DNA of 64,000 bases, taken from positions 16,750,759 through 16,814,758 of the forward strand of contig OY783204.1 of NCBI GenBank assembly GCA_963678705.1, given 5' to 3'. Shown here in pieces: positions 1 to 64,000 of this stretch. A model generated the notes under the pieces. That model ran no database searches, was not told the origin of the DNA, and worked only from the letters and a program-made list of their open reading frames with translations. Made by a program: the position numbers and the translations under genes. The stretch comes from Panorpa germanica. Lineage: Eukaryota > Arthropoda > Insecta > Mecoptera > Panorpidae. Position 1 is the stretch's first letter. Each line of letters opens with the position of its first letter.

Positions 1-2
1 AA

Positions 3-2460
3 GACGACTCGAGTAAAATGATGATTAAAGAAGTAGAAATGTGGGAGCTACAATCTCACCTTATAATGACGAAAACAACCACGCCCGGTCCAGATGGAAT
101 ATCTTATGAAATGTTAGGCCATCTCCCATCAATCGCTAAAAAGTTATTATTAAACATATACAACACAATTTTGGATGAAGAACTAATTCCTGAGTCCTGG
201 AAAAATACTCAGATTGTTCCAATATTAAAAATAGATAAGCCAGTAAATCAACCAACCTCATATAGACATATAACTCTCATTAATTGCTGCAGAAAAGTCT
301 TTGAGAAAATATTGAAAACGAGATTAGAACATTGGTTAGATTCTAAGTCGTTAATACCAAAGCAAATTTTAGGCTGTAGAAGAGGTAGAAGTACCAGGGA
401 TGGCATATTTGCATTATCAGCTAGAATTGAAGCAGGAAAAAACAAAGGCAACGTATCAATGGCCTGTTTTGTAGATATCAAAGCAGCTTTCGATAATGTA
501 AACATCAATTTTTTATTAAGGCAATTATATGTAATAGGAGTACCGAGAGTAATAATTAATATACTAAAGAATTTACTAAGTGGCAGGAATACTCAACTAT
601 GGTTTAATGGATTACTATCGGACTGGAGACTATGTTCTAAAGGCATTTTACAAGGCTCAGCACTAAGTCCTCTTCTCTTTAATATGATGGTTAGGTCAAT
701 AAAACCGTATCTCAACCCAACAATATCATGGATATCATATGTGGATGACTTAGTTTTCTTATCACAAGAAAATACTACAGAGGAGACTGGAAAACAAATG
801 CAAAAGATTGTAAATAACTTAGAGAAATGGCTTAATGGTGCTTGTTTAGAAGCATCAACAGAAAAATCTAAACTAATGATTTTTAACATGAGTTCAAAAA
901 TATCACAGCCACCTATAATAACTCTAGGTAAACAAAAATTGGAATACACAAATAATTATATATACTTAGGATTTCCATTTTCCACAAATAAATCCGAAAA
1001 ATCAATAATACTCAATATTAAAAAGAAAGCTGAACCTGCAATCAATATACTCAAAATGTTTGCTGGACAAAGATGGGGACTAAATACATCTTCTCTACTA
1101 AATTTATATAAATCATTAGTCCGCCCTCATTTGGAGTATGGTGCAGAGGTACTAATAATGTGTAAAAAGAATACAATAGAATCACTTGAAAAATTGCAAT
1201 ATAAAGCTTTAAGAATAGTATTAGGAGCTATCTGTACAACTCATACCCTTTCATTACTAGCAGAGGCTTGTATGCCACCATTAAAAGAAAGATGGATAAA
1301 GAAAACGTCTTACTTTATGGCTAGCGCTTTAATGACAAATAACACATTAATAAGGGACGAACTTAACGAATTATCAAGAACAGGTTCAAGAAGTCATGAG
1401 CTTAATGCAATTTGGATAAATGAAAAAAGGAAATGGACAGAAAGAGGAACCCCAGTAGAAATACCAATTTTCGAATTAGATTATTATTACTCAGGTAGAG
1501 GAACTCCTGCAAACATAACTATTGGCAAGGAGCTAAATATGAGTAACACATTACCTGAGCTAATAACTATAGACTTACAACAAAAATTAGATCAACAATT
1601 CCCGAATTATACAAAATTATATACTGACGGCTCAAAAGAAGCAGATGGAGTGGGTGCAGCAGTAGTAGATATTAACAATAGCATAATTTACAAGCTTCGT
1701 AATCAAGCATCCATATATACAGCTGAGTTATGTGCTATAGATCTAGCTGTGGATCAAATCATTACTGATGACAGAGACAGCACTTTAATATTATCCGACT
1801 CGTTATCAGTCATACAGTCGTTAAGCAGTAAGGGAATCAATACAAAATTAGACAACAAAATTTATTATGTCAAAGAAAAAATAAATAAGGAAATAGATAA
1901 GGGCCGAAATATTAAACTAATTTGGATACCGTCACATAAGGGAATTAAGGGAAATGAAAAAGCTGATCAAATGGCCAAGGTAGCTACTTCCTGTGATAAA
2001 TATATTTCATTTTTTATAAAATCAGACATGAAAGCAGAATTAGAAAAGAATGAAATGAATAATTGGAAAGACAAGTGGGATAATTCTGATAAAGGTATAA
2101 TTTTATACAATACAACCAATACTGAGACGTAAGCCATGGTTTGCCAAACTAAAATGGCCAAGAAGATTAATTATAATGACCTCAAGACTAAGAATGAATC
2201 ATACTGGAGCTCCGAAACATCTAGCAAGAAACAAAATCATTCCAAACTCTAAATGCGAATGTGGTGAAGAGGAGGCAGACCCTGACCACATTCTGTGGCA
2301 ATGTAAAAATACATCAATGGCAAGAAATAGACTCCAAAGGGCGGTGCTACAGACTTCGCAGACGCTTCCTGTTAACACCGCTTTTTTGATTGAGAAACCG
2401 AGATTTATAACTGCAGTAGCCATGAATAGATCATTCTTGTTATCTGGGTATAATATATAA
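3..2460 (+). pseudogene. I-like LINE ORF2, reverse transcriptase plus RNase H, 5' end outside window, frameshifted
   Basis: The frame is open from base 3 to a stop at 2130-2132. It contains the RT fingers and palm, including the PDGIS motif near the start, the A-motif region FVDIKAAFD and the catalytic YVDD at about residues 240-245. An RNase H domain follows near residues 535-660: YTDGS, TAELCAID, SDSLS and the IPSHKGIKGNEKAD stretch. Translation continues in another frame at about 2128-2460 and ends in the zinc-finger tail CECG...HILWQC typical of LINE ORF2. One indel near 2125 therefore splits the protein. RT followed by RNase H fits the I/Nimb group; the exact clade is uncertain. The endonuclease and ORF1 would lie left of the window. 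YVDD replaces the more usual FADD of LINEs. The 3' end of the element is not sharp; no poly(A) is visible before about 2570. Confidence 0.85.
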
Positions 2461-2574
2461 GAAGAGACAGAATAGTATTAGGTGCGATAAAAGGCTACGT
2501 GCCTACGAAGCCCAAAAATCTATAATTAAAAATATTATTTTTGAGTAATTTTCGCAAAAATATATATTTTTTTA

Positions 2575-3905
2575 AATCTATGTTCCTTTATTTTGTTTTA
2601 AAATTATAATTATCCTTACTTAAGCGCTATATTGAACAATGTCAAGTTCCCCACCCCTAAACACCAATCATCATCGCTTGGCTCCAGTCCATCTCTGAGC
2701 ACCGTCCTCCTTAAAGAATTTTTACAGCGCCCGCGCTTTAGCGCTATAATTAAATAATCCTGCGCTTATAATTAATCAATCCTGCCTCCACTTCTCCAAA
2801 CTCGCGCCGCTACTGAGGGTAATTTTATTTCGCAAATATGCACATACATAGTTTTTATTTTTTTAAATTTGATATTTGGGGCTATTGCTTATCTGCTGTC
2901 GTAGCACTCTGCCTGCCAACGCACCAAATATTAATCCAATGCTACTACTGCATGTAATTTGAATATCTAACATATAGAGAACTATTTTGCTTCTATTTAG
3001 TATACTACATGCTAAATATCATCGTTGTATTGTACCTGTATATTGTTCTTATATTCGGTATATCACCCCCTGCCCTGAGGTTACACTTAAGAAAATATAG
3101 TTCTCTTATATTTTCGTTACTAATATGTCATTTTATATCTGCATAATGAATTTCAGCTTTGTTTTTATATTTTTGCATTATTGCCCCCCATATACCGACG
3201 CTACTGAACAAATTTGTCAAATCTTACCACGAATTTCTATTTTGTTTGAATGTAATAATATATATTCTATATTATAGCCTTTCATCTGTATATATTTTTG
3301 GTTTTTAGCCCCCTGCGCCAGCCACTACTGGAAATTTGTAGTTTTCTATGGTTTGTCTTTAATAACCATCTATAAAGGGTTTATTTATCAAATTTCAAAG
3401 TTCTAGCTCTTTTGCGACATTGCCACATAAATTTGGCCCGCTACTGAATTTTAATTTTGGTGTTCTACTTACTGGCAAATATGTACAATTAGTGTGTCTA
3501 TACATTTCCAAGTTAATATTTTCTTCCGGCGGTGTTTTACGGTCAAAACACCCGCCGCAACTGGAAATTTAAGGTTTTCAACTTCTTTTTCTTCTTTACT
3601 TTCTAAAGCGAGCATAACTCTATTCTAACATTGTCCCCCGAAATTCGCGCCGCTACTGTTGTACTTAAATTTCGCATTTTTAATTATTTGAAAATGTGTA
3701 AAATTATTATTTCAGTACCCACCTCAATTTTCAGTTTTCTGTCATTTCTTGTAATGTAATATTTGCAAAAGTTTTTTTTTTTAAATTTCCAGTTTTTCCA
3801 CATTTAATTCTTCCAGAGAAATTCAGGGAAAATTACAGGGACGTAGAAAGTCTTAGAAATTTGTCCTCTACAAAATATCAAAATTTGAAAAACTTTTTAG
3901 GCGCC
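2575..3905 (+). repeat. Noncoding repeat family R-A, forward copy with periodic GCCGCTACTG motif
   Basis: This 1.3 kb stretch has no credible ORF. It is nearly identical to 19326-20404 and related, in reverse complement, to 48897-50300. Inside it a short core resembling CGCCGCTACTG recurs about every 100-200 bases (near 2805, 2943, 3198, 3322, 3440, 3553, 3649). Each core is followed by an AT-rich spacer with similar wording, so the unit looks like an old, degenerate tandem array. The left side is probably cut by the LINE that ends before 2570; the right side stops abruptly near 3905, where the sequence becomes unrelated to the copy at 20404. Confidence 0.7.
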
Positions 3906-3958
3906 GTTTAGAAGATACTATATAAGATTTTGGTACCGGATAAATATCGTTCTATCAT

Positions 3959-4059
<101 letters not shown>

Positions 4060-4187
4060 TGGGGGGGACCCTGTAACCCCAACCAAGCGCGTCCCCAGGT
4101 GGCGGATAGGGGAATGCTCTAACCGTCTTGACGGCGGGCTGGAGGGAAATAAAATACCTCCCGCGGACCAACAGGAGTACAAGAACA

Positions 4188-6182
4188 ATGGACATGAACA
4201 CGGATAAAGATTTAAACACTACGGGACAAGGGGTCGGATACCTAGAACCGGCACTTGAGGGGGTGGTTAAGCAGGCTCCCCTTGGGTCGTCATCAAGCAA
4301 CTGCGGTACGCATACGGTGATAAATCAGGCCGAGGCGTATGAAACAGCTACTGGGAATAGCGGAATGCAAGCGTTTCAGAGAAGCGCGAAATTACTTAGA
4401 TCTCCAATAAGGAGACATTCGACGACGGACCTTCCCTCCGGGACAGGAACAGCCGTTGAGGAAAAAAGAGAAACTGAGGAGAATACAAAAAAAAGGAGGA
4501 GAACAGAAGATATAGCACAGGACTGGAAAAAAGAAGGAAGCAAGGACGAAGCAAGAGCACTTGGAAATCTGATAAACATGATACAGAGGGAAGCCAGCAA
4601 ACTCGAACAGATACTTAAAGAGAAATTTAATACAAAACGGGAAATAAAAGAGATATCAGCTAGACTAAATCAGTACGTAGGCAGACTGAAATCAGACAAT
4701 ATCCAGAACAAAATCAGCAGCCTGATGGTGAACGTATCCTCTGCTGAGACACAAACTCAGGCCGGCATTGAAACAAGTGGGACAAAAATGGTGGACTCCA
4801 TCTGTGGCAACACTGCGGAGATGGCAGAACCAGGCAAAAAGAGCCAAAATAGGGAAGTGGAAACACAAACGGACTTCACAACAGTATGCCAATGCGCGCC
4901 TAGCTTAGAGGAGAGAATACTGAAGCTAGACCAGGTGAATACAAGGGAAGCAAAAGCGAACGAACTTCTTGCATTAACTCAAAGTGAATGGATGGAAACA
5001 AATTTTAAAACCACTAAGATGACAAGAGGCGGAATCCTTCAGATGTCCAAAGACAAGGATCTGATCCTGGTAGTTGACTCTGAGGTAGACGAGAATAACC
5101 CTCTTGTAAGGCGAGTAGGAGCAAGGGTGCCGCAGATAGAGGAAAGAGTTAAGAGAAAGTCGGTACAACCAGGAGAAGTTGTGTGCATGAGGAATAGCAG
5201 TGCAATAATAGACGAGAGTGGAGACAAGGAAATGGATATAAGCTACACATATCTGGCGGGGTTGACAGGAGTAGTGATTGGGAAAGAAAACATCATTGAT
5301 ATGATCATGCTACTGGAAAAAATTAAAACCATCTCGGCAAGGGAAGGAAGAAAGGAACTTGTATTTGTCTGCCTAAATGATGGACTGGAGTTCCATCTCA
5401 GAAAAATAGTAGAGCTGATGCTCAGGGAAGAGGGAAATAATATTATAATATACACCAGAACCGAGGAGCAAAAAGTGCAGGAGGGAAACCGACAAGCATG
5501 GCAAAAGGCAGCAAGAAATGGACACAAAAACAGCAAGGAAACCCTTGTTGTTAAACCGCGGGAAGCCGGTAAAACATATGTGGATATAGTCAAGGAGCTG
5601 AAGGAAAATATCGACATAGATAAACTGGGCGTGGAAATAAAAAGCATTGCGAAAACAAAGGAGGGATACGTAAAACTAAGTCTAGTAGAAGGACAAAGAG
5701 GAAACGGAGAGTCATTAATGGAAGCTGTGCACGAAAAAATGAAAAACTCAGTGGAAGCTGAACTAGTACATAAACAACGAAGTATTGTAATCATCGACAT
5801 AGATGAAGCCACTAACGAAGAGGAAGTAGTGGACTCTATAGAAATGGAATTAAATGACTCAAAAATTGGGAGGAAAGACATTACCATTACTATGTCACAA
5901 AAGGTTAACAGTAGGGGACTAAGATACGCAAACATAATGCTACCAGTCGAGGGTGCGCTTAAGCTGGTAAGCAAAAAAAGAATTAGAATAGGATGGATGA
6001 GATGCAGGGTAATAGAAAGATTAGTCCCAGTTAAATGTTTTAAATGCCAGAACTTTGGACATTTCGCGAGCTCATGTAACAACAAGGAAGATACGAGCGA
6101 TAAATGCCTGAGGTGCGGAGAGAAGCTGTTGGGAGAATTGCGGAGAACCAGGGCTGATCCAAAAAAATCAAATGGGGATTAA
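4188..6182 (+). CDS. R1-clade LINE ORF1, gag-like nucleic-acid-binding protein
   Basis: The open frame runs from a TTG at 4128; the first in-frame ATG (MDMNTDKD) is at 4188 and is the better start. The product is about 664 residues. The N-terminal third is charged and repetitive in Lys/Glu and probably coiled. Near the C-terminus are CCHC-type zinc knuckles: CFKCQNFGHFASSC, then a second one cut after CLRCGEK. ORF1 proteins of this clade coat the LINE RNA and often have three knuckles, so the end may be truncated. The stop overlaps the ORF2 start at 6172. No internal stop is present, so ORF1 is better preserved than ORF2. Confidence 0.75.
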   Translation: MDMNTDKDLNTTGQGVGYLEPALEGVVKQAPLGSSSSNCGTHTVINQAEAYETATGNSGMQAFQRSAKLLRSPIRRHSTTDLPSGTGTAVEEKRETEENTKKRRRTEDIAQDWKKEGSKDEARALGNLINMIQREASKLEQILKEKFNTKREIKEISARLNQYVGRLKSDNIQNKISSLMVNVSSAETQTQAGIETSGTKMVDSICGNTAEMAEPGKKSQNREVETQTDFTTVCQCAPSLEERILKLDQVNTREAKANELLALTQSEWMETNFKTTKMTRGGILQMSKDKDLILVVDSEVDENNPLVRRVGARVPQIEERVKRKSVQPGEVVCMRNSSAIIDESGDKEMDISYTYLAGLTGVVIGKENIIDMIMLLEKIKTISAREGRKELVFVCLNDGLEFHLRKIVELMLREEGNNIIIYTRTEEQKVQEGNRQAWQKAARNGHKNSKETLVVKPREAGKTYVDIVKELKENIDIDKLGVEIKSIAKTKEGYVKLSLVEGQRGNGESLMEAVHEKMKNSVEAELVHKQRSIVIIDIDEATNEEEVVDSIEMELNDSKIGRKDITITMSQKVNSRGLRYANIMLPVEGALKLVSKKRIRIGWMRCRVIERLVPVKCFKCQNFGHFASSCNNKEDTSDKCLRCGEKLLGELRRTRADPKKSNGD

Positions 6183-7671
6183 TATGATGCAAGTTAATGT
6201 AGACCGGGGAGTAGCAGCGTTCGACTTAGTACATAGTACCTGCTTCAATAAAAACATAGATGTTGCTATAGTAGCTGAACCCAACAAGAAACAAGCTAGT
6301 AGAGGTTTCTGGTTTAAAGACCTAAACATCGACGCAGCAATTAGAATATTCAACAAAAAAGTTAATGTTCTTAAATGCGACACTGGGTAGAATTAGAGGA
6401 ATTCGTAATATACTCGTGCTATGCATCACCCAATATACCAGAGCAAGAATTTGTAAAGTACCTTCAGCGCCTGGGGACTTTAAATCCCACCAGAGCTAAT
6501 CAAAGCGGCGATTACCAAAGTTCCGAATGTGTTCCTTAAGGTGGTAAATGATCAACTGGAAGAGGGGGTTTTCCCCAAAGTATGGAAAACTGCAAAGCTA
6601 GTACTCATACAAAACCCAAAAAAACCAGGAGATGTGGAAGAGAAGTACAGACCGATATGCCTCTTAGACTCGATGGGGAAACTACTCGAACAGCTAATAG
6701 CGAAAAGACTGAATGAGGAAGTCGACGACAAACTGTCGGGAAACCAATTCGGTTTCAGGAAAAAGAAGTCCACCATTGACGCAATGAAGAAAATAAAGGA
6801 GGTGGTACAAAACATTATATCTAATCTAGCCCTAAACAGAATAGAACAGGCGATTGCCAGGAAACAGCTGCAGCTAGCGGCGGAAAAAACGGAGGCTATT
6901 GTATTATATGGGGGTAGAAAGATGAGAGAGGTCACAGTCGAGGTGGGGGGGATGAGCATTAAAACCAAAGAGAGCCTCAAATATCTGGGAGTACACATTG
7001 GTAGAAACAATAACATGAGGAAGCACGTCACCGAAACGGCGCGGAAAGCTGAGCAAACAATGATGGCACTCAGCAGGTTAATACCAAATCTAAGTGGACC
7101 TAAAGCCAGTAAAAGGAGCGGTGGTCCACTCAATAATGTTGTACGCGGCACCAATATGGGGAGAGATAATGGACAAAAAGAAGTACAGGAACATCCTAAG
7201 TGGAGTGCAGAGAAGGCTGGCAATTCGGGTGAGCAGCGCCTATAGAACTATTTCGGCGGAGGCGATTCAGGTGATAACCGGGATAGAACCTCTAGAGCTA
7301 ATGGTAGCAGAACGGGGAAACTTATCAAAAACGTGGAAAAGTGGAAAAACCGGAAGCATGGGGAAGTAGACTACTACATCACCCAACTTCTAGGAGGGCA
7401 TGGCTGTTATGGAGCCTATCTAAACAGATTCCACATAAGGGATACCGCAGAATGCTGGTATTGCGGTGATACGGATACACCAGAACATACGTTCTTTAAG
7501 TGTAAGCAATGGACAATGGAAAGAGAACGGGCGCAGCGCATCACTCAAGCGACTCTCACAGTGGACAATACTGTCGACGTAATGTTGTCCAACGAAGAAC
7601 ACTGGAATGCCATCCGCGACTTTGTTACATCAGTAATAAAGAAAAAGGAAGCGGCAGTGAACAAGAAATAG
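6172..7671 (+). pseudogene. R1-clade LINE ORF2 remnants (endonuclease start, partial RT, C-terminal zinc finger)
   Basis: The first block (6172-6390) is the N-terminus of an apurinic-type endonuclease: VNVDRGVAAFDL and VAIVAEPNK. It stops before the catalytic core. A second block (about 6490-7245) starts in the RT fingers (YRPICLLDSMGKLLEQL, NQFGFRKKKSTIDA) and then jumps, with the palm and its catalytic aspartates missing, to the thumb region (LKYLGVHIGRN). Frame changes at about 7100 and 7340 lead to a last block with CWYCGD...EHTFFKC (7450-7505), the terminal zinc finger. At least two deletions and two frameshifts are visible. No active enzyme can be made. Confidence 0.8.
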
Positions 7672-8153
7672 AGTAAGAGCAAGACCCAGTTTGAAGTAAT
7701 GCTATGCGGTCCCAGACTGTGGTCTAGAAGAAGAGAGGGGGAGTTTTAGTTGGTAGGCGCCCTCACAAGAGAGTGAATCCAACACTTCCTGCTAAGGGAT
7801 TGCAGGAGTAAGTCTTGTGGAAGATTTCTCCATTTCACCACAAAAAAAAAAAAAAAAAAAAACGGTGGAACATTTTGACAACTACGAACATTATAATAGG
7901 TAGATTGTTTTTTTTAATTTGTATAATATTAAAAAGTTGACTGAGATATGATTACTTAAATTAGAAATTTGGAGTTTCATCATTTTTACTTCATATGCAG
8001 GGTAGAGATAAATTTATTGTTTTTATATCTATTACACATAAATATATCATTTTACTAGAGCAATTTTTGGAAAATAGCCTGTTAGTGAAAATCATTCTAC
8101 AGAGAGGCAAAAATAAAAATAGAAAATGTAGAGACCCTCCATACATTATAGAC

Positions 8154-8406
8154 CCAGTAAACAATTTGGTGAAGTGCCCTATTTAGTGACGTTTCTATCA
8201 TTATTTCACTTCAATTATAGTTCGCATCAACTTTATCTTCATTTGTATTCCGATAGGTGGAGTAATTTCGCCATTTCTAGCCGATAAAGTAGACATTTTA
8301 TATGAAAAAAATGTGAGAAACTAAACTATAAATGAACTCTTTTATGGCAAAAAAATCATGACGCATCTTCAATATCATGTCAAAGTGACTCCAAAATGTT
8401 TACTGG
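8154..8406. mobile_element. MITE with CAGTAAACAWTTTGG ends
   Basis: 253-bp noncoding element with inverted ends CCAGTAAACAATTTGG and CCAAAATGTTTACTGG. It is present at the matching place in copy 2 (41828-42080), so it predates the duplication. The same family recurs at 58939 and 61689, and half-copies occur at 51336, 54768 and 55740-55777. Confidence 0.8.
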
Positions 8407-8816
8407 GGAAGCTCAAAATAAAAGAAGGAAATCGAGATATTTAAGTTTGTTTGTGTTTTTTAATTATGTATTTTTCTATTCATAACATTGTATTTTGTAC
8501 TGAAGAACAATTATATAGCATTCGTTATCTACAGAAGACCCCTAGACTGTAGGCTCATAGTATCCAAAAGGTTTTATCAGCTACAGTATTATATAACCTT
8601 TGATCATATTTTCCCCCGAGTTAGTATCGCCATCTATATTTCGCGAATTAAAAATGGCCAAGTATCGTTTCATCATAAATAAAGGAATTACTCTTTTTGA
8701 AAGTTACATCGACGCCTCTTTTTTTAGAGGTAGGCTACATTACATAGACTACTTTACAACCCACTAATATTTTGAGAAAATAAATGTTATCGTTATCTTT
8801 ATATCGTTAAATAGTT

Positions 8817-9190
8817 TTTTTTTTTTTATTACTAAAGATTATTACAATCTGTCCTGCCTATAGGACATTCTATGATAGGTATGTCAAAATAAAATGTCTT
8901 GCGCGGGATATGCCCATCCACTCATCCCTCAATTTTAAAAGATCGTAGATTCTGTTTATTTGGCTAGTAGGTCCTGAGGTAACTTCTTTTTTAGTATGCG
9001 TACTGTGGAAATATTGGACATTAGACAGCTGGTCAAATTGCTTGGATGTTCTATTATTCTCTCCTTGTATACTTTGGTTCTAAGCACTATTTCTTCTTTT
9101 ACTGTAGGTATATCCAGGTCTCGATGTATTATGTGATTAGGTATAAACCATGGTGATATTATGGTAAGGTGTGATTAGGTATAACCATGG
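8817..9190 (-). mobile_element. 5'-truncated Jockey-type LINE fragment with 9-bp target duplication
   Basis: A T-run at 8817-8827, the poly(A) tail read from the other strand, marks the 3' end. The minus strand encodes a short Jockey ORF2 C-terminus (HRDLDIPTVKEEI..., about 9030-9110). The insertion is flanked by the direct repeat TAAATAGTT at 8808-8816 and 9191-9199. Copy 2 has a single TAAATAGTT at the equivalent place (about 42483), so it shows the empty site. Confidence 0.88.
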
Positions 9191-9199
9191 TAAATAGTT

Positions 9200-12063
9200 A
9201 GTTTTAACTCTATTGAATTAGGTAACAAGTAAAGTTAAGTAAAAGTCTGGGCAGGGCTCTAATACGATTCGTTGCGCCCTGTGCTCGAAAACTGAATAGG
9301 ATCTTACTTTCTATTTAGAAAAGAAAGTGTTGCCATATGATATGCCTACGTTGGCACTCTTTATTTAGGCAGCAGACTTAGAAGTTGGCATAGTCGAACT
9401 AAAGGTTAACGACTTAAACAAATAAAGGATTCTAACAAGAGATAATAATATTTGTATGGTAACAATGCAATGGCACGTGTGATTAATCTTAAAAGCAATA
9501 TGTATATTTTTTACATGAGTGAGTTTGTGATCTCAATTTTCAGGGGTCGTTTTTTTAATTTTTGAATAAAATATAGATTAATACGTGTATGTGTATATAG
9601 GCCTGTCTATTTTTTTTAATAAACAAACGATTATGAAAACATAGCTATTTAAAATTAGAATTTCATTTTTGCCGCTTGTATTATCTCTGCGTATGAAGTC
9701 ACAGCAGAAATAAATAATCGAGATTATTTTTCTTTTTTCACAACAATTATAATATTAAAACTTGATGGGATGCAAGACCTAACTATTAGCAATCACTGAC
9801 ATATTCTATGCATCTGTGTTGTATAAAAGAGATAGCCAATGTCGTATGTGATCGAATCTTCAATAATTAAATGGTACAAAATGACTATTTTAGTTGTGAA
9901 TTTATCCCATGATCGAGGTCCTTTATGAATATAAAATGTTGGGCGAAATTTGTTTTTAACAAATATAATAAATAATTTATACATAAATTTGTTGATATTC
10001 CTTTTAATTTTGAACAACGAACGACATTTCTTGACACAGCCCTGAATATTGCTCACATTAATTGGCTAATACAACCCTTCAAGTGTTCATCCACTTATAA
10101 TTACGGAATTCGACAAATTTATTTACTTAGGAAAGTTAGGTAGAAAAATTTGCATAGGTTGTAAATTTTAACCCTTTTAAAAATATATATTAGATATTCA
10201 AGGTTGTATAAATTTTTACGGGGGATCGTTGATCGTTAAACTTCTCAGGCTGCAGTATAGTTCACATATAATAGGCAACGCCGCCATATAAACTGACAAT
10301 ACCATTTCAGGTAATAATATGCATACAATATTTATTGGATTTGATATTTTGTCGGAATTTGTAAAAAAATAATTTTGTAAAGGCTACAAATATTTATAAT
10401 CCTTTTTAAATAATTTATAAATAATGTCGTTTGCCCAATCCTCAATATGTTGCCATTTTTCTTTTAGGATGTTCTAATTATAATGATCATCTATCCTATA
10501 TTACATATATTCTATAATATCTATTTTATTGATTGAATTATTCTGTTGAATTCTGTCTTGATTCTTTTGTGTTCTAAATGGTTGTACGGTAAGCTTAACA
10601 TGTTACCAAATTTGTTGGGATCATTGATATGTTTTTGTGTAAGCCTACCATTAACTTTGTTGAACTATTAATGGTTTTTAGTTTTTCATATGCGGTATAT
10701 TGTTCATCAGAGTTGCTTTTCAATTATTGTTCTTAACGGTTCTAAATATACTTCAATTGGCACGGGTGTACTGCCATCTTACTTTGTTTTGTTACATAAA
10801 GTGAGCACTGAGATATTATAAAAGATTACCCATCATGTGAACCATACCGCTGTCTGATAAATTTATAATTATATTTGTACATAATGAATTTAACCCAGAA
10901 AATATAACTCTAGTTCAGGGTCGAACTCGAAGACACAGCAGTCAGTATCAAGCTATTTAATAAGATGTGACAAACATTGTTCTAAATTGCAAGCAGGTTG
11001 TGTGGCCCAGCAGCTGAAGAAGAGTTGCATTTGCCTAACTAATCTCTCACATTTCTCCATTATCTTGTTGCAATCTTGTAAGACACAGACTCTGTACTCT
11101 GTGCGAATAAGTGTGCCTCCATTATCTTTACAATATTTAAAACATTTTCAAAATCTGACCTTAACTTTCTTCAATTTGTTGACTTTGTAAGAAATATTTA
11201 GTTAAAGGATAGTTTCGAAGACCTCGCAAATTTTACTTTTTGAAAGTTTTTTTGAAAGGCGGTGGTCTAGAGCTCAGAAATTTAACGCATTTTGAGAATT
11301 GTTTTTCTATAATAATAATAATGATAAAAGATATTTCAACTTTTTAAGCTCATTATTAATTCTGTCATATTAGTACATGGCAAAGCCTTTACAATACTTA
11401 TCGTTATATTTAAGAAGTCCATGTCCAATGTCCGTATCCACCACGGCCTACCTTTGACAACATATGGTTATTACCGTTGCATGCAATTATGACTAGATAC
11501 AATTGATTTCCACTTGCGCAATGGCTACAGAAGTGTTAATCAGGCTCTGCTAATATCACTGTAAGATATCATCCATAGTGTTATGTTATGAGAGGTCCAA
11601 TGTTCACGCTACGAGTCTTTTCAACTATATATGAGTATTAAAATAACGTTCGGAAAGTGGATTCGATCCCCGTTTTATATTTATTTCCAAAACTATCTGA
11701 CCGTGAGATTCCTGCATTTAGTCAACTCAAAACAACGCTCAAAAACGCGTTGTGTAAAGCTTCTAAAAGTTAGAAAAAACATTAATTTACATTTTATTTC
11801 GATTGATCATTTTAAAAAAAAATTGACTATTTTCAAAATAATAGTAATTATATTAAGTAGGATTTTGAAAATTGAGTTCGTTAAATTAAAATTAGATTAC
11901 TTTTAGCATTTTTCTCACGGTCCAATTATTAAAAATTAATAATATTTTTGAATATTTTCTATAATCCGTAGCATTCACATTTTTGCAAAATATCAATCAC
12001 CCACCCCTTTACGATGCAGGTATCAATAAACGTCCTGATTGGACGGCTTAAGTGGCCAGTGGG
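9200..12063. other. Non-genic interior of bZIP element copy 1
   Basis: AT-rich sequence collinear with 42484-45360. Short ORFs on both strands are not conserved in frame between the two copies. It contains a 115-base segment (about 9383-9500) that also occurs at 17031-17150 and 42712-42830. I see no gene here. Confidence 0.6.
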
Positions 12064-12099
12064 TATATAAATCCCTTATATTTTGAAAAAAAATCAGTT
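12064..12099 (+). promoter_or_regulatory. Core promoter of bZIP gene, copy 1 (TATA and initiator)
   Basis: TATATAA at 12064-12070 is followed by an arthropod-type initiator TCAGTT at 12094-12099. Its A at 12096 is 32 bases downstream of the first T of the TATA box, the normal spacing. The same pair is kept in copy 2 (45363 and 45393). Confidence 0.65.
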
Positions 12100-12666
12100 T
12101 TATATAACCTAGTACACGTTACTGAGACCTCCGCATATTATTCATTGCAAATAAATTTTGTGATTTTATTTTAAGTGAAACGCGTGTTAAGTGTGTTCAT
12201 AAACATTAAATTTTCTATCACCAGTTCAGATGTAAGTGTTTTTTTAATTTAACTATTATTATTGTTTGTTTTTGTTAAGTAAATTGTCTCATAGGTGATA
12301 CATGTAACCAGTATAAATTAATTACTAAAAAAGTACTTACTTTAAAGTAAGATACTTTATCATGGTTATGGACAGTGGCGTAGCTAGGTACCAAAGGCCC
12401 TGGTGTAAAAAGAAACTGGGGCCCTAACTAAACTGTTTAGGTTTTATCAAGTCAAAATATATATAAATACTCTAAAAATACAGAACTACTAGTTTATCAT
12501 CAGCTCTTTATCGTGCACTGAATTCTACGGCAAAACTACTTACTATGTGCATGTGATCTTTAGTGATCGCCTAGGTTCTACAGGTGAAGAGTTTAGGAAC
12601 GTATACTTGGATTAGTAATATTGGTATTAAGCAATAAAAAAAAATCAAATGGTTTATGCACGTATA

Positions 12667-14703
12667 CAGGGTGTCCCAAAATTTAACGATAAGCCGGCAC
12701 CAGAAGGTGGTCCTGCTCATGACTACAGAAGTAAAAAAAAAAAAAATTTATCTCATTTTGCTTAGGAATTAGAAAAAAAGAAATTCTTTTTTCGAAAATC
12801 GAAACACCTTAAGATGTTTTCAACTACCATGACCACAATTTTTAAAATATTTTTGATTTTTTTTTTGTATCGGCAACCTAAATAGCACTGCTATCCACCA
12901 CAACCATTAAAACTCCCAGAATGCTAGTAGTTTTTGCACAAAATTTAATCGAAATTATTTTTTTCCCTACATTTTTAAAGATTTTTACTTTCAGTCAACT
13001 TTAACTCATCGTGGTGTAAAAAAAAAGTATGAACACTACTATGGCAAGTTTTTTTAAAAATTGGCGCAACTCTTTAGGATTCCAAAATGGTATAATACTC
13101 CAGGAGAACTAGCAATAAAAAAAAATTATGCATAATATTTCTAAACAAGAACCAAATTTCATAAATTGTTGTTGTTGATATTTAAATCTTTTACAATACC
13201 CAAAATAGATTTTTTATAGTTGAATGAATTAAAACAAATGGTACAAACAATTTTTCATTCATTTTATAATTTATTGCATTATTTACATTACAGTAAATGT
13301 TCAAATTGTTTCCCACCGGCATTAATACAGGCTCAACATCGCCTTAAAAAAGATTGTTTGTTTCGGACGTTATTACCATTGGATAATATCCACAGTGGGT
13401 CGCATTTTGCGATGTTATGCTGCAAAAGCTCAGGGAAGATCCCAATTCTTAGGTAAAATTCTATAGTCGGATGAAATAACCTGCAAGAAAGATGGTTATT
13501 TAAATCTTCATAACCTACATAGCTGGAGCAATGAAAATTCGCACCTAATGAGACCAGACAAATCCCAATATCAATTCAAGATTAACCTATGGACGGGCAT
13601 ATTAAATGGAAAAGTGCTTGGGCCCTTTAAAGTACAAGGAAATTAGATAACAATAGTTATTTGAACTTTTTACAAAATGACTTGTCAGAATTATTAGAAG
13701 ACGTGCCCATAAGTGATTTACAAAACATTCGGTTGCAAAGTGATGGTTGCCCAGCTCACTATGCTCGTCCTGTGTGAGAATACTTAAACGAAGAGTATCC
13801 AGGGTTTAGATCGGGTGAATGAGGTGGCACGACATGGTCCTATTTTATGGCCACCCCATTCAACCGATCTAAACCCCCTGGACTTCTTCTATTGGGGTTG
13901 TCTTAAAGAAAGAGTTTATTCAAAACCAGTAGCAACATTGGACGAGCTTCGACAAAAAATTACTCAGGTTGCACATCATATGAAAGGTAAACGATATGCT
14001 CGACGAATAAAAAGATTTTTTTTAAGGCGATGTCATGCCTGTATTTAAGCTGGTGGCAAACATTTTGACCATTTACTATAATGTAAATAAACTATAAAAC
14101 TTATAAAATAAATGAAAAATTGTTTGTACCATTTGTTTTAATTCATTCAATAATAAAAAACCTCTTTTGGGTATTGTAAAAGTGATAACTATATCAACAA
14201 CAACAATTTATGAAATATGGTTCTTGTTTAGAAATGCATAATTTTTTTTCATTGCTAGTTTTCCTGGAGTATTATACCATTTTGGAATCCTGAAGAGTTG
14301 CGCCAATTTTTAAAAAAACTTGGCATAGTAGTGTTTATACTTTTTTTTTACACCACGATGAGTTAAAGTTGACTGAAAGTAAAAATCTTTAAAAAATGTA
14401 GGGAAAAAAATAATTTCGATTAAATTTTGTGCAAAAACTACTAGCATTCTGGGAGTTTTAATGGTTGTGGTGGATAGCAGAGCTATTTAGGTTGCCGATA
14501 CAAAAAAAAATCAAAAATATTTGAAAAATTGTGGTCATGGTAGTTAAAAAAATCTTAAGGTGTTTCAATTTTCGAAAAAAAAAATTTTTTTTTTCTAATT
14601 CCTAAACAAAATGAGATACATTTTTTTTTTCTTGTTTTCTTGTGTAGTCATGAGCAGCACCACCTTCTGGTGCCGGCTTATCGTTGAATTTTAGGACACC
14701 CTG
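12667..14703 (+). mobile_element. Tc1/mariner-superfamily element with ~655-bp terminal inverted repeats
   Basis: The element starts CAGGGTGTCC at 12667 and ends GGACACCCTG at 14703, with TA on both sides. The inverted arms match over about 650 bases (12667-13320 against 14049-14703), leaving only about 730 bases of unique interior with a broken transposase. Copy 2 of the host element has one uninterrupted site here (GCACGTATGTATGTAC, about 45962), so the insertion is younger than the duplication. Confidence 0.88.
13320..14048 (+). pseudogene. Broken Tc1/mariner-type DDE transposase
   Basis: Pieces in different frames resemble the catalytic domain. SDEITCKKDGYLNLHNLHSW lies near 13465-13530, SDGCPAHYARP near 13738-13770, and a last open block (13815-14048) has ILWPPHSTDLNPLDFFYWG followed by LKERVY. 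The latter is the usual C-terminal catalytic block of this superfamily. Several stops and frameshifts separate the parts, so this copy is dead. The N-terminal DNA-binding domain was not found. Confidence 0.75.
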
Positions 14704-17030
14704 TATATGTACAACACTTTATTGTGCATAAAACATTAATTAAGTATATTACACACCGAGGGAAGAACGTAAGACATTTCAACCCGCGTGTAAAACTGAC
14801 TCCGTTAAAATTGGCAAACACGCGGACTGGAATATCTTACTTTCTTCGCTGGCATGTATACTATTTTTCACCATATTTGTAACCGAAATTTTAAATTTCT
14901 GCCACTGTTTTGGGAGGTTAAAAAGTAACTCATAAAATGTTTCACTCATGTAAATCAGATCTGTTCGATCACGATCATTGTTTGCAAGACTCAGGAATAC
15001 GAGCACCGGTTAGTACTGCATACCTCACAACAATGCTTAGCTGGTCTACCTTCGATAAATCTAAATCTAAACTGTTCTTTTTATAAAATGAAATAAAAAC
15101 TGTGATTTCTCATAAGCCTCAATGTTAAATTAAAAAATTCAAAGTTCAATATATTTTTACTGGTTCGCTGCAGTTTTTCTAAAATTTAACGAGATCATTA
15201 TCTTATTATAATCTACTAATACGCCAAATTTTAGAAAATATTAAACGGTAACTTTCTGACCGACAGTACTACCTTAAAATCGTGTTGCACCCTATTTTAT
15301 TTACATTCCAAAGGTGGGAGAATATTTAGCTAGTACAATACCAGGTTTGCTGGTCCGTGTCCGAGGGCCCCCTGAGCTTGAGGGCCTAGCTACTCCAGTG
15401 GTTATGGACCTATAGGTTTCATTTTACATTTTAATACTTCATTATGTCATAGTTCTTCATAGTACCTCTTCACCCATAGTTCTACATGATACATATCTTA
15501 GTTGAACAGTTTACATATAATTTTTGATATAACTTAAAACAATATTTTTTATTTGTACTAAAAGTGTTTGCTGGTTTTTAGATTTAGCTTTTCATGATAT
15601 GATTTTACTTTTATGTACTAAATATATTTATTAATATGTATTTGATTTTACAGATTACGTTCAAGAAAAACAACCATGTTTCCAGTTTTTTATAATCCTT
15701 TAACTGAGCCGTTGGACCTGTCTTGTCCGCGTCGTAGTGATAGTGTTGAAACACACAAATCGCCATGCCCGCCGATTAGCTCTCAGTCATTAGAGCAAGG
15801 ATCTAATAATCCTGAATCTTCAAGAACTTCCCCTAACGAAGGCAAACCTACGACTCACACGATCAACCAGTTTGATCTTATAAATCGCATTGTCAATGCG
15901 CCAACGTATCAAGGTCTGCCGCAATATCCGGGTATGTTTTTCCATCAGCAGATGCAGAATCAATTCTTTCCACATACCATTGCTCACCAAATGCCCCAAA
16001 TGGACACTCCAAAAAGAAACTTAGAAACACCTGAGTTAGAATCGGTAGGTACTTCGAATTCAACGTCGAACAGTCGTAAAAGACCAGCTTATTTTAATGC
16101 TGAAGATAATGAAGAATATATCAAGTTACGAGAAGCGGAAATGGCAAAAATACATGCTTTGAATGGGGGTCAACCCACAGTCATAAACCTTAAAATGCGT
16201 CAAACTGTTCCTTCAGAAGGTGACGCTGATAACAGTTCCAACCCTAAAAAGGATCCAGCTTATTATGAGTGACGAATGAAGAATAATGCATCTGCTAAAA
16301 GATCTAGAGACAAAAGAAGAATTCATGAACACGAATCAACCATCCGCATTAAGTTCTTAGACAATGACAATGCGAAGCTTCGTACTGAAAATAATGCATT
16401 ACGAGAGCAAGTGTTCCATCTCCCAAAATAGAGTGAAATTATTTATGCATACTTAATAAACAAGTGTTAAGTTTTGAATTAAAGACATCAATTTTTGGAC
16501 TTTGGCAACATTGCCTATAAGAATTTTATACAGTCCAGTAAATTGATAGTGTGATATATCATGTGACTCTTTAATTGATACTGTTCTATATTTAAAAAAT
16601 ATCTAAAAAATTATATGTATATCATATTTTCAGAAATGTATTATTTAAAAACACAATAAAATAAAATAATCAAATATCTGGGAATAATCATTTGTATACC
16701 TTGAGTTTTGGATTACATTTTGAGAAAGAATTTTTTAAAGTAAATAATTGTTACATAAACCGTTCTGTTGTTTTAAATATAATGACGTCATTTATTTTAT
16801 AGGTAATATTGGCAAATGCAAAAGTTTTGAAAAGCATAATACAATAAAATATATATTCAAGTCTTCATATCATCGAAGTATATGTGTAACAATTGTTGCA
16901 GCGATTTAGGCGCTGCAGTTCACATTAAATAAACCTACGCATATTAGTATAGATAAAAGATATTATAAATTATCATAAAATCTACCTATTATAATGTTCG
17001 TAGTTGTCAAACTGTTCCACCGTTTATAAC

Positions 17031-17150
17031 ATAGTCGAACTAAAGGATAACGACTTAAAATAATAAAGGATTCTAACAAATGAATAATAATATTTGTATG
17101 ATAACAATGCGATGGCACGTGTGATTAATCTTAAAAGCAATATATATAAT
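17031..17150 (+). repeat. Fragment of a third copy of the bZIP element (part 1)
   Basis: This segment repeats 9383-9500 and 42712-42830, which are internal to the bZIP element, yet here it lies just outside the right end of copy 1. It is closer to copy 2 than to copy 1 in its small differences. A second collinear piece follows at 19204-19290, which suggests a degraded third copy whose middle was replaced. Confidence 0.65.
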
Positions 17151-17155
17151 ATTTA

Positions 17156-18106
17156 TTATAATTTATTATAATCTTCCATGAGCTTAACTCCTCTCTCGGC
17201 CGAATCATTTACAACTTTTAATTTGTTCATTAATTCCAGACCTTTTATATAGCTTTCATTTTTATGCCACACCGATGGTTCTGTCATAAGGAATTCATCA
17301 TTCAAGTCAAATCTTTTGAAAAATTCTCTAGTTTCAGAAGAAACGAATTGTTCAATTCCATCGTTGATAATTTCTGGAATTTCATCTATTAGTATCTGTA
17401 TTCGTTTCTCACTTGTTTCTAATGAATCAGTTTCGCGATTCAAAGCATTGACCATTTTCATTTTTGAATCAAATGACAAATTTGGTTCAAAAAAAGCTAA
17501 AGCCACTACCTCAGGGCTTAAATACCATAAATGATTCCTTAGTTTTTGTAAAGCCACTCGAGAGATATCACGATTGATAGCTTGATATTGGAACAGTTTC
17601 GAAAGAACCTTAAAATCCTGATACGGTGTTTTTGCAGCAGAAGGCGCATAAAACCATGCTTCGACATACACATTCACAAGAAAAATACAAATATCACAAA
17701 TTGCACTTTGTTCTATTTCTAATAATTCAAATTTATCACGAAACAGAAAATTTTTCAAACAGTAAATAGCCTTTGCCATCCACCTCGCACGATGAAAAGT
17801 CCCGGGAACACGGAAAAATATTCCACGAGATGGTGTTTCGCCAAGAAAAATAGCTGTTAATTCTAAAAGTTCCCTATAATCCTCTCTAGGCTGCTGTTCG
17901 TTCAAAGTGTTTCTAACAAAGTCAAGATTGTGCGATATATCGCCCCGATTCAAATGCCTCGTGATCTTTTCGTCTTCAATCCCAGATCGGAAATTTTTAA
18001 GATTGATTTTAGGCCAAGCACTTTGAAATTTTTTAAATATTGCCACAGTTGGACCTGTATTTTTGCCTATCTTTTTATCGAAAACGCTTCTAAGGATAAT
18101 TTCAAT
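17156..18106 (-). pseudogene. C-terminal fragment of a hAT-like transposase-derived protein
   Basis: The minus-strand frame is open from 18106 down to a TAA at 17156-17158, about 316 codons. It has no ATG at its beginning: the first usable start is a GTG at 18044-18046. The sequence begins within the motif I recall as HIxEIILRSVF (here IEIILRSVF). It continues through DYRELLELTAIFLG, GTFHRARWMAKAIYCLK and NHLWYLSPEVVALAFF, which are conserved blocks of a family of transposase-related insect proteins with a CRHH motif upstream. That upstream half is absent, so this is probably a truncated copy rather than a full gene. Family assignment is from memory of the motifs; the function is unknown. Confidence 0.5.
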
Positions 18107-18384
18107 TTAGTTAAAGAAAACTGTGGGTGGGTCTTTGGATGGGGGAATAAAGTGGATATGGAAACAAAAACTACTATGAGTCAAAATTTGAACTATCTAT
18201 ACAATGTACAAATCACTTTTGAATCATAGATGACGCTAATATTTTACTCACGGCACTTTGTGGTACAAGCTGAATTTCGATCATCAGTCGTTCGTCGATA
18301 TAGAACGTTACATAGAAATAAAGTGATTTTCACATATTTCTCGAAAATCGTTCGTCGTACGAGAAAAAGTCACAGATGATAATA
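18107..18384. other. Unassigned sequence between hAT-like fragment and mariner MITE
   Basis: No ORF or repeat partner was recognised here. A TCGTTCGTCG-like stretch occurs twice (near 18288 and 18348). Confidence 0.4.
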
Positions 18385-18386
18385 TA

Positions 18387-18964
18387 CGAGGCGTGTTATT
18401 TAAGTAAGTACCGTTTTGGAATTAAAAAAAGACGTGCAAAGATATCGCAATAATTTTATTTTTACATGAAAGCCTGTACCTTAATCTACTTTTCTACATA
18501 ATTTCCGTGAATATTGAGGCACTTGTCATAACGTGGCACCAGTTTTTGAATACCCTCCTCATAAAATTCTGCCGCCTGACTTGTTAACCACTGTATCACA
18601 ACTGTTTTGACTTCGTTATCGTCTTGCGTCTGTGCGGCCATCTTTAAATGCTCTCACCCATTTTTTTACCATTCCATCACTCATAATGTTTTGTCCGTAA
18701 ACTTCACAGATCTCACGGTGAATATCGATCGGTTTTACGCCTTTAGCACTAAGAAATCGTATAACAGCTCGTACTTTACAATCGGCGGGACTCACGATTG
18801 TCGGAGGCATCTTAAACACTCAGTAAACAACGTATACAATGAAGAATCAGACTGTAATGGCGTCAGTGCGTAGACAAGAGATGTAGGTAACCAGCGCGCA
18901 TGCGCGGAACGCCGACCGTAGCGCTGCAAACGCAAAACGGTACTTACTTAAAAAACATGCCTCA
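18387..18964 (-). mobile_element. Internally deleted mariner element (MITE-like), 578 bp
   Basis: The ends form an inverted repeat of about 34 bases containing TTTAAGTAAGTACCGTTTTG. TA dinucleotides flank it at 18385-18386 and 18965-18966, the standard mariner duplication. Only the start and end of a transposase gene remain inside. Confidence 0.88.
18616..18819 (-). pseudogene. mariner transposase N-terminal fragment (helix-turn-helix)
   Basis: A 67-residue ORF starts MFKMPPTIVSPADCKVRAVI and includes IDIHREICEVYGQNIMSDGM and KKWVRAFKDGR, the paired HTH region that binds the mariner ends. The frame stops where the catalytic domain should begin. Downstream on the same strand (about 18480-18610) short stretches match the extreme C-terminus, so the middle has been deleted. 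Confidence 0.8.
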
Positions 18965-18966
18965 TA

Positions 18967-19203
18967 TGTGTTTTTAATAGATCTACAACTTTCGTATATT
19001 ACATTTTTGCATAAAATTATTATTTCGCAAGATAAATAATTTTTTTTTTTAAATTCTGGAATTTTTCAATTTTTCCGGCTCTTGGGGCACCCGGATACTA
19101 CATATATTATTTTTTCATGCAATGGAACCAAACTGGGGGGTGCCGCAATAAAAAATCTCAAAAATAATTTTCACCAAGAGTAAATAAGGGCCACTCTAAT
19201 GTA
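18967..19203. other. Unassigned AT-rich sequence
   Basis: No gene is visible. It contains runs of T and A and a short GC-rich patch near 19078-19095. Confidence 0.4.
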
Positions 19204-19290
19204 CACACATAATCATAAACTTCTCAGGCAGCGGTATAGTTCACATATAATAGGCAACGACACCATATAAACTGCCAACATAATAGAAGG
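19204..19290 (+). repeat. Fragment of a third copy of the bZIP element (part 2)
   Basis: It matches 10233-10300 and about 43593-43660 (ATAATCATAAACTTCTCAGG, then GTATAGTTCACATATAATAG). It lies in the same orientation and order as the piece at 17031, about 2 kb further on. Confidence 0.65.
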
Positions 19291-19325
19291 TATCGGTTTT
19301 AGTACTCTCAAGAGAAGTGCCGTTT

Positions 19326-20404
19326 TTAAATATAATTAATCAATCCTGCCTCCACTTCTCCAAACTCGCGCCGCTACTAAGGGTAATTTTATTACGCAAA
19401 TGCACATACATAGTTTTTATTTTTTTAAATTTGATATTTGGGGCTATTGCTTATCTGCTGTCGTAGCACTCTGCCTGCCAACGCACCAAATATTAATCCA
19501 ATGCTACTACTGCATGTAATTTGAATATCTAACATATAGAGAACTATTTTGCTTCTATTTAGTATTCTACATGCTAAATATCATCGTTGTATTGTACCGG
19601 TATATTGTTCTTATATTCGGTATATCACCCCCTGCCCTGAGGTTACACTTAAGAAAATGTAGTTTTCTTATATTTTCGTTACTAATTTCAGCTTTGTTTT
19701 TATATTTTTGCATTATTGCCCCCCATATACCGACGCTACTGAACAAATTTCTCAAATCTTACCACGAATTTCTATTTTGTTTGAATGTAAGAATATATAT
19801 TCTATATTATAGCCTTTCATCTGTATATATTTCTGGTTTTTAGCCCCCGGCGCCCGCCACTACTGGAAATTTGTAGTTTTCTATGGTTGTCTTTAATAAC
19901 TATCTATAAAGGGTTTATTTATCAAATTTCAAAGTTCTAGCTCTTTTGCGACATTGCCACATAAATTTGGCCCGCTACTGAATTTTAATTTTGGTGTTCT
20001 AGTTACTGGCAAATATGTACAATTAGTGTGTCTATACATTTCCAAGTTAATATTTTCTTCCGGCGGTGTTTTACGGTCAAAACACCCGCCGCAACTGGAA
20101 ATTTTAGGTTTTCAACTTCTTTTTCTTCAGTACTGTCTAATGCGAGCATAACTCTATTCTAACGTTGCTCCCCCGAAATTCGCGCCGCTACTGTACTCAA
20201 ATTTCACATTTTTAATTATTGGAAAATGTCAATTTTAAGTTTTCTGTCATTTCTTGTTCATGAAATATTTGCAAAAGGTTTTTTTTTTTAATTTCCAGTT
20301 TTTCCACATTTAATTCTTCCAGAGAAATTCAGGGAAAATTACAGGGACGTAGAAAGTCTTAGAAATTTGTCCTCTACAAAATATCAAAATTTGAAAAACT
20401 TTTT
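19326..20404 (+). repeat. R-A repeat, second forward copy
   Basis: Nearly identical to 2768-3900, with a few short indels. Both copies stop at the same place (GAAAAACTTTTT), and different sequence follows. The same periodic GCCGCTACTG-like cores are present. No coding potential. Confidence 0.85.
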
Positions 20405-20790
20405 GATTATTGCTTGTTAAGCAGTGCAGACGTTCTTTCTTTCAAATATTCTATAAGTTATTTAATAAAATTGTTTTTAACTACTATTGTTCGTTATTAT
20501 ATTAACAAAAGAAGTGTTTAAAACGAATTGAACGAGTATCCGTTGAACATTTACAAATCATCGTAGATAATCTAAATCTGTAATTAAAGTGGAAAATAAA
20601 CCTTATATTATATGGTGTATAACCTATATGGTATAACATGTGGATTTCTCCTCAAACTAAATTCATAGATAAAAAGTGAAATTCCTATAAACAATGCAGT
20701 GCACAATCATTGTTCTAATAATAATAGTGTATTGTATTGTGAATAAATTATAATCAAATCTAAATTAATTGTTACCCAATAATTAATAAG

Positions 20791-21961
20791 ATGGTGATTA
20801 GAAGTCCGCCGCAAAATACAGCAGCTTACGGCACTGATAAATCAAACATCTCTGATAAAACGGAGACCATCCCAGAGACTATACCCCAAAGTGTACCATC
20901 TCCATCCAACCGTTGGACAACCGTCCAACACAAGAAAAGACTAAGAAGTCCAGAAGTGCTGAATGCCAGGAAACAGACAAAACTAGCTGACAGAAGAGGA
21001 ACGAGGAAACATAGAAACCACAAAGGAGACAGATACTAATGAATCAAGCAACACAACCACTATACCCAAACCTCCACCCGTAACAATATATAAGGTAGGA
21101 GTGATTCAACTCATCCATACACTGATGCAAAAAATTACGAGTAATTATACAGTCAAATCCACTGGCTTTGAAACAATTAAAGTTCAAGTTTTTGAGGCTG
21201 AACACTTTAAAACTCTTATAAAGGAGTTGGATGAGAAAAACACCCAATACCACACCTTCAGACCAAAAAGTGAGAAAACATTTAGGTTTGTACTAAGAGG
21301 CCTACACCACGGAACGGATGTGGAAGCAATAAAATCAGCGCTCTTGGGTCTTGGCCACGAAGCAGTGAACATTCATAACATAAAACACAGAGTCACCAAA
21401 TTACCTCTACCTATGTTTTATGTAGACCTAAAAACTAGTGGTAACAACAAAGAAGTATACAACATAGAAAAACTTGACTATAATATTGTTAAATGCAAAC
21501 CACCACGAACCAAAAGAGTAATTCCACAATGTACAAGATGCCAGGCATTTGGGCATACTAAAGCATACTGTCGCAAAGTACACAAATGCGTAAAATGTGC
21601 TGAGCAACATGAGACAAAAAATTGCTCCCGCCAAATAAAAGACAACCAAGTAAAATGCTCTAATTGTGGAGGAAATCACCCTGCAAATTACAGAGGATGT
21701 GAAGTTCATAAACAATTGCAACAAAAATTATGGCCTACACTACGTGAAAAGAAGAACATTCAAACTCAAGCTCAACCTAGCCTAGAAAGCCAAATAAGAA
21801 CTGGAGTATCATACGCCCGAGCTCTTAATGATCAAACAGTACCAACAAGCACCCAATCAGTCAGCAATTTGGTTAAGCTTGAAGAAATGCTTGCCAGACT
21901 CATGGAACAGATGGGGACGATGTTCAACCTACTTACTGTCGTAGTTAGTAAATTGGCCTAA
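20791..21961 (+). pseudogene. Jockey ORF1 (gag-like, three zinc knuckles), one frameshift
   Basis: ATG at 20791 opens a frame that ends at 21039. The rest is read in another frame from before 21101 to 21961, so one indel lies near 21000-21050. The second part has a domain of about 100 residues upstream of the knuckles. Then come three CCHC knuckles: CTRCQAFGHTKAYC, CVKCAEQHETKNC and CSNCGGNHPANYRGC. Such proteins bind the LINE RNA. The final TAATG at 21958-21962 overlaps the stop of ORF1 with the start of ORF2, typical of the Jockey clade. Confidence 0.8.
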
Positions 21962-24900
21962 TGACAGTAGAACAACAAAACTATAAACAACAAAAGTATA
22001 AATTATGTATTTGGAACGCAAACGGTTTACACCAACACTCTCGGGAAATAAAAACTTTTTTAATTGACCAAGACATAGATATCATGATGGTATCAGAGAC
22101 CCACTTCACTGAACGGCACTACATTAGTATTCCAAAATATAAAATATACCACACTAGACATCCGGATGGTAAGGCACATGGTGGAACTGCAATAATTATA
22201 AAAGATAGTATTGCACATCATGAAAGAGAGAAGTTTGCAATGGATTATTTACAGGCCACCAGTATTACTATTGAAAATGAAGTTAGCCCAGTAACAATCT
22301 CAGCAATTTATTGTCCACCAAAACACAACAACAAGAAGGAACACTACGTGACCTTTTTTGAAACACTGGGTAACAAATTTGTGGCAGGGGGTGACTATAA
22401 CGCCAAGCATCCAACATGGGGCTCGAGAATAACTAATACCAAGGGTAAAGAACTAGTAAAAGCAATGAGTGCTAAAAATCTAAGATCAATTTCAACTTAC
22501 GAACCAACTTACTGGCCTTCTGACGTAAAAAAAGTTCCGGATGTGATCGATTTTTGTATCACTAAAGGTGTTGACCCGAAAAAGTGTAAAGCGGAATCCT
22601 GTTTAGATTTGTCATCAGATCACTCTCCGGTGATTATAACTGTATACGAGGAAATACGCAGTAGAGAAACTGGGCCATCCTTGCACAATAATCGAACTAA
22701 CTGGGACCTTTTTAGATCAAAGCTCAATGAGTCTATTTCGTTAAGTATACCACTGAAAACTGAACTGGAAATTGAAATAGCAGTAGAACACCTTACTAGA
22801 AACATCCAAGAAGCAGCATGGTTTGCTACTCCCACGCATAAAGCAATCCAAGGGAAGAAGAATGATGTGCCCCTACTCATTAAGGAGAAAATAATGGAGA
22901 AAAGACATCTACGTAAACAATGGCAACTATGCAAATCACCTGCTAATAAAAGAAAATTAAATAGAGCTATAAAAGGCCTAAAGGAATTGATAGTGGAGCA
23001 TAATAGCCAATGTATTCAAGAATATCTTGAAAATTTAACACCATCGGAAGCTACGGAGTACTCGCTGTGGAAAGCAACAAGGAAGATGAAAAGACCAGAG
23101 ATACACAACCCTCCTATCAAAGATGACAAAAATAAATGGGCAAGGAGTGATAAAGAAAAGGCTACGATGTTTGCTAATCATCTGCAGGAAGTATTCAAAC
23201 CGTATCCTTCAGAAACGGCAGCAGAAGAAGAAAATGGTATTTTGGATTTTCTGGACAGCCCTTTCCAAATGGACTTTCCTCATAAAAAAATTGCAACCAA
23301 GGAAACTTGGGAAACAATAGTGTTCAGTACAAAATTAGTACAGAACATAAGAGATGTCTCTGTTGACATTCCAACATTATAATGTATTGTTGTCTCTGAT
23401 AGAAGTAATGCGCATGGCAACAATACGACGATTGCTGTGTACGCTACAGCCATATGGCAAGCGAGTCAGTCGTGTTTTGGCTTTTACACTGTCGAGCATC
23501 TGATTCACAACCATTTTGCATTACAAGAATTGTGGTTAAATTTATATTATAAAAGTGTAAATTAATTTTATCATTAAACGATTGAATAAATTATTCAATC
23601 TACAATACTCGCATGGTTTTATTTCGTACAAATAGTAAAAGAAATCGATATTAGGAAATCACCCGGTTTTGACCTAATCACAGGAAAGATAATATTCGAA
23701 CTATCTAAGAAAAGTATAAAACTAATTACTTTCATTTTTAATGCAATTCTTAGAACCAACTACTATCCTAGTAGTTGGAAGGTTGCTCAAATAATTATGA
23801 TTCCGAAACCTCGGAAAAAACCGGAAGAGGTTACTTCCTATAGGCCCATTAGTTTACTGCCGATACAATCGAAATTATTTGAAAAAATATACGTTAAGAG
23901 GTTAAAATGTATCATTAATGAAAAAAAGCTAATTCCCGAACATCAATTTGGCTTCCGCAATAAGCACGGTACTGTAGAACAAGTACATCGGTTGGTTAAC
24001 ACAATTAATAAAGATTTAAATGCCAAAAGATATTGCTCAGCAGCTTTTCTAGACATAGCCCAAGCCTTCGACAAAGTGTGGCATATAGGTCTTCAATATA
24101 AACTGAAAAAAATACTTCCGTACCAAGATTATCAACTATTGAGATCATATATGACTAATAGGCACTTCATGGTTAAAATAGGTAGCGAATGCACTGAATT
24201 GAAACCCATCCAGTCAAGAGTCCCTCAGGGAAGTGTCCTAGGACCCACACTTTACCTTCTGTATACTTCCGATTTGCCAACTACAACAGAAACTACCGTT
24301 GCTACGTTTGCAGACGATACTGCTATATTAGCATCACACACAGACCCAGTATCGGCATCACGGAATCTACAGACTAACCTTGATATGATTTAAGAATGGC
24401 TCAAGAAATGGCGAATAAAAGCAAACGAAAGTAAATCAACGCATGTAACATTTACCACGCGCAGAGAAACTTGCCCGCATGTGAAAATAAATAATTGTGT
24501 AATTCCACAATCCAATGACGCTAAATATCTCGGTATACATTTGGACAGATGGCTTACCTGGCAAAAGCACATTTTTACAAAGCGTAAGCAGCTTGGTCTT
24601 AAAATCAGGAAAATGTATTGGATAATTGGTCGAAAGTCAAAACTCTCTCTGGACAACAAAGTACTTATATATAAAACCATTCTGAAACCCATCTGGACTT
24701 ACGGAATTCAGCTTTGGGGCACTGCATGCAACTCCAATATAGCCATAATCCAGCGATTTCAAAATAAAGTACTACGACTCATTGTAGATGCACCATACTA
24801 CGTCACTAACGAAGTCATCCAGAAAGACATCCCAATAGCATCCATCAAAGATGAAATATATCTATCCAGCACAAAATATAGTGATAGATTAATCAACCAT

Positions 24901-24999
24901 CCCAATGCGTTGGCGAATCAACTGAACGTGTGTGACAACAGGGAACCCCGCAGATTAAGGCGATATCAACCAATAGACCTAACTTTAGGTCCGCGATAG
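21961..24999 (+). pseudogene. Jockey ORF2 (endonuclease, reverse transcriptase), interrupted by solo LTR and a nonsense codon
   Basis: The endonuclease comes first: IWNANGL, SETHF, GGDYNAKHPTWGS and the end motif SSDHSPV. The linker is cut at 23320 by a 310-bp LTR plus its 5-bp duplication; 315 bases keep the frame, so reading resumes in phase at 23636. RT motifs follow: RKSPGFD, YRPISLLP, FLDIAQAFDKVWH, PQGSVLGP and the catalytic FADD near 24310. A TAA at 24391-24393 breaks the thumb region, and the same frame stays open afterwards to 24999. No RNase H is present, as expected for Jockey. Apart from the LTR and the stop the protein is well kept, so this copy is young. Confidence 0.85.
23321..23630 (+). 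mobile_element. Solo LTR with 5-bp target duplication
   Basis: The insertion starts TGTTCAGTAC and ends TTTCGTACA, so it has TG...CA ends. The direct repeat AATAG flanks it at 23316-23320 and 23631-23635. Near the 3' end are TATAAAAG (a possible TATA box) and GAATAAATT (a possible polyadenylation signal). No internal retrovirus-like genes remain, so it is a product of LTR-LTR recombination. The superfamily cannot be told from the LTR alone. Confidence 0.85.
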
Positions 25000-25821
25000 G
25001 GAATAGTGCACAATATATGATATATTATAATAGATTATCTATATATATAAAAATCAATTGCTGTTCGTTAGTCTCGCTAAAACTCGAGAACGGCTGAACG
25101 GATTTATCTTATCTTGGTCTTGAATTATTCGTGGAGGTCTAGGGAAGGTTTAAAAGGTGAGAAAAATTCGAATAATTGCCGGGAAAATCCTCAAAACAGC
25201 ATTTTTCTATTTCCCATACAAACGTTTTCTAAATAAAATGGAGAGTCAATTTGTAATTTATTACCGCTGCATAAAGTTCAAATTCGCGTGCGCGTTGGAG
25301 GACCTAATATCGCGTTCTGAAACTCAACAAAAGTGAAAGTGAATCGCGAACGCGACAAAATTGCATAGTCTCAAAATACATAGTACATAAATAAACACAA
25401 TTTTAGCTAACTTCAGTTGTTACTCTGTCCGATTATTTTTTTATTTTAGCTAACTTAAGTTGTTACTCTGTCCGATTATTTTTTTAATAAGACTATATAG
25501 AAATCGAAAGATAAATCAATAATAATAAAGACAAATTAAATTATAAATCTTAAGTTAAATTCTGAACGCAATCTCAATATGTATTTGACATTAGATTTGA
25601 CAACCAACTGATATGTCATTCCATCCTGTCGCATTTCAGAGCACGGAAAAAATTATATTATCGTTATATCTATCTTTGTGGCTACGTGCGCGAGAACTTT
25701 CTTTACTTTGGTGATCCTTTGTGATAGTGACATTCCAAGTAATGTGTTCTTTTTTGTGATAGTGACACTTTACTGCTAAATGAGCGGGAAATTTTCTCAC
25801 TTTGATTAATTACAATTTACG

Positions 25822-28800
25822 ATGCCGAGGAGAAGACGACCTAACTTAGGTCGTCGTAGTCAATCAAATGTGCGAAGAGCTACCTCACGTGCTAACCGCA
25901 CTGATGACCAGAGACAGACAGATCAAGAAAATAGTCGTATTGCTATGTCAGAATTGCGTTCTTTGGTGAGTGACAATGTAGGAGATAGGCTTAGAATGCA
26001 ACGAGTTCGTGCACATCAAACACAACAACAGCAAGCTAGACATAATGAAATTGAGCGAATCCGCAGACGCAGTGCTCCTGTGATTCTTGAACGAGCTGCA
26101 TTCCACTATGATCCGGCAATTGATTATTGTGCCGACAAATCGGTAACAATTGGGGAAATGAAAACAATTTGTAAATATTGTAAGGCGTTAAAATACACTG
26201 GTGAATCTACTGGATTATGTTGTGCTGAAGGCAAAGTAAAATTGCCACAATTGGTCCCACCACCAGATCCTTTACGCTCTTTGGTTTCTGGGATTGGAAA
26301 TGATTCTAAGCACTTCTTGACCAACATTCAGAAATATAACAACTGTTTCCAGATGACATCATTCGGTGCTACACATATTATACAAGACAATTTCATGCCC
26401 ACTTTCAAGGTATTATATAAGAATATTTTTTTATATTATTCAAGTTTGTACTAAAATATATATATCGGAAATTATTAATGGACAAATTTTTAAAAATTAC
26501 AGATTCAAGGACAAATTTATCACTTACTGGGAACTCTGTTACCACTAACTGATGCAGATCATCAATTTTTACAAATTTATTTTATGGGCAATTCAGATGC
26601 GGAAATTAATAATCGTTGTGCTCACAATCCAACAGTGAAGAGAACCATTGTCCAACAATTACAAATATTTCTTCATCAGAATAACAATTTAGTAAACATG
26701 TTCAAAATAGCATTGGATCGGATGCCATCTGATAGCCATAATATTATTATTCGAGCTGACAAAACACCTGCCGGTGAACACACAAGGAGGTTCAATTCAC
26801 CTACCATTGATGAAGTGGCTGTTGTCATTGTGGGCGAAAATTTACAATCTAGAGATATTGTGCTTCATCGTCGGAATAGTGAGTTAAAACGTGTATCTGA
26901 AACACACAGGAGTTATGATGCACTACAATATCCTTTGATCTTCTGGCAAGGGGAAGATGGATACCATTTTAATATCAAAATGGTAAATCAAGTAACAGGT
27001 AAATGAATTGAACAAGATTAAATAATATTTTTAAATTCAATACATCTAAGTAACAATTTAAACATTTATCATTTTTGATCGCAGGTGCTGAAACCAACAA
27101 AAAAGTTAGTGCTATGAATTTCTATTCATACAGACTCATGATCCGTCAAGGTGAAGTAAATCATATTTTGATGTGTCAACGACTTTTTCATCAGTTTGCA
27201 GTTGACATGTATGTCAAAATTGAGACTGAACGATTGACATACATCCGTTTGAACCAACGACGGCTACGGTCAGAGGAATACATCCATCTCCGCGATGCTA
27301 TAAATGCTGATGGCAATGTGAATAATGTAGGAAGAATGACAATTTTGCCAGCTACTTATATAGGAAGCCCACGTCACATGCATGAATATGCTCAGGATGC
27401 TATGTCATATGTTAGGCATTATGGCCGCCCAGATTTATTTGTTACATTCACATGTAACCCAAAATGGTCCGAAATCGAGAAGGAATTACTACATAGCCAA
27501 ACACCAGTTGATAGACATGACATAACTGCCAGAGTTTTTAAACAAAAATTAAAATCTCTCATGAATTTTTTAATAAAGCATTGTGTGTATGGCCGAGTCC
27601 GTTGTTGGATGTACTCTGTAGAATGGCAAAAGCGTGGATTGCCACATGCGCACATTTTAGTCTGGTTAGTGGACAAAATAAGGCCAGATGAGATTGATTC
27701 TATAATTTCAGCTGAAATTCCAGATGAAATAGTTGACCCAAAATTGCATGCAGTAGTAACCAAACACATGATACATGGACCTTGCGGACATTTCAACTAC
27801 AATTCACCCTGTATGGTCGACGGTAGGTGTTCCAAACGATACCCAAGAGACCTGCTTGCTGAAACCATAACGGGAAATGATGGATACCCATTGTATCGTC
27901 GGCGATCAGTTGCGGACAGTGGGCGATCGGTAGTTGTGAAGGTAAGAGGACAAAATGTTGATGTAGACAATCGTTGGATTGTGCCATACTCGCCAATATT
28001 GTCCAAAGCTTTTGAGACTCACATCAATGTGGAATATTGTAATTCTGTGAAGTCGATAAAGTACATATGTAAATATGTTAATAAAGGTAGTGATATGGCT
28101 GTCTTCGGTGTAACCAATGCAAATGATGAAATATCACAGTACCAGATGGGTCGCTATGTAAGTAGCAACGAAGCTATTTGGCGTATCTTTTCATTTGCGA
28201 TCCATGAAAGACACCCTACAGTAGTCCATTTGGCAGTCCATTTAGAAAATGGTCAACGAGTTTATTTTAATGAATCTAACGCGGCAGACAGGGCGGCACA
28301 TCCACCGTCGACAACATTAACAAGTTTCTTCACAGTTTGTCAAACTGATGATTTTGCTCGCACTTTGCTGTATGCTGACATGCCACGCTATTACACATGG
28401 AACGCATCATCGAAATCGTTTCAGCGTCGAAAACAAGGAACACCAGTTGAAGGACATCCAAATGTATTTGCTTCAGATGCTCTGGGTCGCATCTACACAG
28501 TACATCCAAATAACGATGAATGTTATTATTTGCGGTTGTTGTTGGTGAATGTTCGTGGTCCGACATCGTTTAAACAACTGAGAACAGTTAATGGACAGCT
28601 GTGTGCGACTTACCGTGAGGCATGTCAACTATTACATTTACTTGAGAACGATTCGCACTGGGATGATACGCTCAAGGATTCCGTAATATCTTCGTCGCCG
28701 CATCAAATTCGTACATTGTTTGCGATTATCATATCGACATGTTTCCCCTCGAATCCAAAAGATTTGTGGGTTAAGTATAGAGATGACATGTCTGAGGATG

Positions 28801-30410
28801 TTTTGTATCGTGTGCGCCGTCAAACTTTGAATCCTACACTACAAATGACTGAAGAAATTTACAATGACACATTGATCATGATAGAAGATATGTGTTTATT
28901 GATGGCAAATAAAGTATTGTCGTGTTTGGGAATGACAGCACCCAATCGTCATATGCACGATGCATTAAACCACGAGTTGCAAAGAGAACATCAGTACGAC
29001 ATTGAAGCATTGGCCGAAACAGTTCGTACAAATGTTCCACAATTAAATCAACAACAAAGAATTGCGTACGACACTTTGATAGAAGCTGTGAACAGTGGAT
29101 CTGGTGGAATTTATTTCCTTGATGCTCCCGGAGGAACCGGAAAAACGTTTTTAATTTCATTGCTTTTGGCGAGGATCAGATCGCGAAATGATGTTGCTCT
29201 AGCGTTGGCTTCATCTGGAATAGCTGCAACTCTGCTCGAAGGCGGGCGAACTGCACATTCTGCCTTGAAATTACCACTAAACATGCAAATCACCGAAACA
29301 CCAATTTGCAACATCGCCAAAAATAGCGCAATGGCCAAGATCCTACAGGTATGCAAATTAATTGTTTGGGATGAATGCACAATGGCCCATAAGAGGTCAC
29401 TGGAGGCACTGGACAGAACGTTGAAAGATCTTCGTGACAACCAAAATATTTTCGGTGGGGCCATGATTCTGTTGTCAGGTGATTTTCGTCAGACTCTTCC
29501 AGTTATTCCCCGATCAACTGTTGCTGATGAACTAAATGCATGCCTAAAATCATCAAATTTGTGGCAGTACGTAAAGACACTCCACTTAACAACTAACATG
29601 CGAGTATTTTTGCAACAAGATGAAACTGCTAATGTGTTTGCGAAGCAGTTGTTAGACATTGGAAATAATAAAGTTGCAGTGGACACCTCGACCGGATTCA
29701 TCACATTACCTACAGATTTCTGTCACATCACAGACTCAAAAGTGGAGCTTATTCAGCGAGTTTTCCCAGATATAGCGCAAAAGTTCAATAACCATAATTG
29801 GCTGGGTGAACGAGCAATATTAGCAGCGAAAAATAATGATGTAGAGGATCTTAATGCGACCATTCAGAATTTTCTTCCAGGACAGTTGGTTTCCTTCAAA
29901 TCAGTCGACACCGTAATGAGCCAGGATGACGTAATCAACTATCCCACTGAGTTTTTAAATTCACTGGAATTGCCTGGATTACCACCTCACAATTTGCAGT
30001 TAAAAGTAGGATCAGTTGTCATCATGCTGCGTAACATTAATCAACCTCGACTATGCAATGGAACAAGACTGGCTGTGAAAAGACTGATGAATAACGTCAT
30101 TGAGGCGACAATCATAAAAGGAAAATACAAAGGAGAGGATGTCTTGATCCCGCGGATACCGATGATTCCAACGGACTTACCATTCGATTTTAAACGCTTA
30201 CAATTTCCAGTACGTCTGGCCTTTGCGATGACCATAAATAAATCGCAAGGACAGTCTTTAGAAGTTTGTGGAATCAACTTGGAGTTTCCCTGTTTCGCGC
30301 ATGGACAATTATACGTCGCGTGTTCGCGCGTCGGAAAACCGTCTTCTTTGTTTATTTACGCACCACAAAACAAAACAAAAAATATAGTTTATGAGAAAGC
30401 TTTAAATTAA
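25822..30410 (+). CDS. RepHel, Helitron HUH replication initiator fused to Pif1-type helicase, three exons
   Basis: Exons are 25822-26409, 26503-26998 and 27085-30410; the introns (93 and 86 bases) have GT...AG ends. Spliced length is exactly 1470 codons with no internal stop. Exon 1 has a Cys cluster (CKYCKA...CC), probably zinc-binding. The Rep domain in exon 3 has FVTFTCNPKW, the HUH motif PHAHIL (about 27640) and the two-tyrosine motif YICKYVNK (about 28061). The helicase domain has Walker A GGTGKT (about 29133), Walker B VWDEC, SGDFRQTLPV and, near the end, MTINKSQGQS and ACSRV. The protein nicks and unwinds one strand for rolling-circle transposition. Length is typical for the family. 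Confidence 0.92.
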
Positions 30411-30628
30411 TTAACAGACTGTATTTTCACAGTGTGTGTCTGTGAATATCAAATTTAAACCTTATAAATAGCCAGTATTTCAGGAAAACTCTGATTTCTA
30501 AGTAAGCAACATGATGTATCGAAAATAATAATAAAACTTCATGCTTTATTCAATAAATGCTTTTTCATTAATAATTATTTTATTTGTTTTAAAATCATTT
30601 TATACAAAAGATTAGGTCTTTTATTTAT

Positions 30629-30663
30629 CGATGAGGCAGTACGAAGTCTGCCGGGTCAGCTAG
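30629..30663 (+). terminator. Helitron 3' terminal hairpin and CTAG end
   Basis: A 5-bp stem (GGCAG/CTGCC) with an 8-base loop sits 7 bases before the terminal CTAG. In Helitrons this hairpin marks the stop for strand transfer. Confidence 0.85.
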
Positions 30664-30788
30664 TTGTATATAAAAACAAGAGGGCATTCACTGGAATGTT
30701 TCTCTTACATGTCTTAATTAATTATGCAAGTAATCATGTAAGAAGCTTATTGCCTACTTAGGCAGATTGCTGAAACAATAGGAGAAAT

Positions 30789-30833
<45 letters not shown>

Positions 30834-30835
<2 letters not shown>

Positions 30836-31154
30836 TAGTATATAAAAGAGGGGACCTAACCCAAACTCAGATTTGATTGATTTGACACCAAAAATTTACC
30901 AAATTGTTATATATAACCAAATATTTTGAAAATATTAAATATTTATAAAAAATTGCAAAAATTGTTATATATAACCAAATATTTTAAAAATATTAAATAT
31001 TTTTTAAAAATTACAATAATTAATAACATTTATCAAAATATTGACATATATTTAGACTTCTAGAGAGTCTGCATTATAGTGCTCCAAAAGTGATAATATA
31101 TCATGTTTTACCATATTCACAAAATACTGAATAATTTTTTTTCTATTAAATGGA
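30834..31154. repeat. Left terminal inverted repeat of virus-like element
   Basis: It matches the reverse complement of 41150-41470 along its whole length with few differences. It holds two near-identical direct repeats (ATTGTTATATATAACCAAAT at about 30904 and 30962) and ends inside the start codon of the polymerase gene (ATGGA). It probably carries the promoter. Confidence 0.92.
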
Positions 31155-34100
31155 TTATATAAGAAACCAATTTCAAACTCAAACTATGATCCAATTAAAA
31201 CAATATTGTAGAGATAATAAAATTCGAGGAGTATCTCAGTTAAGAAAAGCACAATTAATTAATACAATAATGAGATATATTAATAATACTAGAACAGAAG
31301 AGTATATACCACCATTCCAAAATGTTGATATCCCATTTACAATAGAAAAACCATATTTACCCCCATTTCGAAGTATCAAAGAGGATGATGAAGATATATT
31401 TCCCAAACCAACAGATTTTGAAAAGAATTTAGAAAGGAAGAGATTGATTAAAGAATTAGAATTAAAACCAAATAGAGCGTTTAATGGAATAATAAGTGAT
31501 AAATATTTTATTTCAAAAAATAATGAAGATATTAATATACATTTTGAAGAAATTAGAAAACCATTAACGAATTATATAAAATTTCAAATTGAAAAATATA
31601 AATATTTAAAGTTTAAACTTTCTACTTTTATTGAGTATGTAGAATTAAATCAAGATGGAGAAGAAGTAAATACACATACAAATAAATTTAGTACTGACAT
31701 TATAGAAATTTCAAGTTATGTAAAAGATATTCATAAATTAATTAAAGTTATTGAAGATATAATTGACAATAAATTTGATCAATGGACTGAAAAGAACTCT
31801 AAATATAGATTTAAACAAGTAAAATATTCTGTTTTATATAGAGATAAATTTCAACCAATAAAAGGTGGATCATATATTGATTTACCACAATATATTAAAA
31901 ATAAAAAATGTTGTATAAATGTAAAAAATATTAGAACTAGACAATTTAAGTGCAAGGAAATGGAAGATAATAGATGTTTTGAGTATGCTTTAGAAAGTAT
32001 ACTAAATCCAGTAGATAGACATAATGATAGACCATCAAAATATAATATAACAAGATATGAGGAATTAGAAATGGAATATCCCCTTGCTTTATCTCAAGAC
32101 ATTATTGAAAAATATGAACAATTTTTAAATATTTCAATTAATTTATATGAATTAATAAAAATGGGAATAGAAGAAGAAGAACAAATAATATTAGGCTATA
32201 GAAGTAAGAATATTTCTAATGATAAAACACATGTTAATTTATTAGTCCTTAGTGAATTGATTAATGATGATGGTGATTTAACTTATCATTTTGTTGGTAT
32301 AAAAAATTTAAGTAGTTTAATAAAAGGTAAAATTCATCATTGTAATATTCGTTTTTATATTTGTAATAAATGTAGTAAGAGATTTAAAACTGTTATACAA
32401 TATAATACTCATACAAAAATTTGTGGAATCTCAACTAGCAATATAATTATGCCAGCTGAAAAAACCTACAAATTATTTTATAAATCTAATGGAGCAGAAA
32501 TATATCACCCTTATTTTACAACATTAGATTTTGAATGTACATTATCTAAAGATTTTCCCTCAGATAAAATAAATAATAAAAAAATTATTTCTAAACACAT
32601 TCCAAATAGTTATTGTTTTACTACAAATGAAAAAACTATTTTGAGAAGAGAAAAAGACTCTAATATATTAATGAAAACATTTAATAACGATTTAACAGAT
32701 TTGGCAAAAAATTATTACAAAATAAAGAAAATAAATGAACCTATGAAATGGAATGAAGAAGATATAAAATTATTTGAATCACAAACAAATTGTCATATTT
32801 GTGGTAAAGATTTTGAAGGTCTTCCTTCTAATAAAGTTTGGGATCATGATCACATAACTGGTAAATTTAGAGGTGCCGCACATAAATCTTGTAATTTAAA
32901 TTTAAAATTACCCAATTTTGTACCCATTGGAATACATAATATAAAATATGATTCAAAAATATTTATTGAATGGATTTTAAAATTGAGCAAAGAAGCTGAA
33001 AATATTAAAATACTTGCTGATACAACTGAAAATTATAAATATTTATCAAAACGAGTTTTGGTAAATGAATATGAAACAAAACAAGATTCAATATATTGCT
33101 CAAATTGTAAAATATCAAGAAAAGGTGAAAACCTATTTGAAAAATGTACTAAATGTGAAGGTATAACAAAACTTGAAGTGTGTGGAGAAAATAAAATAAA
33201 ATGTTTAAAATGTCTAAATATCTATAAAACTGCTAAGCAACTCTGCGAATCAGAAACAGAATCTCTTATAGATCTCTCCGAAGGAGAATCTCTTATAAAA
33301 CTCTTTGAAGGAAAATCTCTTACAGAGCTCTTTGAAGAAGAATCTCCTATAGAATGTAAAAATGATAGTTGCACATATAAATGGGAAAAACTTAGAATAA
33401 CACCAAAAGGAACAATAATACAAAGTTTTATGGAAATAAGATTTATTGATACATTAGCATTTATGGGTGTTTCATTAGATAAAGCAATTAAAAATTTATT
33501 AAATATTAACTCTGGATATTGTTATAAATGTAAGAAACAACGAGAATTAAAAAATCCTATACTGCTTTGCAAGACTCCAGAGGCTCCAGAGACTCCAGAG
33601 ACCCCAAATGCTTCAAAAAGCAATATAATAGCATATGATGATTGTGAATATTGTAATACTAAAATTGAAAAAATATGTGATTATAGTTCTTTTAAATATT
33701 TTAATGAAAGATATAAAAATTATTCATTAGAAGGAAAAGCTTTCTTATTACAAAAAGGAGTTTATCCATATGAATGGGTTGATGATTATAAAAAGTTCGA
33801 TGCATTAAATTTACCAGATATTAAAGAATTTTATTCCAATTTAAATTGTAAAACAATAACTGATAAACAATATAAATTTGCCAAAGACTTTTGGAAACAT
33901 TTTAATATTGATACTTTTGGTGAATATCATGATAGATATTTAAGATTAGATAGTATATTATTATATGATGTATTTAATAATTTTAGAGATATGTGTTATA
34001 AGGAATATCAATTAGATCCAGTTTATTTTATGAGTGCTCCACATTTAGCTAACTCAGCTTCATTAAAATATACCAAACAAACATTAGAATTATATCAAGA

Positions 34101-35583
34101 TCAAGAAATGTATGAATTTACTGAAAAAGGTATTCGCGGTGGAATTAGTATGATATCAAATAATTATGCTTTATCAAATAATTGTTATTTCTATGATGAA
34201 AAGTATGAGAAAGTTATCAAATTATCAAAAGAAAAAGCTGAAGAAAAGGGTATATATAATTCAAAAAAAAATTTAAGTTATATAATGTATTTAGATGCTA
34301 ATAATTTATATGGTTGGGCAATGTCTCAAAAACTACCAGTATCTAATCATGAATGGCTGTCAAACGAAGAAATTCAAGATTTAAAAAAAAATAAAAATAT
34401 AATGAGCATCGATGATGAGGGGGACATAGGATATATATTAGATGTTAATTTAGGAATTCCAAAAGAATTACATGATAAATTTGATGATTATGCATTAGCT
34501 CCAGAACACTATTCTCCAAAATATGATGAATTATCAGAATATCAAAAACAAATGATTGATATTGGATTAGGATCAAAACCATCAAAAGAGAATAAAAAAT
34601 TAATGTGCACATTATACAATAAAAAAAATTATATTATAGATTATAGAATATTAAAAGAATATATAAGACAAGGTGCTAAATTATTTAATATTAATAAAGG
34701 TATTAAATATATACAAAAAGCTTGGTTAAAACCATATATTGATAAAAATACTAAATTACGACAAAATGCTAAAAATGATTTTGAAAAAGATTTCTTTAAA
34801 TTAATGAATAATAGTGTATATGGAAAACAAATGGAAAACGTTAGAAATAGATTAAATGTAAAATTAATTAAATCTGAAGAAGCTATGCAAAAAATGATAA
34901 ATTCAAATCATTATCAAGATAGAAGTATATTAAATGAAGATACTGTCCTCATGTATGGAAAAAAAGTTTATGTTAAATTAAATAAACCTATATTTGGTGG
35001 ATTTACTATACTTGAACTATCAAAATTATTAATGTATAAATTTTATTATAACTATTTAAAACCTAAATATGGTGATAAAGTTAAACTATTAAGCACTGAC
35101 ACAGATTCCTTTATCATACATGTAGAAACAGACGATTTTTATGAAGATATAAAAAATAATATTGAATATTTTGATACAAGTGATTATCCAGATGAACATC
35201 CTAATAATATACCTCAAAAAAATAAAAAAATTCCAGGATTATTTAAAGATGAATATAATGGTATTCCAATTAGAGAATATTGTGGATTACGATCAAAAAT
35301 GTATGCGTTTAGAACTGATAATCATGAGAAGAAAATATGTAAAGGAATTAAAAAAGTTAATATTATGAAAATGACATTTGATAAATATAAAGATTGTCTA
35401 TTTGAACAAAAAAGGACAATTGAATCTAGTTATAGTATAAGATCATTTAAGCTACAATTATATACTATTCAAGAAGAAAAAATTGGATTAAGTCCTTATG
35501 ATGATAAAAAATATTTAATTGATAAATTTAATAGACTATCATATGGTCATAAAAATATTGATGAATTTTTCTATAATAAATGA
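31150..35583 (+). CDS. Protein-primed family B DNA polymerase with N-terminal accessory domains
   Basis: 1477 residues from an ATG inside the left TIR. Residues about 10-45 look like a SAP-type DNA-binding helix pair. A Cys/His finger lies near 411-431 (CNKCSKRF...H...C). The exonuclease has LDFE (Asp460) and HNIKYD (about 597). Between these, at about 548-580, is an HNH/endonuclease VII-like module: CHICGKDFEG, DHDHITGKFRGAAH. A large Cys-rich insert, carrying three 27-bp tandem repeats (33261-33341), precedes the third exonuclease block YLRLDSILLYD. Polymerase motifs are LDANNLYGW (Asp1049), KLMNNSVYGK (about 1217) and STDTDSF (Asp1317, Asp1319). This enzyme would replicate a linear genome from a terminal protein. 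No frameshift is seen. Confidence 0.92.
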   Translation: MDYIRNQFQTQTMIQLKQYCRDNKIRGVSQLRKAQLINTIMRYINNTRTEEYIPPFQNVDIPFTIEKPYLPPFRSIKEDDEDIFPKPTDFEKNLERKRLIKELELKPNRAFNGIISDKYFISKNNEDINIHFEEIRKPLTNYIKFQIEKYKYLKFKLSTFIEYVELNQDGEEVNTHTNKFSTDIIEISSYVKDIHKLIKVIEDIIDNKFDQWTEKNSKYRFKQVKYSVLYRDKFQPIKGGSYIDLPQYIKNKKCCINVKNIRTRQFKCKEMEDNRCFEYALESILNPVDRHNDRPSKYNITRYEELEMEYPLALSQDIIEKYEQFLNISINLYELIKMGIEEEEQIILGYRSKNISNDKTHVNLLVLSELINDDGDLTYHFVGIKNLSSLIKGKIHHCNIRFYICNKCSKRFKTVIQYNTHTKICGISTSNIIMPAEKTYKLFYKSNGAEIYHPYFTTLDFECTLSKDFPSDKINNKKIISKHIPNSYCFTTNEKTILRREKDSNILMKTFNNDLTDLAKNYYKIKKINEPMKWNEEDIKLFESQTNCHICGKDFEGLPSNKVWDHDHITGKFRGAAHKSCNLNLKLPNFVPIGIHNIKYDSKIFIEWILKLSKEAENIKILADTTENYKYLSKRVLVNEYETKQDSIYCSNCKISRKGENLFEKCTKCEGITKLEVCGENKIKCLKCLNIYKTAKQLCESETESLIDLSEGESLIKLFEGKSLTELFEEESPIECKNDSCTYKWEKLRITPKGTIIQSFMEIRFIDTLAFMGVSLDKAIKNLLNINSGYCYKCKKQRELKNPILLCKTPEAPETPETPNASKSNIIAYDDCEYCNTKIEKICDYSSFKYFNERYKNYSLEGKAFLLQKGVYPYEWVDDYKKFDALNLPDIKEFYSNLNCKTITDKQYKFAKDFWKHFNIDTFGEYHDRYLRLDSILLYDVFNNFRDMCYKEYQLDPVYFMSAPHLANSASLKYTKQTLELYQDQEMYEFTEKGIRGGISMISNNYALSNNCYFYDEKYEKVIKLSKEKAEEKGIYNSKKNLSYIMYLDANNLYGWAMSQKLPVSNHEWLSNEEIQDLKKNKNIMSIDDEGDIGYILDVNLGIPKELHDKFDDYALAPEHYSPKYDELSEYQKQMIDIGLGSKPSKENKKLMCTLYNKKNYIIDYRILKEYIRQGAKLFNINKGIKYIQKAWLKPYIDKNTKLRQNAKNDFEKDFFKLMNNSVYGKQMENVRNRLNVKLIKSEEAMQKMINSNHYQDRSILNEDTVLMYGKKVYVKLNKPIFGGFTILELSKLLMYKFYYNYLKPKYGDKVKLLSTDTDSFIIHVETDDFYEDIKNNIEYFDTSDYPDEHPNNIPQKNKKIPGLFKDEYNGIPIREYCGLRSKMYAFRTDNHEKKICKGIKKVNIMKMTFDKYKDCLFEQKRTIESSYSIRSFKLQLYTIQEEKIGLSPYDDKKYLIDKFNRLSYGHKNIDEFFYNK
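33261..33341 (+). repeat. Three tandem 27-bp palindromic-repeat units inside the polymerase gene
   Basis: Units at 33261-33287, 33288-33314 and 33315-33341, with a partial fourth, translate in frame as SLIDLSEGE, SLIKLFEGK, SLTELFEEE and SPIE. The unit is related to repeats elsewhere in the element. Confidence 0.85.
33576..33602 (+). repeat. 9-bp tandem repeat in polymerase gene
   Basis: CTCCAGAGG/CTCCAGAGA/CTCCAGAGA encodes a PE-A/T-PE run between two Cys clusters. The CTCCAGAG core resembles the arm of the dispersed palindrome. Confidence 0.7.
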
Positions 35584-35957
35584 ACGTCTCTCTTTCAGAG
35601 CTTTGTAAAACAGAATCCCTTTCAATGCTCTCCAAAATAGAATCTCTTTCAAAGCTCTCCAGAGAAGAATTAATAAACAAATTGAATAACATTAATAATC
35701 TTTATAATAATTTCATAAATTTGTTAGAGTTAGAATTAAATATACCATATCTCATTATGAATGCAAAAATGATAACATCAAAATATGGAGATAGAATAAT
35801 TTTAACTCTTGAAAATAAGAAGAAATTGAGTTTACCAGAAAAATATAATAAAATAATTGATAATCCAGATGATTTAAAATTATTGAAAATAATATACAAA
35901 GGTAAAACTATTATGAATGATAAATACGAAAAACATAACATTACTTTTAGTCAATAA
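35580..35957 (+). CDS. Small protein, possible OB-fold ssDNA-binding protein
   Basis: 125 residues; its ATG overlaps the polymerase stop (ATGA). The first ~30 residues are made almost entirely by three 27-bp repeat units (35588-35668): SLSELCKTE, SLSMLSKIE, SLSKLSREE. The rest has TSKYGDRIILTLENKKKLSL, LPEKY and a final IYKGK. In small proteins of related arthropod elements a tKYGxxIxxxL...LPxRY...YKG pattern is common, and I suspect an OB-fold ssDNA-binding role. That is inference by pattern memory. The position right after the polymerase is consistent with a replication function. Confidence 0.5.
   Translation: MNVSLSELCKTESLSMLSKIESLSKLSREELINKLNNINNLYNNFINLLELELNIPYLIMNAKMITSKYGDRIILTLENKKKLSLPEKYNKIIDNPDDLKLLKIIYKGKTIMNDKYEKHNITFSQ
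35588..35668 (+). repeat. Three tandem 27-bp palindromic-repeat units at the start of the 125-residue gene
   Basis: Units 35588-35614, 35615-35641 and 35642-35668 share the length and reading phase of those in the polymerase gene. A further unit occurs alone at 35984-36010, between genes. Confidence 0.85.
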
Positions 35958-36064
35958 AAAAAAATATTTTTTATAATAAATGAATCTCTTTCAGAGCTCT
36001 CCAAAGGAGATTATCTCCTCCAAAACATATATTGAAAAGGAACGATGCATTATTTTATTAATAA

Positions 36065-37576
36065 ATGGAAGGAGACATCTTAACCGTTTCCGAAGCTAAA
36101 AAAATAGATAAAATGCGAGATAAATTAATTAAAACATATAAAAAAGGATCTATACAAATCTCTGAGGAAAAAAAGAAAACGCTGTCACGATCGAAATCAC
36201 CTTCAGTGCGCTGTAAAACAGAATCAGATAAATTATTAGAAGCTCAAAAAGCAGATGAGATTAGAAATAAATTATATGAGAAATATAAAAAAATTGAATT
36301 ACAAAATTTAAAATATAAGACCACTAAAGAAAAAGAATATGCTCCATTATTATCAGCGCTTGGAAAAATAGATGAAGATATTATTAAAAGATCTGAAGGA
36401 GAAACTAAACAATTACAACCATATTTTACTATATCAGAACCTGTTACACCAAGTAAAAAAGAATTAACAGAACCTGTTACTCCAAGAAAGTTTGATTTTT
36501 CAAAAATAAAAATATATGGAACAAACGCATCAACATATTTGCAACTTAGTATGGATAAAGATTACAAGTTTGATAAAATATTTGGACCAAAATCTGTTAA
36601 TAACGAATTAAAAATAGGTAGTAGTAAAATGGAACTTGATAAAGATGATGGAATTACTATTGATGGTAAAAAAACCTATAATGGAACTGTTGGATTATGG
36701 TATTTACTAACTTATGGTGGTAAACCTGATCCACAATTTTTTACAAAAGATGACTATATAGCTTATAGAGATATTATAATAAATTCTAATGCTTTAAAAA
36801 ACAAAATTAATAAACCTCTTTCATCACCAACAATTAAATGGACTACAATGATAAAATATATACATGATTATATTAAAACAGGTATGAAACAAGATTTATA
36901 TTATGATACTCTTTCAGAGCGCTCCGAAGGAGATAGTAATTTTAAAGAAGAGAAAGAAGGTTCTGGTGTCTCTCAATGGAATGAATCTCCTTCGGATCGC
37001 TTTCAATGGAGAGAATACAATGATAATAAAATAGAAGTTCAATATATTTCAAATTTGAATCAATTAATAAATCGTTTACAATATATTAATGCACAAGAAA
37101 ATGCAGGTAATAATAATTTTCATAATGAAAAATTAGGAGTGTTAAAATTTTTTAATAATGAAATTGAAAAAATATTAGATACTCCAAAAGGGTGTGAATA
37201 TTTAATAAAAATTGCAACATCATTACCAAAGAAAATTATAAGAGGATCAGGTATACTAAATACAATTATAAATACCCTACCTTTTGAAATGCATCTACCA
37301 GGATATAATTATTGTGGTCCTGGTACTAAATTACATGATAGATTAGCAAGAGGTGATAAAGGAATTAATGGTTTAGACGAAGCTTGTAAAGAACATGATA
37401 TTGCTTATAGTGAAAATAAAGACTTGGAAAAGAGACATGAAGCTGATAAAGTTTTAGAACAGAAAGCTTGGAATAGAGTTAAGAGTTCTGATAGTAGTAT
37501 TGGTGAGAAAACAAATGCATGGCTTGTTACAACAGGAATGAAATTAAAACATAAAATTGGTTTTGGATTAGCATAA
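36065..37576 (+). CDS. Minor capsid-like protein with parvovirus-type phospholipase A2 domain
   Basis: 503 residues. The C-terminal part holds a phospholipase A2 signature: calcium loop YNYCGPGT with Cys417, then DEACKEHDIAY with the His444-Asp445 pair, and a second helix with E/H residues after it. In parvoviruses this domain sits at the VP1 N-terminus and opens endosomal membranes; a comparable domain is known in some midsize DNA viruses, which is why I call it minor capsid-like. The N-terminal half is Lys/Glu-rich and contains several palindromic-repeat units (36196-36222, about 36390, 36908-36933, about 36985-37012), all in the same reading phase. The start lies in the context AATAAATGG shared by most genes here. 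No break is visible. Confidence 0.82.
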   Translation: MEGDILTVSEAKKIDKMRDKLIKTYKKGSIQISEEKKKTLSRSKSPSVRCKTESDKLLEAQKADEIRNKLYEKYKKIELQNLKYKTTKEKEYAPLLSALGKIDEDIIKRSEGETKQLQPYFTISEPVTPSKKELTEPVTPRKFDFSKIKIYGTNASTYLQLSMDKDYKFDKIFGPKSVNNELKIGSSKMELDKDDGITIDGKKTYNGTVGLWYLLTYGGKPDPQFFTKDDYIAYRDIIINSNALKNKINKPLSSPTIKWTTMIKYIHDYIKTGMKQDLYYDTLSERSEGDSNFKEEKEGSGVSQWNESPSDRFQWREYNDNKIEVQYISNLNQLINRLQYINAQENAGNNNFHNEKLGVLKFFNNEIEKILDTPKGCEYLIKIATSLPKKIIRGSGILNTIINTLPFEMHLPGYNYCGPGTKLHDRLARGDKGINGLDEACKEHDIAYSENKDLEKRHEADKVLEQKAWNRVKSSDSSIGEKTNAWLVTTGMKLKHKIGFGLA

Positions 37577-37605
37577 AAAAGAGAGATACTTTATTTTAGT
37601 AATAA

Positions 37606-38019
37606 ATGGAAACATTCCAAACAAATTTAACAAAACATCAAACTAGTAATATTAATAAAGCCTATAAGGATAAAAAAGATATTTTAATTCACTTAAAATA
37701 TGATCAATTAATTAGTGGTGGTAAAAATAAAATATTATTAACAAAAAGATTATCAAATAGAATTAAGAAGGCAATAAAAGAGAAAACAGGTTGTAGAATA
37801 AAAATCTCCTTCGAGGCTCTGAAAAAAAATCATGAGGGTGGATTTCTTCCATTAGTATTTGCTGGATTAGCAGCTTTAGGATCATTAATTGGTGGAGCAT
37901 CTGCAATTACTAATTCAGTTATAAATAAATCAGCTAAAGATAAAGAACTAGAAGAACAAAAAAGACATGATTTAGCAATGGAGAAAAAAGGAAGTGGTTT
38001 AAAAAAAAAAAAGATTTAG
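37606..38019 (+). CDS. pX-like virion core or membrane-active peptide
   Basis: 137 residues. The basic N-terminal half is followed by a short Gly-Gly-started hydrophobic segment (GGFLPLVFAGLAALGSLIGG, about residues 77-96) and a basic tail ending KKKKI. The same pattern, a basic region then GGFLP plus an Ala/Leu/Gly helix, marks adenovirus pX and its adintovirus relatives. Such proteins are processed by the viral protease, whose gene is next. The ORF ends in a run of 12 A (38001-38012), after which the protease frame continues without an ATG. Confidence 0.68.
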   Translation: METFQTNLTKHQTSNINKAYKDKKDILIHLKYDQLISGGKNKILLTKRLSNRIKKAIKEKTGCRIKISFEALKKNHEGGFLPLVFAGLAALGSLIGGASAITNSVINKSAKDKELEEQKRHDLAMEKKGSGLKKKKI

Positions 38020-38041
38020 CGCTCCAAAGGAGTTACAGCCA

Positions 38042-38518
38042 TTGTCGAACATAGATATTGAAAATTTAGTTGAAAAATTAAAAATTAAAAATTTTAGAGG
38101 TGTGTTTATGAAAGATGAATTGCCTGATAAACCAAATAATATTGAATGTGGAATTATAAATTTACAAAATTCATATCAGATTGGAAGTCATTGGACTGCT
38201 TATTATAAAAAGAATAATAAAATATATTATTTTGATTCTTATGGTAACGCTAAACCACCTAAAGAATTAGTAAAGTATTTCTCACAACCTTCGGAGATAT
38301 TTTATAATGATACACGAATTCAACAATATAATGATCCACCAATTTGTGGACATCTCTGTTTATTTTACTTAAAGAACTTTCGGAGCCTTCAGAGCTCTCC
38401 AAAGCATAATCTCTTTCAGAGCTCTCCGATGGAGAATCTCCTTCGGAGCGATGCAAAGCATAATCTTTTTTATTCTAATAAATGGCCGAAGTTTTTGATA
38501 AATATAACAAATATTTAA
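38042..38518 (+). CDS. Adenain-like cysteine protease, start codon unclear
   Basis: A conserved C5-type protease core is visible. GSHWTAYY has the catalytic His50 (numbered from 38042), YYFDSYG has Asp65, and a Gln precedes the ICGHLC motif with Cys102. Family proteases mature capsid proteins. The domain seems to begin upstream of the first ATG (38108, in FRGVFMKDELP), since NIDIENLVEKL fits the family N-terminus. No ATG exists upstream in this frame; 38042 is a TTG. A frameshift on the A12 run from the pX-like ORF, a non-AUG start or splicing could supply it. The C-terminus after the catalytic Cys consists of palindromic-repeat units and overlaps the next gene by 37 bases. Confidence 0.75.
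   Translation: MSNIDIENLVEKLKIKNFRGVFMKDELPDKPNNIECGIINLQNSYQIGSHWTAYYKKNNKIYYFDSYGNAKPPKELVKYFSQPSEIFYNDTRIQQYNDPPICGHLCLFYLKNFRSLQSSPKHNLFQSSPMENLLRSDAKHNLFYSNKWPKFLINITNI
38376..38465 (+). repeat. Cluster of palindromic-repeat units between protease core and capsid gene
   Basis: Three consecutive, partly inverted units (for example CTTTCAGAGCTCTCC and TCTCCTTCGGAGCG) encode the protease tail in a third reading phase, different from the tandem arrays upstream. Confidence 0.8.
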
Positions 38519-39693
38519 TTCGTAATGAATACAAGAAATTTTATCCAAAATTTGATAGACGAGATATAAATAAAGAAAATGCAGCAATATCTTTTAAACT
38601 TGATTATAATAATAACTGTTTTCTAAATTTAAAAAATATTCATATTTATATTGAGGGAGAATATAAACAAACAGATGAAAAAAATTATGGTAATGAAACT
38701 GTAGTTAAATTAATAAATAATTTTGTAGCACATAAATTTAAAACCATTGAATATAAAAAACATAATTACAAAATTGATCTAATTGAAAATGTTGGAGTTG
38801 CAAGTACAATGAAGGGAGTAATTACAAAAACAAAAACTGATACAAATAATTTAAATACTGGATTTATTTCAAATTTTGAACATGGTGGTATTTTTACAGC
38901 ATTAGTACCTTTATCTGATTTAGGATTAGGAATATGTGATACTGATAATATAATTTGGGGTAGTGCTGATGAATTTATATTTACAATGAATCATGATAAT
39001 GATGCAATTTATAGAGCGAATGATGTTGCTGAGGGTAAAATTATAATTACTGATATTTATTTATATACTCCATTGCTTGAATATGATACTATTGGTTGTA
39101 CAATGTTACTTGATGAATTAAAAACTCTAAGTGAAGAAGGAAATTATATTTTGAATTATTATAGATGGCAATGTATTAAAATATTGAATGAGAGTATGTC
39201 TGGAAAATCATTAAAACTTGATATTACTACAGATTACAGAAGCCACAAACAACCGTTATTTGGAATATTCGCTTTCCAAGTAAATAAATCTAATAATCAA
39301 TTGAAAGATATGAGTGAGTTTAATCATAAATATGTTAAAAATTATTATTTCACTATTAATGGAAATAGATATCCAGAAGAAAGTCAAAATTTAGATTTTG
39401 ATAAAGATAAATATAATATTGCATATATGACATATCAGTCTTATAAAAAAATATTTTCTATAACAGATAAAAATATGTTCTATGATATAAAAAGTTATAA
39501 AGAACTTGGACCTGTTTATTTAGTTGATTTAACTTGTCAACCAACAGATACAGAAATTTCAAATAAAACAATATTTTTACATGTTGATCTTGATAAGAAA
39601 GTTGAAAATGATACTTGTTGTTATATTATGTTGTTATCTCATATTAAAAATAAATTTGATATGGTTTTAAATAAATTTGAGGAGACTATTTAA
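38482..39693 (+). CDS. Candidate double-jelly-roll major capsid (hexon-like) protein
   Basis: 403 residues, strongly beta-type composition. I recognise the pattern of a capsid-like family common beside PolB genes in arthropod genomes. An early segment is IHIYIEGEYK, then KLINNFVAHKFKTIEYK and NVGVASTMKG, a middle block (LVPLSDLGLGICDTDNIIWG), and a later one with FGIFAFQVNKSN. Toward the end, FTINGNRYPEE with LDFDKDKYN precedes YLVDLT. The assignment to double jelly roll rests on family memory and gene order; no structure prediction was possible here. ATG lies in TAATAAATGG. The stop at 39691-39693 is followed, in the same phase, by a further open stretch that holds the hemopexin-like ORF. 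Confidence 0.65.
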   Translation: MAEVFDKYNKYLIRNEYKKFYPKFDRRDINKENAAISFKLDYNNNCFLNLKNIHIYIEGEYKQTDEKNYGNETVVKLINNFVAHKFKTIEYKKHNYKIDLIENVGVASTMKGVITKTKTDTNNLNTGFISNFEHGGIFTALVPLSDLGLGICDTDNIIWGSADEFIFTMNHDNDAIYRANDVAEGKIIITDIYLYTPLLEYDTIGCTMLLDELKTLSEEGNYILNYYRWQCIKILNESMSGKSLKLDITTDYRSHKQPLFGIFAFQVNKSNNQLKDMSEFNHKYVKNYYFTINGNRYPEESQNLDFDKDKYNIAYMTYQSYKKIFSITDKNMFYDIKSYKELGPVYLVDLTCQPTDTEISNKTIFLHVDLDKKVENDTCCYIMLLSHIKNKFDMVLNKFEETI

Positions 39694-39828
39694 TATATAA
39701 GTGATATTTATATTTTACTTTTTATTTCTTTTACCAATATTTTCAACAAACGAGGTTATCCTAGTTTTGAAGTAAATAATAATTACAATGGAGTTCCTTT
39801 ACAAAGATTAGGCATTCCGCAAAATAAA

Positions 39829-40182
39829 ATGATTACAAGTATTTTTAACTCATATACTGGTCAAACATATGTTTTTTATGATAACCTTTATATAGAACTA
39901 AATGAGTGTTCGTTATCTCCAAAACGTCATGGTCTCTTATCAGACTTATTTCCGGGGATACCATTGAACGTTTCTAATGTATTTAGATATATAAATGGAC
40001 TATTATATTTTTTTCATAATAATAATTTTTATGAGTATAGTGAGTTTTCAAATTCATTAATTAGATCAGGTAAAAAAGACTTATCAATGTTTGATATACC
40101 CTGTCCAAATATGACAATTTTAGAACAGCTAAAAATTTTATTAAAGAAACTCGTACTACAAAATAGTTTTGAACTTAATTAA
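39829..40182 (+). CDS. Hemopexin-repeat protein of the virus-like element
   Basis: 117 residues from the ATG. The same frame is open from 39694 and adds about 45 residues that begin with a hydrophobic, signal-like stretch (DIYILLFISFTNIF). Two hemopexin-type blades are visible: ITSIFNSYTGQTYVFYDN...Y, then LFPGIPLNVSNVFRYINGLL, which runs on to YFFHNNNFYEYS. Each blade follows the usual pattern aF...G..YvF....y, with the PGIP turn. Hemopexin folds in matrix metalloproteases and vitronectin bind proteins or heme; here a role in attachment is only a guess. No ATG precedes the hydrophobic segment, so splicing, readthrough of the capsid stop or another start codon is needed if the segment is used. 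Confidence 0.65.
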   Translation: MITSIFNSYTGQTYVFYDNLYIELNECSLSPKRHGLLSDLFPGIPLNVSNVFRYINGLLYFFHNNNFYEYSEFSNSLIRSGKKDLSMFDIPCPNMTILEQLKILLKKLVLQNSFELN

Positions 40183-40827
40183 TATGTTGAGCATGCGTTC
40201 GAATCCCACATGTGACAAATCTTTTTTTTTATTTCTCTTTCAGAGTTTTGCATATAATAATTAATAATAGATGGTGACACTAATTAACGAAATCTCATTT
40301 GTATGGAATGATTCACGTCTTAGCTCTCAGTAGTATTGTACACTGTAATTGTGGACTATATATACAAGTTTTAATTTTTCATATGTTGGGATAACTATGA
40401 TATTATGGTTTTGAGCATGCGTTTTATAAGAGGTGCACATCTTATATTAGTGCAGATCAAAGTCAGTATCATTGGTAGACTGGTCGTATTAAATCTCAAA
40501 AGTATCTTATGATATTGATTTCTTCTCTTATTATTTATATGTAAAAATCTGATTTGTTGTGTTCTGAAGGAGATGATTCATTGTATCTGCTTAGCAGTGC
40601 TCCAAAGGAGTATTACAAAGCCGAATTAAAGACTCGACGTCTGTAAAAAGATGTAAATGTCGTGATGGCGTAAACTCAATAGAACGAATTCTAATAAACT
40701 GGATAGTATGTTCGTGAAAGAGTTTGAGTAAATACATTGAATCTCCTTCGTAATACTGTGAAGACAGATTTGTGTATAAATAATTGATTAGTAAAGTAAC
40801 ATAAGATACTTTTGCTCTTTTTTTAAA
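40183..40827. other. Noncoding stretch of the virus-like element
   Basis: No gene is seen. It has a B-box-like GTTCGAATCC at 40199-40208, followed by a run of ten T at 40221-40230. A near-perfect 20-base palindrome lies at 40426-40445. Palindromic-repeat pieces occur at about 40233, 40563-40612 and 40741. Confidence 0.55.
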
Positions 40828-41154
40828 TTAATTTTTAACACATTCTTTACAAGTATAAGAATATCCTAATGCATCACTTTGATTTTTATTAAATTCTTCA
40901 TATGGTTTTTCAATTTGACAAGAAGAACATTTTCTAGCTTTATTAAGTCTTAATCGATGATAATTTGTCTTTAAATGTTTTTTATGAAAATATTTTGAAA
41001 TTATTTTACCACATTCACAAAAAATAGTTTGTTTTTTATAATTTAAATCACAATTTTTACATATATTACTTAAATTATCTTTTTTACTTTTATTTGAATA
41101 AAAATTATCCAAAGATAAGGTTTGTTTACATGTTGAGCATTTTCTATTTTCCAT
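40828..41154 (-). CDS. Cys-rich putative zinc-binding protein at the right end
   Basis: 108 residues with an ATG inside the right TIR. Two similar modules flank the middle: CSTCKQTLSLDNFYSNK...CKNC and CSSCQIEKPYEEFNKNQ...CKEC. A CECG...H...H motif lies between them. CxxC-(FY)-CxxC modules of this kind occur in viral and phage HNH endonucleases and transcription-factor-like proteins, but I see no catalytic HNH residues. It is transcribed toward the other genes and its upstream region is the same TIR sequence as for the polymerase. Function unknown; DNA or RNA binding is likely. Confidence 0.65.
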   Translation of the reverse strand: MENRKCSTCKQTLSLDNFYSNKSKKDNLSNICKNCDLNYKKQTIFCECGKIISKYFHKKHLKTNYHRLRLNKARKCSSCQIEKPYEEFNKNQSDALGYSYTCKECVKN

Positions 41155-41470
41155 TTAATAGAAAAAAAATTATTCAGTATTTTGTGAATATGGTAAAATA
41201 TGATATATTATCACTTTTGGAGCACTATAATGCAGAATCTCTAGAAGTCTAAATATATGTCAATATTTTGATAAATATTATTAATTATTGTAATTTTTAA
41301 AAAATATTTAATATTTTTAAAATATTTGGTTATATATAACAATTTTTGCAATTTTTTATAAATATTTAATATTTTCAAAATATTTGGTTATATATAACAA
41401 TTTGGTAAATTTTAGGTGTCAAATCAATCAAATCTGAGTTTGGGTTAGGTCCCCTCTTTTATATACTACT
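41150..41470. repeat. Right terminal inverted repeat of virus-like element
   Basis: Reverse complement of 30834-31154; it ends in the start codon of the minus-strand gene. Outside it lies a short (TA)n, then the left end of bZIP element copy 2. Confidence 0.92.
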
Positions 41471-41827
41471 TATATATATATATAAACACGCGTTCTTATG
41501 CGTATTTCATATAAACGGTGGAACATTTTGACAACTACGAACATTATAATAGGTAGATTGTTTTTTTTAATTTGTATAATATTAAAAAGTTGACTGAGAT
41601 ATGATTACTTAAATTAGAAATTTGGAGTTTCATCTTTTTTACTTCATATGCAGAGTACAGATAAATTCATTGTTTTTATATCTATTTTCTGTTCTTTATA
41701 TATATACATAAATATATCATTTTACTAGAGCAATTTTTGGAAAATAGCCTGTTAGTGAAAATCATTCTACAGAGAGGCAAAAATAAAAATAGAAAATGTA
41801 GAGACCCTCCCTCCATACATTATAGAC

Positions 41828-42080
41828 CCAGTAAACAATTTGGTGAAGTGCCCTATTTAGTGACGTTTCTATCATTATTTCACTTCAATTATAGTTCGCA
41901 TCAACTTTATCTTCATTTGTATTCCGATAGGTGGAGTAATTTCGCCATTTCTAGCCGATGAAGTAGACATTTTATATGAAAAAAATGTGAGAAAATGAAC
42001 TATAAATGAACTCTTTTATGACAAAAAAATCATGACGCATCTTCAATATAATGTCAAAGTGACTCCAAAATGTTTACTGG
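41828..42080. mobile_element. MITE with CAGTAAACAWTTTGG ends, copy in element 2
   Basis: Same 253-bp insertion as at 8154-8406, at the matching place. Confidence 0.8.
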
Positions 42081-42483
42081 GGAAGCGCAAAATAAAAGAA
42101 GGAAATCGAGATATTTAAGTTTGTTTGTGTTTTTTAATTATGTATTTTTCTATTCATAACATTGTATTTTGTACTGAAGAACAATTATATAGCATTCGTT
42201 ATCTACAGAAGACCCCTAGACTGTAGGTTCATAGTATCCAAAAGGTTTTATCAGCTACAGTATTATAGAACTTTGATCATATTTACCCCCGAGTTAGTAT
42301 CGCCATCTATGTTTCGCGAATTAAAAATGACCAAGTATTGTTTCACCATAAATAAAGGAATTACTCTTTTTGAAAGTTACATCGGCGCCTCTTTTTTAAG
42401 AGGTAGGCTACATTACATAGACTACTTTACAACCCACTAATATTTTGAGTAAATAAATGTTATCGTTATCTTTATATCGTTAA

Positions 42484-45362
42484 ATAGTTAGTTTTAACTC
42501 TATTGAATAATCTCCTGAAGGTTAGGTAGATAGAAGTAAATTAGGTAACAAGTAAAGTTAAGTAAAAGTCTGAGCAGGGCTCTAATAAGATTCGTTGCGC
42601 CCTGTGCTCGAAAACTGAATGGGATCTTACTTTCAATTTAGAAAAGAAAGTGTTGCCATGTGATATGCCTACGTTGGCACTCTTTATTTAGGCAGAAGAC
42701 TTAGAATTTAGCATAGTCGAACTAAAGGATAACGAGTTAAAATAATAAGGATTCTAACAAATGAATAATAATATTTGTATGGTAACAATGCAATGGCACG
42801 TGCGATTAATCTTAAAAGCAATATATACTCGTATATTTTTTACATATTGAGTGAGTTTGTGATCTCAATTTTTAGGGGTCGTTTTTTTAATTTTTGAATA
42901 AAATATAGATTAATACGTGTATGTGTATATTGGCCTGTCCATTTTTTTAATAAACAAACGATTATGAAAACATAGCTATTTAAAATTAGAATTTCATTTT
43001 TGCCGCTAGTATTATCTCTGCGTATGAAGTCACAGCAGAAATAAATAATCGAGATTATTTTTCTTTTTTCACAACAATTATAATATTCAAACTTGATGGG
43101 ATGCAAGACCTAACTATTAGCAATCAATGACATATTCTATGCATCTGTGTTGTACAAAAGAGATAGCCAATGTCGTATGTGATCGAATCTTAAATCTTAA
43201 ATGATCGAGGTCCTTTATGAATATAAAATGTTGTGCGAAATTTGTTTTTAACAAATATAATAAATAATTTATACATAAATTTGTTGATATTCCTTTTAAT
43301 TTTGAACAACGAGCGACATTTCTTGACACACAGCTGAATATTGCTCACATTAATTGGCTAATACAACCCTTCAAGTGTTCATCCTGCACTTATAATTACG
43401 GAATTCGACAAATTTATTTACTTAGGAAAGTTAGGTAGAAAAATTTGCATAGGTTGTAAATTTTAACCCTTTTAAAAATATGTATTTAATATTCAAGGTT
43501 GTATAAAGTTTTACGGGGGGATCGTTGAATATATACCGCATTCCTTTAAAAGAAAGTGTTAAGCTCGATCCCTGAACCAAAGTATATGTACAGTACACAC
43601 ATAATCATAAACTTCTCAGGCTGCAGTATAGTTCACATATAATAGGCAACGCCACCATATTTCAGGTAATAATTTGCATACAAAATTTATTGGATTTTTT
43701 TTTTTTGTCGAAATTTGTAAAGAAAGAATATTGTGAAAGCTACAATATTATAATCCAACAAATAATTTATAAATAATGTCGTTCGCCCAATCCTCAATAT
43801 GTTTCCATTTTTCTTTTAGGATATTCTAATTACAATGATCATCTATCCTATATTACATATATTCTGTAATATCTATTTTATTGATTGAATTATTCTGTTG
43901 AATTCTGTCTTGATTCTTTTGTGTTCTAAATGGTTGTACGGTAAGCTTAACATGTTACCAAATTTGTTGGGATCATTGATATGTTTTTGTATAAGCCTAC
44001 CATTATCTTTGTTGAACTATTAATGGTTTTTAGTTTTTCATATGCGGTATATTGTTCATCAGAGTTGCTTTTCAATTATTGTTCTTAACGGTTCTAAATA
44101 TACTTCAATTGGCACAGGTGTACTGCCATCTTACTTTGTTTTGTTACATAAAGTGAGCACTGAGATATTATAAAAGATTACCCATCATGTGAACCATACC
44201 GCTGTCTGGTAAATTTATAATTATATATGTACATAATGAATTTAACCCAGAAAATATAACTCTAGTTCAGGGTCGAACTCGAAGACACAGCAGTCAGTAT
44301 CAAGCTATTTAATAAGATGTGACAAACATTGTTCTAAATTGCAAGCAGGTTGTGTGGCCCAGCAGCTGAAGAAGAGTTACATTTGCCTAACTAATCTCTC
44401 ACATTTCTCCATTATATTGTTGCAATCTTGTAAGACACAGACTCTGTACTCTGTGCAAATAAGTGTGCCTCCATTATCTTTACACTATTTAAAACATTTT
44501 CAAAATCTGACCTTAACTTTCTTCAATTTGTTGACTTTGTAAGAAATATTTAGTTAAAGGATAGTTTCGAAGACCTCGCAAATTTTACTTTTTGAAAGTT
44601 TTTTGAAAGGCGGTGGTCTAGATCTCAAAAATTTAACGCATTTTGAGAATTGTTTTTTTATAATAACAATAATGATAAAAGATATTTCAACTTATTATGC
44701 TCATTATTAATTATGTCATATTAGTACATGGCAAAGCCTTTACAATACTTATCGTTATATTTAAGAAGTCCATGTCCAATGTCCGTATCCACCACGGCCT
44801 ATCTTTGACAACATATGGTTATTACCGTTGCAGGCAATTATGACTAGATACAATTGATTTCCACTTGCGCAATGGCTACAGAAGTGTTAATCAGGCTCTG
44901 CTAGTATTACTAAGATGCTGCTAAGATATCATCCATATTGTCATGTTATGAGAGGTCCAATGTTCACGCTACGAGTCTTATCAACTATATATGAGTATTA
45001 AAATAACGTTCGGAAAGTGGATTCGATCCCCGTTTTATATTTATTTCCAAAACTATCTGACAGTGAGATTCCTCCATTTAGTCAACTCAAAATAACGCTC
45101 AAAAACGCCTTTAAAAAAAAATTGACGATTTTCAAAATAATAGTAATTATATTAAGTAGGATTTTGAAAATTGAGTTCATTAAATTAAAATTAGATTACT
45201 TTTAGCATTTTTCTCACGGTCCAATTATTAAAAATTAATAATATTTTTGAATATTTTCTAATTTCCCTAGCATTCACATTTTTGCAAAATATCAATCATA
45301 AACTCTTTTACGACGCAGGTATCAATAAACGTCCTGATTGGACGGCTTAAGTGACCAGTGGG
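42484..45362. other. Non-genic interior of bZIP element copy 2
   Basis: Collinear with 9192-12063. The short ORFs here differ from those of copy 1 in frame and length, so none is credible as a gene. Confidence 0.6.
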
Positions 45363-45398
45363 TATATAAACCCCTTTTTTTTTGAAAAAAAATCAGTT
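45363..45398 (+). promoter_or_regulatory. Core promoter of bZIP gene, copy 2
   Basis: TATATAA at 45363-45369 and initiator TCAGTT at 45393-45398, with the same spacing as in copy 1. Confidence 0.65.
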
Positions 45399-45675
45399 TT
45401 ATATAAGTTAGTACACATTACTGAGACCTCCGCATATTATTCATTGCAAATAAATTTTGTGATTTTATTTTAAGTGAAACGCGTGTTAAGTGTGTTCATA
45501 AACATTAAATTTTCTATCACCAGTACAGATGTAAGTGTTTTTTTAATTTAACTATTATTATTGTTTGTTTTTCTTAAGTAAATAATCTCATAGGTGATAC
45601 ATGTAACCAGTATAAATTAATTACTAAAAAAGTACGATTTTTTCAATATGTAGGATACTTTATCATGGTTATGGA

Positions 45676-46694
45676 CATGGTTATGGGCGTAGCTAGATAC
45701 CAAAGGCCCCGGTGTAAAAAGAAACTGGGGCCCTAACTAAACTGTTTAGGTTTTATCAAGTCAAAATATATATAAATAAAAATACCTTAAAAATACAGAA
45801 CTACTAGTTTATCATCAGCTCTTTATCGTGCACTGAATGCCACGGCAAAACTACTTACTATGTGAGCCTAGGTTCTACACTAGGTGAAGAGTTTAGGAAC
45901 GTATACTTGGATTAGTAATATTGGTATTAAGCAATAAAACAAAGTAAATCAAAAGGTTTATGCACGTATGTATGTACAACACTTTATTGTGCATAAAACA
46001 TTAATTAAGTATATTACACACCGAGGGAAGAACGTAAGACATTTCAACCCGCGTGTAAAACTGACTCCGTTAGAATTGGCAAACACGCGGACTGGAATAT
46101 CTTACTTTCTTCGCTGGCATGTATATTATTTTTCACCATATTTGTAACCGAAATTTTAAATTTCTGCCACTGTTTTGGGAGGTTTAAAAGTAACTCATAA
46201 AATGTTTCACTCATGTAAATCAGATCTGTTCGATCACGATCATTGTTTGCAAGACTCAGGAATACGAGCACCGGTTATTACTGCATACCTCACAACAATG
46301 CTTAGCTGGTCTACCTTCGATAAATCTAAATCTAAACTGTTCTTTATATAAAATGAAATAAAAACTGTGATTTCTCATAAGCCTCAATGTTAAATTAAAA
46401 AATTCAAAGTTCAATATATTTTTACTGGTTCGCTGCAGTTTTTCTAAAATTTAACGAGATCATTATCTTATTATAATCTAGTAATACGCCAAATTTTAGA
46501 AAATATTAAACGGTAACTCTCTGACTGACAGTACTACCTTAAAGTCATGTAGCACCTTATTTATTTACATTCCAAAAGTGGGAGAATTTTTAGCTAGTAC
46601 AATACGAGGTTTGCTGGTCAGTGTCCGAGGGCCCCCTGAGGTTGAGGGCCTCGGTGCCCATACCACCGACTGACCCATACCTAGCTACGCCAGT
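45676..46694. mobile_element. hAT-like element in the bZIP intron, copy 2
   Basis: Same insertion as 12373-15400 without the nested element. GTTATGGA flanks it at 45668-45675 and 46695-46702. The left end is slightly rearranged, with ATGGTTATGG repeated. Confidence 0.68.
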
Positions 46695-46970
46695 GGTTAT
46701 GGACCTATAGGTTTCATTTTACATTTTAATACTTCATTATGTCATAGTTCTTCATAGTACCTCTTCACCCATAGTTCTACATGATACATATCTTAGTTGA
46801 ACAGTTTACATATAATGTTTGATATAACTTAAAACAATATTTTTTATTTGTACTAAAAGTGTTTGCTGGTTTTTAGATTTAGCTTTTCATGATATGATTT
46901 TACTTTTTTGTACTAAATATATTTATTAATATGTATTTGATTTTACAGATTACGTTCAAGAAAAACAACC

Positions 46971-47630
46971 ATGTTTCCAGTTTTTTATAATCCTTTAACT
47001 GAGCCGTTAGACCTGTCTTGTCCGCGTCGTTGTGATAGTGTGGAAACACACAAATCGCCATGCCCACCGATTAGCTCTCAGTCATTAGAGCAAGGATCTA
47101 ATAATCCTGAATCTTCAAGAACTCCCCCTAACGAAGAGAAACCTACGACTCACACGATCAACCACTTTCCACATACCATTGCTCACCAAATGCCCCAAAT
47201 GGACACTCCAAAAAGAAACTTAGAAACACCTGAGTTAGAATCGGTAGCTACTTCGAGTTCAACGTCGAACAGTCGTAAAAGACCATCTTATTTTAATGCT
47301 GAAGATAATGAAGAATATATCAAGTTCCGAGAAGCGGAAATGGCAAAAATAAATGCTTTGAATGGGGGTCAACCCACAGTCACAAACCCTAAAATGCGTC
47401 GAACTGTTCCTTCAGAAGGTGACGCTGATAACAGCTCCAACCCTAAAAAGGATCCAGCTTATTACGAGCGACGAATGAAGAATAATGCATCTGCTAAAAG
47501 ATCTAGAGACAAAAGAAGAATTCATGAACACGAATCAACCATCCGCATTAAGTTCTTAGAGAATGACAATGCGAAGCTTCGTGCTGAAAATAATGCGTTA
47601 CGCGAGCAAGTGTTCCATCTCCCAAAATAG
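46971..47630 (+). CDS. PAR-type bZIP transcription factor with CtBP-type motif, intact copy
   Basis: 219 residues encoded in exon 2. A noncoding exon 1 (45395-45530, donor GTAAGT) is joined over an intron of 1418 bases to the acceptor TTTTACAG at 46941-46948. The N-terminus has EPLDLSCPRR; PLDLS is the classical CtBP-binding core. The C-terminus holds a bZIP: KKDPAYYERRMKNNASAKRS, then RDKRR, then a zipper with heptad Leu/Ile (IRIKFLENDNAKLRAENNAL). YxERRxKNNxxAKRSRDxRR is the signature of PAR/Giant/E4BP4-like factors, which bind TTAYRTAA-type sites as dimers. Giant-type repressors use such an N-terminus. AATAAA at 47654-47659 probably ends the mRNA. A host gene carried by the repeat is the likely origin. 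Confidence 0.82.
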   Translation: MFPVFYNPLTEPLDLSCPRRCDSVETHKSPCPPISSQSLEQGSNNPESSRTPPNEEKPTTHTINHFPHTIAHQMPQMDTPKRNLETPELESVATSSSTSNSRKRPSYFNAEDNEEYIKFREAEMAKINALNGGQPTVTNPKMRRTVPSEGDADNSSNPKKDPAYYERRMKNNASAKRSRDKRRIHEHESTIRIKFLENDNAKLRAENNALREQVFHLPK

Positions 47631-48266
47631 AGTGAAATTATTTATCCATACTTAATAAACAAGTGTTAAGTTTTGAATTAAAGACATCAATTTTTGGACT
47701 TTGGCAACATTGCCTATAAGAATTTTATACAGCCCAGTAAATTGATAGTGTGATATATCATGTGACTTTTTAATTGATACAGTTCTATATTTAAAAAATA
47801 TCTAAAAAATTATATGTATATCATATTTTCAGAAATGTATTATTTAAAACGCAATAAAATAAAATAATCAAATATCTGGGAATAATCATTTGTATACCTT
47901 GAGTTTTGGATTACATTTTGAGAAAGAATTTTTTGAAGTAAATAATTGTTACAGAAACCGTTCTGTTGTTTTAAATATAATGACGTCATTTATTTTATAA
48001 GGTAATATTGGCAAATGCAAAAGTTTTGAAAAGCATAATACAATAAAATATATATTCAAGTCTTCATATCATCGAAGTATATGTGTAACAATTGTTGCGG
48101 CGATTTAGGCGCTGCAGTTCACATTAAATAAAACTTCGCATATTAGTATAGATAAAAGATATTATAAATTATCATAAAATCTACCTATTATAGTGTTCGT
48201 AGTTGTCAAACTGTTCCACCGTTTATATGAAAAACCCATAAGAACGCGTGTTTATATATATATATA

Positions 48267-48896
48267 AAGGGTGTCCCAATATTCAACGATAAGCGGGCAC
48301 CAGAGGGTGGTCCTGCTCATGACTACACAAGAAAAAATAAAATAAAAAATTAAAATTTATCTCATTTTGTTTAGGAATTAGAAAAAAAATAATATTTTTT
48401 TCGAAAATTGAAACCTTATGATGTTTTTAACTACCATGACCACAATTTTTCAAATATTTCTGATTTTTTTTTTTTGTATCGACAACCTAAATAGCACTTC
48501 CATCCACCACAACTATTAAAAATCCCAGAATGCTACTAGTTTTTACACAAAAATCAATCGAAATTATTTTTTTCCCTAAAATTTTTATAGATTTTTACTT
48601 TCTATCCACTTTAACTCATCGTGGTGTAAAAAAAAAGTATGCGTACTAAAAGTATATATAACACTACTATAGCAAGTTTTTTTAAAAATTGGGGCAACTC
48701 TTCAGGATTCCAAAATGGTATAATACTCCAGGAAAACTAGCAATAAAAAAAAATTATGCATACTATTTCTAAACAAGAACCATATTTCATAAATTGTTGT
48801 TGTTGATAGTTATCACTTTTACAATACCCAAAAGAGGTTTTTTTATTGTTGAATGAATTAAAACAAATGGTACAAACAATTTTTCATTTATTGCAA
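48267..48896 (+). mobile_element. Single terminal arm of the long-TIR Tc1/mariner element
   Basis: Similar to 12667-13280 over its whole length (AGGGTGTCCC start, ending ATGGTACAAACAATTTTTCA). No transposase interior and no second arm follow; sequence passes directly into the R-A repeat. Confidence 0.8.
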
Positions 48897-50300
48897 TGGG
48901 CAATGTTAGAATAGAGTTAGAACGTTGAAATTTGGTATGTAGGCTCGCTGTAGACAGTAATTAAGAAGAAAAATTGAGAACCCCCAATATCCAGTGACGG
49001 CGAGGGTTTTGACCGTAAAATCTAGAAATATTGAAAATGCTTAGATATACTAATTGTGCATATTTGGAATAGAACACCAAAATTATAATTCAGTAGCGGC
49101 GCGAGTTTATGTGGCAATGTCGCAAAAGAGCTAGAACGTTGAAATTTGAGACATGGGCCATTTATAGATGGTTATTTAACACAAACCATAAAAAACTACA
49201 AATTTCCAGTAGCGGCGGGCTACTATATGTGTTCTTAGATACAGACAAAATAGATATCCGCTAAGAATTGACAAATTTGTTCAGTAGCGAAGTTCAGTAT
49301 ATGGGGGGCAATAATGAAAAAATATAAAAACAAAGCTGAAATTTAGTATGCAGATATAAAATGACATATTAATAACTAAAATATAAGAAAACTACATTTT
49401 CTTAAGTGTAACATCAGGACAGAGGGTGATATACCGAATATAAGAACAATATAGAGGTAGAACGATGATATTTAGCATGTAGAGTATTAGAAGTAAAATA
49501 GTATTATAGAAGCAAAATAGTTCTCTCTATGTTAGATATTCAAAATATATTCAGTAGTAGCATTGGATTAATATTTGGTACGTTGGCAGGCAGAAAGCTA
49601 TAAAATCGGACGGAAGGGATGGGGGTAGGAGGAGATAGGCAATAGCCCCAAATAACAAATTTAAAAAAATAAAAACTATGTGTGTGCATATTTTCGAAAA
49701 GAAAATATCCTCAGTAGCGGTTCGAATTTGGGGAAGTGGGGGCAGGATTATTTAATTATAGCGCTAAAGCGGGGGCGCTGGGAAGGTGCTCTAAGGAGCG
49801 ACGATGCTCATGTGCCCTCGGTGCGATGCCCCCTGTGGCAGACGTGCAAACGAATAAATTTGAAAGTGCAGGAACGATACAGAGCATGGAGCCAAGCGAT
49901 GATGATTGGTGTTTAGGGGCGGGGAACTGGACATTGTTCAATACAGGCATTATATAGGGCAAGTTATAATTTTAGAACAAAACATTTGCATTATTTCAAC
50001 ATTTAACATTTTGCATTAAGTTCAATTTGGCAAATAACTTTTATTTAAGTACAAATATTATATTCACGTCACTTTGCGAAGGGGCGAAGCGCTAGTATTC
50101 TTATAATCTTATATTCTTATATGTCTGGTACTTTTAAATTTTGTTTTTGAAAATTTCCAATTTCGTAGAGAAAAAATTCTAAGACTTTTGGCGTCCCCGG
50201 ATTTTTCCCTGAATTTGCTGGAAACCCGTAATTTTGGAAAAACTGGAAAAAAAGTGAGCCATTTTTTGCTGTATTACTTTTAATTCGTAAAAGATAGAAA
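48897..50300 (-). repeat. R-A repeat, inverted and permuted copy
   Basis: Read on the minus strand, this matches 3660 down to about 2575. A further block (about 50145-50260) matches the 3780-3890 end of the repeat but lies on the wrong side, so the order is circularly permuted. AGTAGCGGCG-like cores (inverse of GCCGCTACTG) recur near 49000, 49092, 49210, 49282, 49553 and 49712. Confidence 0.65.
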
Positions 50301-50852
50301 GTTGAAATTTTGCATGTGTATTAAGGCATTCAATGCTGACATTTTTCAAAAATTAGAAATTCCAAAATTGAAAAAGGGGGATTGCAGAAATTCGGGGGCC
50401 CGGTACGGAACTTTGGAGAAAGTTCATATTCTGGATTATAGAATAATTAAGTACATTAATATTAAAAAAAAATTCAAAATTTTGTTTGGAGGCACGGGGG
50501 CAGTGTTTGCCGAGAGTAAAAATTGTGCTAGAAAGTTTATATTTTGTATATAGGCTAACCTTGGTAACTTATTTACGAATCGAAAAAAAAAATCACAAAT
50601 TTTGAAAAAAAGTTGGTCAAACAACGCTTAAATTGAAAATATTTTTTATTTTGATAAAAAAATATATTTTTTTAGTCAATTTATATGTGTCAATGTATAT
50701 GTGTGCGAGTTTATTATTTCAATTTAAAAATAGAGTTAAATATGAAATGTAATTACGAATTATTTTATTGGATTCAAATGATACACGCCAAAAAGACGTC
50801 GCATTGCGACGGGGGTAAACTCTAGTACATTTATAAAACATTAGCATTACTC
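50301..50852. other. Diverged R-A-like sequence and possible Helitron end
   Basis: AT-rich, without a gene. At 50798-50825 a hairpin GTCGC-ATT-GCGAC is followed 11 bases later by CTAG and a T, resembling a Helitron 3' end. Confidence 0.4.
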
Positions 50853-51018
50853 CATAATATTAACCCCACCTCTGACGTCATCATAACAGCTATGTCATTG
50901 CTCTGTATATGATACATCGTGATAAATATTAGTACACTATAAATAACTTATATTTAAAAAATACACTGACATTTATTAAAAACATAATATTAACCCCACC
51001 TCTGACGTCATCATAACA
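50853..51018. repeat. Pair of identical 36-bp direct repeats, each with a TGACGTCA site
   Basis: The repeats at 50853-50888 and 50983-51018 share AATATTAACCCCACCTCTGA and continue into CGTCATCATAACA. TGACGTCA is the palindromic CRE that bZIP proteins bind. Confidence 0.8.
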
Positions 51019-51058
51019 TAAGAAGGAGCTCCGTATGCAACCAACAACTCTTTAAAAA

Positions 51059-51934
51059 ATGGTGTACTCATTTTTGGTGGTCGATTTTTCAATTGTTGAT
51101 TGAAATTGATGTTGATAAATGTATATTGGCGTGTCTATTTTATTAAATATCTAAATATTGACGGAGATATAGCAATTAAAAGTTTGAATTGTAGTTTTAG
51201 CGCTAGAAATGGTCAGCCATATTTGTATGACGTTGAGTAGGTCAGTGCTGTGCTAATGTTTTGTAGCTGTTGGTAGTCAAATAATCAAGTCAAGTCAAAG
51301 AATAATATGTTTTTATTTTATATAACCCTACTAGTCCAGTAAACATTTTGGAGTAAATTCTACTTCATTTCTAATACTTAACATGAGTTTTTTGTCTGGA
51401 ACGCGTTCGTTTTCAATTCAGTTGTTTTTATTTTATTTAACCCTGCTAAGGCAGACATAATATTGAAATTTTATTGTTCCTTGAAATAGCTGTAAATAAT
51501 ATTTGATATTTTGATATATAAATACATATAGCAGAGATTTATGAGCTGTAAGGTTGGTAACCTTACACAAGGATTGTGATGTCACATGCACTTGGAATGT
51601 GTACAACGTTGAATCCCTTTAATAATTAAAGAGACAAAATGACTTTTTTAATTGTTAATATCTCCTAACATGTAAGGAGTCTAGAATATTTTTTTTAGTT
51701 TTAATAAATAAATAAAGTTTAGTTTTAAGTAAATAATTAGTTTTAAGGTTGAATTGTTAAGATAGGAATGAAATGTAATAAGAAATAGAATACGGTAGAT
51801 TGTAAAGTCGAAAGGCACACACAATTAATAATAAATAATAATATAAGGAGTAATTAAAAAATAATTGGAGATTTGAGGTTCTATCAATATATAGTACACT
51901 TTTATAGAAATTAAGACATAGGACAAAAGCCCAT
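51059..51934. mobile_element. MITE of the ATGGGCTTGTGTCCT family with nested half-MITE
   Basis: Homologous to 60530-61150. A piece with CCAGTAAACATTTTGG (51336-51418) interrupts it and is bordered by near-identical TTTTTATTTTAT-AACCCT-CTA segments. The right end lies 16 bases from the splice donor at 51950. Confidence 0.75.
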
Positions 51935-51950
51935 TAGTAATATTTCTTAC

Positions 51951-54900
51951 CTATAGGGAGCAGGAAGTCTCGCCAGAGACTGATAAACGAGCGGTCCTTT
52001 GTAATCTACATCAGTTAAATTGGAATATTTTTTATTGATGGTATCAGACGCCAATTGGTGTATAGCTTGTCCAGCACTCAACTCCTGGAGGCTGCAAAGT
52101 AACGCTACAACACAGTCGACACTGGAACTGAGCGCTGCATCATCTCCTGACATAGAGCACTCTTCCAGAGAGTCCATGATCCTTTAAAAACGATAAACAT
52201 TTACATTTTATCTACTGACAACCCTACAAACAATTTTGATCGGAATCCAATTAGATGCGAATCGTATCACTCTGAATGGTGATTGGAATCCTATTAGACA
52301 TTAGTGAGACATTACATAAAGCTTTGCACAACATGTCTGCACGGGTCGGAACGCTCCGTACTCCCTCTGATTGCCTTCCTAATACTTTCCAAACGAGATT
52401 TGCCGAGGTGCAAGTCGTGGTACTACCCAGTACTACCACATATGTTCTTCCGAACGCTGTTTGACTACTGTCTAACCACCCTCTGATAGGAGATTGCTAA
52501 GATACGACAAATTGTTTGTAGGGAAGCTAATTCAGACTACCTAAGTACTTACAATCTCAGTATTGCCATATCGTCGCTACAGCCCTGCTTTTCCTTTTGA
52601 TTCAGCAACAAAGCAAGGTCCAGGACCCTTTCAGGGGACTTAAATAAATCACGGACCCATCTCAAGGCTTCAGCCCTGTATTCCGGTGGTGGGTACAACA
52701 GTGCTCGGTGGAAAAGTGCTTCCAATACAGGACGAAGAGGGCCTTCTCCACCAACGAGACGAACTAATTGGCCTACCAATAAATATACACAGCGGGCCCC
52801 ACCACCTGATAATGTGGGGGCGGAGCCTAGTACACCAGAACCTCGTCCGCTCTCCAAGGTTAATGTATAATCTCTGGAATAAAGTAAGTAACATTATAAC
52901 GGTACACAATTAAAAGTATAGATTTGGAAATAAGAGTGCCTTAAGTTGGACTTTAAAATAGAAACTAAACGAAAAGAACACTCCAGCTAGCATAGATTTC
53001 TTGAACACATCGCTTAATAAACAACAGCTGAAGAAAACTAGATACCCTACAAACAATTTTGATCGGAATCCAATTAGATGCGAATCGTATCACTCTAAAT
53101 GGTTGGAATCCTATTAGACATTAGTGTGACATTACATGAAGCTTTGGACAGCATGTCTGAACCGGCCGGAACGCTCCGTACCCCCTCTGATGCCCTTCCT
53201 AATACTTTCCAAACGAGGTTTGCCGAGGTGCAAGTCGTGGTACTACCCCTTCTACTCAGATTTCAACATAGCCACACCAACAAACGACCGTACACGAGTA
53301 GAACACGAGCAACAACGACTTATATGCATATGCCTTTTCATGCGGACAGAGATATTCACATCTAAAATTAATTGCAGCCGTCTTGCATATACTGAATCTT
53401 CGTAAATGTTCGGCTAACACGAAACTAATATTCTTGAAATCGTGTAAATAAATCACACCCCTTTTATTATTTGTTTGTGTGGATTATAATACATATACGT
53501 GGTCTATGTAGTGGTAAGAGATAATATGCCTTCCCAAACACTGTCTAACCGCCATCTGATACGAGATTACTAAGATACGACAAATTGTTTGTTGGGTAGT
53601 AACTTAGAATATGGCACCGAATGATATGAAGAACGACTGTTTATTAGTTGACTTAAGACAGGTCAGCTAATTAACTAACGCACAGAATGTGTACAGGACA
53701 TAAACAATGACACGTTACACAATTATTTAACGCTTTACTTGATTGAAGGATATTAAAATATTAACAGAAATAAGAGCGGAAGTGAAAACGCAAGTGTGTC
53801 GAAAAAGGATTAAGAAAAAGAATGATGAGATGCAGAGGCATATAAGGGAAAGGGCACAAGAGAATGGAAGCTTTAAAATGACAACAGTATTGAGGTAGGA
53901 AAACAAATATTAAAAAGATAGAAAATGAATTAAAAATTGGAATACTGAGCGAATGAAATCGACAAAATGATAAGGAAGATATTAGAGGTATTGTAGTGGT
54001 GTAAAAAATGAAAGAAAACGGTATTGCCACTGTAAACAAGTTGCTGAAATGCCACGCCATGTGAAGTTTCTGAAATTTATTCAATTATAGCTCATATTTA
54101 AATAAGCTTTTTCATCACTTAAATTTGACAGATGAAGTGGTTTCTCCATTTGCAACATTATTAATATTTCATATGAACGACTGTGATATCAACTGATCTC
54201 TGAACAAACTCCTTCATGACAAAAATTCATAGATTTTAACAAATATAATTTCAAAGGGAGTCCGAATTGTTTACTTGGAAAAGAAATGAAAAAAAAAGAG
54301 AATGAGACATAGTGAGAGAGAAAACGAATAAGAGAATGACCCATGACAATGGTAAATTTAATTAAACAATTGAAACAAGTTCCTTATAAGGGAAAGGAAT
54401 ATAGAAATGCAGAAAGAATGAAGAGTTGTAGACGAGGAGGATGCCGGAATACCTGGAAAAACAGAGAGGTAAAGAAACAAGAATGATCAAAAAGTTTAAA
54501 CTAGGGAATGAAGAAAGAGACGGTAGATATGGAAAAAAGAGGACCAGAAAGTGTGGGAAGGAAGAAGATAAATTGGAGCACAGATGTTGGAAAAACGTGA
54601 CAAAGAGGGAAGAGAATGCATATCGGAAGTAACGAGAAAGAAATGAGAGAAGGAGAACAAATTAGAGGAAGCTTGATTTTAACGGGAATGTAAAGGAAAG
54701 GTAGACAGCGAAAAGCACTTGCAGGCAGGAAGTAAAAATGGAAGTGGCAATAAAACAAGGAGAGATCCCAGTAAACATTTTGGAGTCAATTCTACTTCAT
54801 TTCTATTACTTATCATGAGTTTTTTGTCTGGAACGTGTTCGTTTTCTATTCAGTAGTTCATAGGAAAGGCCCTTTTTATGAGCTGCAGACATCGCAACGA

Positions 54901-57900
54901 CGGCTCACTGCTGAATTAAAAGCGACTCCGGTTTATGATTTATGACCGGAGTTATAAACTTGACACTAGCAGGGATGGCAGGGGTATAAAACTTAATGGA
55001 ATTCTAATTTTTAGAGTCTGCAAAATATAAATATTTAAATGAAGAAATAAAAAGATGTAATCTTTAGTACGGATCGTGATTCTTTTAATGAATATTATTC
55101 ATCTTCAACAATACTCGTTATATTAGTTTTTTATATTGTTTTGGTGATTCAAAAATCCACGATCGGCAGGTCTGCGTTAGGTTTAAAACCTCTGTCTTAC
55201 CATCGCTGCTTAGAGTATTCGTTTAAACACATTATATTCGGGGATTGAGGGAGGGAGCGTGTGCCTATTACCATTAAAGAAATATTTGTTGAAAAAGGAT
55301 AGCATATACTTTAAACATACTGTACTGAACGAAATACTATACAAGTATACAAGTGTAACGGTGAAAAATATATTTTACTTGTCTAACCGCATCTCGTTTC
55401 TCTCTCACTTTGGAATGAAAATGAACTAAAAAAATATATATCCAAGTGTGAAAGAAACAACTGCTACTTAATGAATGATGTTGGAAAAAGAAAGAATATT
55501 ATTATGAAAAAATTCTAACAACTAACACAAAATCTGTGACAGGTAGAGAATCAATTTGAACTAAAAGCGACTTTCGTGTACCAATTTTGAACTATTAACG
55601 AACTTGCTAAGACTACATATATCAGATTTTATTTCACAAAATCTTGACAGGTAGGGAATAAATTTGAACTAAAATTGGTTTCTGTGTTGTTGCTTCGAGG
55701 TTGTAAAGCGTTAGAATTGAATTGTACGAGTGACTCGAACGTCACTAAATAGGGCACTTCTCCAAATTGTTTACTGGGATAGAGAACAGTGCCTATTACA
55801 TATTATGGAATAATAACGTAATAATACACTAACTGGACTAAGAAAAAATATGCAATGTAATTGGAAGAATTAAGGCAAAACCGTTAAATACAAAATAAAT
55901 AAAAACATAAAGACTGAATTACGATTTTGTTACCTGGATATAAAATGTTTGTCAACCCGCGGTGTCCCTAAGAAAGCCACAAGAGCTGGACAAAACTTTT
56001 GCCACAAGAAAGCAGTAAAATGCGAGTTCTCATGAACAACCGTAGGAAGCGCTGTTAGCAGCGTTAAAAGACATTCCAAAACAAAGAGCAGCTTCGGTGG
56101 CCTGAAATAAAGTTAACTTGTAGTTTAATGGGTTTGTGATAGTAACATGCTCTGTGAAGATCTTTTGCTTACACATTCGTCTCATCCAGTCTGCTGATCA
56201 GGAATTGCATGACGGGAATAACTTCGCTGTACATCGCCACCGCTACAGCTGCGTTCCAACTGACGCGGTCATTGTTAATGTTGTTGTGATAGGTATCTCC
56301 TTCGGTGCTAAGCTTCCTCGGGGAAGATGACTTTGTGGAGCTTGCTGATTTGCTAAATTCTTTGGTCTCTCCATTGATATGAATTTGTGCTATGCGATAT
56401 CGTTCGTTGGAGTTTGACAAACTGATCCGCTCTTTAGTATGTTGCAAGTCACGCCACTCTTCATCCAAGAAAGCGCAAAATGTGCGCAAGGTTTGACTAG
56501 CGGTTGCTTGCGCAGCTGCGCGAACGGAACGGCATCCGGTTTCCCAACATTCGCCTAGATGAAATAATGTAAAAGGGTTGTAATCGAAGTGTATACTCAA
56601 TTAGCACGCAGCAGAGCGTACCTAGAGGGAGTCGGAGGCTCGTCTTAGTTTCTAGCCGAGCATAGGCCCACAAAAACTGAATTATGTTTAGAAAATTCAC
56701 TTATAAGTTGACAGTTGATTTCGAGTGAAAGCTAAAAGATTTGGCCCCCGATTAGTCTCGGTATGCAACTGTCTTACTCTCAATATTTTAGAATATATTA
56801 ATAATTAAAATAATCAATTTAATCCTTTTAATTATTAAGGTAAACCTTCACTAGTCCGCATGGAAGTCATTGCAGTGAAGCAAGAGGGAAAGTGTATGTG
56901 TCTATATATTAAGGCCTGTCACACACTGCAAGCGTATTTAAGGGGTTCTAAACAGTTACTATTTTCAAAAGATTTTTTTTTTATTTCAATTTCGTAATGT
57001 AGTAATTTTAAGTAAATCCGGGGATTATTTTCGAAGTTATGTAAGTTGAAAAAAAATGTACTCTATGTAAAATGCTTTTGAAACTTTAAATGCGTTTTTC
57101 TAAAAACTGTGTTTTTAAAGTCGTTTCTCAAGAAACGGCTAAACCGATCAGTCTCAAATTTCAACACAAGTTTCTTAAGTATATTTTTTAGTGATCATTC
57201 GAGGATTTTTTCTCACCGATTAATATATTTTTTATAAACAATTTAAGACTAAAATTTTGATCAAAAATCGTTTTTTTTTTTTGAGAAGCCGCCATTTTGT
57301 CAAAAAAAATTATTTTGCTTAATCATTTGATTAATTACTAGATTATACATTACTTTAACGAAATCTGTTTGGCTTTCCATTTTAGATGATTCAGTCCAGA
57401 TTTATAGTGATCACCGCAAGATGCCGCAAGAAGCTCCGGGAGATGAGCTATAGCAGCTTTAAAATTATTAATACAGTTAAAAGTTACCATAATATGTGTA
57501 CAAATTTTTACATTAATAAATTTAAAAGTCTTCTCATGAAATATTCTTAAAAAATCTTTTTTTGGGCCTAATAACTGTATATAACCCCTAAAGCGACGGC
57601 GAATTCGAACGTAAATGGGCGGCTTGGTTGAGCGGCTAAAACTCTCGAAGCAAGCCGACTCCTGTGTTCTTTGCATGTGTTGTGTCACAATACATACATA
57701 CCACATACCGATACGACAGTACGCCAAATCAAACTTGTGTATTGTAGGGTGTATTGAAGTTGTTTTGCACTAACATCATTTATTATGAGAACAAACTTTT
57801 ACTTAAATTTTTATCGATACACCACTGTTCCTTCCAGTCTGAGCCAGCTGATGGCATTTACAAGGTAGGGATATAGCATGCATACGCTTGGTTAAAATTC

Positions 57901-59471
57901 GCTGAAATACGGTTCCAATGTGAGAGGTATGTAACTGTAAATGTATGTTCATTACATTTACAGGGTTCGGATAGGTAAAGCGTAGTAGCGTGTATACGTC
58001 CGGTCAAAATTCGCTGAAATACGGTTGCAGTGTGCGACAGGCTTAACTCAGGAATAGATCTCAGTTCTTGTCTCAGAATGTGTTTTAACGATTCTGTAAC
58101 CCTGATCGTAGGTACATTTTCCCCTACCTCTCTTCCCTTCATTTCAATGCATATACGATAAATTCAATGAGTTCGATATGGCCCAGTTGACGCTTATCTA
58201 CGTATACTTACCACATCTCGTCAATATTTCTATAACGATCCTGCCGTTCAAAGTGCAAGCTGGCGAGCAAGCCATTGCCAGGAGAACCCGAAGAACATTC
58301 ACTAGAGTATCTTGGTTTCCACTGGATTTTCCATTTGATATTTTAACTGGTTGAACACTTGAAGTCGCCTGCAATAACTGTGACGGCAACCAGAGCGAAT
58401 CATTCTCTGGTTCCAAACCGGCGTGGAACCGCTCATCCCGAATAACGCGCTGAAAATTATTTCCTTGTCAAATAAACATTGCTACAAGTTAATTTGTTTG
58501 TCTTTAAAGGTAACTTACGTGTAAGCCATTTAAAGCCAAAGTAACTGACTTAGCTTTACGGGTTTCCAAAGCTAGCTGAAGAGCTGTCAAACAAGCAGCA
58601 CGCAACTCGTGCGAAGGATCTCGAAACGAAGATCCTTGTTGTCGACAAAGCAAATCTGAAATAAGTTTTTGATGTTATTTAGTTTGTAGCATAAGTGAAG
58701 CCTTATTACCAACCACCACTTATGACTACCACCTTATTATAAAAACAATTTAAGGTTAGAGTTACGATATTTAAACTACAACTAACAGTGACTTATGGTG
58801 ACAATAGCGCATATTAGCCCGACTTACCTTTAAAAAGACCTACCTAGTTGATGGCAATTGAGTGACAGTTTATACAATTGATTTTACGTTATCTGCTTTC
58901 GCTAAGCATCCATAAAGTTAACCCGGCCCTAACAAATACCCAGTAAACAAATTGGACTACATTCATAATCACATTTATTAAAATCATTGCCAAGAAAGAC
59001 TTTACTCACAGCCGTTCTTAAGAAATGTCATTGTTATGGGCTACAAATGGCGAAACAACTTTACCTGTCAAACTTCCAATAAGCAAAAACGTTGATTCGA
59101 ACATTAATTAAGTAAACAAGTGACAGAAACTTCACCTAAGTATAACATTTCACCAAATTGTTTACTGGATATACATGTATTCAACTGCATACATTTAACT
59201 AATATCTATACCTGAATATTATAGTACATATATAACAAATACTAGTGGAATAGAGTTTTATATAAAAATCAATTTTAAGAACATAAAATTCGATACAAAA
59301 ATAACAAGTGAAATGTCAAGTGAACACGAATATAACCATAAGATAGATAATCATTTTAAAATGTTTATAAATTTCACACAAAATACCGTGAGCATCTTGG
59401 GCAGCCTTCTTTAACGTTGCATGTTTATTTCCAGATGCATCTTGCACAATACTTAATAAAACGTCTTCCAT
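51951..59471 (-). CDS. ARFGEF3/BIG3-like protein, N-terminal seven coding exons
   Basis: Exons on the minus strand: 59387-59471 (ATG at 59469-59471), 58519-58655, 58212-58449, 56173-56554, 55934-56101, 52553-52873 and 51951-52181. All have GT...AG borders and matching phases, giving 520 codons so far. The order and wording follow ARFGEF3: [17 protein letters not shown]..., [77 protein letters not shown] and [13 protein letters not shown]3 is a large HEAT-repeat relative of Arf exchange factors, linked to secretory granules in mammals; its Sec7 domain is degenerate. The end of exon 7 has a good donor (GTAAGA), and the rest of the protein (well over 1000 residues in relatives) is not in the window. 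Confidence 0.82.
52222..52523. mobile_element. MITE with CCCTACAAACAATTT ends, in BIG3-like intron 6
   Basis: 302-bp element with inverted ends CCCTACAAACAATTT and AAATTGTTTGTAGGG. It lies between exons 6 and 7, fills most of that 371-base intron, and is about 75% or more similar by eye to 53045-53596. Confidence 0.85.
53045..53596. mobile_element. MITE of the same family with internal insertion, in intron 5
   Basis: It has the same ends as 52222-52523. About 250-280 bases of unrelated sequence (about 53252-53530) interrupt the middle; no clear duplication marks the inner insertion. Confidence 0.78.
53597..54767. other. BIG3-like intron 5 sequence
   Basis: A purine-rich stretch from about 54280 to 54765 is full of AGA/GAA on the plus strand. 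No gene is visible. Confidence 0.5.
54768..55777. mobile_element. CAGTAAACAWTTTGG-family termini about 1 kb apart
   Basis: A left end CCAGTAAACATTTTGG at 54768 and an inverted right end CCAAATTGTTTACTGG ending at 55777 could bound one longer relative, or be halves of two copies. The first ~85 bases match 51336-51418. No transposase is seen between them. Confidence 0.45.
56924..58047. repeat. Possible TIR element in BIG3-like intron 3
   Basis: Left CCTGTCACACACTGCAA near 56926 and right TTGCAGTGTGCGACAGG near 58024-58040 are inverted. Inside the right part a ~40-base direct repeat (TTCGCTGAAATACGGTT at about 57898 and 58010) is seen. No transposase is recognised. Confidence 0.4.
58939..59168. 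mobile_element. MITE with CAGTAAACAWTTTGG ends, BIG3-like intron 1
   Basis: 230-bp element with ends CCAGTAAACAAATTGG and CCAAATTGTTTACTGG. Both lie between exon 2 and exon 1. Confidence 0.8.
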
Positions 59472-60529
59472 ATTGTTGTTTAAATTATATGTAATTTATA
59501 ATTTGTTCCTCTTTTTAATTACATTTCTGTCACTAATATCTTAAAATCTTTCACTGTGTAGCTGTCAAACATTTATGTTTATTTATTTTATTGTTTATAT
59601 TTCTGTTACTACTTTAAGTGTTTGATTTATTATCGCGAATGAGTTTCACTCACAATCATGTTTAACAGTGAATTTATCATACTGTACTTCAGGCGCTTTA
59701 CGAAAATCAAGTTCAAGTTGCTTTTTACTCTATGCGTAAAGAAACACTGTCAAAAATGTTGCATACACTAGGCGCTAAAAATTACATGTTGCGGCGATGT
59801 AAAATGCATTTTTATGTAAGTCGCATCATAGTGATACGTATTTTTTACTACCGTTAGGAATAATTAGGTTTCACTAATTACGGTATTTTCATTAAAGGCC
59901 GCTGTAATTATATCGTTATTGTAAATTAAAAAGTATCCACATTTTTTTATCTAAGTAAATATCCGGTATAGTTAGATTAGGGATTCTTGAGGTTCATTAG
60001 CACATGAATGAAATATAGAGTTAACCTTAATTGAAGAACAATAGTTTGAAATTTTTTCTGAAAATCCACTTTTTCTTGTCAGGAATAATTAGAATTTACT
60101 AATTATAAATCATAAGCCATTTATAATATTGCTATAATTTTATTTATTAGCAAATATAGAAACCGAATACAATGCAAGTCTAGATGTTACTCTATTGACT
60201 GTTATGTAATGAATGTCCCAAGCTGAAACTAACCCAGATGGAAAGAAACCTAGTCATCGGGTTACATCAGACCATCTAGTTCCTAAGAATAGTTAGCCAT
60301 AAGTCAGATTTATATTGAGATAAGACCCAAGCAGATCTATGCTTGCATCAGAGATCTACTGGAAGTCTTAAAGCAAAATATCGCTAATATTCTCTTGAAT
60401 TTATTTATTGAATTTACCTATACAGCAAATTCAATTACTTGAAGCCATTTAAACCAAAAATATGATTCAATCTAGTCTGCTCAAAGGTAAGCGTCCACTG
60501 GTCTGCATGGCACGCATCAAACACATTTA
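59472..60529. other. Upstream region of the BIG3-like gene
   Basis: It must contain the promoter and 5' UTR. I see no convincing TATA box. GGAATAATTAG...ACTAATTA occurs twice (59866 and 60083) in a row of AT-rich sequence. Confidence 0.4.
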
Positions 60530-61150
60530 ATGGGCTTGTGTCCTCATTTTTTAGTGGTCGATTTTTCAATTGTTGATTGAAATTGATGTTAGTATATCGT
60601 TAGTATATAGTATATATAGTATATCTAAATATTGACGGAGATATAGCAATTAAAAGTTTGAATTGTAGTATTAGCGTTAGAGATGGTTGGCCATATTTGT
60701 ATGACGTGAAATGCATTTTAACGTCAGTTATTTGTTGAGCAGGTCAGTGCTGTGGTAATGTTCTGTAGCTGTTGGTAGTCAAATCAAAGAATAATAAGTT
60801 TTTATTTTATTTAATCCTGGTAAGGCAGACATGATATTGAAATTTTATTGTTCTTTGAAATAACTGTAAATAATATTTGATATTTTGATATATAAATACA
60901 TATAACAGAGATTTATGATCTGTAAGGTTGGTAACCTTACACAAGGATTGTGATGTCACATGCACTTGGAATGTGTGCAACGTCGAATCCCTTTAATAAT
61001 TAAAGAGACAAAATGACTGTTTTAATTATTAATATCTCTTAACATATAAGGAGTTATTAAGAAATAATTGAACATTTGAGGTTCTAGTAACCCACTTTAT
61101 CAATATATAGTACACTTTTACAGAAATTAAGACATAGGACACAATCCCAT
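60530..61150. mobile_element. MITE of the ATGGGCTTGTGTCCT family
   Basis: 621 bp; left end ATGGGCTTGTGTCCT, right end AGGACACAATCCCAT, inverted. It is closely related to 51059-51934, and a third copy starts at 63980. Confidence 0.82.
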
Positions 61151-61688
61151 TGGCTTACCATAATAATTGAAACACAACAGCCGGCGAAAACACCTGCACC
61201 GAGCTTTACAAAAAATCTAATATCTCATACTTAAGTTAGAAAAATCAACCAATATAGACAGGGCCGTAGTTAGTAGATAAGACATTCGATAGGTCGACTT
61301 GACGCTTCGATTGGATATCAAGGAAATTAGGGAGTCAGCTCCAAATGTCTCCCTTCCTCTAGCCCCAATCCTGAATATACATTCCGCAAAGCAATGTTTT
61401 CGATATGCATTTTAGCTTAAAATCATGACATATTTTACTTCCGAAAAGTTGACCGCAAAGCGAAAACCTTATAACGAATCAATTATTTTTATTACAGCAA
61501 TACCACTAAATCACTAATGCCACCAATTTGGTCAGTGTATTGTAGCCTTATCTGACGTTTAGCCTAAATGAAATAAAGCGAGAAGCTGAAACTAACAGAA
61601 GGTCGGTAACAATACAACATTTTTTTGGCCGTATAACAAAACATTGTGAACCGAAAATCGAAAAGTACCAAAATTAATAAAGGCCGTT

Positions 61689-61875
61689 CCAGTAAACATT
61701 TTGGAGTGACTTTGCCATCATATTGAAGTTGCGATTGGTTCTTTTGTCATGATAGAATTAATTTACAGTTCACCAAATGACGAAACCACTCCACCTGTTG
61801 GAATACAAATGAAGATAAAGTTGATACGAACTATAATTGAAGTGCAATAGTGGCAGAAGCGAAATTGTTTACTGA
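61689..61875. mobile_element. MITE with CAGTAAACAWTTTGG ends, shortened
   Basis: 187 bp; starts CCAGTAAACATTTTGG and ends AATTGTTTACTG. The inside resembles the reverse complement of part of 8154-8406 (AAGATAAAGTTGATACGAAC). Confidence 0.72.
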
Positions 61876-62627
61876 AATCCAATGGTTCAATCACAACATA
61901 ATAATGTGTCGTGAGGTAAAAGTGACGAGTGTCAAAGAAGAGATCATTGACTAATGACGATCATTGATCATTGCCATATACTCTTAAGAGTAGGTTTATT
62001 TTTCAAAAAGCAGTAAAACAGATTGCAAAAAGTTGTATATTAGTTTGCATAACAGTTAACTTTGATTATGTTAAATACACGTGACTGTGCTTAGCAGCCT
62101 ATTTGGTTAACACATAAATAACATAATTTGTAATATAGATTCTTCCCATCCGCACAGTAATGCTAACCATAACTACAAACCTACATACCAACGCTCGTTC
62201 CTTAATTCAAAAAGCTGACGACATCTCCAAAACCTAAGATCAACAAGTTTATTATTTTGGTCATATAGTTTTTAAGATTGCTTAAAAGTTAAGTTATTGT
62301 ACAATATTTTTCCCTCAACACTCTTAATACACGAAAACCAAAAAATTCATGGTCACTTTCGGATCATGCGCGAACTTTTCATTATAAATCAATACTGGGA
62401 GTCGCGGTGCGTCGGTGATGCCCCGTTCAACAGATGGATGACTCGGCAACAGCAACAGGTGTTTGGACGCAGGTCTAACACGAGCCGTCAAAGGGATGCA
62501 GGATGACGAGACGATGGTACAGTAGAATTATCGGAAGTACACAAGCAGAACTAATTGCTGATGTAACCCGCCCACGATAAAAAATGACGTTTAACAGGGA
62601 TTAACACGTAACATCTGTCACTGATAT
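61876..62627. other. Intergenic sequence
   Basis: No gene or repeat partner was recognised. A slightly GC-richer patch (62395-62520) gives a 69-codon ORF without recognisable motifs. Confidence 0.4.
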
Positions 62628-63420
62628 ATATATTTTTTTTTTTTTTATTTACAAGAATATTACAACTAAGCGTGGCTTATCTAGTAATTTATATATAAAA
62701 AGTTAAATATAATTGTTCAGTTCTAGTCCACTGACTAGTTCCAAAATTTTAAAAACGTGTGTGGTTTGTAGTAGCAGAATCACAGGGTCAAGTCTTCCGG
62801 CTTGGTCCTCTTCAATCTGCGCAGATTCTCTCTGTTATTAAGCAGCTGCAGAATTTCTTCATTCTGGTGGTTCTGCAGTCGCAGTAGATGTTTGCTTGCT
62901 GCCTTCCTGACTTCTTCGTCTACGGTGGGCATCTTTAAATCACGGTGTAAATTGTCATTCCGTATGTACTAGGGCGAATTTGTAATGCTCCGTAGTACTT
63001 TGTTTTGAAAAGTTTGAATTTTTGTTAAATTTGTTTTCTTGGTACAACCCCAAAGTTGTATACCATAAGTCCATATGGGTTTCAATATTTGCTTATACAA
63101 TAACAGTTTGTTGTGCTGTAAGCTGAGAATGTTTTCCTATAAGCCAGTGCATTTTCCTGAATTTATTATTCAGCTGTTTTCTTTTTATCTTAACATGCTC
63201 CTTCCACTTGAGTTTCGCGTCAAGCGTCTTGCCAAGGTATTTCGCTGTGTTGGAATAGGGTATTTTTTGGCTGTTGATAGTAACTGTGAGAGGAGTAGTT
63301 ATTCTATTTGTAAAGTTGATGTGCGTGGATTTGGCTTCGTTCAGCTTAATTCGCCATTTCTGTTACTGATATTAAATCGCTTATTAATATCAAGGAGTGT
63401 GATCACTGAAGTAACATTTA
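62628..63420 (-). pseudogene. 5'-truncated Jockey ORF2, C-terminal RT part
   Basis: A T-run at 62633-62646 is the poly(A) tail seen from the other strand. The minus strand reads KWRIKLNEAKSTHINF, KYLGKTLDAKLKWKEHVK, KPIWTYGIQLWG and QTFQNKVLRSI, then ends near 62790 at LKRTKPEDL. These match the same regions of the Jockey copy at 24400-24990, but the sequence differs, so it is another family member. The catalytic palm is absent. Typical dead-on-arrival LINE insertion. Confidence 0.85.
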
Positions 63421-63979
63421 ACATTTAACTACAGCAATAAAAAAATCTACTACTTGCGACGTCGATATTTTTTTACTTTAATGGCAACTTTATTGTAATT
63501 TCTGCTTTAATGGTTATCAAGTGGTTTTCCTATTACGCACTACAGCGCATAATATACGAGTATGCTCAGTATTAAATATTCCAACTACAGCAGTAACCCA
63601 CAAATTAGAGCACTTCATAAAGTTCTGCTCTCACATGATGTGCGCAATTGATACCAAGTAATTAGCATAAAATATAGTACTATTTATTACTACTTCCATT
63701 GTATGCAGTGCCTGATTTAGAGGTGTGGAGGCACTGGGGCAACGAAAGACTGAAGGCCTTTCATTTTTTCCGTTAAGTTTTTCAAAAATGTATTGCTTTG
63801 ATCTCTATTGTGGGGGACCCCTCTCTTGTGGAGGCCCCGGGGCAGTAGCCCCGTTTGCCCTCTCTCAAATGCGGGCCTGATTGTATGAAATGATTAAATA
63901 CTTTTTATAATAATCCTTATTTTATAAATTACAACCATATTACGTTAAATAAAATTAAAAGTAAAATGAAATTTATAAA
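63421..63979. other. Intergenic sequence
   Basis: No gene is visible. A GC-rich patch at 63690-63880 has GGGCCTGATT-like ends facing CCTGATTTAG and could be a short hAT-like remnant. Confidence 0.4.
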
Positions 63980-64000
63980 ATGGGCTTGTGTCCTATGGCT
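63980..64000. mobile_element. Start of another ATGGGCTTGTGTCCT-family MITE, cut by the window
   Basis: ATGGGCTTGTGTCCTATG at the last bases equals the end sequence of 60530-61150. Confidence 0.7.

Follow-up and report, generated by a model that had tools for sequence, protein, structure and literature searches.

Double-hairpin repeat units in the genes of an adintovirus/Maverick-like provirus of Panorpa germanica differ between sister copies

Positions 30820-41484 of the window, i.e., the whole 64,000-nucleotide stretch of Panorpa germanica DNA that was analyzed, are an internally deleted copy of an adintovirus/Maverick-like provirus. Its gene set and terminal inverted repeats (TIRs) are shared with adintoviruses and Maverick-Polinton elements, and the two TIRs found by the repeat finder are 343 bp each and 98% complementary. 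The element has the following features:

30820-41484, no strand assigned: adintovirus/Maverick-like provirus with an internal deletion (TIRs, Pfam matches, 3.24 kb less than sister copy L023)
30820-31162, + strand: left terminal inverted repeat, 343 nt
31150-35583, + strand: PolB gene, 1477 aa, with an Endonuclease VII domain
35580-35957, + strand: 125-aa ORF with units right behind the start codon
36065-37576, + strand: 503-aa protein with a phospholipase A2-like domain
37606-38019, + strand: 137-aa ORF; a second-type hairpin insert (0, 36 or 63 bp) in sister copies
38042-38518, + strand: adenain-like protease ORF (Peptidase_C5, E 3.8e-4, 20.6 bits, cut-off 21.3)
38482-39693, + strand: double jelly-roll major capsid protein (PF21738, E 3.7e-29)
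41142-41484, − strand: right terminal inverted repeat, 343 nt

The DNA polymerase B (PolB) is of the Maverick kind and aligns with 12 relatives; the four closest among the best 120 of 1785 listed show 48-51% identity over 64-71% of the query region. The relatives of the phospholipase A2-like (PLA2) protein (best 120 of 365 listed) include PLA2X of a Megastigmus wasp adintovirus, and the 125-aa protein has no protein-database homologue at E 1 or better among 130 candidates. Sister copy L023 encodes a retrovirus-like integrase (rve, E 2.7e-10), which is deleted from the window copy, and a packaging ATPase candidate whose Pox_A32 match of 16.5 bits is below the cut-off of 22.8. The deletion removes 3.24 kb relative to L023, and its junction is a 7-nt microhomology outside any of the repeat units described below. 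A role of these units as recombination seeds, suggested by an earlier sequence-only reading of this DNA, is thus not borne out by the one deletion studied.

A unit of 27 nt is scattered over the element, with complete, partial and weak copies at the following positions:

31068-31093, + strand: weak unit-like stretch in the left inverted repeat (24.3 bits, E 0.006)
33228-33255, + strand: further unit, diverged, within the insert in PolB (E 0.0098 with structure model R1)
33262-33342, + strand: three tandem units inside PolB, a stretch without counterpart in 12/12 aligned relatives
35589-35669, + strand: three tandem units in the 125-aa ORF; tract longer in 8/12 other partial copies
35985-36011, + strand: unit opening a small ORF; in L023 it is the N-terminus of a 150-aa ORF
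36197-36223, + strand: PLA2-gene unit; empty site in L017 and L060
36391-36402, + strand: right half-unit
36908-36934, + strand: PLA2-gene unit, in 7/8 close copies (window counted) and cleanly missing from L024
36986-37013, + strand: PLA2-gene unit; copy-variable tract, common to subfamily B too
37805-37829, + strand: doubtful unit in another frame (17.0 bits, E 0.26)
38018-38034, + strand: half-unit 5' of the protease ORF; tract of 16-97 nt in 26 copies
38376-38463, + strand: hypervariable unit tract encoding the protease tail; 18 alleles in 30 loci
40234-40260, + strand: non-coding unit, nearly invariant in 12 copies
40548-40573, no strand assigned: non-coding partial unit, invariant in 12/12 copies
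40586-40612, + strand: non-coding unit with a compensated stem, invariant in 12/12 copies
40742-40769, + strand: non-coding unit, nearly invariant in 12 copies
41211-41236, − strand: weak unit-like stretch in the right inverted repeat, the same as the left one

The repeat finder located 15 copies of a 29-nt reference in the element at ≥65% identity, with a 27-nt spacing in three tandem runs that start at 33258, 35585, and 38379. Six-base bins with a half-site (≤2 mismatches) number 20 within the 10.7-kb element, whereas 30 first-order Markov simulations averaged 1.0; the 30.8 kb on its left have no such bin and the 22.5 kb on its right have two. These results confirm the units listed in the sequence-only reading, apart from the TIR piece, which is weak, and the unit at 37803, which is doubtful. 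They also confirm that the repeat has spread through a virus-like element, genes included, since units lie in PolB, the 125-aa ORF, the PLA2 gene, and the protease tail. Single dispersed units at 35985, 36197, 36908, 40234, and 40586 indicate that the repeat is not confined to tandem arrays. The units are read in frame 0 (ESLSELSKG), in frame 1 (NLFQSSPKE), and in a third frame at the doubtful 37803 site, in agreement with what had been remarked about their reading phases, and three common units are open in all three sense frames. Unfiltered scoring with a structure model again found these units, and added the one at 33228-33255. Outside the element, it matched positions 61996-62023 on the minus strand (E 0.0043, GC 0.21), which outscore the added unit; with a sequence-only model this stretch reached E 0.06, and it is taken here as an AT-rich chance match.

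The full unit had been described as a palindrome that is its own reverse complement, but two adjacent small hairpins fit better. Each "half-site" forms a hairpin of its own, with 4 bp in the stem and 3 nt in the loop, e.g., CTCT-TTC-AGAG or CTCC-AAA-GGAG, and altered stems still pair (CTGC/GCAG, CTGT/ACAG, and ATGC/GCAT). When a double hairpin was imposed on 21 window units, a set taking in partial and doubtful units that weigh against structure, 18 cells were changed on both sides, a value that 0 of 500 shuffles reached, and sliding the structure out of register left at most 8 two-sided cells. The number of pairs with any two-sided change in this set was 6, vs. 4.8 after shuffling, and 121 of 500 shuffles reached 6. 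For a second set, a sequence-only model based on 15 window units was run on ten regions of the genome; of its 235 matches, 150 were aligned, giving 52 distinct rows, some of which are the same DNA on the opposite strand. Related sequences can exceed shuffles of this kind without any structure. In these 52 units, the double hairpin has 35 two-sided cells as against 15.1 shuffled (0/500) and at most 12 when slid. A single 27-bp palindrome was rejected, as it gave 8 two-sided cells vs. 13.0 shuffled in the window set and 9 vs. 15.4 in the genome set, i.e., no covariation. The alignments show that the 27-nt unit consists of two small hairpins, backed by covariation, and not of one long palindrome.

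A scan of the genome (464 Mb in 249 contigs) yielded 407 exact matches to TCTCCTTCGGAG and four to the same pattern reversed; the motif is therefore far from equally dense across the host genome. Among the 100 half-site matches listed of these 407, 98 have a capsid or 125-aa match no more than 10 kb away. The 18-nt core TCTCTTTCAGAGCKCTCC has 78 genome matches vs. 0 for the control, and all 78 are within 10 kb of an element copy and on its coding strand. The capsid gene itself has 106 matches, of which 61 are full-length at 96-100% identity (nine of these with stops) and 16 belong to a distant family with 27-29% identity, the others being fragments or more degraded. The element lineage has apparently multiplied recently. 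Its copies are found on many contigs, including the 30.6-Mb contig C1, and are therefore not mitochondrial DNA. Two pieces of the distant second family, 11.5 kb in all, contain no half-site at ≤2 mismatches and no excess of hairpins (7 observed/8.6 expected and 4/5.2), as compared with 40 observed/10.8 expected in L023 and 28/10.2 in the window element. As far as the matches listed go, the repeat is shown to be restricted to one element family. The statement that no unit occurs outside the element thus holds for the surroundings of the window copy but not genome-wide, where sister copies carry units as well.

This distribution bears on the idea that the unit is itself a small mobile element. 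As has been suggested for mitochondrial GC clusters, it would be copied into target sites, with short duplications of the target, by an enzyme that is either unknown or borrowed. We regard this explanation as possible but rather unlikely. Units are indeed dispersed over most genes and over non-coding parts of the provirus. A free mobile element, however, should reach host DNA, and only 2 of the 100 listed half-sites are more than 10 kb from a copy; the single orientation of all core matches also argues against it.

Variation between copies was followed in 30 loci, the best-scoring of the 106 capsid matches with the window copy (L028) counted, so that intact copies are over-represented. The protease tail has 18 alleles in these loci, with lengths of 24, 51, 60, 78, 87, and 105 nt in 8, 4, 11, 1, 4, and 2 loci, respectively, and all gaps between the six length classes are multiples of 9 nt. 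The mean p of the flanks is 0.0073 (435 pairs), roughly one-tenth of the value for protease tails of the same length (0.077, 96 pairs), and of the 50 pairs whose flanks (1459 nt) differ at no more than 3 positions, 44 have different tails. The tract at 38019, parsed in 26 of the 30 loci, is 16, 25, 43, 70, or 97 nt long, always 7 modulo 9 (26/26). In the 125-aa ORF, the tract differs from that of the window by 0, 63, 81, or 135 nt in 11 of 13 partial copies, and two tandem copies in L016 are 175 nt off the window and out of frame. In subfamily B, the 125-aa gene begins without the tract (two copies in DNA; 18 matches with a 96-aa open frame).

Sites with and without a unit could be compared directly in the PLA2 gene. 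At 36197, among 11 copies, 27 nt are missing between AATCA repeats in L017 and in the subfamily B copy L060, and the unit is present in another B copy, L057; L015, L019, L020, L021, and L024 have other inserts there. At 36908, seven of eight close copies have the unit, L024 is cleanly without the 27 nt, between GATA repeats, and three diverged copies have no unit. Orthologous genes with and without units, as the sequence-only reading had envisaged, thus exist among sister copies. Presence and absence are shown by these comparisons, and either gain or loss may account for the empty sites. Such clean 27-nt differences, together with the direct repeats AATCA (5 bp), GATA (4 bp), and GGAGAA (6 bp, on either side of the 36-bp second-type insert in the 137-aa ORF), are what a mobile unit with target duplications would leave. 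The direct repeats are, however, unequal in length and part of the unit's own linker; they may therefore equally reflect microhomology or slippage deletion.

Nearly all coding tracts measured step by multiples of 3, mostly of 9. Steps that are all multiples of 9 are confined to the protease tail, the 38019 tract, and the in-frame 125-aa tracts; steps of 3, 12, and 15 nt occur at 36197, and the 36986 tract differs by 9, 18, 24, 30, or 39 nt among copies. The frame is kept in 10/11 copies at 36197, in 10/11 at 36986, and in 11/13 at the 125-aa ORF, which leaves four copies out of frame across these tracts. Among them, L021 has a 1-nt frame break in the 36986 tract, and L020 has lost the frame near 36197, where 1 nt is gone from an adjoining A-run. 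Given these four out-of-frame copies and the steps that 9 does not divide, a 27-nt step is not universal. Of the protease tails, 29/30 are stop-free and one has an in-frame stop. Translational bypassing as in Magnusiomyces was considered and rejected; it is not needed, since most tracts are in frame and nearly all tails are open.

The largely preserved frame, together with the location of the units in variable protein linkers and termini, would suit ordinary coding minisatellites that encode flexible Ser/Glu-rich linkers, in which protein function is conserved and the hairpins are by-products. We consider this very doubtful, since one and the same unit serves in two or more frames and also occurs in non-coding DNA, and the stems covary at the DNA level.

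On a tree of the flanks (1759 bases), at least 16 changes of tail length are needed where 5 would suffice, and at least 8 changes of the second-type hairpin insert where 1 would suffice. The element copies clearly exchange parts with one another, and this homoplasy could come from such recombination. Instability is not automatic, as some units are constant or nearly so. The PolB tract has one length, 146 nt, in 10/10 partial copies (one reads 147 by an anchor shift); it is tandem yet constant, and tandem hairpins alone therefore do not force instability. The 12 of 30 loci with both anchors give 4, 1, and 3 alleles for the non-coding units at 40234, 40548-40612, and 40742, respectively, and most of the differences lie in the T-run or come from anchor shifts.

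The invariant non-coding units near the right end, the paired stem changes, and the sense orientation in 78/78 cases would agree with hairpins that act as a conserved signal (RNA or protein binding) at each gene and are for that reason repeated and compensated. Copies with very different unit numbers, or with none at a site, nevertheless coexist, and a comparison of the element with Rfam gave no family at or above its cut-off. RNA folding, to which the sequence-only reading had looked for corroboration, provided none, as the energies of nine stretches are unremarkable (z −1.73 to +0.94). A conserved signal is, accordingly, highly improbable.

Outside this genome, 12 PolB and 20 PLA2 relatives, picked from the 240 listed (best 120 of 1785 and best 120 of 365), were aligned. 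In the protein alignments, the stretch with the PolB units is missing from all 12 relatives, the closest of which is 58% identical, and the stretch with the PLA2 unit at 36986 is missing from all 20. The aligned adintovirus/Maverick relatives are thus without units at the two alignable sites, unlike the window element, and fixed presence as ordinary protein sequence was not seen there; the remaining PLA2-gene sites sit in linkers that do not align with relatives. None of the 240 listed relatives contains any of the strict peptide forms ESLSEL, SLSELS, LFQSSP, SSP[KM]E, or [LR]S[KE]G[ED]. Looser forms match 5, 1, and 1 of the 240 and were not accepted as units, the inspected protein, P0236, having native sequence at its match. 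Contigs of 84,980 bacterial and archaeal species were scanned for the exact 26-nt pattern of the unit, with no match. Four viral contigs match an 18-base pattern, each with a single isolated match and a GC content of 0.49-0.69, and these were dismissed as chance. Two related IMG/VR contigs have unrelated repeats of their own, half-sites being absent from L005 and limited to one, at two mismatches, in L006. Scans for the unit in other viruses with the capsid, a single-sequence PolB, and PLA2 gave no relative. Among the open-licence papers listed, none reports hairpin repeats in Maverick or adintovirus genes in its title or the start of its abstract. As a whole, the interpretation given in the sequence-only reading is partly supported.

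The in-gene double-hairpin units of sister elements differ in presence, number, and sequence, and polymerase slippage or template switching at the hairpins during replication is the probable cause. The PolB is presumably protein-primed and, like others of its class, would have single-stranded replication intermediates. The strand left single during PolB replication would fold into hairpins, and the polymerase may slip or jump between units, with short matches such as AATCA and GATA joining the ends by microhomology. The same jumping could restore stem pairing, i.e., act as quasi-palindrome correction. The units presumably persist, or are tolerated, because most steps keep the frame, common units are open in all sense frames, and the sites are variable linkers and termini. 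Template switching has also been discussed as a possible cause of the perfect arms of coding palindromes in Nematomorpha mitochondria, as described in PMC6649704.

A further suggestion, which we hold to be improbable, is that the double-hairpin cassettes are a built-in diversifier. Slippage in the element's own replication would then rewrite the linkers and tails of the PLA2 protein, the protease, and the 125-aa protein, nearly always by whole codons. If so, each daughter element would make slightly different viral proteins, and an animal DNA virus would have, in these cassettes, a system for diversifying its proteins that keeps the frame and needs no reverse transcriptase.

With or without such a role, viral genes tolerate, and perhaps exploit, hypervariable hairpin tracts that are largely frame-keeping. 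Gene-invading small hairpin repeats are known from Rickettsia and organelles, and their mode of spread is unsettled. Dozens of near-identical element copies in one genome amount to a natural mutation-accumulation experiment, in which the flanks have hardly changed and give a background for reading the presence or absence of units and compensating changes in their stems; hairpin-driven spread is therefore directly testable.

Mitochondrial double-hairpin elements (DHE) were reportedly the subject of work by Paquin in 2000. Fungal mitochondrial DHE and GC clusters are described, like the unit reported here, as short two-hairpin units or GC-rich palindromes that are dispersed, variable in copy number, and edged by direct repeats; the GC42 cluster, for instance, is described as flanked by AG or ACT (PMC4478555). 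Compared with mitochondrial DHE, the present unit has the two hairpins and the presence or absence at homologous sites (36197 and 36908) but not the mitochondrial location. Those elements are described from organelle DNA, with GC clusters mostly intergenic, whereas the present units belong to a eukaryotic DNA virus-like element, lie mostly in genes, and largely keep the frame. Rickettsia palindromic elements are bacterial and longer than the 27-nt unit, whereas here a 27-nt double hairpin is tandem and hypervariable in a virus-like element of an insect genome. They are described, like the present unit, as palindromic repeats in protein-coding genes that do not destroy the protein (Ogata 2000, 2002, cited in PMC6649704). 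This likeness, pointed out in the sequence-only reading, holds for a palindromic repeat in coding genes that is largely in frame, as a likeness and not as membership. The coding palindromes of Nematomorpha mitochondria are also inverted repeats inside coding genes, but they are described as perfect and up to 284 bp, as opposed to 11-nt hairpins in 27-nt units (PMC6649704). Finally, the hairpin-forming repeats of sponge and placozoan mitochondria likewise consist of small hairpins that form families and multiply within a single lineage, although they are mitochondrial and described largely from intergenic regions (PMC2800124, PMC7813641). Since the unit lies outside the defining locations, i.e., mitochondria on the one hand and Rickettsia or related bacteria on the other, it is classed with neither DHE/GC clusters nor Rickettsia palindromic elements. 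In the way it works, the unit thus resembles both mitochondrial double-hairpin elements and Rickettsia palindromic elements, and it belongs to neither.

The window copy of the element is an internal deletion derivative. Relative to the sister copy at locus L023, it lacks 3.24 kb at window 35958–36064, with the microhomology TTGAAAA at the deletion junction; the missing segment carries the integrase, ATPase-like and 332-aa ORFs in L023, all absent from the window copy. A large ORF (window 27075–30410) presumably resembles a Helitron Rep/helicase.

When the sister copies L055–L060 were compared with window 31150–36064, two element subfamilies were found to be almost identical on the capsid side, but their PolB-side DNA was unalignable. 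This combination suggests that modules were exchanged between elements.

The copies also differ within the 137-aa ORF, where a second type of hairpin repeat (AAGACAGGCCGAAGCCTATCACTCCTTTCTAAGGAG) is present or absent depending on the copy. Among 27 anchored copies, it is absent from 12, spans 63 bp in another 12 and 36 bp in the remaining 3. The A-run between this ORF and the protease (window 38000–38012) is 12 nt long in 16 of 26 copies, 10 nt in 6 and 13 nt in 4.
L030, L036, L038, L046, L052 and other loci: second hairpin repeat type, in the 137-aa ORF

The non-coding unit at 40586–40612 and window 31068–31093 in the left terminal inverted repeat have TCTGC and AGTGCTCCAAA in common, with equal spacing, and this shared sequence might be the seed of the unit. 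A PolB loop separate from the unit-bearing one, and absent from aligned relatives, holds a further short repeat.
Window 33560–33600: 9-bp GACTCCAGAG-like repeat, three times, in the PolB loop

The host genome (G000) harbors a second, distant element family of 16 copies, whose capsids are 27–29% identical and whose capsid match is stop-free in 13 copies; no units were found in the two pieces read.
C11:204797, C1:3438417 and 14 more in G000: copies of the distant family

The related IMG/VR viral contigs L005 and L006 carry repeats of their own. A long ORF contains a 57-nt tandem array, and there are also palindromic repeats rich in GC as well as others resembling TATAGCAAAGCGTATA.
L005, 4736–5365 and 15129–15378: own repeats
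L006, several intergenic sites: own repeats
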